Below are positions 1 to 62,331 of a stretch of 62,331 nucleotides of DNA, piece after piece. Under the pieces are notes generated by a model that was given only the letters and a program-made list of their open reading frames with translations, made no database searches and was not told the DNA's origin. Numbering within the stretch: the stretch's first letter is position 1; each line of letters starts with the position of its first letter. This DNA comes from Pseudomonadota bacterium (GTDB lineage: Bacteria; Pseudomonadota; Gammaproteobacteria; CALCKW01). Where the stretch lies: contig JBCCUP010000022.1 of assembly GCA_039196715.1 (NCBI GenBank), positions 1 through 62,331 on the forward strand. Reading direction: 5' to 3'. Position numbers and translations under genes: made by a program.

Positions 1-187
1 CGCCGATGCCCAGGGGATCACACCCGAGGAGGCCAAGCGCAACCGCGAGGCGACCATTCCAGCCGCGCGCTACGGCACGGCCGCCGAGTTTGGTGCGACT
101 TGCGCGTTTCTCTGTTCGCAACACGCCGGTTTCATTGTCGGCCAGAACGTGTTGCTCGACGGCGGCGCGATCAACACCACGCTGTGA
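1..187 (+). CDS. SDR-family oxidoreductase, C-terminal fragment
   Basis: This is the last 61 codons of a gene that begins outside the window; the frame starts at base 2 and the stop is TGA at 185-187. The fragment carries the usual C-terminal end of a classical short-chain dehydrogenase/reductase: a segment GTAAEFGATCAFLCS, like the R-x-G-x-P-E-E-h-A helix of the family, followed by GQNVLLDGGA, which matches the closing xGQxhxhDGG motif. The catalytic Tyr-Lys and the nucleotide-binding glycines lie upstream and cannot be checked, so the substrate is unknown. Related SDRs are often 3-oxoacyl-ACP reductase-like. A 100-bp non-coding gap separates it from the DMT transporter. Confidence 0.85.
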   Translation, partial: ADAQGITPEEAKRNREATIPAARYGTAAEFGATCAFLCSQHAGFIVGQNVLLDGGAINTTL

Positions 188-287
188 CCCTCGGCGGGCC
201 GCCTCGGGGCATCCCGCTCACCCTTCACGGTCGCCGGCCCGCTGCGCGCGGACCGGTTGACCGGCCCCGACCCGACAAGGCGCCCCC

Positions 288-1178
288 ATGCTGACGCGCA
301 ACGATGTCAGTGCGATGTTGCTGATGGCCGGCGGCATCGCCACCCTGGTTTCGATGGACGCGGTGGTCAAGGAGCTGGTGACCGCCGGCGTCCACGCTGT
401 GCAACTGCTCGCGCTGCGCAGTGTGCTGATCACGGCGGCGTTGCTGTTGATCTTCCACGCGCGCGGCGAAACCCGCCAACTCAAACCCACCCGCTGGCGG
501 TGGCAACTCGTGCGGGCCACGGTCGGGTTCCTCGCGCCCTGCGCGTTTTTCATGTCCCTCCTGTTCCTGCCGCAGGCGGACGCGACCGTGATGTTCTTCT
601 CCGCCCCCCTGGTGGTGACGGTGTGTTCGGTGCTCTTTCTCGGCGAGCGCTTCGGCATCCACCGCTGGATCGCAATTCTGGTCGGCTTTGTCGGCGTGGT
701 CATCGCGCTCGACCCCGAGGGTGGTGCCGACTGGCGCGGCTACAGCCTGGCGCTGGTGGGCAGCCTCGCGTACGCCGCGTTGTTCCTCGTTGGCAAGTAC
801 CTCTCACGCACCGAAACGACCGCCTCGCTGGTGATGGCCTACAACGTCGGCGTGGGTGTGGTGGGACTCTGCCTGTTGCCGTGGTTCTGGGTGCCGATGA
901 CCAATCTGCAGTGGCTGCAACTGGCCTTGCTGGCCACCCTCGCCGTGACCGGCCATTTCATGGTGACAGCCGCCTTCGCGCGGGCCGAAGCCTCGCTGCT
1001 CTCGCCGATCGAGTACACCTCGCTGTTCTGGGCGATCGCCTTCGACTGGCTGCTCTGGCAACACGCACCGAACGGCCAGACGTTGCTCGGCGGTACGGTC
1101 GTCATTCTCGCCGGCCTGTATTTCATCCACCGCGAACGCCTGAGCAGCCGGCAGGACGAGACTCGCGCCACGGTGTGA
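288..1178 (+). CDS. DMT-superfamily (EamA) transporter
   Basis: A 296-residue inner-membrane protein made of two EamA repeats, each with about five hydrophobic segments, the standard ten-helix layout of drug/metabolite exporters (usual length 280-310). The first repeat opens with LLMAGGIATLVSMDAVVKEL and includes the LRSVLI and GERFGIHRWIAIL segments typical of the family; the second ends with the LLGGTVVILAGLYF helix. The ATG at 288 is the first start in frame and gives a complete first helix. Substrate cannot be predicted: family members export amino acids, nucleobases or drugs. It stands alone between the SDR fragment and the MATE gene on the same strand. A second EamA gene occurs at 45289-46197, but the two look only distantly alike. 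Confidence 0.9.
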   Translation: MLTRNDVSAMLLMAGGIATLVSMDAVVKELVTAGVHAVQLLALRSVLITAALLLIFHARGETRQLKPTRWRWQLVRATVGFLAPCAFFMSLLFLPQADATVMFFSAPLVVTVCSVLFLGERFGIHRWIAILVGFVGVVIALDPEGGADWRGYSLALVGSLAYAALFLVGKYLSRTETTASLVMAYNVGVGVVGLCLLPWFWVPMTNLQWLQLALLATLAVTGHFMVTAAFARAEASLLSPIEYTSLFWAIAFDWLLWQHAPNGQTLLGGTVVILAGLYFIHRERLSSRQDETRATV

Positions 1179-1230
1179 CACCCGTCACACTCTGGCCGTT
1201 TGCAACGGGTCCGAATCCGCATCGGCCACC

Positions 1231-1236
1231 TATACT
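1231..1236 (+). promoter_or_regulatory. Possible -10 box upstream of the MATE gene
   Basis: TATACT, five of six matches to the sigma-70 -10 consensus, lies 28 bp before the ATG at 1264. No good -35 box is found 16-18 bp upstream, so this is a weak suggestion. Confidence 0.3.
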
Positions 1237-1263
1237 TGCTGTTTCGCCTGTGCCCCGGACCCC

Positions 1264-2673
1264 ATGCACGACGACGCCAATCGAGACCGGTTGCTTAACG
1301 CGCCGCTCGTGCGACTTTTCCCGAAGCTGGCGCTGCCCATCGCCCTCGGGCTGTTGGTGCACGGGCTCTACAGTTTCGTCGACGCGATCTTCGTCGCGCG
1401 TTTCATCGGTACAGACGCGTTCGGCGGTGTCTCCGCCGCCTTCCCTCTCTATATGGTGGTCATCGCCCTGAACGCGGCGATCGGCAGCGGCATGGCGTCG
1501 TTGATCGCCCGGCAGCTCGGTGCCGCCAACCGCACCGCCGCGCACCGCACGTTGAACACCACACTGGTTTTTGCCGTGGCCTTCGGTGCGTCGCTGAGCG
1601 TGCTTCTCACGGTATTGCAAGCGCAGCTCTTCGAGCTGATGGCCCTGCCGATCAACCTGCGGGCACCGGCGTCGGAGTACATCACGCCGATCATCGCCTT
1701 TGCCACGATCAGCTTTCTCAGCGGCGTGCTCAGCGACGCGTTGCGCGCCATGGGCGAGATGCGGCGCGTGATGGGCCTGATGCTGTTTTCCGCGGTGCTC
1801 AACATCGTGCTCGACGCGCTGTTCATCATCGTCTTCGACCTCGGGGTCCCGGGTGTCGCCTGGGCCACCGTGGTGACCATCCTCGTCACCGGCGTCTATG
1901 CGGGCTGGTTATTCTGGGGGGGCAGCTACCCGGCCTACCCCGAGCGCGCCGCGATGCGCTGGCACTGGCCGAGCCTCCGAGCGGTGTTGTTGCTGGGCGC
2001 ACCCGTGGTCATGAGCCACACGGGCTACGCCGTCGGCATCGCCGCCATCAATTTCGCCACTGCGCACGCGGCCGGCCCGGAAGCAGCCGATCTCTGGGTC
2101 AGCGCCAACGGCGTGATCCAACGCGTGTTCATGCTGCTCTTCCTGCCGGTGATGGGCATGATGATCGCGTTGCAGACGGTGGCGGGGTACAACCACGGCG
2201 CCGGCCAGGCTGCGCGCGTCCGCGAGGCGACCCGCGTGGCGCTCGGCTACAGCCTGCTGTACACCGTACCGGTCGCCGGCCTGATGGTGTTTTCGCCGCA
2301 CAGCGTATTCTGGATCTTCAGCGACGACCCGGCGCTCATGGTGACCAGCGAGATCATCGCCGAAGTGGTCTACCTGAGCTTCCCGTTGATCGGCGCGCTG
2401 CTGATGCTGCCCGCGTTGATGCAGGCAACCGGGCGACCGCTGGTCGCCGTCGCGCTCTACACCGCACACACCTGGTTGATCCTGATGCCGACACTGGCCA
2501 TTGGCACCGTGGGCTTCGCCCTGCCCGGTGTGCGCTGGGCCCTGCCGATCACCGATGCCATCAGCGCGGTGGTGATGGCGACCACCGTCTGGTGGGTGTT
2601 GCGCCAACCCCGCGCAGCGCCAGCCGCATACCCCACCCGCGTCGCGCGCGCGCGCGGCAGCGCCGGGCGCTGA
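1264..2673 (+). CDS. MATE-family efflux transporter
   Basis: A 469-residue integral membrane protein with about twelve hydrophobic segments in two pseudo-repeats, the length and layout of multidrug and toxic-compound extrusion (MATE) antiporters. Family features include the N-terminal LALPIALGLLVHGLYSFVD helix, the FIGTDAFGGVS segment (equivalent of hG-x-x-A-hAAhs) and a matching second-half region after the central loop near residue 230. MATE proteins exchange Na+ or H+ for cationic drugs or metabolites across the inner membrane; the ion and substrate here are not readable. The Arg/Ala-rich end (VARARGSAGR) is cytoplasmic and low in complexity. It converges with the FAD dehydrogenase after 29 bp. 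Confidence 0.9.
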   Translation: MHDDANRDRLLNAPLVRLFPKLALPIALGLLVHGLYSFVDAIFVARFIGTDAFGGVSAAFPLYMVVIALNAAIGSGMASLIARQLGAANRTAAHRTLNTTLVFAVAFGASLSVLLTVLQAQLFELMALPINLRAPASEYITPIIAFATISFLSGVLSDALRAMGEMRRVMGLMLFSAVLNIVLDALFIIVFDLGVPGVAWATVVTILVTGVYAGWLFWGGSYPAYPERAAMRWHWPSLRAVLLLGAPVVMSHTGYAVGIAAINFATAHAAGPEAADLWVSANGVIQRVFMLLFLPVMGMMIALQTVAGYNHGAGQAARVREATRVALGYSLLYTVPVAGLMVFSPHSVFWIFSDDPALMVTSEIIAEVVYLSFPLIGALLMLPALMQATGRPLVAVALYTAHTWLILMPTLAIGTVGFALPGVRWALPITDAISAVVMATTVWWVLRQPRAAPAAYPTRVARARGSAGR

Positions 2674-2702
2674 GCGCGCAACGACGCCCAACACGGTCCC
2701 GT

Positions 2703-4367
2703 TCAAGCGATCCGGTCGCTGCGTCCCGCGTTTCGCCCGGAGTAGATGCACCCGCCGAGGAACGTGCCCTCGAGCGCGTTGTAACCGTGGTACCCGCCGC
2801 CGCCGAAACCTGCGACTTCACCGGCCGCAAACAACCCCGGCACCGCCTCGCCCGCCGCGTCGACCAGCTGGCTGTCGAGGTTGGTCTGCAAGCCGCCGAG
2901 CGTCTTGCGCGTGAGCACGTGCAGCCGCACGGCGATCAGCGGCCCGTTTGCCGGGTCGAGCAATTTGTGCGGCTTGGCGGTGCGGATCAGCCGGTCGCCA
3001 CGGTACTTGCGTGCCGCGTGCACCGCCATGAGTTGCAGGTCCTTGCTGAAAGGGTTGTCGATCTGCGCGTCGCGCGCCTCGACCTGCGCGCGCAAGCGCG
3101 TTTCGTCGAGCAGGTCCTCGCCGGTCAGCGCGTTCATCTCGCGCACCAGCGTGCCGAAGTCGTCAGCGACAATGAAGTCAACGCCGTGCTGTTTGAAGGC
3201 CTCGACCGGTTCGGTTGCACGCGCACCCGAGAGCACGCGCTGTTGCAACACCGCCTTCCAACTGCCGGAGGTGAAATCCGGGTTCTGCTCGGAGCCCGAC
3301 AGCGCGAACTCCTTCTTGATGATTTTCTGCGTGAGGATGAACCAGCTGTAGTCGTGGCCGGTGTCCAGGATGGCCTTGAGCGTGCCCATGCTGTCGAAGC
3401 CCGGCATCGCCGGTGGGGCAAAGCGGTTGCCGCGCGCGTCGAACCACATCGACGACGGCCCGGGCAGAATGCGGATGCCGTGGTGCGGCCAGATCGGGTC
3501 CCAGTTCTGAACGCCCTCGGTGTAGTGCCACATGCGATCCCCGTTGATCACGTGCCCACCGGCGGCCTCGGTAATGGCGATCATCCGCCCGTCGACGTGC
3601 GCCGGCACCCCCGCGACCATCATCGCCGGCGGCGGTCCGAGCCGATCGACCGGCCAGTTGCGGCGCACCAATTCGAAGTTGCCGCCAATGCCGCCCGAGC
3701 ACACGAGCACGGACGGCGCGGTCAGCGCGAAGTCGCCAGCCGCCTCGCGTGACGTCGACGCCCCTTGCGGTGCGTCATCGGGCGCGAGCACGGTGCCACT
3801 GACGCCGGCGACGCGGCCATTGACGAGGTCGATTCGGTCGACCTGGTGCCGGTAGCGGTAGCGCAAACGACCCGCGGCCTCGTGCTCCCGACAGCGCGCG
3901 ATGAACGGCGCCAGCACGCCCGGCCCGGTGCCCCAGGTGATGTGAAAACGCGGCACCGAGTTGCCGTGGCCGTTGGCGAAACCGCCGCCGCGCTCAGCCC
4001 AACCGACCACCGGAAACCAGCGCATGCCCATGGCGTGCAACCACGGTCGCATCTCGCCGGTGGCGAAGTCGAGGTAGGCGTCGGCCCAGGCGCGCGGCAA
4101 AGCGTCCTCGGGCCGGTCGAACTGGGCCGAACCCCACCAGTCGGCGTGGGCCAGCGCGTGGCTGTCGCGGACCCCCATGCGCCGTTGCTCGGGCGTGTCC
4201 ACCATGAACAAGCCGCCGAGCGACCAGAAGGCCTGTCCGCCGAGGTTCTGAGGCCCCTCCTGATCGAGCACGACGACCTGCTTGCCGCGGTCGCACAGCT
4301 CGGCGGCGGCCACGAGGCCTGCAAGCCCGGCCCCGACCACCAGCACGTCTGCGACGTCGGCTCTCAC
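2703..4367 (-). CDS. FAD-binding dehydrogenase (COG3573 / ketosteroid-dehydrogenase-like)
   Basis: A 554-residue flavoprotein of the FAD_binding_2 family (fumarate reductase / 3-ketosteroid delta-1-dehydrogenase fold). The N-terminal dinucleotide motif is clear (VLVVGAGLAGLVAAAEL, with an acidic LDQEG end of strand 2), and the C-terminal FAD signature is GLFAAGEVAGFGGGGYHG. The middle region resembles the COG3573 predicted oxidoreductases rather than true steroid dehydrogenases. The start is GTG at 4367, inside GTGA, so it overlaps the stop of the upstream BASS symporter by four bases and is probably translated by coupling. The pair may import and oxidise one substrate, which is an inference from context. 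No signal peptide, so cytoplasmic. Confidence 0.85.
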   Translation of the reverse strand: MRADVADVLVVGAGLAGLVAAAELCDRGKQVVVLDQEGPQNLGGQAFWSLGGLFMVDTPEQRRMGVRDSHALAHADWWGSAQFDRPEDALPRAWADAYLDFATGEMRPWLHAMGMRWFPVVGWAERGGGFANGHGNSVPRFHITWGTGPGVLAPFIARCREHEAAGRLRYRYRHQVDRIDLVNGRVAGVSGTVLAPDDAPQGASTSREAAGDFALTAPSVLVCSGGIGGNFELVRRNWPVDRLGPPPAMMVAGVPAHVDGRMIAITEAAGGHVINGDRMWHYTEGVQNWDPIWPHHGIRILPGPSSMWFDARGNRFAPPAMPGFDSMGTLKAILDTGHDYSWFILTQKIIKKEFALSGSEQNPDFTSGSWKAVLQQRVLSGARATEPVEAFKQHGVDFIVADDFGTLVREMNALTGEDLLDETRLRAQVEARDAQIDNPFSKDLQLMAVHAARKYRGDRLIRTAKPHKLLDPANGPLIAVRLHVLTRKTLGGLQTNLDSQLVDAAGEAVPGLFAAGEVAGFGGGGYHGYNALEGTFLGGCIYSGRNAGRSDRIA

Positions 4368-5221
4368 TTACTGCGCATCCAGAGCACAAAGGGCAAGGCC
4401 ACCGCGTACATCGTGACGCCGTAGACCGCGGCCGGCAGGCCCATGGCCGGAATCTCCGTGACCACACCCGTGATCAGCGGGGCGAGTGTGATCGCGACCG
4501 TGCTGTTCTGCACACCGGTTTCAACCGAGATGGTCTTCCGCTCCTGCCAGGGCCGCTTCGCGACACCCGCGATGTTCAGGCCCAACAGCATGAGTGCGGC
4601 GTTCAGCACGATCAGCGCCGGTCCGAGGGACGCGAGGTTGACGACGAAGAGATCCCAGTTGGCGGCAATCGCCGCGACCACGATGATCACGAAAAGCGCG
4701 CTCGACAACACCATGGCCCGTGGCTCGATGCGGTTGGCCGTGGCGGGCGAGACATGGCGGATCAGGACGCCGACGCCGACCGGCAAGGTGGTGATCAGGA
4801 ACATGGCAATCGAAAGCGTCGTGACCGAAATACGCGGCGCCTCGCTGCCCATGAAAAACACCACGGCCCAGGCCACCAAGAGCGGCACGGTGGCGATCGA
4901 CACCAACGAGACAACGGCGGTCAGGGACACCGACAGGGCGACGTCCCCCTTGGCCAGTTTGGAGATCAGGTTCGAGGTGACGCCACCCGGACAGAAGCTC
5001 AACAGCATCACCCCGACGGCGATCTCGCCTTGCAAATCGAAGGCGAGCACCACCGCGAAGGCCACCAGCGGCACCAGCAGCATCTGGCAACCCAAGCCGA
5101 TCACGAAGGCCCAGCCGTGGGACACCACGCGGCGGAAGTCCGCCAACGTGAGCCCAATGCCCAGGCTGAACATGATGAACGCGAGGCCAAGCGGCAGCAC
5201 GACGGAAACGAGAATGTCCAA
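4364..5221 (-). CDS. Bile acid:sodium symporter (BASS) family transporter
   Basis: A 285-residue membrane protein with eight to ten hydrophobic helices and the BASS/SBF-domain signature SFCPGGVTSN (residues about 80-90), which lines the sodium and substrate site. BASS proteins take up organic acids, such as bile acids, pyruvate or pantothenate, with Na+. I place the start at the TTG at 5221 because a clean GGAGG lies six bases upstream; the open frame continues to 5308, but that extension is charged and lacks a ribosome site. The stop overlaps the GTG of the FAD dehydrogenase by four bases. Substrate is unknown; the partner gene suggests a carboxylate or alicyclic acid. Confidence 0.85.
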   Translation of the reverse strand: MDILVSVVLPLGLAFIMFSLGIGLTLADFRRVVSHGWAFVIGLGCQMLLVPLVAFAVVLAFDLQGEIAVGVMLLSFCPGGVTSNLISKLAKGDVALSVSLTAVVSLVSIATVPLLVAWAVVFFMGSEAPRISVTTLSIAMFLITTLPVGVGVLIRHVSPATANRIEPRAMVLSSALFVIIVVAAIAANWDLFVVNLASLGPALIVLNAALMLLGLNIAGVAKRPWQERKTISVETGVQNSTVAITLAPLITGVVTEIPAMGLPAAVYGVTMYAVALPFVLWMRSK

Positions 5222-5345
5222 AGTTGACCTCCAGGGGGTACGCAGCTGGGGTGACCACAGCGCCCACTCGGGAACCGACCCGACGGTCACGGCTCGTGGG
5301 CGATACACACAGGGTAGACTGGCGCAAACCGGTCGGGGGGCATTA

Positions 5346-5774
5346 ATGGGTCAAGAAACGCTGTGTGGCGGCTGCCAGTGCGGGACGGTGCGTTTCGCCA
5401 TCTCGGGCGACGTGGTCTGGAGCGGTCACTGCCATTGCGCGAGCTGCCGCCGCTTCACCGGCGGTGCCATGACCACCTGGCTCGGCATCGCTGATAGCGC
5501 ATTCGATCTTGAGCAAGGCGAGATCCGCTACCACCGCACTTCGGACGGGGTGGCGCGCGGTTTTTGTGCGGGCTGTGGCGCGTCGCTCACCTACAGCAGC
5601 ACACGCTTCGCGAACTACCTGCAAATCCATGCGGGCGGCCTGGATGCGCCGGAGCGGCTGGTGCCACAAGCGCACGTGCACGTCGGTGAGCAGTTGCCGT
5701 GGCTGCAGATCGACGACGGCTTGCCGCGCTTCGTGGCCTCGGCCACAGACACGGATTGGCGGTCGTCGAGCTGA
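5346..5774 (+). CDS. GFA / CENP-V domain zinc protein
   Basis: A 142-residue protein of the GFA family (named after the glutathione-dependent formaldehyde-activating enzyme). It has the zinc ligands in family order: GGCQCGTVRF near residue 8, CHCASCRRFTGG near residue 29, and FCAGCGASL near residue 74. Most family members have no proven reaction, and the formaldehyde-activating label itself is doubtful, so only the fold and metal binding are firm. The start ATG at 5346 places the first CxC at the usual distance from the N-terminus. It is divergent from the BASS-FAD pair (124 bp between starts) and converges with the next gene with just four bases between stops. Confidence 0.88.
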   Translation: MGQETLCGGCQCGTVRFAISGDVVWSGHCHCASCRRFTGGAMTTWLGIADSAFDLEQGEIRYHRTSDGVARGFCAGCGASLTYSSTRFANYLQIHAGGLDAPERLVPQAHVHVGEQLPWLQIDDGLPRFVASATDTDWRSSS

Positions 5775-5778
5775 GGGC

Positions 5779-6552
5779 TCAGTCCGCGTCGACGCAGGCC
5801 ATCGCCGCGGCAATGGCGGCGGCGCTGTAGGGTCCGAGCACCCGCGGTGTGAGCGTGCCGTCGTGGCGCACGGCGACGACGTGACGCCAGTTCCCGCTTG
5901 CGACCACCATCTCGATGCCATCACCACAATCGCGCAGTCCGCCCTCGATGTAATCCCAACCGATCCGGTGGTTGCTGAACCCGGTGGCATTCGCTTCCTC
6001 GGTCAGGCGGTCGCCATCGAGCTGCCAAACCCGCAGGGTCTTGGCGAGGTGCGGCCGGTCGATGTAGGCAAATTCGACTGCACCGTCACCGTCGAGGTCG
6101 GCTGCACCGATCGGCGCGAGCCAGCGGTTGGCCGTGCCAATGAACGGCGTCGCGGCAAGCAGACCGTCGGCCGTGTAGAGCGCCAGGCGCGCCCCGTCAG
6201 TGCGATCGCTCTCGACCACCAGCGCCGCCCGGTCGCCCGCGGCGTTCACGGTCACGACCCGCGGCGCCAGGTCTTCAAACACCCGCCGCTGGGGCAGCTG
6301 AATCACCACGTCCTCCGAGGTTGGCTCCGCGCAGCCGCTGCACGCACGCACCGTGAGGTGCAGGCTGCCCCACTCGACCGCGTCGCCGAGCACGCCGTGT
6401 GCGTAGCGGGTGGTCGGGTCGGCGTAGGTCGCGGCAACGACGTCGCCATCGGCCGCGTACCCGAACGGTGCAGCCCCGGCCAACATCAACGAGACAGCAC
6501 AAAGACAGGCCGCTTGACGGGTTGCTGTGTTGCTGCTGATGTCTGCTGCCAC
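5779..6552 (-). CDS. Exported FG-GAP/VCBS-like repeat protein
   Basis: A 257-residue secreted or periplasmic protein of unknown function. The chosen GTG at 6552 is followed by a short polar stretch and a hydrophobic segment ending GAAPFGYA|AD, a plausible signal peptide; GGAG lies ten bases upstream. The mature part contains IGAADLDGDGAVEFAYID, a calcium-binding-like D-x-D-x-D-G loop typical of FG-GAP/VCBS beta-propeller repeats, and two later segments of similar shape, IGWDYIEGGLRDCGDGIEMVVASG and a WRHVVAVRHDG strand. Two Cys pairs may form disulphides. The reading frame stays open upstream to 6876 (alternative start ATG at 6594), which overlaps the broken membrane ORF described separately. 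Probably a small propeller used as a binding surface. Confidence 0.6.
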   Translation of the reverse strand: MAADISSNTATRQAACLCAVSLMLAGAAPFGYAADGDVVAATYADPTTRYAHGVLGDAVEWGSLHLTVRACSGCAEPTSEDVVIQLPQRRVFEDLAPRVVTVNAAGDRAALVVESDRTDGARLALYTADGLLAATPFIGTANRWLAPIGAADLDGDGAVEFAYIDRPHLAKTLRVWQLDGDRLTEEANATGFSNHRIGWDYIEGGLRDCGDGIEMVVASGNWRHVVAVRHDGTLTPRVLGPYSAAAIAAAMACVDAD

Positions 6553-7007
6553 GGGCGTTCTGCTCCAGCTGTTGAGCTCACTCGGACGGAGCATACACCG
6601 AGCCGGTGTCTCGCCATCGGTTCGGTTGGGGATCGTCCATGCGCCGGGGCCGCTCGCGGCCCGGACGCCAAACCCGGTTGCCAGCGCGAAACAGGCTACG
6701 AACACCCTGGCGCCCGCCGAGGGCATCCAGAACCCGAAAAGCACACCCAGCAGTCGCGCCCGCACGCTCGGGCTGCCCGGGCTCAACCGGCTCGTCGAGC
6801 GCAGCAGCGCCCAGACCCCGCCGCCGTACAGCGGCTTGCCAACGTAGGCGATGGGAGACCAATCGCACTCACCCACGCGCTGACGGCGAGCAGCCCGGTC
6901 ACGGACAGTGCGCTGTCAGCCGACAGCGCAACCAACCCGAGCGGCAACAGCCATACCGGCAACACAGCCAGCGGAGCCAGCGCCGCACCGCACCGCACCA
7001 GAAGCAC
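6553..7007 (-). pseudogene. Possible frameshifted small membrane protein
   Basis: This 577-bp gap between convergent-looking neighbours holds no intact gene, but the minus strand looks coding in two successive frames with G/C-rich third positions. A GTG at 7007 opens a frame with two hydrophobic segments (LAPLAVLPVWLLPLGLVAL and VTGLLAVSAWVSAIGL). Around 6850 this frame loses its hydrophobic character, while the frame one base away continues with YGGGVWALL and LLGVLFGFWMP...VFVACFALATGF. Joined by a one-base shift near 6850 they would make a three- or four-helix protein of about 130-150 residues. No family is recognised. It could equally be two spurious frames in GC-rich DNA. Confidence 0.25.
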
Positions 7008-7069
7008 CTGTCATCCACGTCGCGTCGCGCCGGCGCCCGACGCACCCTGCCTCTTACCGCTCAAGCGAC

Positions 7070-7098
7070 TTGACATTGGGCCGTTAAGCCTACAGTAT
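7070..7098 (+). promoter_or_regulatory. Candidate sigma-70 promoter of the regulator-oxidase operon
   Basis: A perfect TTGACA (7070-7075) is followed after 17 bp by CAGTAT (7093-7098), a weak -10 box. It lies in an unusually AT-rich stretch just ahead of the GbsR/MarR gene at 7129 and overlaps the start of the inverted repeat at 7099-7116. Confidence 0.5.
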
Positions 7099-7116
7099 TT
7101 TCAGTAATTTCTGAAA
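7099..7116 (+). promoter_or_regulatory. Inverted repeat, candidate regulator operator
   Basis: TTTCAG-TAATTT-CTGAAA: two perfect 6-base arms around a 6-base spacer, with a partial direct repeat of CAGTAnTTT just upstream (7093-7101 and 7102-7110). It sits between the candidate -10 box and the ATG at 7129, where a winged-helix repressor would block transcription. MarR/GbsR dimers bind sites of this size; autoregulation is inferred. Confidence 0.5.
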
Positions 7117-7128
7117 TTTAAAAAAATC

Positions 7129-7671
7129 ATGGAAAAGCTTGACCCTGACACCCGCACGTTTGTCCTGCATTTCGGCGAAATGGGCAGCCACTGGGGCATC
7201 AACCGCACCGTCGGCCAGGTCTACGCGTTGTTGTACCTGGCCGAATCACCACTCTGCGCCGACGACATCGTGCAGGCGCTCGGCGTGTCGCGTTCGAACG
7301 TGAGCATGAGCCTCAAGGAGCTCCAGGCCTGGCGGCTGGTCAAGCTCCAGCACATCGGCGGCGACCGCCGCGACTTCTTCTCGACACCCGACGACGTGTG
7401 GGAGATCGCGCGCACCCTGATCGAGGAACGGCGCAGACGTGAGCTCGACCCCACCCTGAGTGTCCTGCGCGACCTGATGCTCAATGCCGAAGACCGGGAG
7501 GAAACGCACGGCCAGAGACGCATCCGCGAGATGCACGACCTGCTGGAGCAATCGGTGCGGTGGTCCGACGATCTCCTGCGTCTCAACCCCAGCACCCTGA
7601 AACAGGTCATTCGCCTCGGCGATGGCGTGCGCAAACTCGTCGATTTCGGCGCCCGCCGCGACGGCACCTGA
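7129..7671 (+). CDS. GbsR/MarR-family transcriptional regulator
   Basis: A 180-residue winged-helix regulator. The N-terminal part (FGEMGSHWGINRTVGQVYALLYLAESPLCADDIV) is the characteristic opening of the GbsR branch of MarR proteins; the recognition helix lies in LGVSRSNVSMSLKELQAWRLV (residues about 52-72) and the wing in HIGGDRRDFFS. The C-terminal third is charged and helical, suited to dimerisation. It lies 20 bp before the bd-oxidase genes on the same strand, so it probably controls them and, through the inverted repeat in front of its own ATG, itself. Regulators of this type are often found ahead of quinol-oxidase operons; the signal sensed is unknown. Confidence 0.85.
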   Translation: MEKLDPDTRTFVLHFGEMGSHWGINRTVGQVYALLYLAESPLCADDIVQALGVSRSNVSMSLKELQAWRLVKLQHIGGDRRDFFSTPDDVWEIARTLIEERRRRELDPTLSVLRDLMLNAEDREETHGQRRIREMHDLLEQSVRWSDDLLRLNPSTLKQVIRLGDGVRKLVDFGARRDGT

Positions 7672-7691
7672 TCACAGGCCCGGAGAGCCCG

Positions 7692-9053
7692 ATGGACGCC
7701 TTGCTGCTTGCGCGCATCCAGTTTGCTGCCAACATCAGTTTTCACATCCTGTTTCCGACCATCACGATCGCCCTTGGCTGGGTGCTGCTGTGGTTCAAAT
7801 GGCAGCAGCACCGCAGCATCGCGCGCGGGCGTGATGCTGTCGTCTGGCGCGACCTGCACCTCTTCTGGACCAAGGTCTTCGCGCTCTGCTTTGCGCTGGG
7901 TGTGGTCAGCGGCATCACCATGTCGTTCCAGTTCGGCACCAACTGGCCGGGGTTCATGGAAGCCGTCGGCGCCGTCGCCGGGCCACTCCTGGCCTACGAG
8001 GTGCTGACCGCGTTCTTCCTCGAGGCCACCTTCCTCGGCATCATGTTGTTCGGCCAACGGCGCGTGCCCAACTGGCTGCACACGCTCGCCACCGCCCTGG
8101 TCGCAATTGGCACGTCCCTGTCGGCGTTCTGGATCCTGGTGTTGAATTCCTGGATGCACACCCCTGCCGGCGTGCGCAGCGAGGACGGCGTGGTAGTGGT
8201 CGAGAGCTGGACGGCGGTGATCTTCAATCCGTCGATGCCGTACCGGCTGAGCCACATGCTGGTGGCCAGCGTCTTGACCGTGGCGTTTCTGATCATCGGT
8301 CTGTCCGCGTACCGCGTGCTCAAAGGCGATCGCGGTGACACCGCACGCACCGGCCTGCGCACCGGGGCGTGGCTCGCAGCCCTCGCCATTCCCGTGCAGA
8401 TCGTGATCGGCGACCTGCACGGCCTCAACACGCTCGAGCACCAACCGGCCAAGATTGCGGCGATGGAGGGCGTCTGGGACACCCAGCGTGGTGCTCCGCT
8501 GCTGCTGTTCGCGGTGCCGGACGAGGCCGCGCGCACCAACCACGCCGCGATTGGCATTCCGAAGGGTGCCGCGTTCATCCTCACGCACGACTGGAACGGC
8601 GAGCTGACCGGGCTCAACGACTTTGACGACCACCCGCCCGTCGCGCCGCTGTTCTACGGTTTTCGCCTGATGGTCGGCGTGGGCACGCTGATGCTGGTCA
8701 CCAGTTGGTGGTTTGTCTGGCAACTGCGCCGCCGCGGCGACTTGTCCCGCCCGGCGTTGTTCGCCGCGGTCAGCATGACCTTCTCCGGCTGGGTTGCCAC
8801 CCTTGCCGGCTGGTACGTGACGGAAATAGGCCGCCAGCCCTGGCTGGTCGAGGGCCTGCTGCGCACCAGCGAGGCCGCAGGGCCGGCGACCGGCACCGAA
8901 ATCGGCCTGTCGCTGGGACTGTATCTGACGCTCTACGCGGGCTTGCTCAGTGCCTTCATCTGGACCTTGTTCTACCTTGCCCGCAAGGCCGCGGGGCTGG
9001 TCGACGACGCCGAACCGGCCTACGTTCGCCGCACCGTGGAGGTGACACCGTGA
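7692..9053 (+). CDS. cydA: Cytochrome bd-type quinol oxidase subunit I (CIO-like)
   Basis: A 453-residue inner-membrane subunit that oxidises quinol and holds the three haems. The N-terminal RIQFAANISFHILFPT segment carries the conserved haem-b595 ligand histidine, and the family signature GRQPW is present in WYVTEIGRQPWLVEG (residues about 375-390). The region between helices six and seven (Q-loop) is short, and total length is well under the 522 of E. coli CydA, which places it in the short-loop, cyanide-insensitive-oxidase (CioA) class. ATG at 7692 is preceded by GGAG; the open frame upstream overlaps the regulator gene and is not used. The stop overlaps the subunit II start by four bases. 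Confidence 0.93.
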   Translation: MDALLLARIQFAANISFHILFPTITIALGWVLLWFKWQQHRSIARGRDAVVWRDLHLFWTKVFALCFALGVVSGITMSFQFGTNWPGFMEAVGAVAGPLLAYEVLTAFFLEATFLGIMLFGQRRVPNWLHTLATALVAIGTSLSAFWILVLNSWMHTPAGVRSEDGVVVVESWTAVIFNPSMPYRLSHMLVASVLTVAFLIIGLSAYRVLKGDRGDTARTGLRTGAWLAALAIPVQIVIGDLHGLNTLEHQPAKIAAMEGVWDTQRGAPLLLFAVPDEAARTNHAAIGIPKGAAFILTHDWNGELTGLNDFDDHPPVAPLFYGFRLMVGVGTLMLVTSWWFVWQLRRRGDLSRPALFAAVSMTFSGWVATLAGWYVTEIGRQPWLVEGLLRTSEAAGPATGTEIGLSLGLYLTLYAGLLSAFIWTLFYLARKAAGLVDDAEPAYVRRTVEVTP

Positions 9054-10042
9054 CCCCCGACGTCTGGTTGCCGCTCGCCTTCTTCGCGCTGATGGGGCTT
9101 GCGATGCTGATCTACGCCGTGCTCGACGGCTACGACCTCGGCGTCGGCATGCTGCTGCTCCGCACCGACTCGGACGCCGAGCGCGACACCATGATTGCCA
9201 GCATCGGCCCCTTCTGGGACGCCAACGAAACCTGGCTGGTGCTCGGCGTCGGCCTGATGCTGGTGGCCTTCCCCGAAGCCCACGGCGTCGTGCTCGGCGC
9301 GCTCTACCTGCCCGTCGCGCTGATGCTGGCCGGCCTGATCCTGCGCGGTGTGGCCTTTGACTTTCGCGCCAAGGCCGGGCTCTGGCAAAAGGGCTGGTGG
9401 GACACGGCATTTTTCGCCGGCTCGTGGATCACGAGCCTGTCTCAGGGCTACATGCTCGGTCGCTACGTGACCGGGTTCGACAGCGGCGCGGCCGCGCAGG
9501 CCTTCGCGTTGCTCAGCGCCGTGTGTGTCTCGGCGTCCTACTGCCTGATCGGGTCCGCCTGGCTGATCGCCAAAACCGACACCGGCCTGCGGGCGCGCGC
9601 CTGGCGCTGGGGTCGCACCGCGCTGTGGCTGTCGATCGGCGGTCTGGCACTGGTGTCGGTGGTCAACCCGCTGGTTTCGCCGCGCATCGCGGAGCGCTGG
9701 TTCAACTGGCCAGACACGTTGTGGCTTGCCCCCATACCCTTGCTCACGGCGGGCCTGCTGATTCGCCTCCGGGCCGTGTTCCAACGGGCCGACAACACCC
9801 GGCCCTACACCCCCTTGCTGCTCACCGCGCCGGTGTTCGTGCTCGCTTTCGCGGGCCTCGCCTACAGCTTCTTTCCGGAGATCGTGCCGGGGCAGCTGAC
9901 GGTCTGGGAAGCAGCGAGCAGCACAGCGACGCTGCAGATCATCTTCTACGGCGCGCTCGCCGTGCTGCCATTCATCGGTGGTTACACCGTGCTCTCGTAC
10001 TGGATCTTCCGCGGCAAGGCGACACACCTGCGGTATGACTGA
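9050..10042 (+). CDS. cydB: Cytochrome bd-type quinol oxidase subunit II
   Basis: A 330-residue membrane subunit with about eight helices, starting at GTG 9050 within a GTGA overlap with subunit I. The family hallmark near the N-terminus is clear: YAVLDGYDLGVGMLL, followed by IGPFWDANETWLVLGVGLMLVAFP, which includes the conserved W-D-x-N-E-T-W-L. Length matches CioB (about 335) better than E. coli CydB (379). Subunit II supports quinol oxidation and proton uptake but carries no haem. I see no short CydX-type open frame directly downstream, which also fits the CIO class. Downstream is a cluster of hairpins that may end the transcript. Confidence 0.93.
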   Translation: MTPDVWLPLAFFALMGLAMLIYAVLDGYDLGVGMLLLRTDSDAERDTMIASIGPFWDANETWLVLGVGLMLVAFPEAHGVVLGALYLPVALMLAGLILRGVAFDFRAKAGLWQKGWWDTAFFAGSWITSLSQGYMLGRYVTGFDSGAAAQAFALLSAVCVSASYCLIGSAWLIAKTDTGLRARAWRWGRTALWLSIGGLALVSVVNPLVSPRIAERWFNWPDTLWLAPIPLLTAGLLIRLRAVFQRADNTRPYTPLLLTAPVFVLAFAGLAYSFFPEIVPGQLTVWEAASSTATLQIIFYGALAVLPFIGGYTVLSYWIFRGKATHLRYD

Positions 10043-10052
10043 ACACCGCATC

Positions 10053-10140
10053 GCGGGTTCGTGCTGCGCAAGGAACCCGCTCCCACAGACTCGCTGATGA
10101 CACTCTGTGGGCGTGGCGGCGCCGCGAAGCGGATCGCCGC
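10053..10140. repeat. REP-like cluster of stem-loops
   Basis: In the 107-bp convergent gap after the oxidase are two perfect hairpins in tandem: GCGGGTTC (10053-10060) with GAACCCGC (10073-10080), and CCCACAG (10082-10088) with CTGTGGG (10105-10111). A GC-rich imperfect one follows around GGCGCCGCGAAGCGGATCGCC. The words GGAACCCGCTCCCACAG resemble the REP elements common in Pseudomonas and relatives. There is no T-run, so if it terminates transcription it is not as a classical intrinsic terminator. Confidence 0.6.
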
Positions 10141-10149
10141 GATTGAACG

Positions 10150-11550
10150 CTACGCCTTGGTGTTTGCCAACGCGTCGAGCGCGGCTTTGCGCGACGCGGC
10201 AAGGTCGACGATGGGATGCGGGTAGCTTACCCCGAGCGTCACACCGGCGTCGGCCAGCACCGTGTGCGGCGCGAGCCAGGGGGCGAAAAGGTGTTTGTTC
10301 GGCAGACGGGCCAGCTCCGGCACCCACCGGCGCGTGTACTCCCCCTCGGCGTCGAACTTCTCGCCCTGCGTGACAGGGTTGAAGATCCGGAAGAACGGCG
10401 CCGCATCGGCGCCACTGCCCGCGACCCATTGCCAGCTCGCGCTGTTGTTGGCGAGGCTCGCGTCCACCAACGTGTCGTGGAACCACGCCGCGCCGTGGCG
10501 CCAGTGCTGCAACAGGTTCTTCACCAGAAACGACCCGACCACCATACGCACCCGGTTGTGCATGTAGCCCGTCGCCCAGAGTTCGCGCATGCCGGCGTCG
10601 ACAATCGGAATCCCGGTCCGGCCGCGCTCCCACGCGCGCCTCATCGCCGGCTCGTCACGCCAGGGCATGGCGTTGAATTTGGGCTGCCAGTTTTCAGACG
10701 GCAGCGACGGCCAGTGGAACAGCAGGTGGTGGGAAAACTCCCGCCACCCGAGCTCGGTGCAGAAGCGGTCCACGTCGTCGGAGTCCGGCAGCGCGCGTGC
10801 CATGGCCCAGGCCTGGTTGGGCGAGAGCTCGCCGAACTGCAAGTGTGGTGACAGCCGCGTGACGGTTTCGGCCGCCGGTCGATCCCGGCCGCTTGCGTAG
10901 TGCGCGAGCCCGCGCGTGCGCACGGCGTCGAGCCGCGCGTGGGCACCCGCCTCACCGGGTTGCCCGACGGCGTCGAAGCCACTGGCCCACGGGACCGCGG
11001 GCAACAGGCCGAGCGCATCGATGTCACTGCCGGTGTCGGATAGCACCGTACGGAGCACGGGCGCGGCGAGCGGCGCGCGCGGCGCCCCAGCCGAGAGACA
11101 GCCTTTGCGGTAGAAGGGTGTGAAGACCTTGTAGGGCGTTTTGTCGGCTTTGGTGACCGACCAGGGTTCCCACAACAATGAACCGTTGTGGCTTGAGACA
11201 TCGACACCGCGCTCGCTCAGGGCGCGCTTGATCTCCGCGTCCCGCCGTATGCGCCAGGGCTCGTAGCAGCGGTTCCAGTGCACCGCGTCGATCGCGTGTG
11301 CCTCGACCAGCGTCGGCAGGAGCTCACGCGGGTCGCCCTCGCACACCACAAGCCGCCCGTCGAGGGCACGGTCGAGCGCCTGCAGGCTGTGGTGCAACCA
11401 CCAGCGCGAGGCACCGCCAAGCGCCCAGCCACCGGCGTTCCGTTCGTCGAGAACATAGACACACAGCACCTCGTCAGCGGCCGCGGCCGCGGTCAGCGCG
11501 GGGTTGTCCTGCAGGCGGAGGTCCTGTCGGAACCAGTGCAGTGATCGCAT
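10150..11550 (-). CDS. phrB: Cryptochrome/photolyase-family deoxyribodipyrimidine photolyase
   Basis: A 466-residue flavoprotein that uses blue light to split cyclobutane pyrimidine dimers. The N-terminal antenna-binding Rossmann domain starts LHWFRQDLRLQDNPAL, the class I hallmark (hxWFRxDLRhxDNxAL). The C-terminal FAD domain has GRTGIPIVDAGMRELWATGYMHNRVRM, the SASWQWVAGSGADAAPFFRIFNP block and the FDAEGEYTRRWVPEL segment, which together form the FAD pocket and the dimer site. Length agrees with E. coli PhrB (472). The start ATG at 11550 shares its A with the TGA of the upstream MBL gene (TGATG), so the two are translationally coupled. Cytoplasmic DNA repair enzyme. Confidence 0.93.
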   Translation of the reverse strand: MRSLHWFRQDLRLQDNPALTAAAAADEVLCVYVLDERNAGGWALGGASRWWLHHSLQALDRALDGRLVVCEGDPRELLPTLVEAHAIDAVHWNRCYEPWRIRRDAEIKRALSERGVDVSSHNGSLLWEPWSVTKADKTPYKVFTPFYRKGCLSAGAPRAPLAAPVLRTVLSDTGSDIDALGLLPAVPWASGFDAVGQPGEAGAHARLDAVRTRGLAHYASGRDRPAAETVTRLSPHLQFGELSPNQAWAMARALPDSDDVDRFCTELGWREFSHHLLFHWPSLPSENWQPKFNAMPWRDEPAMRRAWERGRTGIPIVDAGMRELWATGYMHNRVRMVVGSFLVKNLLQHWRHGAAWFHDTLVDASLANNSASWQWVAGSGADAAPFFRIFNPVTQGEKFDAEGEYTRRWVPELARLPNKHLFAPWLAPHTVLADAGVTLGVSYPHPIVDLAASRKAALDALANTKA

Positions 11551-12605
11551 CAGCGCCCACCCGCGAGCGGCAGCGTCTCGCCGTGTTGCAGCACGAGAAA
11601 GGCGTCTGGGTCCACGCCGGCCTCACGCAACGCGAGCGCGAGCTGGCGCGGCGGGTCCTCGACCGGCTCGTCGGTCAGGACAAAGGTGCCCCAGTGCATC
11701 GCCACCGAGCGTGCAGCGCGCAGGTCGCGGTGCACCTTGACGGCTTCTTCCGGATTCATGTGCGCCGCCTGCATGAACCACCTCGGCAGGTAGGCGCCGA
11801 TCGGCACGGCCGCCAGGTCGAAGGGCCCGAGCCGGTCGCCGATCGCCTTGAAATCCGCCGAGTAGCCGCTGTCGCCGATGTGCGCAAAGGAAAAACCGTC
11901 CGTCTGGAGTGCCCACCCGGCCCACAGCACCGTGTTCCGGTCGAAAGGCGTGCGGCTGGTCCAGTGTTTGACCGGGACCGCCGTGACCGTCCAGTCGCCC
12001 ACGTCGGCAGCCTGCCACCAGTCGAGCTCGACAACGTCGGGCACGCCGAGCGACTCGAACCACGCTTTCTGCTTCAGCGGCACGAACCAGGTTGGCGGGT
12101 TGGCGGCCTGCTTGCGGGTCAGCGCCTTGACCGTGTAGCGATCGAGGTGGTCGTAGTGGTTGTGCGAGATCACGACGATATCGATGTCCGGCAGGGCGTC
12201 CAGGTCCACGCCCGGCGGCACCAGGCGTTTGGGCCCGGCGAAGCGCACGGGCGAGGCGCGTTGGCCGAAATGGGGATCGGTCAGAATATTCACGCCGTTG
12301 TGTTGCAACAGAAACGTGCTGTGGCCGATCCAGGTCAGCGTGCTGTCGGTGCGGTTGGCCCGGAGGTAGGCCGGGTCGTTTTCCGCCAACGGCAGGCTGA
12401 CGCGCTTGACGTCGGGCGCCTCGCGCTGCCACTTCAGCAGGGCCGAGAGGGGCTTGTCGATCGCCTCGCCGTCGGTGTTGACGAACCGTCCGTCGCTGCG
12501 GTGGTGGGCGGGTTTTCCGGGCACGGCTGTGCTCTCCTCTCGTGTCATGAACCCCGCGCAGGCAGCGATGGTCAGGAGCCCGATTGCAATGACCAGGGTG
12601 CGCAT
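11550..12605 (-). CDS. MBL-fold metallo-hydrolase, putative lipoprotein
   Basis: A 351-residue metallo-beta-lactamase-fold protein of the UlaG / NAPE-PLD-like branch. The N-terminus has a lipobox (LTIAAC, Cys at residue 16), so it is probably an envelope lipoprotein. Metal ligands: SHNHYDHLD (H-x-H-x-D-H) at about residues 153-161, a later H in AVPVKHW, D in HIGDSGYS and the final H in MHWGTFVLTDEP. The substrate-side features (TWIGHSTFLLQ near the N-terminus, RFAGPKRLVPPG) match the family with N-acyl-phosphatidylethanolamine phospholipase D at one end and bacterial hydrolases of unknown substrate at the other. It overlaps the photolyase start by one base and is likely co-transcribed with it. 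Confidence 0.88.
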   Translation of the reverse strand: MRTLVIAIGLLTIAACAGFMTREESTAVPGKPAHHRSDGRFVNTDGEAIDKPLSALLKWQREAPDVKRVSLPLAENDPAYLRANRTDSTLTWIGHSTFLLQHNGVNILTDPHFGQRASPVRFAGPKRLVPPGVDLDALPDIDIVVISHNHYDHLDRYTVKALTRKQAANPPTWFVPLKQKAWFESLGVPDVVELDWWQAADVGDWTVTAVPVKHWTSRTPFDRNTVLWAGWALQTDGFSFAHIGDSGYSADFKAIGDRLGPFDLAAVPIGAYLPRWFMQAAHMNPEEAVKVHRDLRAARSVAMHWGTFVLTDEPVEDPPRQLALALREAGVDPDAFLVLQHGETLPLAGGR

Positions 12606-12667
12606 GTCAACCAGCCTCGTTGCCGTGGTTCGTGTCGATGTACCCGCGCCAGGGTCCGGTGTGCCGC

Positions 12668-13327
12668 TCAGTGTAGGCGACCCGGCGTGGCGTTCGCGTG
12701 CAGCGCCGACTCGACGCCCAACAGGGACCGGTAGTCGGCGGCCTCGTCCGGCCGGAACCGGCTCGCGTGCACCCGTTCGCGCAGGTAGCGCTCACGCAAC
12801 GCGCTTCGGGGCCAGCGACTCTGACCCATCGGCCAGGGCCGTTGTTCCGCGCTGGGCGACGGGTCCTGTCTCAACCAGACGGTCTCGTAGCAACGGCCAC
12901 GTTCGCGGACCAGACCCTCTGCTTTCAAGGCCAAGGGCAACTGGCCGAGTTGCCGACGCAGCTCAAGGCACTGGCGCACCGGGCACAGCACGAAATGCAG
13001 GTGGTGATGCGGGTGGCGCGCGACCAGGTCGGTGACCCACCCCGCGACGGTGTCGCCCCCGAGGCCAGCGATCACAACGGTGGCCTCGCGGTCTGCTGTG
13101 GGGACCGTGATCGCCGTCGCCGTGTCACAAACAACCCGCAACGACGGGTGCCGCCGCGCAATTCGCGCACAAATCGACGGCACGCGGTCCACCGCCGTCA
13201 CCGACCTTGCAGGTTGCCGCTGTTTGATGAACGCCGCGAGGTCCGCGTGGTCGGCACCGAGGTCCCAGAGCCCGCCCGGAGATGCGAGCGCGAACGCAGC
13301 CAGCGCACCGAGCCGGTCACCGAGCAC
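12668..13327 (-). CDS. TrmK-like tRNA (adenine-N1) methyltransferase
   Basis: A methyltransferase of about 219 residues, with the COG2384/TrmK pattern: SAM motif LWDLGADHADLAAFI (family consensus hxDIGTDHAxLP), SVTAVDRVPSICARIARRHP as motif II, and VVIAGLGGDTVAGWV (family AGMGGxhI) as motif III. TrmK of Bacillus methylates adenine-22 of tRNA; that target is assumed only from the family. I use GTG 13327, which aligns with family N-termini (LGDRLGALAAF); GTG 13345, overlapping the RuvA stop, is the alternative. The open frame to 13525 overlaps ruvA and is not real. It occupies the place of ruvB after ruvA. Confidence 0.75.
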   Translation of the reverse strand: MLGDRLGALAAFALASPGGLWDLGADHADLAAFIKQRQPARSVTAVDRVPSICARIARRHPSLRVVCDTATAITVPTADREATVVIAGLGGDTVAGWVTDLVARHPHHHLHFVLCPVRQCLELRRQLGQLPLALKAEGLVRERGRCYETVWLRQDPSPSAEQRPWPMGQSRWPRSALRERYLRERVHASRFRPDEAADYRSLLGVESALHANATPGRLH

Positions 13328-13331
13328 CGGC

Positions 13332-13919
13332 TCAGCGCCGCACACTGTTCTGCAAGGCCTGGCGGATGATCTCCTCGACACTGCCGGCACCCTGCACCGA
13401 TTTCGCCATACGCAGCGCGTCGCTCGCCTTGTACCCGAGCGCTTCGAGTGCCGCGCAGGCGTCGCCGATGAGGTCGCCCCCGTCCGGTGCCGCGGCGTTG
13501 CCCACCGTACCCGGGCTTGCGTCAAGCTTGTCTTTCAACTCGACAATCAGGCGCTCGGCGGTTTTCTTGCCGATACCGGGCAAGCGCGAGAGTGCCGCCG
13601 CGTCCCCGCCCTGCACCGCCTGTGCGAGCGCTTCGGCACTCATGCCGGACAACACGCCGAGCGCGACCTTGGGGCCGACGCCGCTGATCTTGATCAGAGT
13701 CTGAAACAGCGAGCGCTCGGATTCGGTGACAAAGCCGAACAGCAACTGCGCGTCCTCGCGCACCACCATGTGGGTGTGCAGCATGACCCGCTCACCGAGC
13801 GCGGGCAGCTGGAAGACGCTCGACATTGGCGCGCTGACGAGATAGCCGACGCCGTTGACGTCGAGCACCAGCTCGGGCGGCGATTTCTGCACCAGGGTGC
13901 CGGTCAGGCGCGCGATCAC
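13332..13919 (-). CDS. ruvA: Holliday junction branch-migration protein RuvA
   Basis: A 195-residue protein (E. coli RuvA is 203). Domain I is the OB-fold ([30 protein letters not shown]); domain II has two helix-hairpin-helix motifs, seen in LIKISGVGPKVALGVLSG and LSRLPGIGKKTAERLIVELKDKL, which grip the four-way junction; domain III (about residues 150-195, with DACAALEALGYKASDA) is the part that contacts RuvB. Start is GTG at 13919 inside a GTGA overlap with ruvC; the long open frame upstream reads through ruvC and is not used. RuvA forms tetramers on Holliday junctions during recombination. Domain III is intact although no ruvB follows here. Confidence 0.96.
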   Translation of the reverse strand: MIARLTGTLVQKSPPELVLDVNGVGYLVSAPMSSVFQLPALGERVMLHTHMVVREDAQLLFGFVTESERSLFQTLIKISGVGPKVALGVLSGMSAEALAQAVQGGDAAALSRLPGIGKKTAERLIVELKDKLDASPGTVGNAAAPDGGDLIGDACAALEALGYKASDALRMAKSVQGAGSVEEIIRQALQNSVRR

Positions 13920-14428
13920 GACGACGCCTCCGATTGCAGTTCGGCCGTCAGCGCCCGGTGCACACGCAGGTGGCCGTGGCAGAGCGCTACGCCCAGCGCA
14001 TCGGCCGCGTCGGCCTGCAGGCTTTGGCCTTGCAAATTGAGCAACACACCGACCATGTGCTGAACCTGAATCTTGTCCGCACTGCCCTTGCCCACCACCG
14101 ACTGCTTGACCAGCCGCGCGGCGTATTCGGCCACCGGCAAACCGGCGATCGACAACGCACACACCGCCGCCCCACGGGCCTGACCGAGCTTGAGCGCGGA
14201 GTTCGCGTTCTTTGACATGAACACCTCCTCCACCGCAGCCTCGTCGGGCGCGTACTCGCGGGCAATCGCCTCGACCTGGCTGTAGATGCAGGCCAGCTTG
14301 TCGGCCAGGCAGTCTCCCTCGACACGGATGTGGCCGTGGGCCACATGGCGGTTGCGTTGCCCATCCGACTCGATCACGCCCCACCCGGTGACGCGCGAGC
14401 CCGGGTCGATGCCGAGGATGCGCGTCAC
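13916..14428 (-). CDS. ruvC: Crossover junction endodeoxyribonuclease RuvC
   Basis: A 170-residue Holliday junction resolvase. All four acidic catalytic positions can be placed: D in LGIDPGS near the N-terminus, E in EEVFMSKN near residue 65, and the C-terminal pair in [16 protein letters not shown]. Length fits E. coli RuvC (173). GTG start at 14428 overlaps the yebC stop by four bases, and its own stop overlaps ruvA by four, so yebC-ruvC-ruvA form a coupled block, as in most gammaproteobacteria. RuvC cuts symmetric strands of the junction held by RuvA. Confidence 0.96.
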
Positions 14429-15165
14429 GCGTCGTAGGCTTCGGGTGGGATGTCGGCGTTGCTGTACACGTTCTGGACGTCGTCAAGGTCCTCGAGCATG
14501 TCGAGCAGCTTGAGCACTGTCTGGCCCTGGTCGACGTCGAGCGCGATGTCGTTGGCCGGGCGCATGGTCACTTCGCTGTGTTCGGGCTCGAAACCGGCGG
14601 CCACCATCGCCTCCTTGACGTCGACGAAACTCGCCTCGTCGGTCAGCACCTCGACCGAGCCGTCGTCGTGGCCGAGCACGTCTTCGGCACCCGCCTCAAG
14701 CGCCGCCTCCATGATCGCGTCCTCGTCCACGCCCGCACCGTAGGCGAGCACACCGAGTTTGCTGAACAGGTAGGACACCGAGCCGTCGGTGCCCATGTTG
14801 CCACCCATCTTGTTGAAGGCGTGGCGCACCTCGGCCACGGTGCGGTTGCGGTTGTCGGTCATCGCATCGACCATGATGGCAACCCCACCCACGCCGTAGC
14901 CCTCGTAGCGCACATCCTCGTAGGCAACGTCCTCGAGCTCGCCGGCGCCGCGCTTTATTGCCCGCTCGACGGTGTCCTTCGGCATGTTGTTGGTCAGCGC
15001 CTTGTCGACCGCGAGGCGGAGCCGTGGGTTGCTGCTGAGGTCCGACCCCCCCATTTTGGCGGCGACGGTGATCTCGCGGATGAATTTGGTGAACAGCTTG
15101 CCGCGCTTGGCATCCTGGCCTTTCTTGCGGTGCTGGATGTTGGCCCATTTGCTGTGACCGGCCAT
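14425..15165 (-). CDS. yebC: YebC/PmpR-family protein (TACO1-like)
   Basis: A 246-residue protein, the same length as E. coli YebC, starting with the family signature [20 protein letters not shown] and keeping the acidic C-terminal domains ([16 protein letters not shown]). YebC proteins have been described as transcription regulators and, in later work, as ribosome-associated factors that help with hard-to-translate proline stretches; both roles are from the family, not from this sequence. ATG 15165 has GAGGA six bases upstream. It sits between nudB and ruvC, the ancestral gammaproteobacterial order. Confidence 0.95.
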
Positions 15166-15182
15166 GTTGCGTCCTCGTATCG

Positions 15183-15638
15183 CTAGTCGGTTGCCGGGGG
15201 TGCCGACGTGCCCGCGCCTGCCGCGCAGGTCTGCCGAATGCCGTCCCGGTTGGTCTCGGACCAGACGCGCGCCAGTGCGGCGTCAACCGAGACCCATTCA
15301 TACGCAGTGTGCTCGTCGGACAACGTGATGTCGACGGGCGTGGGTAAAACGCACTCGAACAGATGCTCGTCGTTGTACACCGTGCCGGGCGGGTAGCGGT
15401 GCAAGGCCGACGCCCGGATGGCAAAGCGCGCCATCAGGTGGCAGTCGTGCACCGGCGCCTCGAGTCCGGTTTCTTCGCGCAACTCGCGCGCGGCACAGGC
15501 CGCGGTCTCCTCACCGGCTTCCAGGCTGCCCGTGACCGATTGCCAGAAGCCGTCTGCGCCGGCGCGCCGCAGCAGCAACACCTGATCGGTTGCGCTGCGG
15601 ACCACGATCAACACCGACTCGGGGCGTTTGTAGGCCAC
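15183..15638 (-). CDS. nudB: Dihydroneopterin triphosphate diphosphatase (Nudix)
   Basis: A 151-residue Nudix hydrolase. The Nudix box is complete: [20 protein letters not shown] followed by TGL (G-x5-E-x7-R-E-h-x-E-E-x-G-h) at about residues 37-59. With the start [11 protein letters not shown] and the location between aspS and yebC it matches NudB (FolQ), which removes pyrophosphate from dihydroneopterin triphosphate in folate synthesis. Start is GTG at 15638, directly abutting the aspS stop (TGAGTG), so it depends on aspS translation. The short Ala/Pro-rich tail ([13 protein letters not shown]) is poorly conserved. Confidence 0.9.
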
Positions 15639-17414
15639 TCAGTTCTCGGTGGCAGGCAACCGGCGACGCAGGGACAACTCGCGCAGCTGCCGCTCGTCGA
15701 CGTCGCCCGGGGCATCGGTCAGCAGGCAGCTTGCATTCTGCGTCTTCGGAAACGCCATCACGTCGCGGATGCTCTCGGCACCGGCCATCATCATGACCAT
15801 GCGGTCCAGGCCGAAGGCGATGCCCCCGTGCGGCGGCGCCCCGTAGCGCAGCGCGCGCAGCAGAAACCCGAACTTGGCCTCGGCTTCCTCGGCGTCGATG
15901 CCGAGCAGGTCGAGCACGGACGCCTGCATCTCCGGGCTGTGAATCCGGATCGAGCCGCCGCCGATCTCGATGCCGTTGAGCACCATGTCGTAGGCGCGCG
16001 AGAGCGCGTTGCCGGGATCCGCCCGCAACGCTTCGGCATCCACCGAGGGCGCGGTGAACGGGTGGTGCATCGCGCTCCAGCGCTTGTCCCGCTCGTCGTA
16101 CTCGAACATCGGAAAGTCCACGACCCAGACCGGGCACCAGCCGTCGGTGGCGAGCTTCATGTCGTGCCCGACCCGCACGCGCAGCGCGCCGAGGGCGTCG
16201 TTGACCGTGCTGGCGGCGTCGGCGCCAAAGAAGATCAGGTCGCCGTTCTCGGCACCGGTGCGCTCGAGCACACCGCGAAGGGCGGCTTCCGAGAAGAACT
16301 TGACGATCGGCGATTGCAGGCCCTCGACCCCGGCTGCGATGTCGTTGCACTTGATGTACGCGAGGCCCTTCGCGCCGTAGCGGCCGACAAACCCGGTGTA
16401 GCCGTCGATCTCCTTGCGGGTGAGCGCGTTGCCACCCGGCACGCGCAGGGCTGCCACCCGGCCTTTCGGGTCGTTGGCCGGCCCGGCAAAGACCTTGAAG
16501 TCGATGTCGGCAACGAGGTCAGAGACGGTCACGAGTTCGAGCGGCACGCGGAGGTCGGGGCGGTCGACCCCGAAGCGCTCCATCGATTCGGCGTAGGTCA
16601 TGCGCGGAAAGGGGTCGGCGAGGTCGACACCGAGTTGCGTCTTGAACACCTGACGCACCATGCGCTCCATCAGCCCCATGACGTCCTCTTCCTCGACAAA
16701 GGACATCTCGACGTCGAGCTGGGTGAACTCCGGCTGCCGGTCGGCGCGCAGGTCCTCGTCGCGGAAGCAGCGTGCGATCTGGTAGTAGCGGTCCATGCCG
16801 CCCATCATCAGCAGCTGCTTGTACAGCTGCGGCGACTGCGGCAGCGCGTAGAACTGCCCGGGGTGAACCCGGCTCGGCACCAGGTAGTCCCGCGCCCCTT
16901 CGGGCGTGGCGCGCGTCAGCATCGGCGTCTCGACTTCGATGAAGCCGTTGTCGTCGAGCACGCGCCGCATCTCGGCGATGGTGCGATGACGCAGCTTGAG
17001 CCGCTCGACGGCAGCAGGTCGGCGCAAGTCGATGTAACGGTAGCGCAGGCGGTGCTCTTCACCGACCTCGGTGTCATCGAGCTGGAACGGCGGGGTCTCG
17101 CTGCGGTTGAGGATCTGGAGGTCGAGGCCGAGCACTTCGACCTCGCCGGAGCTCAGCTCCGGGTTCACCGTGCCATCGGGCCGCGGCCGCACGCGCCCGG
17201 ACATGCGAATCACGAACTCGTTGCGCAGCTGCTCGGCGAGCGCAAACACCGCCGGCGTGTCGGGGTCGAACACCACCTGCACCAGACCGTCGCGGTCGCG
17301 CAGGTCGACGAAGATCACGCCGCCGTGGTCGCGTCGCTTGTTGACCCAACCGCAGAGTTGGACAGTGTCTCCGACGTGGGTGGCGTTTACCTGGCCACAG
17401 GTTTGGCTGCGCAT
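15639..17414 (-). CDS. aspS: Aspartyl-tRNA synthetase
   Basis: A 591-residue class IIb synthetase (E. coli AspRS 590). Order: N-terminal OB-fold anticodon-binding domain ([19 protein letters not shown], then [17 protein letters not shown]), catalytic motifs 2 ([20 protein letters not shown]) and 3 ([13 protein letters not shown]), with the bacterial GAD insertion between them. I choose ATG 17414 (MRSQTCGQ) because it aligns with the family and has GGAG eleven bases upstream; an ATG at 17435 would add seven residues that come from the terminal repeat of the element next door. Head of the aspS-nudB-yebC-ruvC-ruvA cluster. Its promoter region has been taken up by the nested-palindrome element. 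Confidence 0.97.
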
Positions 17415-17421
17415 GGGTGCT

Positions 17422-17686
17422 AGTGCTCCATCCATTTGTAAACTGCGAGTTCAGTTAGCGTGTCAGCGTTCACAGCAAGGCGCGCCTCGCAGGCCATAGC
17501 CACCCTATGGCCAAGAGGCGCAACGCTGTCAGTGGGCGCTGACACGCTAACCCTGAGGGCGTCCCTGTGGTGTCACGCCGCGTCGTTCCAGCGCGCGACA
17601 CGGGTTCGCCATTGCCTTCGCGCTGCGCCTTGCGGCGACACTCCACAGGGACGCTGAATCCGTAGTTTACAGATGGATGGAGCACT
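17422..17686. repeat. 265-bp nested-palindrome element (MITE-like)
   Basis: Most of the 503-bp gap between aspS and the adenosine-kinase gene is this structure. The outer 23-base inverted repeats (17422-17444 and 17664-17686, AGTGCTCCATCCAT... with one mismatch) enclose two separate inner hairpins: 17454-17551, with perfect 15-base ends GTTAGCGTGTCAGCG / CGCTGACACGCTAAC, a long imperfect stem and a CCATAG-CCAC-CTATGG tip; and 17559-17654, with perfect 12-base ends GCGTCCCTGTGG / CCACAGGGACGC. No coding frame makes sense inside. No clear target-site duplication is visible. It resembles a miniature inverted-repeat transposable element or a folded regulatory RNA/DNA structure. Confidence 0.8.
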
Positions 17687-17815
17687 CGTATCTCAACGGT
17701 TCGCAGGTTCGCGCAGCCGTGCCGGCGCACCCGCCACTCTGGCGCGCAGAACGCACCGTGTCGACTCGACGGGGTCTGGCCGGGCCCGGTCGGCGCCCTG
17801 CTCTGCAGATTCGGG

Positions 17816-17850
17816 GAGCACGGTCGGTCGCGACGCAACCGACCGTGCTC
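17816..17850. promoter_or_regulatory. Perfect 13-bp stem-loop upstream of the kinase gene
   Basis: GAGCACGGTCGGT (17816-17828) and ACCGACCGTGCTC (17838-17850) form a perfect 13-bp stem with a 9-base loop, 68 bp before the GTG at 17918. There is no following T-run. A weak -10-like TAAACT (17854-17859) lies just after it, so it could be an operator or attenuator rather than a terminator. The rest of 17687-17917 shows nothing recognisable. Confidence 0.55.
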
Positions 17851-17917
17851 GGCTAAACTCCGCAATTCTAGCCCGCCAACCGCCACATCTCCAGACCGCC
17901 AACAGGACCTTCATCGC

Positions 17918-18910
17918 GTGAGTGACTACGATCTGTACGCCATCGGCAACGCCCTGGTCGATTTCGAATGCCGGGTCAGCGAGGACGAGCTCAGCACCCT
18001 CGGTGTCGACAAGGGCCTGATGACCCTGATCGACGCCGACCGGCGCCAGGCCCTGATCGACGGCCTCGGCACGCGCGACACACACCGCGCCTGCGGTGGC
18101 TCGGCCGCCAACACGGTGATCGCACTCGCGCAATTGGGCGGGCGCGGCTTCTACTCCTGCCGCGTGGCAAACGACGAGACGGGCGATTTCTACCTGACCG
18201 ACCTGACGGCCAACGGGGTCGACAGCAACCTCGTTGGCAGCGCACGCCCGGACGGTGACACAGGCACCTGCATCGTGCTGGTCACACCCGACACCGAACG
18301 CAGCATGTCCACCTTTCTCGGCGCCACCGCCGACATCGACCGTGGTGCGATCGACGCCGACGCCCTCACCCGCTCGCGCTTCCTGTACGTCGAGGGCTAC
18401 CTGGTCGCGTCGCCGACCGGCCGCGCGGCAGCGATCGAGGCACACCGCATCGCGCGCGACGCCGGCGTGCCCACCGCGCTCACATTGTCCGACGTGAACA
18501 TGGTCGCCGGCTTCCGCGACGGCCTTCTGGCCATGGCGGCACCCCGCATCGAGCTGCTGTTCGGCAACCGCGACGAAGCCCTGCTCATGACCGAAACCGA
18601 CACCATCGCGGCGGCCGGCGAGGCGCTGCGCCGCGACCTCGCCGACACGGTGGTCATCACCGACGGCGCCAACGGCTGCACGGTGTTCACTGCCGAGGGA
18701 CGCGTGCCGGTGGACGCAACCCGGGTGACCGCGGTGGACAGCAACGGGGCCGGAGACATGTTTGCCGGCGCCTACCTGTTCGCGCTCAGCCAGGGGGCGC
18801 CGCACCGCGACGCCGCCGCACTCGCCTGCCGCGCCGCTTCCCGCGTGGTCGCGCATTTCGGCCCGCGCCTGCCGGCCGAGGTCACGCGCGCCATCCGCGA
18901 CGAGGCCTGA
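17918..18910 (+). CDS. PfkB-family sugar/adenosine kinase
   Basis: A 330-residue ribokinase-fold kinase. The N-terminal GGSAANTVIALAQLGG block (residues about 61-76) is the PfkB signature 1 substrate site, and VDSNGAGDMFAGAYLF (about 272-287) is signature 2, with the catalytic Asp and the anion hole in the GAGD. The overall layout and the family's frequent annotation point to adenosine kinase (ATP + adenosine to AMP), part of purine salvage, but other nucleosides or sugars are possible. Start GTG 17918 is chosen because MSDYDLYAIGNALVDFE matches family N-termini. It stands alone; 257 bp separate it from gdhB, holding only a short hairpin (GCTGCG-ATACCG-CGCAGC near 18976). Confidence 0.85.
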   Translation: MSDYDLYAIGNALVDFECRVSEDELSTLGVDKGLMTLIDADRRQALIDGLGTRDTHRACGGSAANTVIALAQLGGRGFYSCRVANDETGDFYLTDLTANGVDSNLVGSARPDGDTGTCIVLVTPDTERSMSTFLGATADIDRGAIDADALTRSRFLYVEGYLVASPTGRAAAIEAHRIARDAGVPTALTLSDVNMVAGFRDGLLAMAAPRIELLFGNRDEALLMTETDTIAAAGEALRRDLADTVVITDGANGCTVFTAEGRVPVDATRVTAVDSNGAGDMFAGAYLFALSQGAPHRDAAALACRAASRVVAHFGPRLPAEVTRAIRDEA

Positions 18911-19167
18911 ACGCGGTGTGCGGCAAATCGGCACAGCGCACGCGAGTTTGTCTCTGAAACGACACCTGTGCCGCCGCTGCGATACCGCGCAGCGCGGCAG
19001 CCTGTAACGCTAGGCGCGAACACGTCTGCGCCACTGCGAGCCCAGCACCCTGCGCGGCAAGCCATGACCGCTTGGCCAGTGACGGCACACTTCCTGCCGG
19101 ACGATTGGTTGCCTGGCGACACGCCGTCGCCGATCAAGGCGAACGGATTTCGCAGGAGACCGACGAC

Positions 19168-22100
19168 GTGCCCAACCTCTCGACGACCGCACACGACAAG
19201 GCAGTGACCGTGACAGCAGACCTCATAGACCGCATTCTCGTTGAAAGCGAAGCCGTGATCCCGCGCGACCAGCGCGCCCGCATCGGCTCCTTTATCAGCC
19301 AGTACTACAGTGGCGTGCCACTTGCCGACCTGCAAGGCAGCACACCTGCGAATTTGAGTGGCGCGGCACTGGCCCACTGGGCGGCGGCAGAGAAGCGCAA
19401 ACCCGGCGAAGCGCACCTCAGGGTGTACAACCCGCACGCCGAGCGCCACGGCTGGCAATCGCCACACACCATCGTCGAGTTGGTGACTGACGATCGGCCG
19501 TTCCTCGTCGATTCATTGCAACACGCGCTGGCCCGAGCGGGCGTGACAGTGCACCTGACTGTGCACCCGATTCTGGCTGCCGAGCGCGACAGTGCCGGTC
19601 GACTCTCCGGCCTCGCCGACGTCGAAACGGCGGACACCCACCGTGAGGCCTGGGTGCAGATCCAGGTGGACAAACGCACCGACACCGAGACCCTGCGGGC
19701 ACTCGAAATCAACCTGCGAGGCGTGTTGACCGACGTCACGGCGGCCACACAGGACTGGCCGACGATGCTCGAACGCGCCGACCTCTGCGTCGCCGAGCTC
19801 GGCGCGCGTGAAGGCGACGCCGCAGCGGCCGAGGGCAGCGCCTTCATGCAGTGGCTGCGCGACGGCCACTTCACCTTCCTGGGTTATTGCGAGTACGCCG
19901 TCGCGGGCAAACAGCTCAAGCTCAACAAGAAGGCGTCGCTCTGCGCGATTCACAACCGCCGCGGCTCGGACGCGCAGACCGCGCGGGACGTGTTGCCCCA
20001 GGCCGACGTGCTGATCGACGACGAGAGCCCGTTGTTGGTGACCAAGTCGGCGTTGCACGCCACCGTGCACCGCGACGCCCGCATGGACCTGATCGCGGTC
20101 AGTGTGCGCAATGATGCCGGTGAGATCAGTGCGTGGCGCTGCTTCCTCGGTTTGTTCACGTCGCACGCATACCGCGCCCTGGTCAGCGACATCCCGCTGC
20201 TGCGACGTCGCGCCAAGACCGCGATCAAGGCGACCAAGTTGAACCCCTACGGTCACGACGGCAAGCAGTTTGCCGACATCATCGAGACCTTCCCCCGCGA
20301 CATGTTCCTGCAGACCAAGGCACCCGAGCTGACCGCGATGGTCACCGGTATCCTGCACTTGCAGGAGCGCCAACGTGTGGCGTTGTTCGGGCAACGCGAC
20401 CGTTTCGGCCGGTTCTACAACTGTCTGGTGTACGTGCCGCGCGACAAGTACGGCCGCGAGTTGCGACTGGCGGTGCAGGCGATACTCGCCGATTCCCTCG
20501 ACGGCTACGACGTCGAGTTCGACACCGAATTCTCGTCGGGCTCGGCCCTGGCCCGGCTGAACTACGTGATCTGGAGCCGCAGCAACGCATTGGACCACGA
20601 CATCGATTGGGCGGCACTCGAGCAGAAACTGATCGACGTCGCGCGCAGCTGGGAGGACCAGTTCGCCGAGAGCCTCCACGACCACTGCGGCGAGGAACGC
20701 GGCAACGCCCTCTTCGCGCTCTACGGCGGCGGCTTCGACGCGGCGTACAAGGACGCCTTCCAGGCCTCGGCCTCGGTTTTCGACGTCGAGCGTATGGAAT
20801 CGATCGCCGAGAGCGGCGACCTGGCCCTGCAGTTCTTCCGTCCGCTGCTGGCAGACGAAAACGTGGTGCACTTCAAGCTCTACTCGCCGAACGCCTCGGT
20901 GGAGCTGTCCGACGTGCTGCCGGTGCTCGAGAACATGGGCCTGCGCGTGATCGGCGAGCACCCCTTCATTGTCCAGCGCAGCGACGGTATCACTTTCCAC
21001 CTGCACGAGTTCACCCTGCGCGCACGCGACGGGCAACACATCGACCCGGACGCCGTATCCGAACAATTCATCGAGACGTTTGCCCGCGTCTGGCGCGGGG
21101 AAGTTGAAAACGACAGCCTGAACCAGTTGGTTGTTCAGGCCGGCCTGAGCTGGCGTGACGTGCTGGTGCTGCGGGCGCTGTCGAAATACATGCAGCAGAT
21201 CCGCAGCCCGTTCTCGCAGCAGTACATCGCGACCAGCCTGCACAGCAACACCGCGATCGTCCGCGACATCGTTGCCCTTTTCCACGCCCGCTTCGACCCC
21301 GCTCAGGCGGCAGACAATGCCGACACCGTCGCGCGCATCGACGCCGAGATCGACGCCCAACTCGAGCACGTTGCGAGCCTCGACGAAGACCGGATTCTCA
21401 GGACCTTCCGCAACCTCGTCAGCGCGACCCTGCGCACCAACCACTTTCAACGTGACGGCGCGGGCCAACACAAGGACTACCTGTCAATCAAACTCGACCC
21501 GGCGCAGATCGAGGGTATCCCGCTGCCGCGTCCGATGTTCGAGATTTTCGTCTGCTCGCCGCGTGTCGAAGGCGTGCATTTGCGCGGCGGCAAGGTGGCG
21601 CGCGGTGGTCTGCGCTGGTCAGACCGGCGCGAGGACTTTCGCACCGAGATCCTCGGGTTGGTCAAGGCGCAGATGGTCAAGAACGCCGTCATCGTGCCGG
21701 TCGGCTCAAAAGGCGGATTCGTGCTCAAGCAGGCGCCGGCTCCCGGCGACCGAGAGGCCTTCATGGCCGAGGGCGTGGCCTGCTACAAGACCTTTCTGCG
21801 CGGCCTGCTCGACCTGACCGACAACCTCGTCGCGGGCGAGATCGTGCCACCGACCGACGTCGTGCGCTACGACCCAGACGACCCCTACCTGGTCGTTGCT
21901 GCCGACAAGGGCACCGCGACCTTCTCCGATTTCGCTAACAGCGTCTCCAAGGAATACGGCTTCTGGCTCGGCGACGCCTTCGCCTCAGGCGGCTCCAACG
22001 GTTACGACCACAAGGGCATGGGGATCACGGCGCGGGGTGCCTGGGAATCGGTCAAGCGGCATTTCCGCGAAATCGGTGTCGACACCCAAACCGAGGACTT

Positions 22101-24030
22101 CACTGTGGTTGGCGTCGGCGACATGGGCGGCGACGTGTTCGGCAACGGCATGCTGCTCTCGGAGCACATCCGCCTGGTGGCCGCGTTCAACCACATGCAC
22201 ATCTTCATCGACCCGTCGCCGGACGCGACCAGCAGCTTCGCCGAGCGCCAGCGCCTGTTCGAGACGCCGCGCACCACCTGGGAAGACTACAACCTCGACC
22301 TCATCTCCGAAGGCGGCGGCATCTACGCGCGCAGTGCCAAGTCGATTACCTTGACGAAACTCGCATGCAATGCACTCGGCCTTGAAAAAACCACCCTGAC
22401 ACCAAACGAGCTGATAAACGGCATCCTCAAGGCGCCGGTGGACTTGTTCTGGAACGGTGGCATCGGCACCTACATCAAGTCATCAGACGAAACCCACGCC
22501 GACGCGGCAGATCGCGCCAACGACGCCGTGCGGGTGGACGCCACCGAGTTGCGCTGCCGTGTGATCGGCGAGGGCGGCAACCTCGGCGTCACCCAGGCCG
22601 GACGCATCGAATTCGCGCGGCGACACGGGATCGGCGAAACCACCGCACTCAACTACACCGACGCGATCGACAACAGTGCAGGTGTGGACTGCTCGGACCA
22701 CGAGGTCAACATCAAGATCCTGCTCGACCAGGTGGTCGAGCAGGGCGAATTGACCGAGAAGCAGCGCAACAAGACGCTGGAGGCCATGACCGACGAAGTG
22801 GGCCTGTTGGTGCTCGAGGACAACTACCAGCAGACCCAATGCATCACGCTTGCAGCCGCGCAAGCGCCTTCCCTGATGAGCGAACACGGACGGTTCATGA
22901 CCGACCTTGAAGTCGCCGGGCAACTCAACCGGTCGCTCGAGTTCCTGCCTGACAAGGAGCAGATTGCCGAACGCCTGGCCGCGAGCGAGGGCCTGTCGCG
23001 GCCGGAACTGGCGGTGCTGGTGTCCTACGCGAAGATGACCCTGTACACCGAGGTGCTCGAGTCCGACGTCCCGGACGACCCCTTCCTGATGCAGGTGCTG
23101 GTTGACTACTTTCCGGCCTTGCTGGCCGAGCGTTACCGCGATCAGATGGCGCACCACAGGCTGCGGCGTGAAATCATTGCGACCGTGCTGACCAACGCCT
23201 TCGTCAACCGGTTGGGGCCAAGCTTCGCGTTTCGCCTGCGCAGCGAGATCGGCGCCGAGGTGGCGGACCTGATGCGCGCCTTCGTCGTCACCGTCTCGCT
23301 GTTCGACATGGACGGTCTGTGGCGGGACATCGAGGCGCTGGACAACAAAGTCTCGTCGTCGGTGCAGAGCGACCTCATGATCCTGGTGCGGGGTCTGGTC
23401 GAGCGATCGATTCACTGGCTGGTGCGCGCCCGCCGGGCTCAGGGGGCCATCACCGACAGCATCGACTATTACCAGGCGGATCTGCACACCCTGATTGAAG
23501 CACTGCCCAAGCCGCTCGCGATCATCAACCGCCAATCGCTGGAGGCGCGCGCGGCCTACTTCGTCGGCGCCGGCGTCAGCCGCGAACTGGCCGCCCGTGT
23601 GGCCAACGTGGTGCCGCTGTCATCCGCCCTCGACGTGGTCGAGGTGGCGAAGCAGACCGGCAGCGACGTGAGCCTCGTCGCCAGCGTGTACTTTGAACTC
23701 GGCGCCCGACTGGAACTCCAATGGTTGCGCGACCAGATCGCCGAGATCAGCGTCAACAACCACTGGCACAGCCTGGCAAAGTCGCGGTTGCGCGCCGACC
23801 TGCACAACCAACAACGCAAGCTGACCGCCGAAGTGATCACCACGGTCAAGGGCGCGAAAAAAGCGGACACGCTGGTACAGAAATGGGCCGACAACGGCGA
23901 GAGCCACCTGCGCAGCTACCAACGGCTGATGAGCGAGATCAAGGCCGCCGAGTCGACCGACTTCGCCATGCTGTCGGTCGCGGTCAACGAGGTGCACGAC
24001 CTGCTGCAGACCGACGCTGCGATGACGTGA
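19168..24030 (+). CDS. gdhB: NAD-dependent glutamate dehydrogenase, large (180-kDa) class
   Basis: A giant enzyme of 1620 residues, the length of Pseudomonas aeruginosa GdhB, which converts glutamate to 2-oxoglutarate and ammonia with NAD+. A long N-terminal part (about 1-750, with ACT-like regulatory modules such as IVELVTDDRPFLVDSLQHAL) precedes the catalytic core: substrate segment KVARGGLRWSDRREDFRTE near residue 810, the Lys-rich VKAQMVKNAVIVPVGSKGG, and the nucleotide site VVGVGDMGGDVFGNGML near 985. The C-terminal 400 residues are family-specific. GTG 19168 is used since AGGAG lies nine bases upstream; the frame to 19072 lacks a site. In this class arginine or NAD often regulates activity. 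Supports amino-acid catabolism. Confidence 0.96.
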   Translation: MPNLSTTAHDKAVTVTADLIDRILVESEAVIPRDQRARIGSFISQYYSGVPLADLQGSTPANLSGAALAHWAAAEKRKPGEAHLRVYNPHAERHGWQSPHTIVELVTDDRPFLVDSLQHALARAGVTVHLTVHPILAAERDSAGRLSGLADVETADTHREAWVQIQVDKRTDTETLRALEINLRGVLTDVTAATQDWPTMLERADLCVAELGAREGDAAAAEGSAFMQWLRDGHFTFLGYCEYAVAGKQLKLNKKASLCAIHNRRGSDAQTARDVLPQADVLIDDESPLLVTKSALHATVHRDARMDLIAVSVRNDAGEISAWRCFLGLFTSHAYRALVSDIPLLRRRAKTAIKATKLNPYGHDGKQFADIIETFPRDMFLQTKAPELTAMVTGILHLQERQRVALFGQRDRFGRFYNCLVYVPRDKYGRELRLAVQAILADSLDGYDVEFDTEFSSGSALARLNYVIWSRSNALDHDIDWAALEQKLIDVARSWEDQFAESLHDHCGEERGNALFALYGGGFDAAYKDAFQASASVFDVERMESIAESGDLALQFFRPLLADENVVHFKLYSPNASVELSDVLPVLENMGLRVIGEHPFIVQRSDGITFHLHEFTLRARDGQHIDPDAVSEQFIETFARVWRGEVENDSLNQLVVQAGLSWRDVLVLRALSKYMQQIRSPFSQQYIATSLHSNTAIVRDIVALFHARFDPAQAADNADTVARIDAEIDAQLEHVASLDEDRILRTFRNLVSATLRTNHFQRDGAGQHKDYLSIKLDPAQIEGIPLPRPMFEIFVCSPRVEGVHLRGGKVARGGLRWSDRREDFRTEILGLVKAQMVKNAVIVPVGSKGGFVLKQAPAPGDREAFMAEGVACYKTFLRGLLDLTDNLVAGEIVPPTDVVRYDPDDPYLVVAADKGTATFSDFANSVSKEYGFWLGDAFASGGSNGYDHKGMGITARGAWESVKRHFREIGVDTQTEDFTVVGVGDMGGDVFGNGMLLSEHIRLVAAFNHMHIFIDPSPDATSSFAERQRLFETPRTTWEDYNLDLISEGGGIYARSAKSITLTKLACNALGLEKTTLTPNELINGILKAPVDLFWNGGIGTYIKSSDETHADAADRANDAVRVDATELRCRVIGEGGNLGVTQAGRIEFARRHGIGETTALNYTDAIDNSAGVDCSDHEVNIKILLDQVVEQGELTEKQRNKTLEAMTDEVGLLVLEDNYQQTQCITLAAAQAPSLMSEHGRFMTDLEVAGQLNRSLEFLPDKEQIAERLAASEGLSRPELAVLVSYAKMTLYTEVLESDVPDDPFLMQVLVDYFPALLAERYRDQMAHHRLRREIIATVLTNAFVNRLGPSFAFRLRSEIGAEVADLMRAFVVTVSLFDMDGLWRDIEALDNKVSSSVQSDLMILVRGLVERSIHWLVRARRAQGAITDSIDYYQADLHTLIEALPKPLAIINRQSLEARAAYFVGAGVSRELAARVANVVPLSSALDVVEVAKQTGSDVSLVASVYFELGARLELQWLRDQIAEISVNNHWHSLAKSRLRADLHNQQRKLTAEVITTVKGAKKADTLVQKWADNGESHLRSYQRLMSEIKAAESTDFAMLSVAVNEVHDLLQTDAAMT

Positions 24031-24031
24031 G

Positions 24032-24061
24032 GCGGTCCGGCCGGGAGCGGTCCGGCCGGGA
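24032..24061. repeat. Two-copy 15-bp direct repeat
   Basis: GCGGTCCGGCCGGGA occurs twice in perfect tandem immediately after the gdhB stop codon. Further degenerate GC-rich copies and a hairpin around CGGGCACG...CGTGCCCCG (about 24098-24121) fill the rest of the 137-bp gap to yigZ. No T-run. Confidence 0.8.
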
Positions 24062-24167
24062 GCTGCCCGACCGAGCGCGGCCCGACCGTGGCACACCCGG
24101 GCACGCGACCGACGTGCCCCGGGTCGACACCCGCCCGGCTGTCCTCTGGGCGGCCTGAGCCGTCGCC

Positions 24168-24773
24168 ATGCGTTGCCTCATACCCGCTGGCCCGGTGGAC
24201 GCGGTGCTCGAGATCAAGCGGTCGCGCTTCTTGACCCACATCGCGCACGCCGGCAGCGCACGTGACGCCGAGGCCTGCATCGCTCGGCAACGCGCGCATC
24301 ACCCCACCGCGAACCACGTCTGTTGGGCGTTCATTGCCGGTGCCCCGGGGCACACCACGGCCGTGGGCTGCTCGGACGACGGCGAGCCGAGCGGCACCGC
24401 CGGAAAACCCATGCTCAACGTGCTGCAGCACGGCGAAATCGGCTTTGTGGTTGCCGCTACCGCACGCTACTTCGGCGGCACCAAACTGGGCACCGGCGGG
24501 CTGGTGCGCGCCTACACGCAGGCGGTGGCCGATGCACTGGCCACCCTCGAGACACAGCCCTGGCGTGCGCGGACCGCCGTGCGCGTCACCGGCCCGTACG
24601 CCGCCGAGTCCGCGTTGCGTCGTGTGCTGGCCGCACACACGGCACCGGTTGAAGACACGCGCTACACCGACAGCGTCGAACTGCTGAGCAGCGTACCGTC
24701 GGACCAACTCGATGCCCTGCAACGGGCCGTGCGCGACGCCAGCCACGGCCTGGCCGAGGTCAGCACACGGTGA
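24168..24773 (+). CDS. yigZ: YigZ / IMPACT-family protein
   Basis: A 201-residue protein of the IMPACT/YigZ family (E. coli YigZ 204). The N-terminal UPF0029 domain has its typical blocks: EIKRSRFLTHIAHAGS, HHPTANHVCWAF, the GCSDDGEPSGTAGKPML motif, and ATARYFGGTKLGTGGLVRAY. The C-terminal DUF1949 ferredoxin-like domain follows. In yeast and mammals IMPACT relatives restrain the Gcn2 kinase; the bacterial role is unknown, with a link to translation suspected. Its stop overlaps the next gene by four bases (GTGA). Confidence 0.92.
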   Translation: MRCLIPAGPVDAVLEIKRSRFLTHIAHAGSARDAEACIARQRAHHPTANHVCWAFIAGAPGHTTAVGCSDDGEPSGTAGKPMLNVLQHGEIGFVVAATARYFGGTKLGTGGLVRAYTQAVADALATLETQPWRARTAVRVTGPYAAESALRRVLAAHTAPVEDTRYTDSVELLSSVPSDQLDALQRAVRDASHGLAEVSTR

Positions 24774-25276
24774 GCACGCGGCGAACCGGTCTGGTCATGA
24801 TGGCCCTCGCCTGGGTCGTCGGCGGTGCCCTGCTCGCGTTGGTGTTCAACCGCACACTCGACGACCGCCACAACCCCAATGACAACCCCGACACGCGCAC
24901 GCGCGGTGAACTCGTGGAGGTGACCCTGCGGGCCAACCGCCAGGGTCACTTCGTCGCTGGCGGCGAGGTCAACGGGCAACGCGCACGCTTCCTGCTCGAC
25001 ACTGGCGCGACCGACGTGGTGTTGTCGGCCGAGCTGGCAGAGCGCGCCGGCCTGACCCGGGGTCGGGCGTCCCGCGCACGTACCGCGAATGGCACGATCA
25101 CGGTCTATGACACGGTCATCAACCGTGTGCGCCTCGGTGGGATCGAACTGCCACGCGTGAACGCCAGCATCAACCCGCGCATGAGCGGCGACCACGTGCT
25201 GCTCGGCATGAGCTTTCTCGGTCAGCTCGAACTCGTCCAGCGCGACGGCACGCTGGTGCTGCGACAGCACCCCTGA
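24770..25276 (+). CDS. Retropepsin-like aspartic protease (TIGR02281 type), membrane-anchored
   Basis: A 168-residue protein with one N-terminal membrane anchor (MMALAWVVGGALLALVF) and a periplasmic single-domain aspartic protease. The catalytic motif is FLLDTGATDVVLS (D-T-G at about residues 80-82), and the later LLGMSFLGQLE matches the hG-x-x-hL segment of clan AA. Such single-domain proteases must dimerise to be active. Function in bacteria is poorly known. GTG 24770 overlaps the yigZ stop by four bases, so the two are coupled, although the families have no known functional link. Confidence 0.88.
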   Translation: MSTRRTGLVMMALAWVVGGALLALVFNRTLDDRHNPNDNPDTRTRGELVEVTLRANRQGHFVAGGEVNGQRARFLLDTGATDVVLSAELAERAGLTRGRASRARTANGTITVYDTVINRVRLGGIELPRVNASINPRMSGDHVLLGMSFLGQLELVQRDGTLVLRQHP

Positions 25277-25299
25277 GCCTGCGGCTGTCCGGGGCAGGC
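25277..25299. terminator. Hairpin between convergent genes
   Basis: GCCTGC (25277-25282) pairs with GCAGGC (25294-25299) right after the stop of the protease gene and just before the end of the convergent deacetylase gene. No U-run, so a weak candidate for a bidirectional terminator. Confidence 0.35.
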
Positions 25300-25303
25300 G
25301 CCG

Positions 25304-26191
25304 TCAGCTGCCGGCCGGCGGTGAGTCGACGTACGGCAGCCGCTCGGTCGACGGTTGCCAGCTGCCCGCCGCGGTCAGCGCATCGAGGTGGTCGGCGATG
25401 CCGCCGAGTGTGGTGAACCAGACGTCGCGTTCGTTCAGGGTGCGCTCGATCCAGGCTTCGACCAACCGCCAGCGCGCGAGTCGACCGGTCAGAAACGGGT
25501 GCACGATCAGCATGAAGAACCCGCCGACCGCATACTGCGCCTCGAACTCCTCCCAGAAGCCTGCAAGGCCCGCACTCGGCGCCTGCACCGGCATCATGTA
25601 GCCGATTTCCTCGTAGTGCGCGAACGGCGGCCAGTCGTCGGTGCCCCAGTGCACCGGCATCTCGTACAACCCGCCGCGCGCGGTCTCGACCCGGTAGGGG
25701 ATATCGTCGGCCATCATCGAGCTGTCGTAGCGGAAACCGTGCTCGATCAGGAGATCCAGCACCTCGTCGGTGATGTTGTACACCGGAGCCCGATAGCCGG
25801 CCGGCGCACCACCGCACACCCGCGCATGCACGGCCAAGGTGCGATCGAACCACGCGCGCTGCTCACCGTAGGTCACGATCGGGTCTTCGTGCAGGTAGCC
25901 GTGGTAGCCGATTTCGTGTCCGCCTTGCAAAATGGCTTCGGCGGTCTCGGGGTAGGTCTCCAGGCACCAGCCCGGAATGAAGAAGGACTGCGACAAACCG
26001 AATCGGCGGTAGGTGTCGAGGATACGCGGCAAGGCCACGTTGGGCCCATACCGCCCCATCGAGGTCGGGTAGAGCCGTCGGTGGCTGTCGGCGGGCCTGG
26101 CGATGTGGATCAGGCTGTCGGCGTCCATGTCGAAGGTGATGGCGACGGCGCACCGTGCACCGTTTGGCCAGGGGATGGGGTTGCGCAACAT
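25304..26191 (-). CDS. Polysaccharide deacetylase-family protein
   Basis: A 295-residue NodB-fold enzyme. Motif 1 is AITFDMDAD (catalytic base and metal Asp), motif 2 is GYHGYLHED (H-x3-H metal ligands), and a later AGYRAPVY corresponds to motif 3 (R-x-P). The layout resembles HpPgdA/PuuE-like cytoplasmic deacetylases or amidohydrolases rather than secreted chitin deacetylases, since there is no signal peptide. ATG 26191 has GGAGG six bases upstream; the frame to 26377 overlaps the ATPase gene and is not used. It is the last gene of the polyamine-type ABC operon, so it may process the imported compound, for example by removing an acyl group from an acylated amine. That role is inferred. Confidence 0.85.
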   Translation of the reverse strand: MLRNPIPWPNGARCAVAITFDMDADSLIHIARPADSHRRLYPTSMGRYGPNVALPRILDTYRRFGLSQSFFIPGWCLETYPETAEAILQGGHEIGYHGYLHEDPIVTYGEQRAWFDRTLAVHARVCGGAPAGYRAPVYNITDEVLDLLIEHGFRYDSSMMADDIPYRVETARGGLYEMPVHWGTDDWPPFAHYEEIGYMMPVQAPSAGLAGFWEEFEAQYAVGGFFMLIVHPFLTGRLARWRLVEAWIERTLNERDVWFTTLGGIADHLDALTAAGSWQPSTERLPYVDSPPAGS

Positions 26192-26216
26192 GCCGTGCCT
26201 CCGTTCCGTGGGCGTG

Positions 26217-27296
26217 TCAATCGCCGTCGAGGACGTGCACGTCCTCGGGACGCCAACTGAGCCAGACCGTGTCACCACTGCTGAGCTCGTGCTGGTTGAG
26301 CTCGCGCTCCTGGACCTGGACCTTGAATTCGGTGCCGTCGTCGCTCTCGCAGAAGAGTGTGACCACCGAGCCAACAAACTCCTCGGATATCAACGTGCAC
26401 TGCACGCGGTTGGCGTCGTCGGGTGCCTCGGTCGACACCGACACACGGTCCGCCGAAACGACGAACTCGATCCGCGCCCCCTCACCTGCCGCGGTGCCGG
26501 GGACCCGGTAGCGGCCGGACGGGGTCGCCACAGCGGCGTCGCCGGCGTCGTTTCCGGTGACCTCGCCGGCCAGGATGTTGTTGCGGCCCACGAATTCAGC
26601 GACGAAGCGGTTCGCAGGTGCCCGGTAGATGTCCTTGGGTGTGCCGATCTGGTCGATCCGACCCTGGCTCATGATCACCACGCGGTCCGCCATGGCGAAG
26701 GCTTCGGACTGCGAATGGGTCACGTAGACGAAAGTGATGCCGAGCTCGCGCTGCAGTTGGGTCAGCACCGCCTGCATGCGGATCACGAGGTTGGCGTCGA
26801 GCGCCGAGAGCGGCTCGTCGAGCAACAACATCTCCGGCTCCATCACCAACGAACGCGCCAGGGCGACGCGTTGCCGCTGCCCGCCGGACAGCGTACTGAT
26901 GTCGCGGTCGGCAAAGGCCCCGATCTCCATGCGCTCGAGCCAATCGAGGGCGCGTCGTCGGCGCTCCGGCGCAGCCACGCCGCGCATCTTCAGTCCGAAC
27001 TCGACGTTTTCGCGCGCACTCAGAAACGGAAACAGGGCGAGCGATTGCCAGACCAACGGCGTATCCCGCTCGTGCGGTTTGACGTCGTTCATGAGCCGCC
27101 CGTCGATGTGGATCCCGCCGGTGGTCGGCGTCTCCAGACCCGCCAGCATGCGCAAGGTCGTGGTTTTGCCGCAGCCCGAGGAACCCATGATCGCGAGAAA
27201 CTCGCCGCGGGCGATCTCGAGGTTCATGTTCTCGACGGCGACGAAGTCGCCGAACTGCTTCCGCACCTGGCTAAAGCGGGCAAGTGGTTCAGACAT
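26217..27296 (-). CDS. ABC transporter ATP-binding protein (PotA/PotG type)
   Basis: A 359-residue ATPase of the spermidine/putrescine importer class. Walker A is MGSSGCGKTT (about residues 37-46), signature LSGGQRQRVALARS, Walker B LLLDEPLSALD, switch His in VTHSQSEA; a C-terminal TOBE domain (about 280-355, WLSWRPEDVHVL) follows. The Q-loop region reads VWQSLALFPFLSARENV. It overlaps the upstream permease gene by eight bases and is 25 bp from the deacetylase gene. It energises uptake through the two permeases next to it. The substrate could be a polyamine or another small cation or amino-acid derivative. Confidence 0.93.
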   Translation of the reverse strand: MSEPLARFSQVRKQFGDFVAVENMNLEIARGEFLAIMGSSGCGKTTTLRMLAGLETPTTGGIHIDGRLMNDVKPHERDTPLVWQSLALFPFLSARENVEFGLKMRGVAAPERRRRALDWLERMEIGAFADRDISTLSGGQRQRVALARSLVMEPEMLLLDEPLSALDANLVIRMQAVLTQLQRELGITFVYVTHSQSEAFAMADRVVIMSQGRIDQIGTPKDIYRAPANRFVAEFVGRNNILAGEVTGNDAGDAAVATPSGRYRVPGTAAGEGARIEFVVSADRVSVSTEAPDDANRVQCTLISEEFVGSVVTLFCESDDGTEFKVQVQERELNQHELSSGDTVWLSWRPEDVHVLDGD

Positions 27297-28086
27297 GGTG
27301 GCTGTGGCCCTTGACGCGACGGCTGATGAACACCACCTGGGCGAGCACGATCAGCGTGATGGAGATCAGAAAGACGAAGGTGCCAATGGCGTTCACCTGG
27401 GGATCGATGTTGCCTTGCACGATTTCGAGGATGACGACGGGCACGGTCTGGTTGAGCCCGGAGACGAACCACGCGACGGCAAACTCGTCGAAGGAGACCG
27501 CCGCCGCGAGGCAGAGCGCCGAGACGATTGCCGGCCGGCAGAACGGCAAAATGACGTGCCACATCGTCTGCCACTCACTGCCACCGAGGTTCCAGGCAGC
27601 CGACTCGAGATCGGGGTCCATCTGGTTCAACCGCAGCCGGATGATCGCCATCGCGAACGGCGCAGTAAGCACCGAGTGCGCGATGATGATCGACCCCAGC
27701 TGGCCCGACAAGCCAAGCTTGGACAGCCAGGCGAGCATGGCGAGCGCCATGATGATCAGCGGGATCGTCGGCGGCAGAAGAATCAGCGCGAGGAAGGCCC
27801 CCTTGAAGCGGAACCGGTAGCGGTAGTCGGAGTAAGCTGTGCAAAAACCCAGAAAGGTCGCGATCAACGCCGCACAGGCCGAGACCGTCAGCGAGTTGAT
27901 CGCGGCCTTCCAGACGTCGGGGTCCGCGAGGATCTTCTCGTACCATTCGGTGGAAAAGTCCCCCAGCGGGATCGTCGGAAAGCGCTGCGAATTGAACGAG
28001 AACACCAGGCTGAACGCAATCGGCGCAAACACGAAGGCAAACACGGCGAGCACATAGGCGCCAAACACCGCGTTGGACAGCCTCAC
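27289..28086 (-). CDS. ABC transporter permease (PotC/PotI type)
   Basis: A 265-residue inner-membrane permease with six hydrophobic helices and the binding-protein-dependent EAA loop in LESAAWNLGGSEWQTMWHVILP (about residues 155-176), where the ATPase docks. The N-terminal region (FSLVFSFNSQRFPTIPLGDFSTEWYEKIL) is typical of PotC proteins. I start it at GTG 28086, inside a GTGA overlap with the first permease; the longer frame to 28185 reads through that gene. It overlaps the ATPase gene by eight bases. Confidence 0.92.
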   Translation of the reverse strand: MRLSNAVFGAYVLAVFAFVFAPIAFSLVFSFNSQRFPTIPLGDFSTEWYEKILADPDVWKAAINSLTVSACAALIATFLGFCTAYSDYRYRFRFKGAFLALILLPPTIPLIIMALAMLAWLSKLGLSGQLGSIIIAHSVLTAPFAMAIIRLRLNQMDPDLESAAWNLGGSEWQTMWHVILPFCRPAIVSALCLAAAVSFDEFAVAWFVSGLNQTVPVVILEIVQGNIDPQVNAIGTFVFLISITLIVLAQVVFISRRVKGHSHHV

Positions 28087-28943
28087 CGAGCACCCCCTTT
28101 CCGGTAGGCAAAGGCAATCGCGGCGAACGCCACGGTGAAGAGCGTCGCCATCATCATGATGGCCACCACTGCAGCACGTGGCCACTGTTGCCCCGACTTG
28201 GTGGTGTCGAGGATCAGGATCGGCAGGGTTGGCTCCTGCGAGCCGCCGAGGTAGAACGGCGCGACGAAGTCACCGAAGCTCAGGATGAAACAGAACAACA
28301 TCGCGACGATCAGCCCGGTGCTCGCCAGCGGGATGATCACCCGCCACAGGGTCGCCAGCGGTTTGCAGCCGAGGTTGCGCGCGGCTTCGACCAGCGTCTT
28401 GTCGATATTCGCCATGCTGACCGTCTGGAGGATAACGGCGAGCGGCAGCGTCAGCGTGAGGTAACCGACCAGCGTGCCGAAGTGGGTGTTGAGCATCTTG
28501 AACGGCCCGAGTCCGACGTAGCCGAGCGCCGCGTTCAACACCCCGCTCTCGGCGAGGATCACATACCAGGAAAAGGTCCGCACGATGTACGACGAGAAGA
28601 AGGGGATGATCAGCAGAAAGATGGCGAAACGGCGGACCGATTCCGACGCTCTGAAGGCCAGCGCGTAAGCCGCCGGAAACGCGACCAGCATGGCGGTGAT
28701 CGCACTCACGGTGGCGATGAACAGCGTGTACCAGTAACTGTCCCAGAAGTAGCTGCGCGAGAGCATCTTCTGCCAGTTGACGAACTCGAACGCCTCGGTC
28801 ATCCGGTAGTTCTTCACCAGATAAAACGAGATCGCCACCATGAACAGCAAGGGGCCAACGAAGAACAACACCTGCCACAGGATGATCGGCAGCCGCCACG
28901 TGAGGGCGTAGACGTCGGGCTTGCGCGTCATGTCGCGCGACAC
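28083..28943 (-). CDS. ABC transporter permease (PotB/PotH type)
   Basis: A permease of 286 residues with six membrane helices; EAA loop LVEAARNLGCKPLATLWRVIIPLA near residue 190. The N-terminal LPIILWQVLFFVGPLLFMVAISF helix and the NWQKML...SYFWDSYWYTL segment are typical of PotB. Start is GTG 28943 or ATG 28931 (MTRKPDV); neither has a strong ribosome site. A 171-bp gap separates it from the binding-protein gene upstream, which holds nothing clear beyond a small palindrome (CTGGCCTGGCCAG), and may be the processing site that lets the binding protein be made in excess. Confidence 0.92.
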   Translation of the reverse strand: MSRDMTRKPDVYALTWRLPIILWQVLFFVGPLLFMVAISFYLVKNYRMTEAFEFVNWQKMLSRSYFWDSYWYTLFIATVSAITAMLVAFPAAYALAFRASESVRRFAIFLLIIPFFSSYIVRTFSWYVILAESGVLNAALGYVGLGPFKMLNTHFGTLVGYLTLTLPLAVILQTVSMANIDKTLVEAARNLGCKPLATLWRVIIPLASTGLIVAMLFCFILSFGDFVAPFYLGGSQEPTLPILILDTTKSGQQWPRAAVVAIMMMATLFTVAFAAIAFAYRKGGAR

Positions 28944-29114
28944 CGGCGACCACCCGAGGCACAGGGGAGAGTGAACTGCACGCGCCCTCCAGGCGTGGAA
29001 ACGGGGTCGTTGAATCGCCGACGGCCCTGGGCGTGCCGTGCAGCGCGGTCTGGCCAGGCCAGCAGGGTCCGTTGCGCACCGACCGATTGCCGGTGCACAC
29101 GGGCATCAGCGGTA

Positions 29115-30245
29115 TCAGGCGTTCTTGTACTCGGACCAGAAGTCGTTCCAGTCTTCGAGGCTCTGCTGCTGCGGGATATCGCGGTAGTGCACCCGGCCGT
29201 CGTTGATCAACGCAATCGGCTCGTTCGGCATGCCGTCCATCTGGTGGCTGCGCTTGGCTTCCGCCGGGTCCTGTTCGATCAGCGCCGCGCGGCCCGCCTT
29301 GGTGATGCAGAAGCCCGGGTACGCGAGCATCTGCGCCGATTTGACCTGACCGGCCGGCGACAGCATGTACTGGATGAACTTCTTGCAGATGTCAGCCTTC
29401 TCGCTGCCCTTGCCGATCGAGTAACTCTCGGTCCACTGGATACCGCCCTCTTTCGGAATCGCCGAGGCAACCGGAGCGCCATCGCGTTCGAGTGCACCGG
29501 TGATCCAGTCTCCGATGCCGCACATCGCCAGCATCTCACCGTTCTTCAGCCCGTTGAAGGTGCCGCCGTAATCGAAGTAGCCGCCGATCTGCGACCGCAG
29601 GCTCATCGTGGTGTCCTGCACCGCCTGCCACGCCGCGTCGTCGAGGTCCCAGAGCGCGGCGCCGTTGCCGTTCTTGAGGCTCATCATGCCGAGGCTCGGC
29701 AGGTGCCAGTCGAAGTGCCCGACCTTGCCGGCGAGTTCTTTCTTCCAGAAGGCGTCGTAGCTCGTCGCCTCCTCGGCACTGACCGCCGTGGTGTTGTACG
29801 ACACGCCCAAGTGGCCACAGCGCACCATCATCGAGTACAGCGTGCCGTCCTTCCAGTGCCCGGGAAACTCGGTGAAATCGCTGTGCAGCATGTCGTCAAA
29901 GGGGTAGTCGGCCGCGTCGAGCGGGTCGATGTAGCCCGCGGCGTTGAGCTGCTGCACGAACTCCGCGTCGGAGAGGATAAGGTCGTAGGTGCCCGGCGGC
30001 GACTGCGCGATCAAGGCGAGCATGTTGTCGCCACCAGCGTAGTACTTGGGTACGAATTTGACGTTGTTGGCTTCCTCGAACTCGCCGACGATGTCGGGCT
30101 CACCGTGGCCGTACCAGGCCAGCATGTTGATCTCGGTGGTGGTCGCCCACGCACGGCTGATGAAGGGCGCAGACAGGATAGCGCCGCCGCCCATGCGCAA
30201 GACGTCGCGTCTGTTCATCGATTTCCGGGGTGTGTCATCAGCCAT
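29115..30245 (-). CDS. ABC transporter periplasmic binding protein (PotD/PotF-like)
   Basis: A 376-residue solute-binding protein. The N-terminus (MNRRDVLRMGGGAILSAPFISRAWA) is a signal peptide with a twin-Arg-like RRDVLRM, so export by Tat is possible. The mature protein begins with the PotD-type INMLAWYGHGEPDIVGEFEEANN and later has TYDLILSDAEFVQQL and the GKGSEKADICKKFIQYML C-lobe segment. ATG 30245 has GGAG six bases upstream. First gene of the operon binding protein - permease - permease - ATPase - deacetylase. It reads away from the BtpA-like/PRTase pair across 245 bp, the likely site of both promoters, in which I see no box I would trust. Confidence 0.92.
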   Translation of the reverse strand: MADDTPRKSMNRRDVLRMGGGAILSAPFISRAWATTTEINMLAWYGHGEPDIVGEFEEANNVKFVPKYYAGGDNMLALIAQSPPGTYDLILSDAEFVQQLNAAGYIDPLDAADYPFDDMLHSDFTEFPGHWKDGTLYSMMVRCGHLGVSYNTTAVSAEEATSYDAFWKKELAGKVGHFDWHLPSLGMMSLKNGNGAALWDLDDAAWQAVQDTTMSLRSQIGGYFDYGGTFNGLKNGEMLAMCGIGDWITGALERDGAPVASAIPKEGGIQWTESYSIGKGSEKADICKKFIQYMLSPAGQVKSAQMLAYPGFCITKAGRAALIEQDPAEAKRSHQMDGMPNEPIALINDGRVHYRDIPQQQSLEDWNDFWSEYKNA

Positions 30246-30490
30246 GGTGTGCTCCGAAGGGTTGCTGTGAGAAGGCCATTGGGTGTCGTGATCGTCCGCG
30301 ACTCGGCACGCCCACGAAACGCCCCCAACCTATCAGAAACCGCGGTGCGTTTGAAAGCGAACAGGGTGGTGCGCCGGCGCACTACCGTGGGGCATTCGGG
30401 ACGCAACCCGGGCCATGGCCGCCTTGCCCCGCAGAGTGCTCGACCGCCCTTGCGCTTCGCAAACCGGTGCGCGCGACGTAGGATACGCGG

Positions 30491-31240
30491 ATGAATCGCA
30501 TCGACTTCCACGCCGCGTTCAAGTCCGTCGGCCCGGTGGTGTTGCCGGTCATCCACGTGCTCGACAGCGCGCGCACCTTGCAGAACGTGCGGGCCGTGAT
30601 TGCCGCCGGTGCGCCCGGCTGTTTTCTGATCAACCACGACTTCGAGCCCGCGCGGTTTCTGCCGATCATCCGCGACGTGCGCGCGCGCTGCCCGTCACTC
30701 TGGCTTGGCGTGAATTTCCTCGCGGTCACCGGACGACACGCGTTTCCGATGCTGGCGACCCTGCAGGCCGAGGGCTGCCGCGTCGATGCCTACTGGGCAG
30801 ATGACGCCTGCGTCGACGAGCACGGCCGCGACACCGAGGCCAGCGAGATCGCCGCGGTTCGCGCCAACAGCGGCTGGGACGGCTTGTATTTCGGTGGCAC
30901 CTGTTTCAAGAAGCAGCGCGAAGTCGCGCCGCGACACTACGCCAGCGCGGCACGCAACGCCGTGCCGCAGATGGATGTGGTGACCACGTCCGGTGTGGCC
31001 ACCGGCCACCAGGCCGACCTCGGCAAGGTTGGCACCTTCCGCGAGGCCATCGGCACCGCGCCACTCGCCCTCGCCTCCGGGATCACACCCGAGAACGCAC
31101 GCGACTACGGCGACGTCGACTGTTTCATGGTCGCCACCGGCATCAACCACCCCGACAATTTTTACGACATCGACCCCGACCGCCTCGACGCGCTGATGGC
31201 GGTGTCGCGACAGCTCGGCCAGGACACCGCACATGACTGA
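30491..31240 (+). CDS. BtpA-like TIM-barrel protein
   Basis: A 249-residue protein that appears to be a BtpA/SgcQ-type TIM barrel. Supporting segments: VVLPVIHVLDSARTLQNV at the start (BtpA PVIGVVHL position), the GWDGLYFGGTCF strand, and the C-terminal DVVTTSGVATGHQADLGKV ... PLALASGITPENARDYGDVDCFMVATGI, which looks like the phosphate-binding end of a TIM barrel (hxVGSGhTxxN). BtpA is linked to photosystem I assembly in cyanobacteria, but relatives elsewhere have no known role. Its stop lies eight bases inside the next gene, a phosphoribosyltransferase, so the two surely act together, perhaps in nucleobase or ribosyl-compound metabolism. Confidence 0.6.
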   Translation: MNRIDFHAAFKSVGPVVLPVIHVLDSARTLQNVRAVIAAGAPGCFLINHDFEPARFLPIIRDVRARCPSLWLGVNFLAVTGRHAFPMLATLQAEGCRVDAYWADDACVDEHGRDTEASEIAAVRANSGWDGLYFGGTCFKKQREVAPRHYASAARNAVPQMDVVTTSGVATGHQADLGKVGTFREAIGTAPLALASGITPENARDYGDVDCFMVATGINHPDNFYDIDPDRLDALMAVSRQLGQDTAHD

Positions 31241-31865
31241 CTCCGCCAAAGGCCCGCGCGACGACCGCTGGTACCTGAACATCATGGCGCCGAACACCAA
31301 AGGCGAACATTTTGCGTGGCTTGACCCGACCTCGATCTACATCAACCAACGCGCGTTCACCGACCTCCTCGACGACCTGATGAGCGACCTCGGCGAGGTC
31401 GACTACGATGTGGTCGCGGGCCTCGACGCCATGGGCTTTGTACTCGGCGCGGCGCTCGCCGCGCGTTCGGGTTGCGGCTTCCTGCCGATTCGCAAGGCCG
31501 GCAAGCTGTGCGTGGACACCGACAAAGTGTCGTTCAGCAACTACTCTGGCCGAACCCAGGACATGGAGATGCGTTTGCCGGCGTTTGCTGCGGGCACGCG
31601 GGTGCTGCTGGTCGACCAGTGGATCGAGACCGGTGGGACGATGCAAGGCGCTATTGAGCTGGTGCAGCGCCAGGCCGGCGTGGTGGCAGGGCTGGTGGCA
31701 ATCGCCATCGAGGCGAACCCGCAGACCGAGGGCTACCGTACCCGTTTTCCCTGCGTGTCGGCGGTGGTGCCGGGCTCACGCTGGCAAGACGAGTGCAACG
31801 CACAGACGCTCAGCAGCTTCGCGCACTACCGCCCCGAAGCGGCGTTTCCGACCTCCGACGCCTGA
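31233..31865 (+). CDS. Phosphoribosyltransferase-family protein (APRT-like)
   Basis: A 210-residue type I phosphoribosyltransferase. The PRPP loop is RVLLVDQWIETGGTMQGAIEL (family hhhhDDhhxTGGT; the second acidic residue is replaced by Q-W, with E just before TGGT). A family hood segment is seen at the N-terminus (IYINQRAFTDLLDDLMSDLG) and LPIRKAGKL matches the adenine PRTase FxPhRKxGKLP. So it resembles adenine phosphoribosyltransferase, though the changed PRPP loop and unusual length argue for a different base or substrate. It starts eight bases before the BtpA-like stop (ATG 31233), so the genes form a tightly coupled pair. Confidence 0.8.
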   Translation: MTDSAKGPRDDRWYLNIMAPNTKGEHFAWLDPTSIYINQRAFTDLLDDLMSDLGEVDYDVVAGLDAMGFVLGAALAARSGCGFLPIRKAGKLCVDTDKVSFSNYSGRTQDMEMRLPAFAAGTRVLLVDQWIETGGTMQGAIELVQRQAGVVAGLVAIAIEANPQTEGYRTRFPCVSAVVPGSRWQDECNAQTLSSFAHYRPEAAFPTSDA

Positions 31866-31886
31866 GCGCTCACACGCCCCTCAGGC
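31860..31886. terminator. Hairpin holding both stop codons of a convergent pair
   Basis: GCCTGAG (31860-31866) pairs with CTCAGGC (31880-31886); the TGA of the PRTase gene and the reverse-strand TGA of nth fall inside the two arms. Likely bidirectional 3'-end structure, without a U-run. Confidence 0.45.
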
Positions 31887-32534
31887 CTTGCGTGTGACCA
31901 CCGGTTTGCGCCGGCGCGGGTAACAGGTTCGACAGATCTCGCAGACCGTGCCATCACAGCCGCGCGCGGTGCAGTGCTCGCGCCCGTAGAAGATGATCTG
32001 CAGGTGCAAGGCATTCCAGCTCGATTCGGGAAAGAGCCTTTTCAGGTCGCGCTCGGTCTGCTCGACGCTCTTGCCGTTGCTCAGGCCCCAGCGTTGCGCG
32101 AGCCGGTGAATGTGGGTATCGACCGGCATCGCCGGCACACCAAAGCCCTGACTCATGACCACCGACGCGGTCTTGTGCCCCACCCCCGGCAACGCTTCGA
32201 GCGCCTGCCAGTCCGCCGGTACCTCACCGCCGTGCTCGGCCACCAGGATCTCCGAGAGGCGGGCGATGGCCTCGGCCTTGCGCGGTGCGAGGCCGCAGGG
32301 TTTGACGATGCGCGCGATGGTCTCGAACGGCACCGCGGTCATCGCGGTGGCGTTGTCGGCGTGCGCGAAGAGCGCGGGCGTGACGGTGTTGACCCGCGCA
32401 TCGGTGCACTGCGCCGAGAGCAACACGGCCACCAGCAAGGTGTAGGTGTTGCTGTGGTCCAGAGGTACCGGTGTCTCGGGGTAGAGCGCCTGCAGGCGGG
32501 CCATGACGTAGTCGGCCCGCTCGGCCTTGCGCAT
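31881..32534 (-). CDS. nth: Endonuclease III (DNA glycosylase/AP lyase)
   Basis: A 217-residue base-excision repair enzyme (E. coli Nth 211) that removes oxidised pyrimidines. The HhH motif with the catalytic Lys is LPGVGHKTASVVMSQGFG, and the catalytic Asp is in MPVDTHIHRLAQRW. The C-terminal iron-sulfur cysteines do not follow C-x6-C-x2-C-x5-C: the tail CTARGCDGTVCEICRTC has five Cys spaced x4, x4, x2, x2. This can still give four ligands (C-x9-C-x2-C-x2-C). ATG 32534 shares its A with the relA stop (TGATG), so it is the last gene of a ybbA-ybbP-relA-nth unit. Confidence 0.93.
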   Translation of the reverse strand: MRKAERADYVMARLQALYPETPVPLDHSNTYTLLVAVLLSAQCTDARVNTVTPALFAHADNATAMTAVPFETIARIVKPCGLAPRKAEAIARLSEILVAEHGGEVPADWQALEALPGVGHKTASVVMSQGFGVPAMPVDTHIHRLAQRWGLSNGKSVEQTERDLKRLFPESSWNALHLQIIFYGREHCTARGCDGTVCEICRTCYPRRRKPVVTRKA

Positions 32535-34705
32535 CAGTTCGCCTCCCGCCGCACGTCGATGACATTCGGGACCTGGTGCAGGCGGGTCATCGCGGTGTTC
32601 AGGGCGTCGCCGTCAGGGACGTCGCAACTCAGGTGGATCACGGTGATGTTCTCTGCCGGGTCGGTGTCGAGCTTCATCGCTGACAGCCCGATCTGGGCGT
32701 TGCTGAACACCGCCGAGATGTCGCGCAACAAGCCGTTGCGGTCCCAGGCTTCGATACGGAGCTTGGCGGTGTAGCGACCCGACGTTTCGATGCCCCACTC
32801 CACCTCGATCAGCCGCTGGATATCGGCGCCGGAGAGGTTGACCACGTTGTTGCAGTCCTTGCGGTGCACCGTCACGCCCTTGCCGCGGGTGATGAAACCG
32901 ACGATGTCGTCGTAGGGAACGGGGTTGCAACAGGGTGCCAGGCGCGTCAGCAACTGGCCGACACCGCGCACACTGATTTCGCCAGGCGCGGGGCGCTCGA
33001 GCTGGCTGGGTTTGAACAGCGGCTGTTGCTTCACCGGTCGGCGCAGGGTTTCGATCGCGCCGGTCAGCTGCGAGTAGCCGATCGAGCCACGGCCAAGCGC
33101 AACGCACAATGCTGTCAGGCTCTCCTGCCGCATCGGTTTGACGAGGTCCTCGGCACTGAGCTGGTGCGCGTTCTGGCGCCGCAGCTCGGACTCGATGATG
33201 TGCCGTCCCTCGGCCAGGTTCTCGTCGAAGTCACGCGCGTTGAACCAGGCCCGCACCTTGGCGCGTGAACGGCTGCTGGCGAGGTAACCAAGCTCGCGTG
33301 ACAACCAGTTGCGGCTCGGCCGCGCGTCCCGCGCAGTGAGCACTTCGACGCGGTCACCGGTTTCGAGCGTTCGGTTCAGCGCGGCGATCGCACCGTTGAC
33401 CTTGGCACCCCGGCACCGGTGGCCGATCTCGGTGTGCACGGCGTAGGCGAAATCGAGCGGCGTTGCGCCGAGCGGCAGGTCCTTGACGTCACCGTTCGGT
33501 GTGAACACATACACCCGCTCACCGAGTGCCTCGCTGGCCAACTGGCTGACATCGCCCTCGCCGTCCAGCAACTGACGGAGCACCGTGATGCTCTGCTGCA
33601 GGCGCTGGTCGAACGCCCCGCCCTCCTTGTAGGCCCAGTGCGCTGCCACGCCAAGCTCGGCATCGCGGTCCATGTCGCGGGTACGCACTTGCACTTCGAC
33701 GGGCCGGCCGCCCGGGCCGAGCACCGCGGTGTGGAGTGAGCGGTACCCGTTCTCCTTGGGGTTGGCGATGTAGTCGTCGAACTCGCTCGGGATCGGCGCC
33801 CAGGCGTTGTGCACGATGCCGAGCACCGCGTAACACTCGCGCACGTCGTCGACCAACACGCGCACCGCGCGCACGTCGAAGAGCTGGTCGAACTCGAGGC
33901 GCTTGCGCACCATCTTGCGCCAGATGCTGTAGAGGTGCTTGGCGCGACCGGAAACGTGCGCCGCGTCGAAGCCGACCTTGTCGAGCAGCCCGCGCAGGGT
34001 CTGGACGAACTCTTCGACGTACTGTTCACGGTCCGTTCGGCGCTCCTCCAGCGCGCGTGCAACGCGCTTGTAGGCCTCGGGCTCGCATTCGCGAAAGGCG
34101 AGGTCTTCGAGCGCCCACTTGAGCTGCGCCACGCCGAGGCGGTTGGCGAGCGGCGCGTAGATGTCGAGCGTTTCACGGGCGATGCGCTGGCGATCCCCGG
34201 CGTCGGACTGGCGCAGCCGCTGAAGCAGACCGAGTTGGTACACCAGCTTGACGAGCACCGCGCGCACATCATCGACGGTGGTCAGCAGCATGCGCCGGAT
34301 GGTTTCCGAGCGCCCATCGACATCCCCGGTTGCCGTCTGGCCTGCGGCCTCGGCGAAGCTGTCCATCCAGCGGACGTTCTTCACCAGGCTGGCCACGGAC
34401 GAACCGAAGCGCTCGTTGACGGCGTCGAGTGAGAGACCACCCCCAGCCGCACCGGGTGCGAGCAGGGCCGCGACCCGCGTCTCGGCGTCGGCGCCGAGAC
34501 GACGCAGCATGATGGCCGCCTTGACCGGGCTCGCCTCGGCTTCGCGAAGGTGCACCGGCCAGGCGAGCTCCACCGCGTCCTGCACGCGTGCCGCGTCGCT
34601 CTCCGCAAGCGCGGCGGTGAGGTCTTCGAGCACCGTGTCCGGTGAATCGGCGACCGACTCGTCGACGTGCAGTGCGTGTTTGATGGCCGGCTCTCCTCGG
34701 CACAC
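32534..34705 (-). CDS. relA: (p)ppGpp synthetase RelA
   Basis: A protein of up to 723 residues (E. coli RelA 744) that makes ppGpp in response to uncharged tRNA on ribosomes. The hydrolase region (about 60-200) lacks an HD motif, so it is a RelA rather than a SpoT. The synthetase has FDQLFDVRAVRVLVDDVRECYAVLGIVH and FDDYIANPKENGYRSLHTAV, then VEVQVRTRDMDRDAELGVAAHWAYKEG; TGS domain near residues 400-460 and a C-terminal ACT domain (LRDISAVFSNAQIGLSAMK). The frame starts at GTG 34705, 14 bases after the candidate promoter start; an in-frame ATC at 34684, eight bases after GAGGAG, is an unusual alternative. Overlaps nth by one base. Confidence 0.94.
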   Translation of the reverse strand: MCRGEPAIKHALHVDESVADSPDTVLEDLTAALAESDAARVQDAVELAWPVHLREAEASPVKAAIMLRRLGADAETRVAALLAPGAAGGGLSLDAVNERFGSSVASLVKNVRWMDSFAEAAGQTATGDVDGRSETIRRMLLTTVDDVRAVLVKLVYQLGLLQRLRQSDAGDRQRIARETLDIYAPLANRLGVAQLKWALEDLAFRECEPEAYKRVARALEERRTDREQYVEEFVQTLRGLLDKVGFDAAHVSGRAKHLYSIWRKMVRKRLEFDQLFDVRAVRVLVDDVRECYAVLGIVHNAWAPIPSEFDDYIANPKENGYRSLHTAVLGPGGRPVEVQVRTRDMDRDAELGVAAHWAYKEGGAFDQRLQQSITVLRQLLDGEGDVSQLASEALGERVYVFTPNGDVKDLPLGATPLDFAYAVHTEIGHRCRGAKVNGAIAALNRTLETGDRVEVLTARDARPSRNWLSRELGYLASSRSRAKVRAWFNARDFDENLAEGRHIIESELRRQNAHQLSAEDLVKPMRQESLTALCVALGRGSIGYSQLTGAIETLRRPVKQQPLFKPSQLERPAPGEISVRGVGQLLTRLAPCCNPVPYDDIVGFITRGKGVTVHRKDCNNVVNLSGADIQRLIEVEWGIETSGRYTAKLRIEAWDRNGLLRDISAVFSNAQIGLSAMKLDTDPAENITVIHLSCDVPDGDALNTAMTRLHQVPNVIDVRREAN

Positions 34706-34725
34706 GGGGCGTGCGCAGCGCGGAG

Positions 34726-34754
34726 ATTATCCCACGCCGCCCGGTCGGTGGCAC
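34726..34754 (-). promoter_or_regulatory. Candidate sigma-70 promoter of relA
   Basis: On the minus strand a GTGCCA -35-like box (34754-34749) and a GATAAT -10 box (34731-34726) are separated by 17 bp. Transcription would begin near 34719, just upstream of the relA reading frame, so relA may be expressed independently of ybbA-ybbP. Confidence 0.45.
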
Positions 34755-34791
34755 AGAGGTGCATCTGTCCGGGCGGTCCGGGCGGGGGCGC

Positions 34792-37287
34792 TCAGAGACG
34801 CCGCAACAGCACCCCGGGCGGTTGACCGGCTGCACCGCGGGCCGCGAGCCAACCGGCCAGGGCCAGCCCGAGCCCGCCGCCGAGTGGCCCGACGATCAGC
34901 GGCCACAACGAGGGTGAGAGGTCGACTTCGAACACCAGTCGAGCCACCAGCTGGCCGGCGAGCAGCGCGACCACCGCGGCCACAAAGCCGGCGGCAGCCC
35001 CGAGCGACGCGAACTCGGCGAGCACGGCCCGACGCACCTCGCGTCGACTCGCGCCGAGCACCCGCTGCAGCGCCGACTCGCGAATCCGCACCGCCGTCGA
35101 GGCCTGCACCCCGGCGACCAACACCACGGCGCCGGCAAGCAGTGTCAGCACCAGGGTGTACCGCACCGCGCCCGCGCCGGCATCGATCAGGCCGGTCACC
35201 CGCTCGATCAGCGAGCGCACGTCGAGTGCCGTCACGCCGGGGTGGTCGCGCACGATGTCGGCGACCGCGCCGTCGCGTTGGTTGTCGTCGAGCCGTACGC
35301 TGGTCATGTAGGTCGTCGCCAGGTTCTCGCGCACCGAAGGGTGGAGGATGGCGAAGAAGTTGGGTTTGAAATTGCCCCAGTCCACCTTGCGCAGCGAGCT
35401 GATGGTGGCCTCGACATCCACCCCGGCAACCCGCAGCGTCATGCGATCGCCGATGCCGACACCGAGCTCCTCGGCGAGCTCTTCCTCCAGCGACACCTCG
35501 TCGACCCTGCTGCCGGGCGCCCACCAGTCGCCGTCGACGATGATGTTGTCGGGCCGGAGCAGCTCGGCCGAGGTCATGTTCCACTCGCGCGACACGGTGC
35601 GACGGGCTTCCTCAATGAAGTCCTCTGGCACCACGCTCTGGCCGTTGATCGCCACCAGGCGCCCGCGGGTCATGGGGTAGATGTCCACCGCGTCGCCAGT
35701 CATCTCCTCCAGGCGCCCTTGCACCGAGGTGGCGTCGTCGGGTTGCACGTTGACCAGGAAGAGGTTCGGCACATCCTCTGGCAACTCGCGCTGCCAGGTG
35801 CGCAGCAGATCGGTGCCGACGGTCGAGAGCAGCAGCATCGACAGCAGGCCGAGCCCGGTGGCCGCGAGCTGCAAGCGGCCGAAGGCCCCACGGCGGGCGA
35901 TTGCGGCGAAGCCGAAACGCCAACCGGGCCGCAGCTTGCCGCGCATGCGGCCAGCCAGCCACTGCAGTGCCGCAGCGAGGGCGTAGAGCGCGGCTGTGGC
36001 GCCGACCAACGCGCCGAGCACGAGCCCCGCCAGCACGACATCCCGCGCCTGCCACAACAGCAGCACCGCGAGTGCGGCGACGGCACAGGCGATCAACACC
36101 CAGGCCGCGGGTGGCGGCGCACCGAGTTCACGCCGCAACACGCGCATCACCGGCACCCGTTGGATGCCAAGCAGCGCCGGCAGACCGAAGCCCGCCAAGG
36201 TGATGATCGCGGTGACCACGCCAGCGACAACCGGTGCGGGCCCGGGCAGCGGCAGGTCGGTGGCGAACAAGGCGCCCAACAGCTGACTGATCCCGGCCTG
36301 CAGAATCAGGCCCAGCACCAGGCCGACGGCGATACCGAGCACCGCCTGCCAGGACAGCACCGTCAGCACCCGCACCAGCACCTGGCGGTGCGTGGCGCCG
36401 AAGGCGCGCCGAACCGCTGCTTCATCTGACGCGCGGGTGACCTGCTCCTGCAGCGAGACCGCGACGGCGGCGCCGGCAACCAGCACCGTCAACATGGCAG
36501 CCATGCCGAGGAAGCGGCCTACGCGGTCCAACGAGCGTTGCACACCGGGCCGCGAGCTGCCGATCGTCTCGATCTCGAGGCCCGGCTGCGCACGCGCGGT
36601 CACGAAACCCTGCAGCGCAGTCACCTGGTCCGCTTCGCCGACGAGTTGGGTGATGTGGTTGACGCGGCTGCCCTCGCCCAGCAATTCCGCCGCCTCGAGG
36701 TCGGCGCGGTTGAGCATCACGCGGGGTGCGATCTGAAACAGCGATCCACTGCGATCCGATTCGTAGGTGATGACGCGGGTGATCGGGTGCGCGAGCGCGC
36801 CCACGAACAAGGTGTCACCGATGTCCAATCGCAGGTCCGCCAGCAGGCGGTCCTCGACCCAGACCTCACCGGCCTGCGGGATCTCACCGCTCAGCGGCGC
36901 GCCGCCGACACGCGTGGTGCGCGAGATCAGCTCCCCGCGCAACGGGTACCCCGCCTCGACCACCTTGACCGACACCAGCGCGGTGTCGTCCTCGTCGTTC
37001 AGCGCGACGCTCGGGAAGGTCAGCAGCGACACCGAGCGCAGACCCAGCCGATCGATCTCCGCGGTGACCTCCTCGTCCAGCGGGTGGTCGTCGCGCAGCA
37101 GCAGGTCGCCACCGAGCATGGTGTCGGCCCGCGCAGCCAGCGCGCCGCCGACGCGTTCGGTGAAGAAGCCCACCCCGCTGACCGCCGCCACCGCGAGCGC
37201 CAGCGCCAGCACCACCACGCGGCCCTCGGCGGCCAACGCCAACCCGAGGCGGCGGCGCGCGGTACCCAAGCGCTCAGTCCGAGACAT
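34792..37287 (-). CDS. ybbP: ABC transporter permease YbbP (FtsX/MacB-like)
   Basis: An 831-residue membrane protein (E. coli YbbP 804). It has an N-terminal helix (VVVLALALAVAAVSGVGFF), a large periplasmic domain (ADTMLGGDLLLRDDHPLDEEV onward), a FtsX-type core of four helices near residues 255-390, a second periplasmic domain (QRELPEDVPNLFLVNVQPDD...) and C-terminal helices with the FtsX signature segment LQRVLGASRREVRRAVLAEFASLGAAAG. With YbbA it forms a mechanotransmission-type complex associated with TesA or lipid/protein extraction; that role is from the family. ATG 37287 overlaps the ybbA stop by 14 bases. RelA follows after 87 bp. Confidence 0.92.
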   Translation of the reverse strand: MSRTERLGTARRRLGLALAAEGRVVVLALALAVAAVSGVGFFTERVGGALAARADTMLGGDLLLRDDHPLDEEVTAEIDRLGLRSVSLLTFPSVALNDEDDTALVSVKVVEAGYPLRGELISRTTRVGGAPLSGEIPQAGEVWVEDRLLADLRLDIGDTLFVGALAHPITRVITYESDRSGSLFQIAPRVMLNRADLEAAELLGEGSRVNHITQLVGEADQVTALQGFVTARAQPGLEIETIGSSRPGVQRSLDRVGRFLGMAAMLTVLVAGAAVAVSLQEQVTRASDEAAVRRAFGATHRQVLVRVLTVLSWQAVLGIAVGLVLGLILQAGISQLLGALFATDLPLPGPAPVVAGVVTAIITLAGFGLPALLGIQRVPVMRVLRRELGAPPPAAWVLIACAVAALAVLLLWQARDVVLAGLVLGALVGATAALYALAAALQWLAGRMRGKLRPGWRFGFAAIARRGAFGRLQLAATGLGLLSMLLLSTVGTDLLRTWQRELPEDVPNLFLVNVQPDDATSVQGRLEEMTGDAVDIYPMTRGRLVAINGQSVVPEDFIEEARRTVSREWNMTSAELLRPDNIIVDGDWWAPGSRVDEVSLEEELAEELGVGIGDRMTLRVAGVDVEATISSLRKVDWGNFKPNFFAILHPSVRENLATTYMTSVRLDDNQRDGAVADIVRDHPGVTALDVRSLIERVTGLIDAGAGAVRYTLVLTLLAGAVVLVAGVQASTAVRIRESALQRVLGASRREVRRAVLAEFASLGAAAGFVAAVVALLAGQLVARLVFEVDLSPSLWPLIVGPLGGGLGLALAGWLAARGAAGQPPGVLLRRL

Positions 37288-37960
37288 CGAGCCGACCCCC
37301 GCGCATCACCAGGCGTCGATCGCAGCGCGCCGCGAGCGTGTTGTCGTGGGTCACCAGGACCAGCGCCGAACCGCTCTGGTCGCGCAAGGCGAACAGTTGG
37401 TCGGCGATGGCTTCGCCGGTCGCCTGATCGAGGTTGCCGGTCGGCTCGTCGGCAAAGAGCAGTTGCGGCTCGATCGCGAAAGCGCGAGCCAGCGCCACCC
37501 GCTGCTGTTCTCCACCGGAAAGCTGCGCCGGGATGTGCTCCGCACGTTCGGCGAGACCGACAGCGGCAAGTGCCTTGCTTGCGTTTTCTTGGCGGTTGTC
37601 GGCGCCGGCAAGCTCGAGGGTGAGCAGCACGTTCTCGCGCGCACTGAGCCCGGGCAACAGTTGAAAGTTCTGGAACACGAAGCCGACACGCCCGCGGCGC
37701 AGCGCTGCGCGGCCGTCCTCATCGAGTGCCGCGACACTCTGGCCGAACATCTCGACGTCACCCGATGTCGGGGTGTCCAGACCCGCGAGCAGGCCGAGCA
37801 AGGTCGACTTGCCGGCACCGGATGGTCCGATGATTGCGACCGCTTCACCCGCAGCCACGCTGAGCGATGCCGAATCGAGCAACACCAGATCGGCGCCCTC
37901 GCCGTGCGGCGCGGCGACCGTTTTTGACAGCGACTGCGCGTGCAGTACAGTGTGTTCCAA
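37274..37960 (-). CDS. ybbA: ABC transporter ATP-binding protein YbbA
   Basis: A 228-residue ATPase, exactly the length of E. coli YbbA. Walker [20 protein letters not shown], signature [15 protein letters not shown], Walker [13 protein letters not shown], switch His VLVTHDN; the MacB/LolD group. The start is TTG 37960, with GGGAG nine bases upstream; the ORF reaches 38026 only by running into tesA. YbbA and TesA starts are 25 bp apart and divergent, as in E. coli. Partner of YbbP, whose gene it overlaps. Confidence 0.92.
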
Positions 37961-37985
37961 TGTCTGGCTCTCCCAAGGTGACTTC

Positions 37986-38594
37986 GTGCTTAACCGTCTG
38001 ATCGCCGCGTTGCTGATAACGTTCACTTTTTTGTGCCACCCGCTTCAGGCGAGCGGCGTGCTCGTGATCGGCGACAGCCTGTCGGCCGGCTACGGCATCG
38101 ATGAACGCGAGGGCTGGGTTGCGCTGTTGCGCGACCGTCTGGCTGAGCGCGGCACCCCAATGCCCGTGATCAACGGCGCGATCAGTGGCGATACCACCAG
38201 CGGCGGCCTGGCTCGACTGCCCGACGCGCTGGCAGTGCATCGCCCGGACATTGTAGTCATCGAGCTTGGCGGCAACGACGGGCTACGCGGTCAATCTTTG
38301 AAAAATATTCGTAAAAATTTGTCAAGCATGGTCCAGCTGAGCAAGGCGGCCGGTGCCGAGCCGCTGTTGCTCGGCATGCGCATTCCGAGCAACTACGGCG
38401 CGCGTTACACGCAACGTTTTTTCGAGACCTTTCAGGAGGTCGCCGAAGCCGAGGACGTTCCGCTCGTGCCGTTTTTCCTCGAGGGCGTTGCGACCGACCC
38501 CGACCTCATGCAAGCCGACGGCATCCACCCCAACGCGGCGGCACAGCCGCTGATGCTTGACCTGGTCTGGCCCGCACTCGAACCGCTGCTCTGA
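37986..38594 (+). CDS. tesA: Multifunctional acyl-CoA thioesterase I / lysophospholipase L1
   Basis: A 202-residue SGNH hydrolase (E. coli TesA 208). A signal peptide (LNRLIAALLITFTFLCHPLQASG) sends it to the periplasm. Block I GDSLSAGYG holds the catalytic Ser, block II GAISGDTTSGG the oxyanion Gly, block III ELGGNDGLRG the Asn, and DGIHPN near the C-terminus the Asp and His. Start is GTG 37986 with AAGGTGA close upstream. Divergent from ybbA. Known relatives hydrolyse acyl thioesters, esters and lysophospholipids. A small AT-rich patch (tttgaaaaatattcg at about 38297) stands out from the surrounding GC content but is in frame. Confidence 0.94.
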   Translation: MLNRLIAALLITFTFLCHPLQASGVLVIGDSLSAGYGIDEREGWVALLRDRLAERGTPMPVINGAISGDTTSGGLARLPDALAVHRPDIVVIELGGNDGLRGQSLKNIRKNLSSMVQLSKAAGAEPLLLGMRIPSNYGARYTQRFFETFQEVAEAEDVPLVPFFLEGVATDPDLMQADGIHPNAAAQPLMLDLVWPALEPLL

Positions 38595-38595
38595 C

Positions 38596-39360
38596 GTGAC
38601 CACCGCCCCCCCAACGCGCTGGCTCGAGACGCCCGGCGCGCGGCTCGCGTACACGCACCAAAACGGGGCATTCGACGACGCACCGGGCGTGTTCTTTCTG
38701 CCCGGCTTCCGCTCGAGCCGGGCCGGCGTGAAAGCGACGCACCTCGGCGCCGTGGCCCGCGCTCGCGGCCTCGCGTTCACGGCGCTGGACTACCGCGGCC
38801 ACGGCGACTCCGGTGGCGACTTCGCATCGAGCCACGTCGGTCTCTGGGCTGCAGACGCGCTCGCGGTGCTGCAGGCGGTGCCGACGTCGACACACGTGCT
38901 GGTCGGCTCGAGCATGGGCGCGTGGATCGCGGTACACCTCGCGTTGGCCAATCCCGCACGCGTCCACAGCGTGGTCACCGTGGCCGCGGCGCCGGATTTC
39001 ACCGAAGACCTGCTGGTGCCGTCGCTCAGCACTGCCGAGCGGACAGCGCTTGCTCGCGGCGACACGGTATTTCGGCCTTCCGACTACGGCGACGGCCCCT
39101 ACCCGATCTCGTCTGCGCTGATCGAGGGCAGCCGTGCCGCGTGCGTGCTGCGCCGCCCGATTGATGTCGACCGCCCCCTCAGGGCACTGCACGGTGCCCG
39201 TGACCCGGACGTACCACTCGCCCAATCGGAAAAACTCGTGTCGCTGTGGGCTTGCGACGACCGCGCCTTGCACGTGATCGAGGACGGTGATCACCGATTG
39301 TCGCGCGACTCGGACCTCGCGGCACTCGACGCGACCCTCGCGTCGCTACTCGAGGGCTGA
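38596..39360 (+). CDS. Alpha/beta hydrolase (ABHD10-like)
   Basis: A 254-residue alpha/beta-hydrolase. The nucleophile elbow is VLVGSSMGAWIAVHLAL (catalytic Ser at about residue 101); the acid is likely in ALHGARDPDVP and the base in IEDGDHRLSRDSD. The N-terminal VFFLPGFRSSRAGVKATHLGAVARARGLAFTALDYRGHGDSGG closely recalls the ABHD10 family (mitochondrial depalmitoylase in animals) and its bacterial relatives. GTG 38596 lies one base after the tesA stop, so they form an operon, and both may process acyl esters or thioesters. Confidence 0.85.
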   Translation: MTTAPPTRWLETPGARLAYTHQNGAFDDAPGVFFLPGFRSSRAGVKATHLGAVARARGLAFTALDYRGHGDSGGDFASSHVGLWAADALAVLQAVPTSTHVLVGSSMGAWIAVHLALANPARVHSVVTVAAAPDFTEDLLVPSLSTAERTALARGDTVFRPSDYGDGPYPISSALIEGSRAACVLRRPIDVDRPLRALHGARDPDVPLAQSEKLVSLWACDDRALHVIEDGDHRLSRDSDLAALDATLASLLEG

Positions 39361-39369
39361 GCTCAGCCC
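39354..39369. terminator. 16-bp perfect palindrome over two convergent stop codons
   Basis: GGGCTGAGCTCAGCCC contains the TGA of the ABHD10-like gene (39358-39360) and, read from the other strand, the TGA of the GST gene (39363-39365). Stops lie only two bases apart. Confidence 0.5.
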
Positions 39370-39977
39370 GCAGTGTCCTGGCGAATGGCGTCGGCGCGTT
39401 GGTAGGCAGGCCGGGCCGACGCGCGGGTCGAGAGCGCGCGCATCGCTTCGCTCGGCTGCACGCTGCCAGCACGGGTCATCCACTGTATGCAGTGCACGGT
39501 CACGAGGTCGGCAACGGTGAAGGTATCGCCAGTCAACCAGGGGCCCGCGCCGCAGCGCGTGTCGAAGGCCGCGATGGCCCGTTTGAGGTCCCAGGCCACG
39601 CCGCTGCGGATCGCGTCCTTGTTCCTGTGTTCTTTCGGGAACACGAAACTGTGCTTGGCCAGCGTCCAGAGCGAGCCATCGAGGTCGTCGAGAGCGAAAT
39701 GCAGAAAGCTGTCCTGTTGTGCACGTGCCAGTGACCCGGCCGTGTGGGTCAAGGCGCCGTGCCGGTCGGCGAGGAAGGTGCAGATTGCAGCCGAGTCGAT
39801 GACCGTTGCGCCGTCCGCATCAACCCGCAAGGCCGGCGCCTTGCCGCTCGGGTTGGCCGAGCGCATTGCCTCGCTCTGCGGCTGTTCCGGCTCCAGTGTG
39901 TAGGGCACGCCGAGTTCCTCGAGCGTCCAGAGCACGCGGAAACTGCGGTTCAGCGGGTTGCCAATCAGGGTGTACAC
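39363..39977 (-). CDS. Glutathione S-transferase family protein
   Basis: A 204-residue GST. The N-terminal thioredoxin-fold part starts YTLIGNPLNRSFRVLWTLEELGVPY, with an S in the position of the glutathione-activating Ser and the PSGKAPALRVDADGATVIDSAAIC segment (conserved Pro and the E/D-S that bind the glutathione gamma-glutamyl group). The C-terminal helical domain includes WLTGDTFTVADLVTVHCIQW, the usual N-capping/hydrophobic staple. Start is GTG 39977, preceded by GAGGAGG at five bases. Stand-alone gene, convergent with the hydrolase. Substrate unknown. Confidence 0.87.
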   Translation of the reverse strand: MYTLIGNPLNRSFRVLWTLEELGVPYTLEPEQPQSEAMRSANPSGKAPALRVDADGATVIDSAAICTFLADRHGALTHTAGSLARAQQDSFLHFALDDLDGSLWTLAKHSFVFPKEHRNKDAIRSGVAWDLKRAIAAFDTRCGAGPWLTGDTFTVADLVTVHCIQWMTRAGSVQPSEAMRALSTRASARPAYQRADAIRQDTAG

Positions 39978-40056
39978 GGCGACCTCCTCTTCGAACACCC
40001 GGACATGGTACCGAATCGGCCCTGCGGAAGTGGGGGCACCCTGCCGCTACCCGGGT

Positions 40057-40584
40057 ATGAACCGCATGATTCCCTGGCTGCTGTTGGCCCTTAGCCACAG
40101 CGTCTCCGGCGCCGAGCTGTTCGGCGTGCCGCTCGGCACAGCCGACAAGGGCAGCCTCGGCTTCGCGGCACAGCGGGCCGGTGCCACCTTGCTGCAAACC
40201 GAGCGCAACCAGGTGTTCGAGGTGTTCGACAGCCGCGCGGTGCTCGACGTGAGCTTCAAACTCTACCTCGGCTTTGACGTCCAAACCGGCAAGTTCGGCT
40301 TCGCCGAGTACCACATCCACCGCATTGGCCACCGCACCATGCTGGCGCGCCTGACCGCGAAGTACGGCGAACCCACGCTGGAGACCGGCGAATTCTCATT
40401 TGACGAACGCCAGCGATGGCAAGTCAATGGCATCGAGATCTCGTTACAGAAGGCCCGCGGCTGCCTGTGCTCGCAACTCATCTACAGCGAACCCGCCACC
40501 CACGCAATCGTGCGCCAACAACACGAGCAGGTACAACGCCAACGCGCCGAAGAGGCGTTGGAGCCCCTCCAGAAAGCCTACTGA
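40057..40584 (+). CDS. Hypothetical exported protein
   Basis: A 175-residue protein of no recognised family. The first 19 residues (MNRMIPWLLLALSHSVSGA) form a likely signal peptide. The mature part reads ELFGVPLGTADKGSLGFAAQRAGATLL, suggestive of a small alpha/beta fold that recurs in SmpA/OmlA-like or DUF-type envelope proteins (FGVPLG...YGEPTLETGEF), and ends in a Gln/Arg-rich helix. The FAAQRAG...YGEP spacing recalls other single-domain periplasmic proteins with a conserved GxP. Start ATG 40057 is used; ATG 40066 is also possible. No ribosome site stands out. Confidence 0.6.
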   Translation: MNRMIPWLLLALSHSVSGAELFGVPLGTADKGSLGFAAQRAGATLLQTERNQVFEVFDSRAVLDVSFKLYLGFDVQTGKFGFAEYHIHRIGHRTMLARLTAKYGEPTLETGEFSFDERQRWQVNGIEISLQKARGCLCSQLIYSEPATHAIVRQQHEQVQRQRAEEALEPLQKAY

Positions 40585-40592
40585 CGCGCCCC

Positions 40593-40646
40593 GACCCGGT
40601 TAGGAGGACCCGGTCAGGAGGACGCGGTCAGCCCGACGCGGTCACC
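40593..40646. repeat. Four-copy 14-bp tandem repeat
   Basis: GACCCGGTTAGGAG, GACCCGGTCAGGAG, GACGCGGTCAGCCC and GACGCGGTCACC follow each other. The last copies lie in the C-terminal codons of the convergent YjbQ gene (stop at 40628), so the array has grown into a coding end. Confidence 0.85.
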
Positions 40647-41038
40647 ACGATGTCGCGGCGGTGCGCACGGTGTCGGTGTTCCCAGACGAAAATGCCTTGC
40701 CAGGTGCCAAGCAGCAGCTCGCCGCCGCCGATCGGTACCGTCAAAGCCGTCTGGGTCAGCGCACTGCGGGTGTGCGCCGGCATGTCGTCCGGCCCTTCAC
40801 AGGTGTGTACGTTGGCCGGGTCGCCGTCGGGTGCGAGCCGCGCAAACGCGGTTTCGAGATCGACTTGCACATCCGGGTCGGCGTTCTCGGTGATCAGCAA
40901 CGACGCGCTGGTGTGCCGAATGAAGACCGAGCACAGGCCGGTCTGCACCCCGCTCTGCCGCACCACGCCTTGCACGTCGCGGCTGATTTCCACGAGACCC
41001 CGCCCCCGCGTACTGCACTGTAGTTGCGCCTGAAACAT
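40628..41038 (-). CDS. yjbQ: YjbQ family (UPF0047) protein
   Basis: A 136-residue protein (E. coli YjbQ 138). The family signature lies in the C-terminal half: VHTCEGPDDMPAHTRSALTQTALTVPI and GELLLGTWQGIFVWEHRHRAHRR, after the FIRHTSASLLITENADPDVQ segment whose His and Asp are conserved metal or active-site positions. E. coli YjbQ has weak thiamine-phosphate synthase activity when overexpressed; the true job is unknown. ATG 41038 is used; the frame to 41206 is spurious. Confidence 0.9.
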   Translation of the reverse strand: MFQAQLQCSTRGRGLVEISRDVQGVVRQSGVQTGLCSVFIRHTSASLLITENADPDVQVDLETAFARLAPDGDPANVHTCEGPDDMPAHTRSALTQTALTVPIGGGELLLGTWQGIFVWEHRHRAHRRDIVVTASG

Positions 41039-41102
41039 CGGTGATTGCAAACACCTGAGTGAGCGCCCACCATGCCCCGCCGGACCCCACCACACAAGGC
41101 CC

Positions 41103-41984
41103 ATGCAGGCAGACAAGCTGGTCACCCGAGACGGCCGCTCGCTCGCCGCCCATCGATTCCCCGCCGCTGGCACGCAGCGCGCGGTTGTCGTTTTGGCACC
41201 GGCCATGGGCGTGCCGCAAGCGTTCTACGCACCCTTCGCAGGTTGGTTGAGTCGACGGGGTTTCACCGTGTTGAGCTTCGACTACCGCGGCATGGGCCTC
41301 TCGCGCACAGAGCCTTTGCGTGCAGAGACCGCCGATGTGCTGACCTGGGGCCAGGTGGATTGCAGTGCGGCACTCGACCACGCAGCGTGGCTTGCCGGTG
41401 ACGCACCGGTGCTCTGGATCGGCCACAGTGTCGGCGGCCAGCTCATCCCGTTCATGCGCGAACCCAACCGTCTCGCTGGCGCACTGCTGGTCGCGGCCGG
41501 CAGCGGCTACTGGCGAGACAACGCGCCGCCGCTGAAACGCCGCATCCGCGCGATGTGGTGGGGCCTGGTGCCGGTGTTGACGCCGTTGTTCGGGTTTTTC
41601 CCAGGCGCGCGTATCGGCGCGGTTGGCGACTTGCCGCGGGGCGTGATCTGGCAGTGGCGGGCGTGGTGTCTGGACCCGAACTACGCAGTCGGGGCAATCG
41701 GCGAACAGGCTGCAGACGCGTTTGCCGCCGTCCGCGTGCCGCTGCACGCCCTGTACTTTGCCGACGACGAATTCCTCTCTCGCCGTTCGATCGAATCGCT
41801 CAACGCGCAGTACGTGAATGCACCACTGCGGTTCGACGTGATCGAGCCGAAGGCGGTCGGCGAGACGCGCTGCGGTCACCTCGCGGTGTTCCGCCCCCGT
41901 TTCGAAAAGACGATCTGGGAGTCCTGCTTCGGGCCCGCCCTGACCCACCTGGTCGACAGCAAAACCGCTGATGAAATCCCCTGA
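41103..41984 (+). CDS. Alpha/beta hydrolase (COG4757-like)
   Basis: A 293-residue alpha/beta-hydrolase related to predicted alpha/beta-fold hydrolases. Nucleophile elbow LWIGHSVGGQLIPFM at about residue 104; earlier VVVLAPAMGVPQAFYAPFAGWLSRRGFTVLSFDYRGMGLS gives the oxyanion loop and the typical strand-4 DYRG. A catalytic His near the C-terminus is likely in GETRCGHLAVFRP; the acid is probably the D in YFADDEFLS. Divergent from yjbQ (64 bp between starts). Substrate unknown. Confidence 0.85.
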   Translation: MQADKLVTRDGRSLAAHRFPAAGTQRAVVVLAPAMGVPQAFYAPFAGWLSRRGFTVLSFDYRGMGLSRTEPLRAETADVLTWGQVDCSAALDHAAWLAGDAPVLWIGHSVGGQLIPFMREPNRLAGALLVAAGSGYWRDNAPPLKRRIRAMWWGLVPVLTPLFGFFPGARIGAVGDLPRGVIWQWRAWCLDPNYAVGAIGEQAADAFAAVRVPLHALYFADDEFLSRRSIESLNAQYVNAPLRFDVIEPKAVGETRCGHLAVFRPRFEKTIWESCFGPALTHLVDSKTADEIP

Positions 41985-42012
41985 TTCATACGCCGCCGGA
42001 CACGCCAAAACC

Positions 42013-42040
42013 TTGAAAAGGCAGAAATTACCCCCATAGT
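42013..42040 (+). promoter_or_regulatory. Candidate promoter of the SPFH-NfeD operon
   Basis: TTGAAA (42013-42018) and CATAGT (42035-42040) with 16-bp spacing, in an AT-rich patch just before the ATG at 42091. Fair matches to both sigma-70 boxes. Confidence 0.45.
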
Positions 42041-42090
42041 TAAAAGCAAGGCGTGGCCACACCGGCCGCGCACGGTTTCAGGGGGTCGTG

Positions 42091-43071
42091 ATGGTCATCG
42101 AAGGGTTCTCCACATTCACGCTGGTGCTGCTGGTGCTGGCGGGCTCGGTCGTCTGGGCGAGCTACCAGATCGTACCCCAGGGTCAGGAACACACGGTCGA
42201 ACGGCTCGGCCGCTACATCCGTACCTTGACACCGGGCTTGCATTTCATCATCCCCTTCGTCGACCGGGTGTCGAACAAGGTCAGCATGATGGAAACCGTG
42301 CGCGACGTGCCGTCCCAGGAAATCATCACGCGCGACAACGCCATGGTGAAGGTCGACGGCGTGGTCTACTTCCAGGTGCTCGACGCAGCCCGCGCCTCGT
42401 ATGAAGTCACCAATCGCGAGGGGGCCATCATCAACCTGACCACCACCAACATCCGGACGGTGATGGGCAGCATGGACCTCGATGACCTGCTCTCCAACCG
42501 CAACACGATCAACGAGCGGCTGCTGCGCGTGGTCGACGAGGCGACGCAGCCCTGGGGTGTCAAGGTCACCCGTATCGAGATCAAGGACATCGAGCCGCCA
42601 CGTGACCTGGTCGACTCGATGGCACGTCAGATGAAGGCCGAGCGCGAGAAGCGCGCGTCCATCCTCGAAGCCCAGGGTGAGCGTGAGTCGCAGATCCTGC
42701 GCGCCGAAGGTGAAAAGCAGGCTGCAATTCTGCAGGCCGAGGGCGAACGCGAGGCCGCCTTTCGCGAGGCCGAGGCGCGCGAGCGCGCTGCCGAGGCCGA
42801 AGCCCGCGCAACCGAAGTGGTGTCCGAGGCGGTCGCCAAGGGCGATGTGCAGGCACTCAACTACTTCGTCGCCCAGAACTACGTGACAGCCTTGCAGAAG
42901 ATTGCCGGTGCCGACCAGCAGCGCACGGTGTTCATGCCACTCGAGTCAAGCAACCTGATCGGCGCAATCGGTGGCATCGCGGAACTCGCCAAGGACGCCG
43001 GTATCGCGACGCCGTCAGCCGCCGCAGCAAACCGCGCGCCGTCGCCGCCCACACCGCCGCGAGGAGCCTGA
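42091..43071 (+). CDS. SPFH/Band 7 membrane protein (QmcA/stomatin-like)
   Basis: A 326-residue protein: one N-terminal membrane helix (FTLVLLVLAGSVVWASYQIV), an SPFH domain to about residue 190 (HTVERLGRYIRTLTPGLHFIIPFVDRV ... NREGAIINLTTTNIRTVMGSMDLDDLLSNRNTIN), a long coiled coil rich in A, E and R (about 190-255, with AEGEKQAAILQAEGERE), and a variable tail. It looks like QmcA/stomatin, which form large membrane rings and organise lipid microdomains or proteases. ATG 42091 is five bases after GGGGG; a GTG at 42088 is too close. The NfeD gene follows after two bases, the standard pairing for these proteins. Confidence 0.92.
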   Translation: MVIEGFSTFTLVLLVLAGSVVWASYQIVPQGQEHTVERLGRYIRTLTPGLHFIIPFVDRVSNKVSMMETVRDVPSQEIITRDNAMVKVDGVVYFQVLDAARASYEVTNREGAIINLTTTNIRTVMGSMDLDDLLSNRNTINERLLRVVDEATQPWGVKVTRIEIKDIEPPRDLVDSMARQMKAEREKRASILEAQGERESQILRAEGEKQAAILQAEGEREAAFREAEARERAAEAEARATEVVSEAVAKGDVQALNYFVAQNYVTALQKIAGADQQRTVFMPLESSNLIGAIGGIAELAKDAGIATPSAAAANRAPSPPTPPRGA

Positions 43072-43073
43072 CC

Positions 43074-43538
43074 GTGGACGTGGTCGGCTGGCTCGACTCG
43101 CTCGAGTTCTGGCACTGGATGGTGTTTGGCGTGGCGCTGCTGGTGATCGAGCTCGGCATTGTCGGCACCGTGTTTCTGCTCTGGTTGGCGGCTGCGGCCA
43201 TCATCACCGGCCTCGGCCTGCTGGTCGCGCCAAACCTCGCCTGGCAGTTCCAGGTGCTGCTGTTTTCGGTGGTGGCAGTGGTGACCTTGCTCGCCACCCG
43301 CGCCTGGCTCAAGCGCCGTCCGATCCAGACCGACCGGCCGGCCCTGAACCGACGCGGCACGGCGTACATCGGGCGGCGGTTCACCCTCAGTCGCCCGATC
43401 GAGAATGGCCGCGGCGAACTCACCATCGACGACACGCTCTGGCGGATCGCCGGGCCCGATCTGCCGGCCGGTGCCGAGGTGGAGGTGTCGGACGTGGAGG
43501 GCACCCGCCTTCGGGTGGCCGCCGCCGGCGGCGGCTGA
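43074..43538 (+). CDS. NfeD-family protein (short, YbbK partner)
   Basis: A 154-residue protein with three membrane helices (LEFWHWMVFGVALLVIELGIVG, VFLLWLAAAAIITGLGLLV, QVLLFSVVAVVTLLATRAWL) and a C-terminal OB-fold domain (GRRFTLSRPIENGRGELTIDDTLWRIAGPDLPAGAEVEVSDVEGTRLRV). That is the short NfeD type (YbbK partner of QmcA in E. coli), without the serine-protease part. GTG 43074 follows the SPFH stop by two bases, with GAGGAG seven bases upstream inside that gene's end. It is thought to act with the SPFH protein in membrane organisation. Confidence 0.92.
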   Translation: MDVVGWLDSLEFWHWMVFGVALLVIELGIVGTVFLLWLAAAAIITGLGLLVAPNLAWQFQVLLFSVVAVVTLLATRAWLKRRPIQTDRPALNRRGTAYIGRRFTLSRPIENGRGELTIDDTLWRIAGPDLPAGAEVEVSDVEGTRLRVAAAGGG

Positions 43539-43548
43539 CGCTCAGCCG
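43532..43548. terminator. Stem-loop over two convergent stop codons
   Basis: CGGCTGA (43532-43538), 3-base loop, TCAGCCG (43542-43548). The stop TGA of NfeD and that of the opposite MCP-tip gene each fall in one arm. Confidence 0.45.
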
Positions 43549-44201
43549 GCGCCTTGTTGACGGATCGCGGCGCCGAGGTCGGCGTCGCGGCTCAGCACCG
43601 CCATGCGGTGGCGCACCGACGACACCAACCGGTCTGTGTCGAAGTCCTCGAGTGCCACATCGCGCTCGTTGCCGAGTGCTTCCTCGATCGCCGTCAGCGC
43701 GAGACCGGACGCCCGCAGACGGTCGCGGGCGTTGACCAGGGCCTGTTTGAGCAGGCACTCGATCTGGATGCGGTCGATCGACACGTCGTTGACGTCGCGG
43801 CTCATCGAATTCGGCAGCGAATCGATCGCCGCGGCCAGTCGCGCACCCACCCGCTGAATGTTGGCGTGCAACAGGGCGACGCGGTCGGCCAGCGGCTCGA
43901 CCGGGCCGTCATCAGGCTCGAACAGCGCCTGAAACTGATCGAGGCACGCAAGGCACTCGCCGATGCCGTCATCGATGGTGTCCGCGTGAGCGGACACCAT
44001 CTCCGCCATGCCCGAGATGTCCTGTGCTGCACTGTGCAGGCCACGGCCGGAGTGGTCCACGCGCGCCGCGCCGAGCATGGCATTCCACGCGATCAAGCGG
44101 GTCTGGTACGCCGTCGCCAAGATATCGTCCACGCAGACGAGGTTCGGCGACACACGGTCGGCCAGGGCATTGACCAGTTCACTCAATCGCACGACGAGCA
44201 C
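43542..44201 (-). CDS. Soluble MCP-tip-like protein (orphan)
   Basis: A 219-residue, all-helical, soluble protein. Its residues about 20-80 match the hairpin tip of methyl-accepting chemotaxis proteins: ILATAYQTRLIAWNAMLGAARVDHSGRGLHSAAQDISGMAE against the general pattern I..A.QTNILALNAAVEAARAGE.GRGF.VVA.EVR.LA. The Q-T, L-I-A-N-A, A-A-R and G-R-G match; but the N-A-x-x-E-A-A-R glutamate is G here, and A-R-A-G-E is A-R-V-D-H, so CheA/CheW contacts are probably weakened. No membrane helix, ligand domain or methylation helix precedes it. The rest (about 85-219) is helical and unrecognised. GTG 44201 or a GTG at 44192. It lies 87 bp downstream of tadA. Confidence 0.6.
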   Translation of the reverse strand: MLVVRLSELVNALADRVSPNLVCVDDILATAYQTRLIAWNAMLGAARVDHSGRGLHSAAQDISGMAEMVSAHADTIDDGIGECLACLDQFQALFEPDDGPVEPLADRVALLHANIQRVGARLAAAIDSLPNSMSRDVNDVSIDRIQIECLLKQALVNARDRLRASGLALTAIEEALGNERDVALEDFDTDRLVSSVRHRMAVLSRDADLGAAIRQQGAG

Positions 44202-44288
44202 ACACTGCAGCGCGACGACACCGCCGCTGCTTGTGTATCGACGTCGAGCTTGTGCCCCTTTAGTGCGGCGCCCCGTCAGCCGAGCCGA

Positions 44289-44759
44289 TCAGCCGCCGCC
44301 GCCCCGGCGCGCACGGAAAAAAGCCTGAATCAGTTCCCGTGCGCGCGCCGCTTCGACACCCGCAATCACCTCGACCGTGTGGTTGTGCAGCGCGGGGCCG
44401 AGCAGTGAAAACGCGCTCTCGACCGCACCGGTGCGCGGTTCGACCGTGCCGTACACGAGGGTCGCGATGCGCGCGTGAACCAGCGCGCCCACGCACATGG
44501 CACACGGCTCGACCGTCACGTAGAGGGTGCAACCCGGCAAGCGGTAGTTGCCCAGTGCGCTGGCCGCCGCACGCAGGGCCACCACCTCGGCGTGCGCGGT
44601 CGGGTCACAGCGTTCGATCGGCGCGTTGCTGCCGCGGCCGACGACCGCCCCCGCCTGCACCACCACGGCACCGACCGGCACCTCGCCCTGCGTCGCCGCC
44701 CGTTCAGCGAGGTCCAACGCCTCGTGCATGAACCGACGGTGGGTTTCGAGGTCCGACAT
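44289..44759 (-). CDS. tadA: tRNA adenosine(34) deaminase TadA
   Basis: A 156-residue zinc deaminase (E. coli TadA 167) that turns the wobble adenosine of tRNA-Arg(ACG) into inosine. Catalytic HAE is in PTAHAEVVALR; the zinc Cys pair is PCAMCVG; the family FGTVEPRTGAVES-like segment is also present. ATG 44759 (MSDLETHRRFMHEALDLA) fits the family and is used; the ORF upstream to 44834 is not. It is divergent from the rhodanese gene (109 bp between starts). Essential in most bacteria. Confidence 0.94.
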   Translation of the reverse strand: MSDLETHRRFMHEALDLAERAATQGEVPVGAVVVQAGAVVGRGSNAPIERCDPTAHAEVVALRAAASALGNYRLPGCTLYVTVEPCAMCVGALVHARIATLVYGTVEPRTGAVESAFSLLGPALHNHTVEVIAGVEAARARELIQAFFRARRGGGG

Positions 44760-44868
44760 GGCAGGGCGTTGGCCGTGTTTGGGGGGATGATCCTGGCGCG
44801 GCTGCGCCCGGCGGTGCATGGTAGCAAGCCACACCGCGCACCACAGTCACCGCGCCGGAGCGCCCGCC

Positions 44869-45285
44869 ATGCTGACCCGCAGAACCTTGGTACTCGGCCT
44901 CGCCGCCGCCCTCCCGATCGCGGCTGCGACCGCGACACCGGCCACCTTGAGCGTCACGGACGCCCGCCAGGCAGCCCTCGACGGCGACATCCTGCTGATC
45001 GATATCCGCACGCCAGCCGAGTGGCAGGCGTCCGGTGTCGCCGACGTGGCCCACCCGCTCTCGATGATCGACCGCCATTTCGGCCGCGACTTCGTCGCGC
45101 TGCTCGAGGCCAACCCGGGCAAGCGACCGGCGTTCATCTGCGCCACGGGCGTGCGCAGCTCGCGCCTGATTCGCCTGATGGCAGAGCGGGGGCTGCACGC
45201 CACCGTCGACGTGCCCGCCGGCATGATGGGTGAACCGGATGGCTGGATCGCCAGCGGCTTGCCCACGGTACGCTGGTCGCCCTGA
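44869..45285 (+). CDS. Periplasmic rhodanese-like protein
   Basis: A 138-residue single-domain rhodanese. A signal peptide with a double Arg (MLTRRTLVLGLAAALPIAAATA) is followed by the rhodanese fold (DGDILLIDIRTPAEWQASGV), and the active-site loop FICATGVRSSRL puts the sulfur-carrying Cys at about residue 91, in the CxxGxRS form. Periplasmic rhodaneses move sulfane sulfur or respond to oxidative stress; the partner is unknown. ATG 44869 chosen because the signal peptide begins there. Convergent with the EamA gene after four bases. Confidence 0.87.
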   Translation: MLTRRTLVLGLAAALPIAAATATPATLSVTDARQAALDGDILLIDIRTPAEWQASGVADVAHPLSMIDRHFGRDFVALLEANPGKRPAFICATGVRSSRLIRLMAERGLHATVDVPAGMMGEPDGWIASGLPTVRWSP

Positions 45286-45288
45286 GAC

Positions 45289-46197
45289 TCAACTGTTCGG
45301 GTTGGCCTGCGGGCTCTTGCGGCCGACGCTGCGGCCGAGCCGGTGTTCGCGGTACACGGTAATCAGGGCCGCTGAGATGATCACGGCCGAACCCAACCAG
45401 GTCTGCGCACTCGGCAGGTCGGAAAACAGCAGGTAGCCGATCGCGACCGCGTAGAGCAGCCGCACGTAGTCGAGCGAGGCCAGCAACGACGCTTCACCGA
45501 CGCGGTACGCCTCAATGTTGAACCGCTGCGCCACGTACGACAGTGCACCCATCGCACCGAGCAACAGCCACTCTTCGGGTGACGGCCACACCCAGTAGAA
45601 CACACCGAAGGGCAGCACCAGCGCGCCGACGCCGTAGGCCTGCCAGGCCATCACCTTCTGGTTGCTGTCGTGCTGCGTCAGGCGCTTCACGATCACCATG
45701 ACGAAGCCCACCAGCGCCGCGGAGCCAAGCGCCGCCAGGCTCCAGACCGACACCCCGACGCCGCCGGGCTGCAGCACGATCAACACGCCGAGGAATCCGA
45801 CCACGACCGCCGTCCAGCGGTAGACACCCACCGTTTCGTGCAGGATCAGCACGGCGAAGATGGTCAGGAAAAAGGATTTGGCAAAGCCGATGGTGGTCGC
45901 GTCGGCGAGCGGCAGGTGCACCACGGCCGCGAATCCCATGACCATCGCGAGGAAGGCCCCGACCACGCGCACCGCGTGCAGCGCGAGGTACTCGGTGCGA
46001 AACAGCTCCACCCCATTTTTGTGCAAGGCCGGCACCAGGATCAACGCGATCACGGCCTGGCGCACCAGCACGATCTGCATCACCGGGATGCCACCGCCCA
46101 GCAATTTGATGCACGCAGCGACCAGCGAAAAGCCGGCAATGGCGAGCATCAGCAGCACGGCGCCGCGGAGGTTCGACGGAAGGGATTGGAGAGCCAC
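45289..46197 (-). CDS. DMT-superfamily (EamA) transporter
   Basis: A 302-residue ten-helix exporter with two EamA repeats: LRGAVLLMLAIAGFSLVAACIKLLGG opens the first, and YRWTAVVVGFLGVLIVL and ALIT at the end close the repeats. It resembles RhaT/YdcZ-type or S-adenosylmethionine-uptake-like EamA members; no substrate can be named. The start is GTG 46197. The open frame continues to 46398 through the 15-bp repeat array, which would add about 67 residues rich in ARSR(Y/D); I do not think these are translated, but cannot exclude it. Confidence 0.9.
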   Translation of the reverse strand: MALQSLPSNLRGAVLLMLAIAGFSLVAACIKLLGGGIPVMQIVLVRQAVIALILVPALHKNGVELFRTEYLALHAVRVVGAFLAMVMGFAAVVHLPLADATTIGFAKSFFLTIFAVLILHETVGVYRWTAVVVGFLGVLIVLQPGGVGVSVWSLAALGSAALVGFVMVIVKRLTQHDSNQKVMAWQAYGVGALVLPFGVFYWVWPSPEEWLLLGAMGALSYVAQRFNIEAYRVGEASLLASLDYVRLLYAVAIGYLLFSDLPSAQTWLGSAVIISAALITVYREHRLGRSVGRKSPQANPNS

Positions 46198-46223
46198 GCG
46201 CCAGTGTAGCAGCCAACGCGTGC

Positions 46224-46336
46224 GCTGGCTGTGGGCGTCCCGGCTTCGGGCATACCGGCTTCGGGCATACCGGCTTCGGGCGTCCCGGCTTCGGGCATAC
46301 CGGCTTCGGGCGTCCTGGCTGTGGCGTCCCGGCTCT
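46224..46336. repeat. 15-bp minisatellite (about seven units)
   Basis: Seven units of GGGC(G/A)T(C/A)C(C/T)GGCT(T/G)(C/T) from 46233 to 46336, preceded by a half unit from 46224; the last unit is 14 bp. Two alternating versions, GGGCGTCCCGGCTTC and GGGCATACCGGCTTC, are seen. Lies in the 215-bp gap between the divergent EamA gene and the next small gene. Confidence 0.9.
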
Positions 46337-46412
46337 GGGTGTGCCGCGTCGGCTAAAGCTTGCCGCTGTCTTGCCGTTCTCCCCAACAGTAGGCCCACAC
46401 GCGGACACGCGC

Positions 46413-46685
46413 ATGCACATTCGGCTTTTCGCTACCGCCACCCTGGCAGCGCTCGCGGCGTTGGCCACCCCGTCGTCGATCGCGTCGGTGTTCCCGCACA
46501 CGCCCGAATCGCGCCCCGTGCCCCGTGCCGGCGCGTTGCAAGCCGACGTGCTCGCGGCCTTCGGGCGGCCGACAGACACCCTGGTGACCCAGCACTTCGG
46601 CGACAGCGCCGTCAGCGTGTGGGACTTCGGCACCTTCCGCGTCTTCTTCAAGGAAGGCCGCGTGGTCGAGAGCCGCCGCTGGTAG
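46413..46685 (+). CDS. Small exported protein, SmpA/BamE-like fold suggested
   Basis: A 90-residue protein with a signal peptide (MHIRLFATATLAALAALATPSSIA) and a short mature part. The segment GALQADVLAAFGRPTDTLVTQHFGDSAVSVWDFGTFRVFFKEGRVVESRRW recalls the SmpA/OmlA (BamE) motif in which a 'G-x-x-x-x-x-V-x-x-x-x-G-x-P' helix and two strands follow; but no lipobox Cys is seen, so it would be soluble in the periplasm. ATG 46413 gives a full signal peptide. A GC-rich stem at about 46690-46713 may end the transcript before the MscS genes. Confidence 0.6.
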   Translation: MHIRLFATATLAALAALATPSSIASVFPHTPESRPVPRAGALQADVLAAFGRPTDTLVTQHFGDSAVSVWDFGTFRVFFKEGRVVESRRW

Positions 46686-46779
46686 GTTGAGCCCCGTCCT
46701 CCCCCGGGCGGGCTGCGCGTTTACTGCCATACTGATGGGATTGGGATAAACGACCTGCCCTCGGTCCGGACACCACCCG

Positions 46780-49002
46780 ATGTTCCAGACAATGCCGCTA
46801 CCGCGGCTACTCGTGTTTCTGTCGTGCCTGGTGCTGGCGCCGGCCGCGTGGGCGGTCACGCCTGATCTGCTCGGTGGCGATACCGCGGAAGACCCGTCAA
46901 CCCTGATTGGCCCCCTCGCCACGGAAACGGACGTACTCGATGCCGTCTCGCGCCTGAGCGACGCCCAGGTGCGCGCCGTCCTGCTCGAACGCATGGACGC
47001 GGTCGCCCGCCAGGCGAGCGAACCGGTGGCCACCGGCGAGGGTGTGACGGCCCTGCTGACACGCTCGATCGACGGCGTCCAGCAGACCCTGCTGCGTGCG
47101 ATTGTCCAGATACCCGACACGGTCGAATGGCAGCTGCGCGCCTTCGACGTGTTCGGCAGCACCCGGCCGGACACCGCGATCCTGCGGTTCTTCGCCGTGA
47201 TCGCCGCCGCTGTGCTCGCCGGTCTCGCCGCGGAGCGGGTGGTCGCCGCCCTGGTCCGGCGCTGGCGATCGTTGATCAACCTCGAGCGCCGCCCCGAGGG
47301 CCTGTTCGACACCGTCCGCATGCTGGCTGTCCGGCTGTTGTTCGACATCACCGCCCTGCTCGCATTCTTTTACGTCACGCGCCAGGTCGCCGTGCATTTC
47401 GCCGCGACCCAGGATGCCGCGCTCACGCGGCTCATCCTGTTTGATTTCGTGGTGCTGCCGCGGGCCGCTTTCGCGCTCGTGCGGTTCGTTCTCGCGCCCA
47501 ACCACCCCGAAGTCCGTTTGTTGAACGCGACGGACGCGGTCGCGCGCCAACTCGCACGGCGCTTCGTGGTCTGGGTGATGCTGATCGGCCTGTCCGACTT
47601 CGTGTACAACTTCAACAAGACCAACGGTGTGCCGTTCGAGCAGAACTGGCTGCCCTACTGGCTCAACATCGTCATACACCTCTACCTCGGTTGGGCCGTC
47701 TGGCAAACCCGGCACGCCGTGCCCGACATGCTCCTTGGCCGAGACGGCGACAACACGCCGATCGAGCGGTGGGTGGCGCACTACTACGCCAATTTCGCCG
47801 TGGTGCTCGTGCCACTGAGCTGGTTGCTGGTGGAGATCCTGATCGTCAACGATCAGCTGCACCTGGTGGTCGACGACCGCGTGTTGATCTTTGTCGGCCT
47901 GGTGATGGCGGTACCGCTGTTCGACACCGCCATACGCGGCACAGTGGGCGCGCTGCTCGGTGAGTTCTCCGGCGAGGGCAAGGTCGCCGAGATCGCCTTC
48001 AAATCAACGCGCCGCAGCTACATCCGCATCGGCCGCCTGATCGGCTTCGCGTTGTTCCTCGTCATCACGGTGCCGTTGTTCGACCTGCAGATGGCCAGTG
48101 TCTCGGAGGCCAGCCTCGTTGGCGTCCTGCTGAACCGCCTGATCGACATCCTGATGATCATCGCCGTGGGCTACCTGATCTGGGAACTCGTGACCCTCGC
48201 GATCAACCGCAAGCTCGCCGCGGAACACACCGCAGCGGGAGCGCAATCGGAGGCCGAATTCGGTGGTGAGGGCGGCGGCGCGGGCGTCAGCCGCCTGGCA
48301 ACCGTGCTGCCGTTGTTGCGCATCACGCTGCAGACCCTGATTGTCAGCACCACCGTGCTGGTGGCGTTGAACGAGATGGCGGTCGACATCACACCGCTCC
48401 TCGCCGGTGCCGGTGTGGTCGGTCTCGCGGTCGGTTTCGGTGCCCAGCGCCTGGTCGCCGACGTCGTGTCCGGGGTGTTCTTTCTGGTCGACGACGCGTT
48501 TCGCGCCGGCGAGTATGTCGACATCGAGGGCACGGTCGGCACGGTCGAATCGATCTCTCTGCGCTCGATGCAACTCCGTCACCACCGCGGCGCGATCCAC
48601 ACCATCCCCTACGGCGAGATTCCGCGCATCACGAACTACTCGCGCGACTGGGTGATCATGAAGTTGCGCTTCACGGTGCCCTTCAACACCAACCTCAACA
48701 CCGTGAAAAAGCTGTTCAAGCAGATCGGCCGCGACATGATGGAGGTGCCGGAGCTGGCGGACGATTTCATCCAGCCGTTCAAATCCCAGGGCGCGCTGGA
48801 GGTGGACGATGTCGGCATCGTCGTGCGCGGCAAGTTCATGGCCAAACCCGGCAAACAGTTCACCTTGCGAAAGGAGATCCTCGCGCGCGTGCAGCGGGCC
48901 TTCGACGAGAACGGCATCCAGTTTGCGCGCAAGGAGGTGCGGGTGCGCATCGACGGCGAGGCTGGCGAGCTGCACGGACCACCGGGAGGCCAACCGACGT
49001 GA
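46780..49002 (+). CDS. MscS-family mechanosensitive channel (first of tandem pair)
   Basis: A 740-residue protein, much larger than E. coli MscS (286). It has a signal peptide (FLSCLVLAPAAWA), a periplasmic N-terminal part of about 120 residues, some eight membrane helices and a C-terminal MscS core. In the core, the pore helix LLAGAGVVGLAVGFGAQRLVADVVSGVFFLVDDAFRAGEYVDIEG is followed by the MscS beta-domain (TVGTVESISLRSMQLRHHRGAIHTIPYGEI) and the MscS C-terminal domain. It likely belongs to the YbdG/YnaI/MscK-type large channels that release solutes on osmotic downshock. GTGA overlap with its paralogue. Confidence 0.9.
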   Translation: MFQTMPLPRLLVFLSCLVLAPAAWAVTPDLLGGDTAEDPSTLIGPLATETDVLDAVSRLSDAQVRAVLLERMDAVARQASEPVATGEGVTALLTRSIDGVQQTLLRAIVQIPDTVEWQLRAFDVFGSTRPDTAILRFFAVIAAAVLAGLAAERVVAALVRRWRSLINLERRPEGLFDTVRMLAVRLLFDITALLAFFYVTRQVAVHFAATQDAALTRLILFDFVVLPRAAFALVRFVLAPNHPEVRLLNATDAVARQLARRFVVWVMLIGLSDFVYNFNKTNGVPFEQNWLPYWLNIVIHLYLGWAVWQTRHAVPDMLLGRDGDNTPIERWVAHYYANFAVVLVPLSWLLVEILIVNDQLHLVVDDRVLIFVGLVMAVPLFDTAIRGTVGALLGEFSGEGKVAEIAFKSTRRSYIRIGRLIGFALFLVITVPLFDLQMASVSEASLVGVLLNRLIDILMIIAVGYLIWELVTLAINRKLAAEHTAAGAQSEAEFGGEGGGAGVSRLATVLPLLRITLQTLIVSTTVLVALNEMAVDITPLLAGAGVVGLAVGFGAQRLVADVVSGVFFLVDDAFRAGEYVDIEGTVGTVESISLRSMQLRHHRGAIHTIPYGEIPRITNYSRDWVIMKLRFTVPFNTNLNTVKKLFKQIGRDMMEVPELADDFIQPFKSQGALEVDDVGIVVRGKFMAKPGKQFTLRKEILARVQRAFDENGIQFARKEVRVRIDGEAGELHGPPGGQPT

Positions 49003-51311
49003 GCCACGGCTCGGGCCGGTTCGCGGCCACCCTGTGGCTGCTGTGTGTGGTGTGTTCGGGGTTTTGTACCGCGACCGCACGCGCCGAGGCGCCGGCCCTC
49101 GCACCGGTCTCCGAGAGCGGTGCTGCCGTGTTCGACCCGGAACCGAATCCGACCGAGTTGCGGCGCATGCTGTCGCAACTTGACGACCGGGAAGCGCGGT
49201 CGCTGCTGGTGGAGCAACTCAACCGCGAGGTCCGACTGGCACCGGCGGCCAACGGCACACAGTCGCAGCAACTCAAGACCTTCTTCAGCAACACCTTCTC
49301 GGGCATCGGCGACAACATCGTCTCGGCCGTCGAGGCCATTCCGGTGTTGCCCGGCAATCAACAGCAGGCGTTCAAGCGCTTCGCGGCCGAACGACCACCC
49401 GGCGCCGTGGCCTACACGGTGAAGGTCGTGCTGCTGTCGTTGCTGGTCGCGCTGGCCGTCGAGCTCGCGTTCTGGCGGGTCACGCGCACCTGGCGTCGCA
49501 CCCTGCTGAACAGCGAGCAGCCGACCCGCTTGCGCGACACCGTCGGCGCGCTGTTGACCCGTTTCCTCACGGAGATGGCCGCGCTGTTCGCGTTCATGCT
49601 CGCCGGCGGAGTGGTGCGACGCGCGCTGATCTCGGAACAGGACGCCGACATCACGCGAAGTTTCGTCCTGCTTGCGGTCGTGTTGCCGCGCGCGGCCGCG
49701 GCCCTGTTGCGTTTCGCGCTCGCGCCGAAGTACCCGAGCTATCGGCTGCTCAATTGTAATGATCAGACCGCGAAACACTTCTTTCGGCATGGCATCCTGT
49801 TTTTCTTCCTGATCGGACTCTCGGGTTTCATCATCAATTTCAACAACATCAACGGTGTGCACGTTGGCAATTCCTGGATCGGCTTCTGGCTCGGCGTGGG
49901 CACACACCTCTACCTGTTCTGGGCGCTGTGGGTGCCGCGGGTGGACGCCGGCAACCTGCTGCTCTCGCCGCACGGCGACAACTCGCCGCGCGAGATCTGG
50001 GTCGCCCGGCATTTTCCCTATTTCGCCATGGGCCTGGTGGCCTTCAACTGGCTGCTGGTCGAAGCGCTCGCGGCCAACAAACTCTGGCACCTCTTCCGCG
50101 ATGGGCAGGGCTTGCAGTTCGTGACCCTGTTGTTGAGCGTGCCGCTGTTCGACACCGCCGTGCGCGGCCTGGTCAACAACGCAATGCCGACGCTCAAGGG
50201 TGAAGGCGCCATCGCCGAACGGGCCTGGATGGCCGCCCGGCGCAGCTACATTCGCATCGGACGCGTGATCGTGTTCGGCCTGATGCTCTGGAGCATCGTC
50301 GAGATCTGGGACCTCGATGTCGAGGGCATGGCGAGCAGCGGCATCGGTGCCCTGGCGGCCACCCGCACGATCGAGATCCTTGGCACGCTGGGCATCGGGT
50401 ACCTCGCCTGGGAGGTGGTGAACCTTCGCATCAACAGCCGCATCGCCAAGGAACAGACCATCGCGGGCGTCGACCCGGAGACCACCGACTTCGGTGGTGA
50501 CGGCGGCGGCACCGGCATTTCCCGCGTCGCCACGGTGTTGCCGCTGGTGCGCTGGGTGGCCCGCGTCGCCATTGTGGCTGTCACCGCGTTCATGGTGTTG
50601 CGCAGCCTCGGCATCGACACCACACCGCTGCTCGCCGGTGCCGGTGTGATCGGTCTCGCGATCGGCTTCGGCGCGCAGAAACTCGTTGCCGACGTGGTGT
50701 CGGGTATCTTCTTCCTGATCGATGACGCGTTTCGCGCCGGGGAGTATGTCGACATCGAGGGCAGTGTCGGCACGGTTGAGTCGATTTCCCTGCGCTCGAT
50801 GCAACTCCGCCACCACCGGGGCGCCGTCCACACCATCCCCTACGGAGAGATTCCGCGGATCACGAACTACTCGCGCGACTGGGTGATCATGAAGCTGCGC
50901 TTCACGGTGCCGTTCGAGACCAACCTCAACACGGTGAAGAAACTCTTCAAGCAAATCGGCCGTGACCTGCACGCCGTGCCCGAATTTCGCGACGACCTGA
51001 TCCAACCGTTCAAGTCCCAGGGCGCGCTGGAGGTGGACGACGTCGGCATCGTCGTGCGCGGCAAGTTCATGGCCAAGCCCGGCAAGCAGTTCACCTTGCG
51101 CAAGGAGATTCTCGCGCGCGTCCAGCGCGCGTTCGACGAGAATGGCATCCAGTTCGCGCGCAAGGAGGTGCGCGTCAAGCTCGACACACCGCAAAATGCG
51201 ACACTGGACGACGACGCCCGGCAAGCCATCGCCGCCGCTGCCGCCGAGGCAGCGCACGCGCCGGACCCGGACGTCGACACCGGCCCCAATCAGTCACAGG
51301 ACGACCGATGA
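48999..51311 (+). CDS. MscS-family mechanosensitive channel (second of tandem pair)
   Basis: A 770-residue paralogue of the gene before it. It has the same plan: signal peptide (FAATLWLLCVVCSGFCTATARA), periplasmic N-terminus, several helices and an MscS core from about residue 540 (LLAGAGVIGLAIGFGAQKLVADVVSGIFFLIDDAFRAGEYVDIEG). Over the last about 190 residues the two proteins are nearly the same, while the first 500 match only loosely. It ends in an extra, poorly conserved acidic tail (DDDARQAIAAAAAEAAHAPDPDVDTGPNQSQDDR). GTG 48999 and the overlap at 51308 with the SulP gene suggest one coupled operon. Confidence 0.9.
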   Translation: MSHGSGRFAATLWLLCVVCSGFCTATARAEAPALAPVSESGAAVFDPEPNPTELRRMLSQLDDREARSLLVEQLNREVRLAPAANGTQSQQLKTFFSNTFSGIGDNIVSAVEAIPVLPGNQQQAFKRFAAERPPGAVAYTVKVVLLSLLVALAVELAFWRVTRTWRRTLLNSEQPTRLRDTVGALLTRFLTEMAALFAFMLAGGVVRRALISEQDADITRSFVLLAVVLPRAAAALLRFALAPKYPSYRLLNCNDQTAKHFFRHGILFFFLIGLSGFIINFNNINGVHVGNSWIGFWLGVGTHLYLFWALWVPRVDAGNLLLSPHGDNSPREIWVARHFPYFAMGLVAFNWLLVEALAANKLWHLFRDGQGLQFVTLLLSVPLFDTAVRGLVNNAMPTLKGEGAIAERAWMAARRSYIRIGRVIVFGLMLWSIVEIWDLDVEGMASSGIGALAATRTIEILGTLGIGYLAWEVVNLRINSRIAKEQTIAGVDPETTDFGGDGGGTGISRVATVLPLVRWVARVAIVAVTAFMVLRSLGIDTTPLLAGAGVIGLAIGFGAQKLVADVVSGIFFLIDDAFRAGEYVDIEGSVGTVESISLRSMQLRHHRGAVHTIPYGEIPRITNYSRDWVIMKLRFTVPFETNLNTVKKLFKQIGRDLHAVPEFRDDLIQPFKSQGALEVDDVGIVVRGKFMAKPGKQFTLRKEILARVQRAFDENGIQFARKEVRVKLDTPQNATLDDDARQAIAAAAAEAAHAPDPDVDTGPNQSQDDR

Positions 51312-53122
51312 ACGACGCGTCGACTCCCCCATCCACCGGGCTCGCGCGCTGGCTGCGCGACCGCGCTCAGCTCTTCTACCCATTCACCGACTGGATCGGC
51401 GAACTGCGCGACCCGGAAACCGCACGTGCCGACCTGATCGCAGGCGTGTCCATCGCACTGGTGCTGGTGCCCCAGTCGATGGCCTACGCCCAGCTCGCCG
51501 GCCTGCCACCGTGGATCGGCCTCTACGCCGCCTTCCTGTCGCCCATCATCGCTGCGCTGTTCGGCTCGTCACGGCAACTGCAGAACGGCCCGGTCGCGAT
51601 CATCTCCCTGATGACGGCGGCGGCACTGGTGCCGATGCAACTCGAGCAGGTGGCCTACATTGCCATGGCCGCGGCGCTCGCCTTGATGGTCGGCGTGTTT
51701 CAGATGGTGCTCGGGCTGCTCCGCCTCGGCGTGCTGGTGGACTTCCTCTCGCACCCGGTGGTGATCGGTTTCACCAACGCGGCGGCCATCGTGATCGGCA
51801 GTTTGCAGCTCGGCAAGCTGTTCGGCATCGAACTCGACACCGGTGAGCACCTCTATATCGTGCTCGGTCAGCTGGTGGAGTCCATACCGACCGAGACACA
51901 CTGGCCGACCCTCGCGATGGGCTTGGGTTCGCTCGCCGGGCTGCTGGTGTTGAAGCGGGTCGCGCCCCGGTGGCCCGGCATCGTCATGGTGGTCGCCGGC
52001 GCCACCCTGGCCGCCTGGCTCACCGGCTACCGCGAGCTCGGCGGTGCCACGGTGGGCGAGATCCCGCGCGATCTGCCGGGCTTGCAGATCCCCGCCGTCG
52101 ACTGGACCCGGCTCGGCGAGCTGATCGTGCCGGCGATGATCATCGCCTTGCTGAGTTTTGTCGAGGCGTTCTCGGTCGCCAAGGCGATCGCGTCGAAAAC
52201 GCGTCAGCGGCTGTCGGCCGACCAGGAGATGATCGGCAAGGGGCTGGCCAACGTGGTGGCGGGTCTGTTCCAGGGCTACGCCGTCTCGGGCTCGTTCTCA
52301 CGCACGGCCGTCGCCTTCGACGCCGGTGCGCGCACCGGCATGACCTCGATCATCAGCGGGGTTATCGTCGGTATCACGCTGCTGTTCCTGACGCCCCTGC
52401 TCTTCCACCTGCCGCTGTCGACGCTGGCCGCGGTCATCATCGTCGCCGTCGCCGGCCTCGTGAAATTCGAGCCGTTCAAGCACGCCTGGGCGGTGAACCC
52501 GCACGACGGTTGGGTCGCCTTTGTCGTCTTCGCGACCACCCTGGCCACCGCGCCGCACCTCGAAACCGGCATCTTTGTCGGGGTGATCCTCTCGCTGGTG
52601 CTCTACCTCTACCGCACCATGCAACCGCACTTTGCCGAGGTCGCCCGGGACGACGACGGCGTGTTCCGCGACGCAGCCCTCTACAAGCTCACCACCAGCG
52701 AGACCATGGCGCTCTACCGCTATGACGGGGACTTGTATTTCGCCAATGCCGGCTACCTCGAAACGCGGCTGCTCGACGCGGTGGCCGACAAGCCAGCGCT
52801 GCGGGTGCTGATCCTCGACATCGAGGCCGTCGACCAGATCGACGCCACCGGCGAGGACATGCTGGCGCGCATCTCGGAGAACCTGGACGCCGCCCAGATT
52901 GCCTTCTACCTGACGCGGCCGAAATTCAAGGTGCTCGACGCCCTGAAACGCTCGGGCCTGTACCGCCGCATCGGCGAGAAGCGCATCTTCGCCAAGCGCA
53001 AGAACGCGATCGTCGCCGTGCAGAAACGGTTCGGCGACAGCGTCGACGTCAGCCACCTGATCACCTACCAACCCCTCGAGGACGCGTCCGACGACGACGT
53101 GCCTCCGAAACCCGCCAATTGA
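51308..53122 (+). CDS. SulP-family anion transporter with STAS domain
   Basis: A 604-residue SLC26/SulP transporter. The membrane part (about 1-430) opens with PFTDWIGELRDPETARADLIAGVSIALVLVPQSMAYAQLAGLPPWIGLYAAFLSPIIAALFGSSRQLQNGP, where the conserved PQSMAYAxLAGLPPxxGLY motif is complete, and keeps the YAVSGSFSRTAVAFDAGARTG family block. A C-terminal STAS domain (about 460-580: LYRYDGDLYFANAGYLETRLLD ... VLILDIEAVDQIDATGEDML) follows. It would carry sulfate, bicarbonate or a dicarboxylate; the ion is unknown. ATG 51308 overlaps the MscS stop in ATGA. An intact contrast to the SulP pseudogene at 57930. Confidence 0.94.
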   Translation: MNDASTPPSTGLARWLRDRAQLFYPFTDWIGELRDPETARADLIAGVSIALVLVPQSMAYAQLAGLPPWIGLYAAFLSPIIAALFGSSRQLQNGPVAIISLMTAAALVPMQLEQVAYIAMAAALALMVGVFQMVLGLLRLGVLVDFLSHPVVIGFTNAAAIVIGSLQLGKLFGIELDTGEHLYIVLGQLVESIPTETHWPTLAMGLGSLAGLLVLKRVAPRWPGIVMVVAGATLAAWLTGYRELGGATVGEIPRDLPGLQIPAVDWTRLGELIVPAMIIALLSFVEAFSVAKAIASKTRQRLSADQEMIGKGLANVVAGLFQGYAVSGSFSRTAVAFDAGARTGMTSIISGVIVGITLLFLTPLLFHLPLSTLAAVIIVAVAGLVKFEPFKHAWAVNPHDGWVAFVVFATTLATAPHLETGIFVGVILSLVLYLYRTMQPHFAEVARDDDGVFRDAALYKLTTSETMALYRYDGDLYFANAGYLETRLLDAVADKPALRVLILDIEAVDQIDATGEDMLARISENLDAAQIAFYLTRPKFKVLDALKRSGLYRRIGEKRIFAKRKNAIVAVQKRFGDSVDVSHLITYQPLEDASDDDVPPKPAN

Positions 53123-53137
53123 GTCGAGGTGCAGACT

Positions 53138-54619
53138 GTGAGCAACACCACCGCCTACCAGGACCTGGCCCAACGCCAACGCGACATCGCGCTGCTCGGC
53201 AGCACCCAGGCCGTGCTCGGCTGGGACCAGGAAACGCAGATGCCCACTGCCGCGGTCGAGCACCGCGCCGCCCAACTCGGGCAGCTCACGCGCATCAGCC
53301 ACCAGATGCAAACGGACAACGCGCTGGGCGATCTGCTGCAGGGCGCCACCGAGGAGGCGGCCTCCGACGACGAGCGCTGCAACGTCCACCACTGGAGCAA
53401 AGCCTGGGAACGCGCCACACGCGTACCGGAAGACCTTGCCGTGTCGCTGTCCGAAGCCAGCAGCGTCGCCATGGCCGCGTGGCAGCAGGCCCGAGCGGAC
53501 GACGACTTTGCCGTCTTCGCGCCGCACCTCGACACCCTCGTTTTACTCAAGCGGCGAGAGGCCGAGGCAATCGGCTGGGCCGACGACGGCGAGGCCTGGG
53601 ACGCGTTGGCCGATGAGTTCGACCCGGGCATGACCGCCGCGTCGGTGACGGCGGTGTTCACGCCGCTGCGCGACGCGCTGATGACTTTGCAGGGCAGCTT
53701 GCCGCCGCCCGCGCCCAGCGCGAGCCACGGGCTCGACGCGCTGCCCGCGGACCAGCAAACGGCCTTCCTCAAGACGCTGATGGCCCGCATGGGCTTCTCG
53801 TTCGAAGGCGGTGTGATGGCGACCAGCACGCACCCTTTCTGCACCAGCCTCGGTGCCGGCGACGTGCGCATGACCATGCGCCGCGACGAGGCCTCGCTGC
53901 TCTCGGCACTCGGCAGCTCGATGCACGAGTGTGGTCACGCGCTCTACGAACAAGGCCTGCCGACCGCCTTCAGCGGGCAACCGCGTGGCAGCTACAACGG
54001 CCTGTCGATCCACGAAAGCCAGAGCCGCCTGTGGGAAAACCACGTCGGCCGGTCACGCGCGTTCTGGCACTGGTACAGCGCCGAAATCGCACGCGAGTTC
54101 AAGCTCGGCGATCTCGATGCGGAGGCCCTGTTCCGCGAGGTAAACCGCTCCGAGGCGGGCCTGATCCGGGTCGAGGCCGACCAGGCCACCTACGACCTGC
54201 ACATCATGGCGCGCTTTGAGCTGGAGCGGGCGCTGCTGAACGGCGATCTGAACCCGCGTGACCTGCCTGCGGCGTGGAACGCCCACTACCGCGACTACCT
54301 CGGCATCGAGCCCGACACCAACGCCGAGGGCTGTCTGCAGGACATCCACTGGTCGATGGGCGCGATGGGCTACTTCCCGACCTACACGCTCGGCAACCTG
54401 TACGCGGCGCAGTTCTTTGCCGCGGCGAAAACGGCCCTGCCCGGGCTCGAAGACCAGATCGGCTCGGGCGAGTTCGCTCCGTTGCTCGACTGGCTGCGTG
54501 CGCAGATCCACGACCGGGGTCGTCTGCTCTCGCCGGCCGCTCTGTGCGTCGAGGTCACCGGGCAGCCGCTCTCGGCCGAGCCCATGCTCGCGCACTTGCA
54601 AGCCCTGCACGCGGCCTGA
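53138..54619 (+). CDS. Carboxypeptidase Taq (M32 family)
   Basis: A 493-residue zinc carboxypeptidase of family M32 (usual length 490-510). Zinc motif SSMHECGHALYEQG (HExxH, around residue 262) and the downstream YNGLSIHESQSRLWENHVGRS, which carries the third ligand Glu (HESQSR-type) and the family DxxSRxE; also the MARFELERALLNGDLNPRDLPAAWN and GYFPTYTLGNLYAAQFF segments. Starts at GTG 53138, since GAGG lies eight bases upstream; GTG 53129 has no such site. It cleaves single residues from peptide C-termini in the cytoplasm. Starts 16 bp after the SulP stop, so probably last gene of the MscS-SulP unit. Confidence 0.94.
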   Translation: MSNTTAYQDLAQRQRDIALLGSTQAVLGWDQETQMPTAAVEHRAAQLGQLTRISHQMQTDNALGDLLQGATEEAASDDERCNVHHWSKAWERATRVPEDLAVSLSEASSVAMAAWQQARADDDFAVFAPHLDTLVLLKRREAEAIGWADDGEAWDALADEFDPGMTAASVTAVFTPLRDALMTLQGSLPPPAPSASHGLDALPADQQTAFLKTLMARMGFSFEGGVMATSTHPFCTSLGAGDVRMTMRRDEASLLSALGSSMHECGHALYEQGLPTAFSGQPRGSYNGLSIHESQSRLWENHVGRSRAFWHWYSAEIAREFKLGDLDAEALFREVNRSEAGLIRVEADQATYDLHIMARFELERALLNGDLNPRDLPAAWNAHYRDYLGIEPDTNAEGCLQDIHWSMGAMGYFPTYTLGNLYAAQFFAAAKTALPGLEDQIGSGEFAPLLDWLRAQIHDRGRLLSPAALCVEVTGQPLSAEPMLAHLQALHAA

Positions 54620-54650
54620 CGCCACGCACCGCGGGCCCCGTGCCGCTGGC

Positions 54651-55361
54651 TCAGGCGCCGTCCGGCGGGGCCTTGCCGGTGTGTCCCGTCTGACCGAACA
54701 TGACCCGGCGCTCGGCCTCGGTCATCGAGCGCGCGCTGCGCAGCGCCGTGCCGAGGTCGACCCCGCGCTGGACGGCGGGGCGCGCCTTGACCGCCGCACG
54801 CCAGCGTGCCACCGCGGGGAAGTCATCCAGCGGCTGCCCCATGGCCTTGGCGATCAGGATCCAGGGCCAGGCGATCATGTCTGCGATGGAATAGCCGCTG
54901 TCGAGCAGGTACTCGCGCTCAGCCAGTCGCCGCTCCAGCACCCCGATACACCGGTGGTACTCGTTGCGGTAGCGCTCGCTGCTGTAGGGGTGCTCCCCCT
55001 GCGCGTAGTTGAAGAAGTGGCTGTGCTGACCCGCCATCGGCCCGAGGTTGCCCACCTGCCAGAACAGCCACTCGTGCAAGACCACCCGCTCGCGCAGGTC
55101 GCTCGGCAGGAAGCGTCCGTGCTTCTCGGCGAGGTAGAGCATGATGGCGCCACTTTCGAAGACGCTGATGGGCGGACCGTCGACGCCGTGGTCGACGATC
55201 GCCGGCATGCGGTTGTTCGGGCTGATCGCGAGGAAGGCCGGGTCGAATTGCGCGCCCTTTCGGATGTCGACCGGTTTGAGCGTGTAGTCGACGCCCAATT
55301 CCTCGAGCAGGATCGACACCTTCCACCCGTTGGGCGTGGGCCAGTAGTGAAAGTCGATCAC
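54651..55361 (-). CDS. Glutathione S-transferase (YfcG/YghU-like)
   Basis: A 236-residue GST of the nu/Ure2p-like class. The N-terminal TPNGWKVSILLEELGVDYTLKPVDIRKGAQFDPAFLAISPNNRMPAIVDH, with N-G and the cis-Pro in RMPAI, and the later ISVFESGAIMLYLAEK (Glu-Ser for glutathione), match YghU/YfcG, which have disulfide-bond reductase activity. The C-terminal domain contains the SGYSIADMIAWPWI staple. GTG 55361 overlaps the CoA-transferase stop by four bases; the ORF upstream to 55661 lies inside that gene. Operon with the CoA-transferase suggests a detoxifying or redox role in its pathway, which is inferred. Confidence 0.88.
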   Translation of the reverse strand: MIDFHYWPTPNGWKVSILLEELGVDYTLKPVDIRKGAQFDPAFLAISPNNRMPAIVDHGVDGPPISVFESGAIMLYLAEKHGRFLPSDLRERVVLHEWLFWQVGNLGPMAGQHSHFFNYAQGEHPYSSERYRNEYHRCIGVLERRLAEREYLLDSGYSIADMIAWPWILIAKAMGQPLDDFPAVARWRAAVKARPAVQRGVDLGTALRSARSMTEAERRVMFGQTGHTGKAPPDGA

Positions 55362-56554
55362 GGGGCGTCGGGCTCCTGCGCCGCGCCGCTCGCGAGCAGT
55401 GCGTCGATGTCGGTGTCGCACAGGCCGGCCTCCCGCAGCACCGCGCGCGTGTCGGCACCGAGCGCCGGTGCCGGTTGTGGCGTGTCGGTCGGCGTGCCGT
55501 CGAACACGGCGGGCGGGCGTGTGTGCCGCACCCGTCCGGCCGCCGGGTGGTCGGTCTCGATCAGCAGTCCGTTGGCGACGATCTGCGGGTGGTCGCGCAT
55601 CTCGCGCCGGGTCAGCACCGGGGCGTGCGGCACATCGGCGCGGTCGAAGCGCGCGATCCACTCGGCGTTGGTGCGCGTCAGCAGTTCGGTTTGGGTCATC
55701 TCCAGGCGAGCCGCCTTGTGCACCTCGAGCCCTTCGGTGGTCAGAAACCGCGTGTCGGTCTTCCAGTCCGGGCGCTCACAGGCGTCTGCGAGTTTCTCGA
55801 AATCGATGCGCCTGAAGGCCGCAACGGACAGATAGCCGTCCGCGGTTTCGTAGATCAGGTCGATGAAGCTCTGCGCGGTTTCGGTGTGAAGTTCATCGCC
55901 GACGAAGGTGTGGCCACCCATGTCCGACGACCAGAGGAAGTGCACTACCGTGTCGAGCATGTTGAGGTGCAGGTGCTGTCCGCCCGCGCCCCGCTCGCGC
56001 GCAAAGAGCGCAGACGAAATGGCCTGCGCGACGGTGAAACCGGTGAGCTTGTCGGGCACGATGGTGCGCACCAGCGCCGGCCGCCGGTCGTCGCTGCCCG
56101 CTTGCACGGTGGTGAGGCCGGACAGCGATTGGATCAGCGGGTCGAACACCGGCTTGTGCGCGTAGGGCCCGGTTTCGCCGAAGCCCGAGATCGACGCGTA
56201 GACGATATCGGGACGAACCGCCCGGGCGGCCTCGTAGCCTATGCCAAGTCTGTCCGCGACGCCGGGGCGGTAGTTCTGAATCAGGACGTCTGCGGTTTCG
56301 ACCAGACGCAGCAACGCCGCCAGTCCCGCGGGCTGCTTGAGATCGAGCACCACCGAGCGCTTGTTCCGGTTGTTGTTCAGAAACGCCGCCGAGAAGCCGC
56401 CGCGCCGCGACGCGACGTGGCGCGACGAGTCGCCCGCGGGGCTCTCGACCTTGATCACCTCAGCCCCCTGGTCGCCGAGTATCATGGCCCCGAGCGGGCC
56501 CGAGACCATCGAACTCAGGTCGACCACGCGGACGCCGGACAAGGGTCCTGCCAT
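55358..56554 (-). CDS. CaiB/BaiF-family CoA-transferase
   Basis: A 398-residue class III CoA-transferase. The N-terminal half begins GPLSGVRVVDLSSMVSGPLGAMILGDQGAEVIKVESPAGDSSR and continues with NNRNKRSVVLDLKQPAGLAALLRLVETADVLIQNYRPGVADRLGIGYE, the classic fingerprint. The catalytic Asp should be in the MLDTVVHFL segment near residue 207 (GQHLHLNMLDTV). The protein moves CoA between carboxylic acids, for example carnitine, formyl-CoA or succinyl-CoA donors; substrate is unknown. ATG 56554 has a GAGAGAGGG tract six to fourteen bases upstream. Coupled with the GST gene; divergent from the DAO gene. Confidence 0.92.
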   Translation of the reverse strand: MAGPLSGVRVVDLSSMVSGPLGAMILGDQGAEVIKVESPAGDSSRHVASRRGGFSAAFLNNNRNKRSVVLDLKQPAGLAALLRLVETADVLIQNYRPGVADRLGIGYEAARAVRPDIVYASISGFGETGPYAHKPVFDPLIQSLSGLTTVQAGSDDRRPALVRTIVPDKLTGFTVAQAISSALFARERGAGGQHLHLNMLDTVVHFLWSSDMGGHTFVGDELHTETAQSFIDLIYETADGYLSVAAFRRIDFEKLADACERPDWKTDTRFLTTEGLEVHKAARLEMTQTELLTRTNAEWIARFDRADVPHAPVLTRREMRDHPQIVANGLLIETDHPAAGRVRHTRPPAVFDGTPTDTPQPAPALGADTRAVLREAGLCDTDIDALLASGAAQEPDAP

Positions 56555-56698
56555 GCCATCCCTCTCTCGAATGGGGTGTGTTCATGCACGCCGATCAATG
56601 TACAGGAAAAACCGGGCGACACCGCGTCGCCTGCGTTTGGGATTCGCGCACCGCTGCCGCACACTGTGCGACGCTGACACCGCCTGAGGCCAAACTGA

Positions 56699-57772
56699 AT
56701 GCACATTGCCGTGATCGGCGCCGGGCTCATCGGCGCGGCCTCCGCCCACGCGCTGCAACGCGCCGGTGCGCAGGTCACCCTGATTGACGCCGGCGGCGCC
56801 AACGCGACCTCGGCGTCGTTCGGTTGGGCCAATGCCAACTACGTCAGCGACACACACCACTACCGCATCCGCCTCGCGGGCATGAGCGCGCTGCAGGGGC
56901 TGTGCGGCGACGTCGGGGTGCCGCTGAACCGCTGTGGGTGTCTGAGTTGGGAGCTCGACGGCGACGCCTTTGACACCCATCGGGACACGCTGCTGGCACT
57001 GGGGTACGACGTCGAATCGATCTCACCCGAGGTGTTCCGGCGTCTCGAACCCGACATCGCGATCGCACCGCCCCGCAGTTTGCGGTTCCGCGACGAAACG
57101 ACCGTGGACCCTGTTGTCCTCACGCATGCCCTGTTGGACGATGCCATGGCGCAGGGCGCACGGCGCTATGCCGGTGTCGCGGTGCGCGACTTCGTGCGGC
57201 GCGCCGGCCGCGTGTGTGGCGTTGTGACCACCGCGGGCACGGTGGCCGCAGATGCCACCCTGATTGCCGCCGGTACGGGCAGCGCCGCGCTGACGGCGGC
57301 ACTCGACATGCCTGTGCCGATGCTCGACCGTCCCGCGGTGGTCATCCGCACCACACCAGTCCGATGCACAATCACGCACGTGTTGGCCACCGACTTCGGT
57401 GACGTGCGGCAACTGCCAAGCGGCGCGTTGCAATTGCCCGCAGCGACCGGCCACCAGGCAATCGGCTCGGCCAAGCCAGATATCGATTTGGACCGGATCG
57501 CCCACCGTGCACTGGCCCAGTTGAGCACATTGCTGCCGGAGCACGACCTGGCACTGGCTGAAGCCTCGGTGGCTCACAGGCCGATCCCGGGCGACGGCTT
57601 GCCCGCGGTTGGCACAGTGGTGCCGGGTGCCTATGTCGCAACCCTGCACTCGGGCGTCACACTGGCGGCTCTGATTGCCCGGCTCGTTGCCACCGAGTTG
57701 CTAGACGGGGAAACCGCGGATAGCTGCGCCTGGCTGTCACCGTACCGACCGGGTCGATTTCAGACGAGCTGA
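56699..57772 (+). CDS. FAD-dependent oxidoreductase (DAO family)
   Basis: A 357-residue flavoenzyme of the D-amino-acid-oxidase/glycine-oxidase fold. The N-terminal [27 protein letters not shown] is the dinucleotide site; an internal [11 protein letters not shown] segment follows. The C-terminal [47 protein letters not shown] (about residues 300-345) is the R-P-x-x-x-D-G-x-P-hhG and H-x-G-h family block. Oxidises an amine, possibly an amino acid or N-methyl compound; substrate not predictable. Divergent from the CoA-transferase (144 bp between starts). Confidence 0.88.
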
Positions 57773-57929
57773 GGCCAGTAGGGTCGCGCGACTGCGGTCG
57801 ACGCACCTTTCACACCGGCGGGGCTGCACAATAGCGCGTCTATCCGGGCTGAAATCGCACCGCTGGCATGCTCGGTTGCCGCCGGTCGTGAGTTCGATTT
57901 CTCTCGACCTCGACCACCGGTACCGCCCC

Positions 57930-58566
57930 ATGATCCGATTTGTCTCGCGCTTCAATCTGACGCGCAACGCGCGCACCGACCTGCTGTCCGGTTTGACCGT
58001 CGCCATCGCCCTGGTACCCGAGGCCGTTACCTTCGCCTTTGTGGCCGGCGTCGCACCGCTGGTGGGCCTCTACTCGGCGTTCCTGGTCTGCCTGATCACG
58101 GCCGTGATCGGCGGTCGTCCCGGCATGATCTCGGACGCCACCGGGGCGCTCGCGGTGGTCATGACTGCCCTCGTGCTTGAGCACGGTGTGGAGTACCTGT
58201 TCGCCACCGTGGTGCTCATGGGGTTGCTGCAGATGGTGGCCGGGGTACTGCGGCTCGGCAAGTTCATCCGCCTTGTGCCTTACCCGGCTCATGCTCGGCT
58301 TCGTCAACGGACTCGCGATCGTGATCTTCCTCGCACAGCGGAGCCATTTCACCGATGCGGTTGACTGGCTCAGCGATGCGCTGCTCACCACCCTGCTCGC
58401 CCTGGCCGGTGTCACCCTGGGTTTGAGCTTCGCCATGACCAAAGTAAACAGTGTCGAAGACCCCCACTACCGGGTCGTGGTCGACTGCGCGCGCGCACTC
58501 GGCGCCGAAAGCGTCAGCATCACACTGCCCGATCCATCGTCACCGGTGACGTCACGCCAGACCTGA
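57930..58566 (+). pseudogene. Decayed SulP-family transporter
   Basis: The first frame (ATG 57930 to about 58290) encodes a good SulP N-terminus: [61 protein letters not shown], ending [10 protein letters not shown]. One extra C around 58288 then shifts the frame; the next frame picks up with [17 protein letters not shown], which is what SulP proteins normally have right after LVPHPVMLG. The coding then ends after about 90 residues (VEDPHYRVVVDCARALGAESVSITLPDPS) with no further transmembrane region or STAS domain, about 350 residues short, so a deletion followed or preceded the shift. The first frame stops at 58364. Not functional as a transporter. Confidence 0.82.
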
Positions 58567-58597
58567 GACGCGGGCGCGTGTCACGTGGCGCGCAGGG

Positions 58598-59527
58598 TCA
58601 ACGCGCACGTGCGCGCAGCGGGTTCTCCCCGAAGTGGCGGCGGTAGGCCCGCGTCAGACTCGCGGTCTGCGCGTAGCCGCACTGCTGCGCCACGGCAGAC
58701 ACCGACCAGTCGGTCTCGGTCAGCAGCTGCTTGGCGCGCTCCATGCGCAATTGCAAGTAGCACTCTCCCGGTGAGCGACCGAGTTCGCGCTCGAACAGTC
58801 CGCGCAGTCCGCGCGAGGACACACCGATCTGCGCCGCGAGCTGGGACACCGTGAGAGGGTCGGTCATGTGACTCGCCATCGCGTTGAGCACCCGCGCCAC
58901 CCGGTCATCACGCAATCCCCGTGTGGCATCGCGCAAGGTGCCGAGGTTGTCGGCGGGCACGAAATCGAACAGCCGGGCGACGGCCTCGGCGAGTGAGCGG
59001 TCGGCCCACCGTTCGATCAGCGCCAGCATCAACTCGATCGCCGAGCCGCTGCCGCGCGCACTGGCCCGGTTGCGGTCGATCACCCACCGGCGCTGACTCA
59101 GCAGCACGCCCGGGCAGCGCTGGCCGAGGCTCTCAACGTCTTCGGCGTGAAAGGCCACCTGGTGGCCGTCGTAGACGCCGCATTCGGACAGCAGCCGAAC
59201 AGCACCGTCTGCCGCCGCGATAAACGGGCGGTGCTGGACAGCACGGCGCATGCGGTGCCGTACCCGCTCGGTAAATCGCTCAACGTCGTAACTCGCCGCC
59301 ACCAGCAAAGGCACTTCGTGCCCCGGGTCGAATTGCCCAACCACCGGCAAGGGCACACCGGCTGTGGTCTCGACAGGCTCACCGTCGAGACTGACCAACC
59401 GGGTTTCAAAACGCGTCACGCCCATCAGGCGATTTGCCGCCCGCAAGGGTTCGCTGAGCGCTGAGACCAGAATGAGGTTGCATTTGGGCAGCAGCAGGAC
59501 GTCGACAGCGGTGTTTGCGACCTTCAT
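58598..59527 (-). CDS. GlxA-family AraC-type regulator
   Basis: A 309-residue regulator: N-terminal DJ-1/PfpI-like domain (about 1-185; VDVLLLPKCNLILVSALSEPLRAANRLMG, and FIAAADGAVRLLSECGVYDGHQVAFH) without a conserved nucleophilic Cys, then an AraC HTH domain (about 205-305) with LTVSQLAAQIGVSSRGLRGLFERELGRSPGECYLQLRMERAKQLL and VSAVAQQCGYAQTASLTRAYRRHFGENPLRAR. Such regulators control carnitine, betaine and arginine catabolism in pseudomonads. It reads away from acyltransferase (154 bp), and BKACE-SDR lies further on. Which genes it controls is unproven. Confidence 0.9.
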   Translation of the reverse strand: MKVANTAVDVLLLPKCNLILVSALSEPLRAANRLMGVTRFETRLVSLDGEPVETTAGVPLPVVGQFDPGHEVPLLVAASYDVERFTERVRHRMRRAVQHRPFIAAADGAVRLLSECGVYDGHQVAFHAEDVESLGQRCPGVLLSQRRWVIDRNRASARGSGSAIELMLALIERWADRSLAEAVARLFDFVPADNLGTLRDATRGLRDDRVARVLNAMASHMTDPLTVSQLAAQIGVSSRGLRGLFERELGRSPGECYLQLRMERAKQLLTETDWSVSAVAQQCGYAQTASLTRAYRRHFGENPLRARAR

Positions 59528-59681
59528 GCGGGGATTGTGTCAAAAACCGGCTCGGCGTGCGCCGCCGCGCGACGGGCGTACCGCGCGGATCCCGGGCGGG
59601 CACAGCCGATCCGGGAATATGGATTAAGCTCTAGAGACGCGCGCGACACGCGTCGACGTCATCGGCTCACCGGAACCCCGC

Positions 59682-60848
59682 ATGAACACGTCCTTGGCAC
59701 ACTACGCAACGAGCCGTGACAACAACTTCAACCTCATTCGGTATTTCGCAGCCGTGCTCGTGCTGATCAGTCACAGCTACCCGATTGCACTCGGCCCGAG
59801 CGCGGGCGAACCCATCGGCCGTGCGATCGGCATGACCGGCGGCACCATTGCTGTCGATATCTTCTTCATCAGCAGTGGGTTTCTGATCACCAGCAGCTAT
59901 TTCGCCCGCCAGAACATCCTCTACTTCGTCTGGGCGAGAGCCTTGCGCATCTACCCGGCGCTCGTGGTGTCGAACCTGTTCTGCGTATTCGTCATTGGCG
60001 CCGCGTTCACCACACTCAGCCTGCGGGAATACCTGTCTTCACCGATGATCGGCAGTTTCCTGTGGACCAATTCGCACCTGTTCTCTGGGGTCTACTACTG
60101 GCTACCCGGGGTGTTCGAGAACAACCCCTACGCACATGCCATCAACGGCTCACTCTGGACGCTTCCGTACGAACTGCAGATGTACTGCCTGCTCGCCGCG
60201 ACCCTGCTCGCCATGGGATTCCTCGGCAAGCGCACCCGCCTCGTGTCAGGCCGGGTCATCCTGTTGCTCGTCGCCGTGGGCTCGGTGACGTTGAACCTTG
60301 CAAACCATTTCTACGGCCTTTTTCCCATTCACTTTTTCCACCTGTTTTCGATGTTCGCAGTGGGCACAGCGTGTTTCCTCTGGCGTGACAAGATCGTGCT
60401 GTCGCACCTGATTCTGTTTCTGTTGCCGGTTCTCGCCGTGTCCTCGCAGACGAATTACTACGTTTTCCGCAGTCTCTACAGCGTCGGATTGCCGTTTCTG
60501 ATCTTCTACCTGGCCTACGTGCCGGCCGGCGGCGTACGCCATTTCAACCGGCTGGGAGACTACTCCTACGGTCTCTACATCTACGCCTTTCCGGTGCAGC
60601 AGTCGCTGGCGTTGCTGGTACCGGGCATCTCGGTCTGGGCCATGATCCTCTGGGCGACGGCAATCGCAACGGTCCTGGCTGCCCTGTCCTGGCACACCGT
60701 TGAAAAGCGATTCCTCAAACTCAAACCGTGGATCGAGAACCTGAGCCGCTACCGGTCGAAAGTCCCGTGGACTCGCGCTGCACAAGCCAATGTGGGTAAC
60801 CCGCCCGGCCCACAGGCAGCCGCTACACGCCCGCGGCGCGTGGAATAG
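59682..60848 (+). CDS. Acyltransferase-3 family membrane protein
   Basis: A 388-residue inner-membrane O-acyltransferase (OafA/NodX type) with about ten helices. The family start is NFNLIRYFAAVLVLISHSYPIALG (the catalytic His and R-x10-H motif, R-Y-F-A-A-V-L-V-L-I-S-H), and the GTIAVDIFFISSGFLITSSYF segment matches hxVxxFFxhSGFLI. It moves acetyl or similar groups to surface sugars. The C-terminal 60 residues leave the membrane and are basic and Pro-rich. Stands alone; the 203-bp gap downstream to the BKACE gene shows no clear signals. Confidence 0.9.
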   Translation: MNTSLAHYATSRDNNFNLIRYFAAVLVLISHSYPIALGPSAGEPIGRAIGMTGGTIAVDIFFISSGFLITSSYFARQNILYFVWARALRIYPALVVSNLFCVFVIGAAFTTLSLREYLSSPMIGSFLWTNSHLFSGVYYWLPGVFENNPYAHAINGSLWTLPYELQMYCLLAATLLAMGFLGKRTRLVSGRVILLLVAVGSVTLNLANHFYGLFPIHFFHLFSMFAVGTACFLWRDKIVLSHLILFLLPVLAVSSQTNYYVFRSLYSVGLPFLIFYLAYVPAGGVRHFNRLGDYSYGLYIYAFPVQQSLALLVPGISVWAMILWATAIATVLAALSWHTVEKRFLKLKPWIENLSRYRSKVPWTRAAQANVGNPPGPQAAATRPRRVE

Positions 60849-61051
60849 CGGAGCCTTGCCACGCCAACACACAGTGCCAAGGACGACACACTACAGAACG
60901 CCGGTGCACCGCGTTCATTCGGTCTGACGCCACGATAGGTCGGAGGCGAAAGGGCCGCAGTGTGCCGAAAGTGTTAACCGTGCTACCGCATTTGCAAAGC
61001 ACAATGTCGGCGGGAGACGCATCATTCACCCCTCACCTCAGGAGCACACCG

Positions 61052-61969
61052 ATGCCGCTCACGCCGAACCGGAATGTTTTCATCACCTGCGCCGTGACCG
61101 GCTCGGGTTCCTCCCAGGACAAGTCGCCGAACGTGCCGCGCAGCCCCGAGCAGATCGCCGCCAGCGCGATCGACGCTGCCAAGGCGGGTGCCGCCGTGGT
61201 GCACTGCCACGTGCGCGAGCCCGACACCGGTGTGCCGAGCCGACGCCTCGAACTCTACCGGGAGGTGACCGACCGCATCCGGGACGCCGAGGTCGACGTC
61301 GTGTTGAACCTCACCGCCGGCATGGGTGGTGACCTGGTGCTCGGCGGCGACGAGGCGCCACTGCCACTGAACGACGCCGGCACCGACATGATCGGTGCGA
61401 GTGCGCGCGTCGCACACGTGGCCGAGTGCCTGCCGGAAATCTGCACGCTCGACTGCGGCACGATGAACTTCGCCGAAGCCGACTACGTCATGACCAACAC
61501 ACCCGGCATGCTGCGCGCGATGGGCAGCAAGATGACCGCCCTCGGTGTGAAACCGGAAATCGAGGCCTTCGACACCGGCCACCTGTGGCTGGCCAAACAG
61601 CTCGTCGAGGACGGCGTGCTCGAGTCTCCCGCACTGGTGCAGCTCTGCATGGGCATTCCCTGGGGCGCACCGGACGACCTCAACACCTTCATGGCGATGG
61701 TCAACAACGTGCCGACGGACTGGACCTTCTCGGCGTTCTCGATCGGCCGCAATGAAATGCCTTATGTGGCCGCCGCCGTGCTCGCCGGCGGCAACGTGCG
61801 CGTCGGCCTCGAGGACAACCTCTACCTCGATCGCGGTGTGATGGCCACCAACGCGCAACTGGTCGAGCGCGCCGTCTCGATCATCGAGAACCTCGGCTCC
61901 CGCGTGATCGGACCGGCTGAGGTCCGCGAGCAGCTCGGCCTGCAGAAGCGCGCGCCCGGCAGCGCATGA
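61052..61969 (+). CDS. BKACE-family beta-keto acid cleavage enzyme
   Basis: A 305-residue TIM-barrel enzyme (DUF849). It uses acetyl-CoA to cleave beta-keto acids such as 3-keto-5-aminohexanoate or 3-dehydrocarnitine. Zn ligands in AAVVHCHVREPDTG (H-C-H), the conserved LNLTAGMGG strand, the EAFDTGHL site (E of the family), and QLCMGIPWGAPDDLNTFMAMVNN with NVRVGLEDNLYLDRG near the end are all present. ATG 61052 has AGGAG seven bases upstream; the frame back to 60962 is not used. It is coupled by ATGA to an SDR, a likely 3-hydroxyacid dehydrogenase that would make its beta-keto substrate. Confidence 0.92.
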   Translation: MPLTPNRNVFITCAVTGSGSSQDKSPNVPRSPEQIAASAIDAAKAGAAVVHCHVREPDTGVPSRRLELYREVTDRIRDAEVDVVLNLTAGMGGDLVLGGDEAPLPLNDAGTDMIGASARVAHVAECLPEICTLDCGTMNFAEADYVMTNTPGMLRAMGSKMTALGVKPEIEAFDTGHLWLAKQLVEDGVLESPALVQLCMGIPWGAPDDLNTFMAMVNNVPTDWTFSAFSIGRNEMPYVAAAVLAGGNVRVGLEDNLYLDRGVMATNAQLVERAVSIIENLGSRVIGPAEVREQLGLQKRAPGSA

Positions 61970-62331
61970 GCCTTCGGGTTCTGATCACGGCGGGCGCAGC
62001 CGGCATCGGCGCGGTTGCTGCACGTGCGTTCGCCGCGCGCGGCGACCGCGTGGCCGTCTGTGACAGCGATGCGGCGGCGTTGACCGCCTTCGCCGATGCA
62101 CATGCCGACATCGGCGTCCGTCCCTGTGATGTCACGGACGAGACTGACGTGGACGCCCTGTTCGACTGGGTCACCGCGTCGCTCGGCGGTGTGGATGTGG
62201 TCTGGGCCAACGCCGGCATCGCCGGCCCGGCAGGGCCGATCGAGCACATCGCCCTCGACGACTGGCGCGCCACGCTCGCGGTCAACCTCGACGGCGCTTT
62301 CCTCACGGCGCGCCGCGCCGCCGCGCTGTTC
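61966..62331 (+). CDS. SDR-family oxidoreductase, N-terminal part
   Basis: The first 122 codons of a gene that runs off the window. The dinucleotide motif is LITAGAAGIGAVAARAFAARGDRVAVCD (T-A-G-x-x-G-I-G, with A in place of the first G), and WANAGIAGPAGPIEHIALDDWRATLAVNLDGAFL gives the NAG and the N-active-site region of a classical SDR. The catalytic Tyr-x3-Lys is outside the window. ATG 61966 overlaps the BKACE stop in ATGA, so it works with it, most simply oxidising a 3-hydroxy acid to the beta-keto acid that the BKACE cleaves. Confidence 0.9.
   Translation, partial: MSLRVLITAGAAGIGAVAARAFAARGDRVAVCDSDAAALTAFADAHADIGVRPCDVTDETDVDALFDWVTASLGGVDVVWANAGIAGPAGPIEHIALDDWRATLAVNLDGAFLTARRAAALF

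Follow-up and report, generated by a model that had tools for sequence, protein, structure and literature searches.

Among the closest described systems is RUP with IS630-Spn1, a non-coding MITE whose movement is attributed to an IS630 transposase acting in trans (PMC2229807). IS630 itself prefers TA in CTAG as its target and duplicates the TA, according to the title of Tenzen and Ohtsubo 1991 cited in PMC2170065, and the ISY100 data presented in PMC2170065 describe the same target and duplication. Here, we followed up an earlier note on a stretch of 62,331 nucleotides (the window), in which a three-palindrome block at 17422-17686 occupies the region upstream of aspS. Given its common ends, TA/CTAG sites, empty sites, IS630-matching terminal repeats and co-occurrence with transposases, we are highly confident that this block is a non-autonomous IS630-type MITE inserted before aspS, most likely mobilised in trans by an IS630-family transposase.

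The block consists of terminal arms around two hairpins (Table 1). The arms, which the earlier note gave as 23-base inverted repeats with one mismatch, indeed differ at a single position in their outer 23 nt but in fact reach 33 nt at 88% complementarity, and are the longest inverted-repeat pair in the whole window. The 2 inner hairpins have the perfect 15-nt and 12-nt ends previously reported (H1 arms 17454-17473/17532-17551; H2 arms 17559-17581/17632-17654). On the left the aspS copy is flanked by TA (17421-17422), and on the right by TC in place of TA, which is a decayed TA. The 267-bp element contains no gene of its own, in line with the absence of an ORF claimed before; the ORFs that cross it start or stop in the flanks. 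As a single strand the block folds far better than expected by chance (RNA z -11.6, DNA z -12.1, with 0/200 shuffles as good), and the predicted fold is a three-way junction with the terminal arms as base and H1 and H2 as branches. An Rfam search of the block gave no match above the gathering score, only sub-threshold chance matches. An integron attC-like reading of the GTTAGC...GCTAAC motifs was rejected, since the two motifs stand in the reverse order to attC and are not retained in other copies.

Table 1. Coordinates of the features at the aspS site.
Feature	Positions	Strand	Basis
aspS, 591 aa from ATG 17412-17414	15639..17414	-	Orthologues in G001 and G003, 89% identical, same start
Probable IS630-type MITE, whole, with flanking dinucleotides	17421..17687	.	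Same ends in own-genome copies and 27 genera; TA/CTAG flanks
Left terminal inverted repeat, L type: ...CTGCGAGTTCAG	17422..17454	+	Family ends match IS630-element ends
Inner hairpin H1 (GTTAGCGTGTCAGCG ... CGCTGACACGCTAAC)	17454..17551	.	Conserved family-wide with compensatory changes
Inner hairpin H2 (GCGTCCCTGTGG ... CCACAGGGACGC)	17559..17654	.	Diverged inverted counterpart of H1; compensatory changes
Right terminal inverted repeat, R type: ...CTACGGATTCAG	17654..17686	-	End comparison among family copies
Likely aspS promoter	17865..17893	-	-35 TGGAGA 17888-17893, 17-bp spacer, -10 TAGAAT 17865-17870; sigma70-like

The earlier note had proposed a search for second copies of the 265-bp unit, and had set against mobility a single copy conserved at one place in all relatives. 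The genome of the window holds 3 more full copies (contigs C74, C14, and C109), giving 4 in total with pairwise identities of 85-92%, together with a solo end on contig C43 and a 33-bp end-to-end remnant on contig C2. Within the class, 369 genomes were sampled, and 32 of them, from 27 genera, gave matches at E ≤ 0.001 with the same ends; only 2 candidates were scored per genome, so that the copy numbers from this search are lower bounds. Copies are found in either orientation and at sites unrelated to one another, and the element is absent before aspS in 2 congeners (G001 and G003). A phylum-wide sample places the family in genomes of a second class as well. Two genomes, G198 and G213, have 63 terminal-repeat ends each, and when GTDB genomes were scanned with a long pattern, most matches came from one MAG, HyVt-540. 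Plasmid and phage collections searched with the element gave no match, and a text search with the end sequences returned, among the matches listed, only unrelated papers and no description of the family. As far as the Rfam and text searches go, this is a so far unlabelled element family of a known kind.

To define the unit and its target, 57 distinct elements with paired ends were extracted from the fetched loci. The canonical unit is 266-269 bp long, while the shortest forms, of 35-61 bp, consist of ends only. TA is present at 45 left and 47 right ends, and at both ends in 35 of the 57 elements, with an end-search pattern that favoured TA at this position; C before the TA (44/57) and G after it (45/57) were not favoured by the pattern. 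The target is TA in CTAG (C^TA^G). No flank duplication longer than TA is present among the 57 elements. Precise empty sites were found for 3 copies, all of them in genomes other than that of the window. One copy (G059:C16) lies inside another repeat, 5 uninterrupted copies of which align across the junction; a second (G059:C21) has its counterpart in G195:C96, which is 94% identical through the junction; and the third (G213:C18) corresponds to the uninterrupted G313:C249. The target dinucleotide in these empty sites differs (AA, CA, and TG), and the TA duplication is therefore deduced from the presence of TA at both ends of filled sites. A further pair, L016 versus G059:C7, was dropped because the presumed empty site holds an element remnant.

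Several smaller observations were also made. The repeat that hosts the G059:C16 copy (L192:482-990) is itself dispersed, measures roughly 180 bp or more and has many copies in G059, G195, and G353. End-only palindromes of 35-59 bp occur in CTAG at L070:1486-1520 (G258), L039:1500-1542 (G059), and L110:465-523 (G197); these are 2 terminal repeats placed nearly back to back, which could have arisen by deletion or could represent the smallest units that move. In addition, two genera of a single family (G198 and G066; loci L093, L098, L101, L102, L105, L205, L206, and L240-L269) share a 22-bp unit, CCAACAGTAGGCGCTTTAGGCG (≤2 mismatches), of which there are about 48 copies. It sits between GCA and A, at several places in the hairpins of the MITE as well as in a few contexts elsewhere, and copies without it read straight through, so that it behaves like a second-level micro-insertion.

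A source of the transposition activity was sought among the genomes that carry the element. A DDE_3 search of 10 MITE-rich genomes identified IS630-type transposases, 2 of which, in G266, are bordered by a similar terminal repeat, and a class-wide search with the G266 transposase revealed a transposase clade in which some elements have MITE-like ends. Two of these, a 1.2-kb element in G265 and a 1.4-kb element in G266, have both matching ends and lie in CTAG, and the IS630 elements of G197, G292, and G181 each have one clear matching end. Over the first 30 bases the IS630-element ends are identical to the MITE ends at 22-28 positions, a level reached by 0-1 of 2000 shuffles. The transposase is assigned to DDE_3 by Pfam; in G265, its second frame belongs to the NCBIfam IS630 family above the cut-off, and its first frame corresponds to the helix-turn-helix part of that family, below the cut-off. 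The MITE is present in 6 of the 11 genomes that have the transposase clade and in 26 of the 358 that lack it (Fisher p = 9e-5, with genomes counted as independent), and the MITE carriers G198, G213, G266, G292, and G197 all have an IS630-type transposase. In the window's own genome, an assembly of 169 contigs, a search for a DDE_3 or related transposase found none; the helper there may have been lost, may be unassembled, or may be a different one.

From these comparisons we infer mobilisation in trans. The MITE (approximately 267 bp) has terminal repeats of the type that IS630-family (Tc1/mariner-type) insertion sequences use. A DDE transposase of the IS630 family, provided in trans, would excise it at these repeats and insert it at a TA, with a preference for CTAG, duplicating the TA. 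A single such event probably placed it in the aspS leader, with the promoter on one side and the start codon 7 nt away on the other. A group of REP-type elements, which the earlier note had listed alongside a MITE-like insertion, would instead mean an array of the REP/BIME or REPIN kind, mobilised by a tyrosine transposase associated with REPs. The palindromic, dispersed nature of the family and the relation of H2 to H1, of which it is a diverged inverted copy, fit such an array, but a canonical unit fixed at 266-269 bp, its long terminal repeats, TA/CTAG flanks and precise empty sites, and end sequences that match DDE (IS630) elements do not, making this origin extremely improbable. The arms belong to a mobile unit, as its terminal repeats. 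A MITE-like insertion is the proposal borne out by several copies with the same ends, TA ends, empty sites and IS630-type terminal repeats.

We also asked how the interior of the IS630-type MITE has evolved. In a pairing analysis of 36 oriented copies, counted as independent, 52 of 81 pairs have changes on both sides, those in H1 and H2 included, and pairing holds in 97.3% of cells, compared with 84.6% after shuffling and 33-47% when the structure is slid. Two-sided change is expected in the terminal arms, because both have to fit one transposase; for the two inner hairpins a different cause is required, either selection on structure or arm-to-arm correction by template switching. Between close copies, H1 changes are mostly one-sided, and two-sided changes build up with distance. 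Wobble-type pairs are biased towards 91 G.T versus 12 A.C in H1 and the other way in H2 (25 G.T versus 40 A.C), an opposition that speaks against selection on one transcript strand. Judged from the aligned copies, the palindromes of the inner hairpins are maintained across the family. This raises the question of whether the hairpins have a function of their own, as a small RNA, a protein-binding site or a replication/transposition hairpin, for which the IS630 ends serve as vehicle; such a function would extend the IS630-MITE explanation and not replace it. The extent of two-sided pairing and the conservation of the core between two classes are what such a function would leave behind. However, template switching between arms can keep palindromes without selection, and the existence of 35-61 bp end-only derivatives implies that copies can persist without the interior. 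We regard an own function as rather unlikely, and hold it equally unlikely that the family is a structured symbiont on IS630-type ends across two classes, with hairpins kept by selection, as opposed to a plain internal-deletion MITE.

At the aspS site, the start codon used by the congeners (protein start MRSQTCG...) lies 7 nt from the terminal arm, which confirms the distance first noted. An in-frame ATG at 17435 inside the arm would add 7 codons to aspS, so that the outer repeat could, as suggested, extend the N-terminus. The element end also brings a GGAG to 11 nt before the aspS ATG, inside the terminal stem. The promoter hexamers were read by eye from an alignment with the upstream regions of G001 and G003: the TAGAAT block is common to all three sequences, and TGGAGA is found 17 bp upstream of it in the window and in G001. 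Seen from aspS, this promoter-like site lies upstream, beyond the element and towards the kinase, which would put the element in the transcribed leader if the promoter is used. The earlier note held that the block has either to carry the aspS promoter or to tolerate it; the block appears to tolerate it, the promoter-like site being conserved in two congeners. With the element the leader measures approximately 440 nt, with the element end over the ribosome-binding region; the leaders of G001 and G003 have no element and measure approximately 80 nt. The comparison uses these two congeners, G002 having been left out as its leader is unreadable in its contig stretch, and the aspS empty site is not base-exact because the leaders have diverged between species.

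These data bear on the remaining proposal of the earlier note, a structured leader RNA, which would here be a fixed structure controlling aspS in the manner of an attenuator or riboswitch. Its very stable fold, the position of its end over the aspS ribosome-binding region and the strong compensatory change across copies are all features of such an RNA. However, the same element occurs at unrelated sites in both orientations, is missing from the congeners' leaders and has no Rfam match, and selection on one RNA strand does not predict a wobble bias on opposite strands in H1 and H2. The absence from congeners and the dispersed copies largely refute a leader RNA, which we consider very unlikely. 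For the inserted MITE, we would expect a neutral or mildly disturbing effect on aspS, via a longer leader and a terminal repeat over the ribosome-binding region. Separately, a strong hairpin at 17807-17859 is located directly downstream of the likely aspS promoter, and hairpins of unrelated sequence are seen by eye at the same place in G001 and G003, which suggests a conserved structure in the native aspS leader. The aspS insertion is not the only one directly in front of a start codon: a copy in G353 (L017:1501-1780) ends at the A of the start codon of a response regulator (CACTA|TGAGTAAGCAA).

Our analysis identifies a widespread, unlabelled gammaproteobacterial repeat family and ties it to a helper clade of IS630 elements. 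Knowledge of the family guards against mistaking palindromic blocks before housekeeping genes for riboswitches or attenuators, and the compensatory evolution inside the element raises the question of why a gene-less transposon keeps its inner palindromes.

Compared by description, RUP with IS630-Spn1 appears to be the precedent for a MITE of the kind at the aspS site: as portrayed in PMC2229807, it likewise has matching IS630 ends and a TA target, but it is a 107-bp element of Streptococcus with a 9-bp terminal repeat, whereas the gammaproteobacterial element has 267 bp, a 33-bp terminal repeat and 2 inner hairpins. The Correia elements (NEMIS) of Neisseria, compared in the same way, share terminal inverted repeats (approximately 24 bp), TA at the ends, and transcripts that fold as long stem-loops; they differ in length (approximately 105-155 bp), and the account of them in PMC2229807 that we drew on does not describe a two-hairpin interior. 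In Candidatus Thiomargarita nelsonii, also a gammaproteobacterium, MITEs are abundant and one type with TA-rich ends has been compared to IS630 and Correia elements (PMC4853749); no parental insertion sequence was found in that study, and the likeness to our element is one of description. With the IS630-family insertion sequences, such as IS630 and ISY100, the MITE shares terminal repeats and TA duplication, and with IS630 the CTAG preference, as far as these are set out in the sources cited above; unlike them, it does not encode a transposase.
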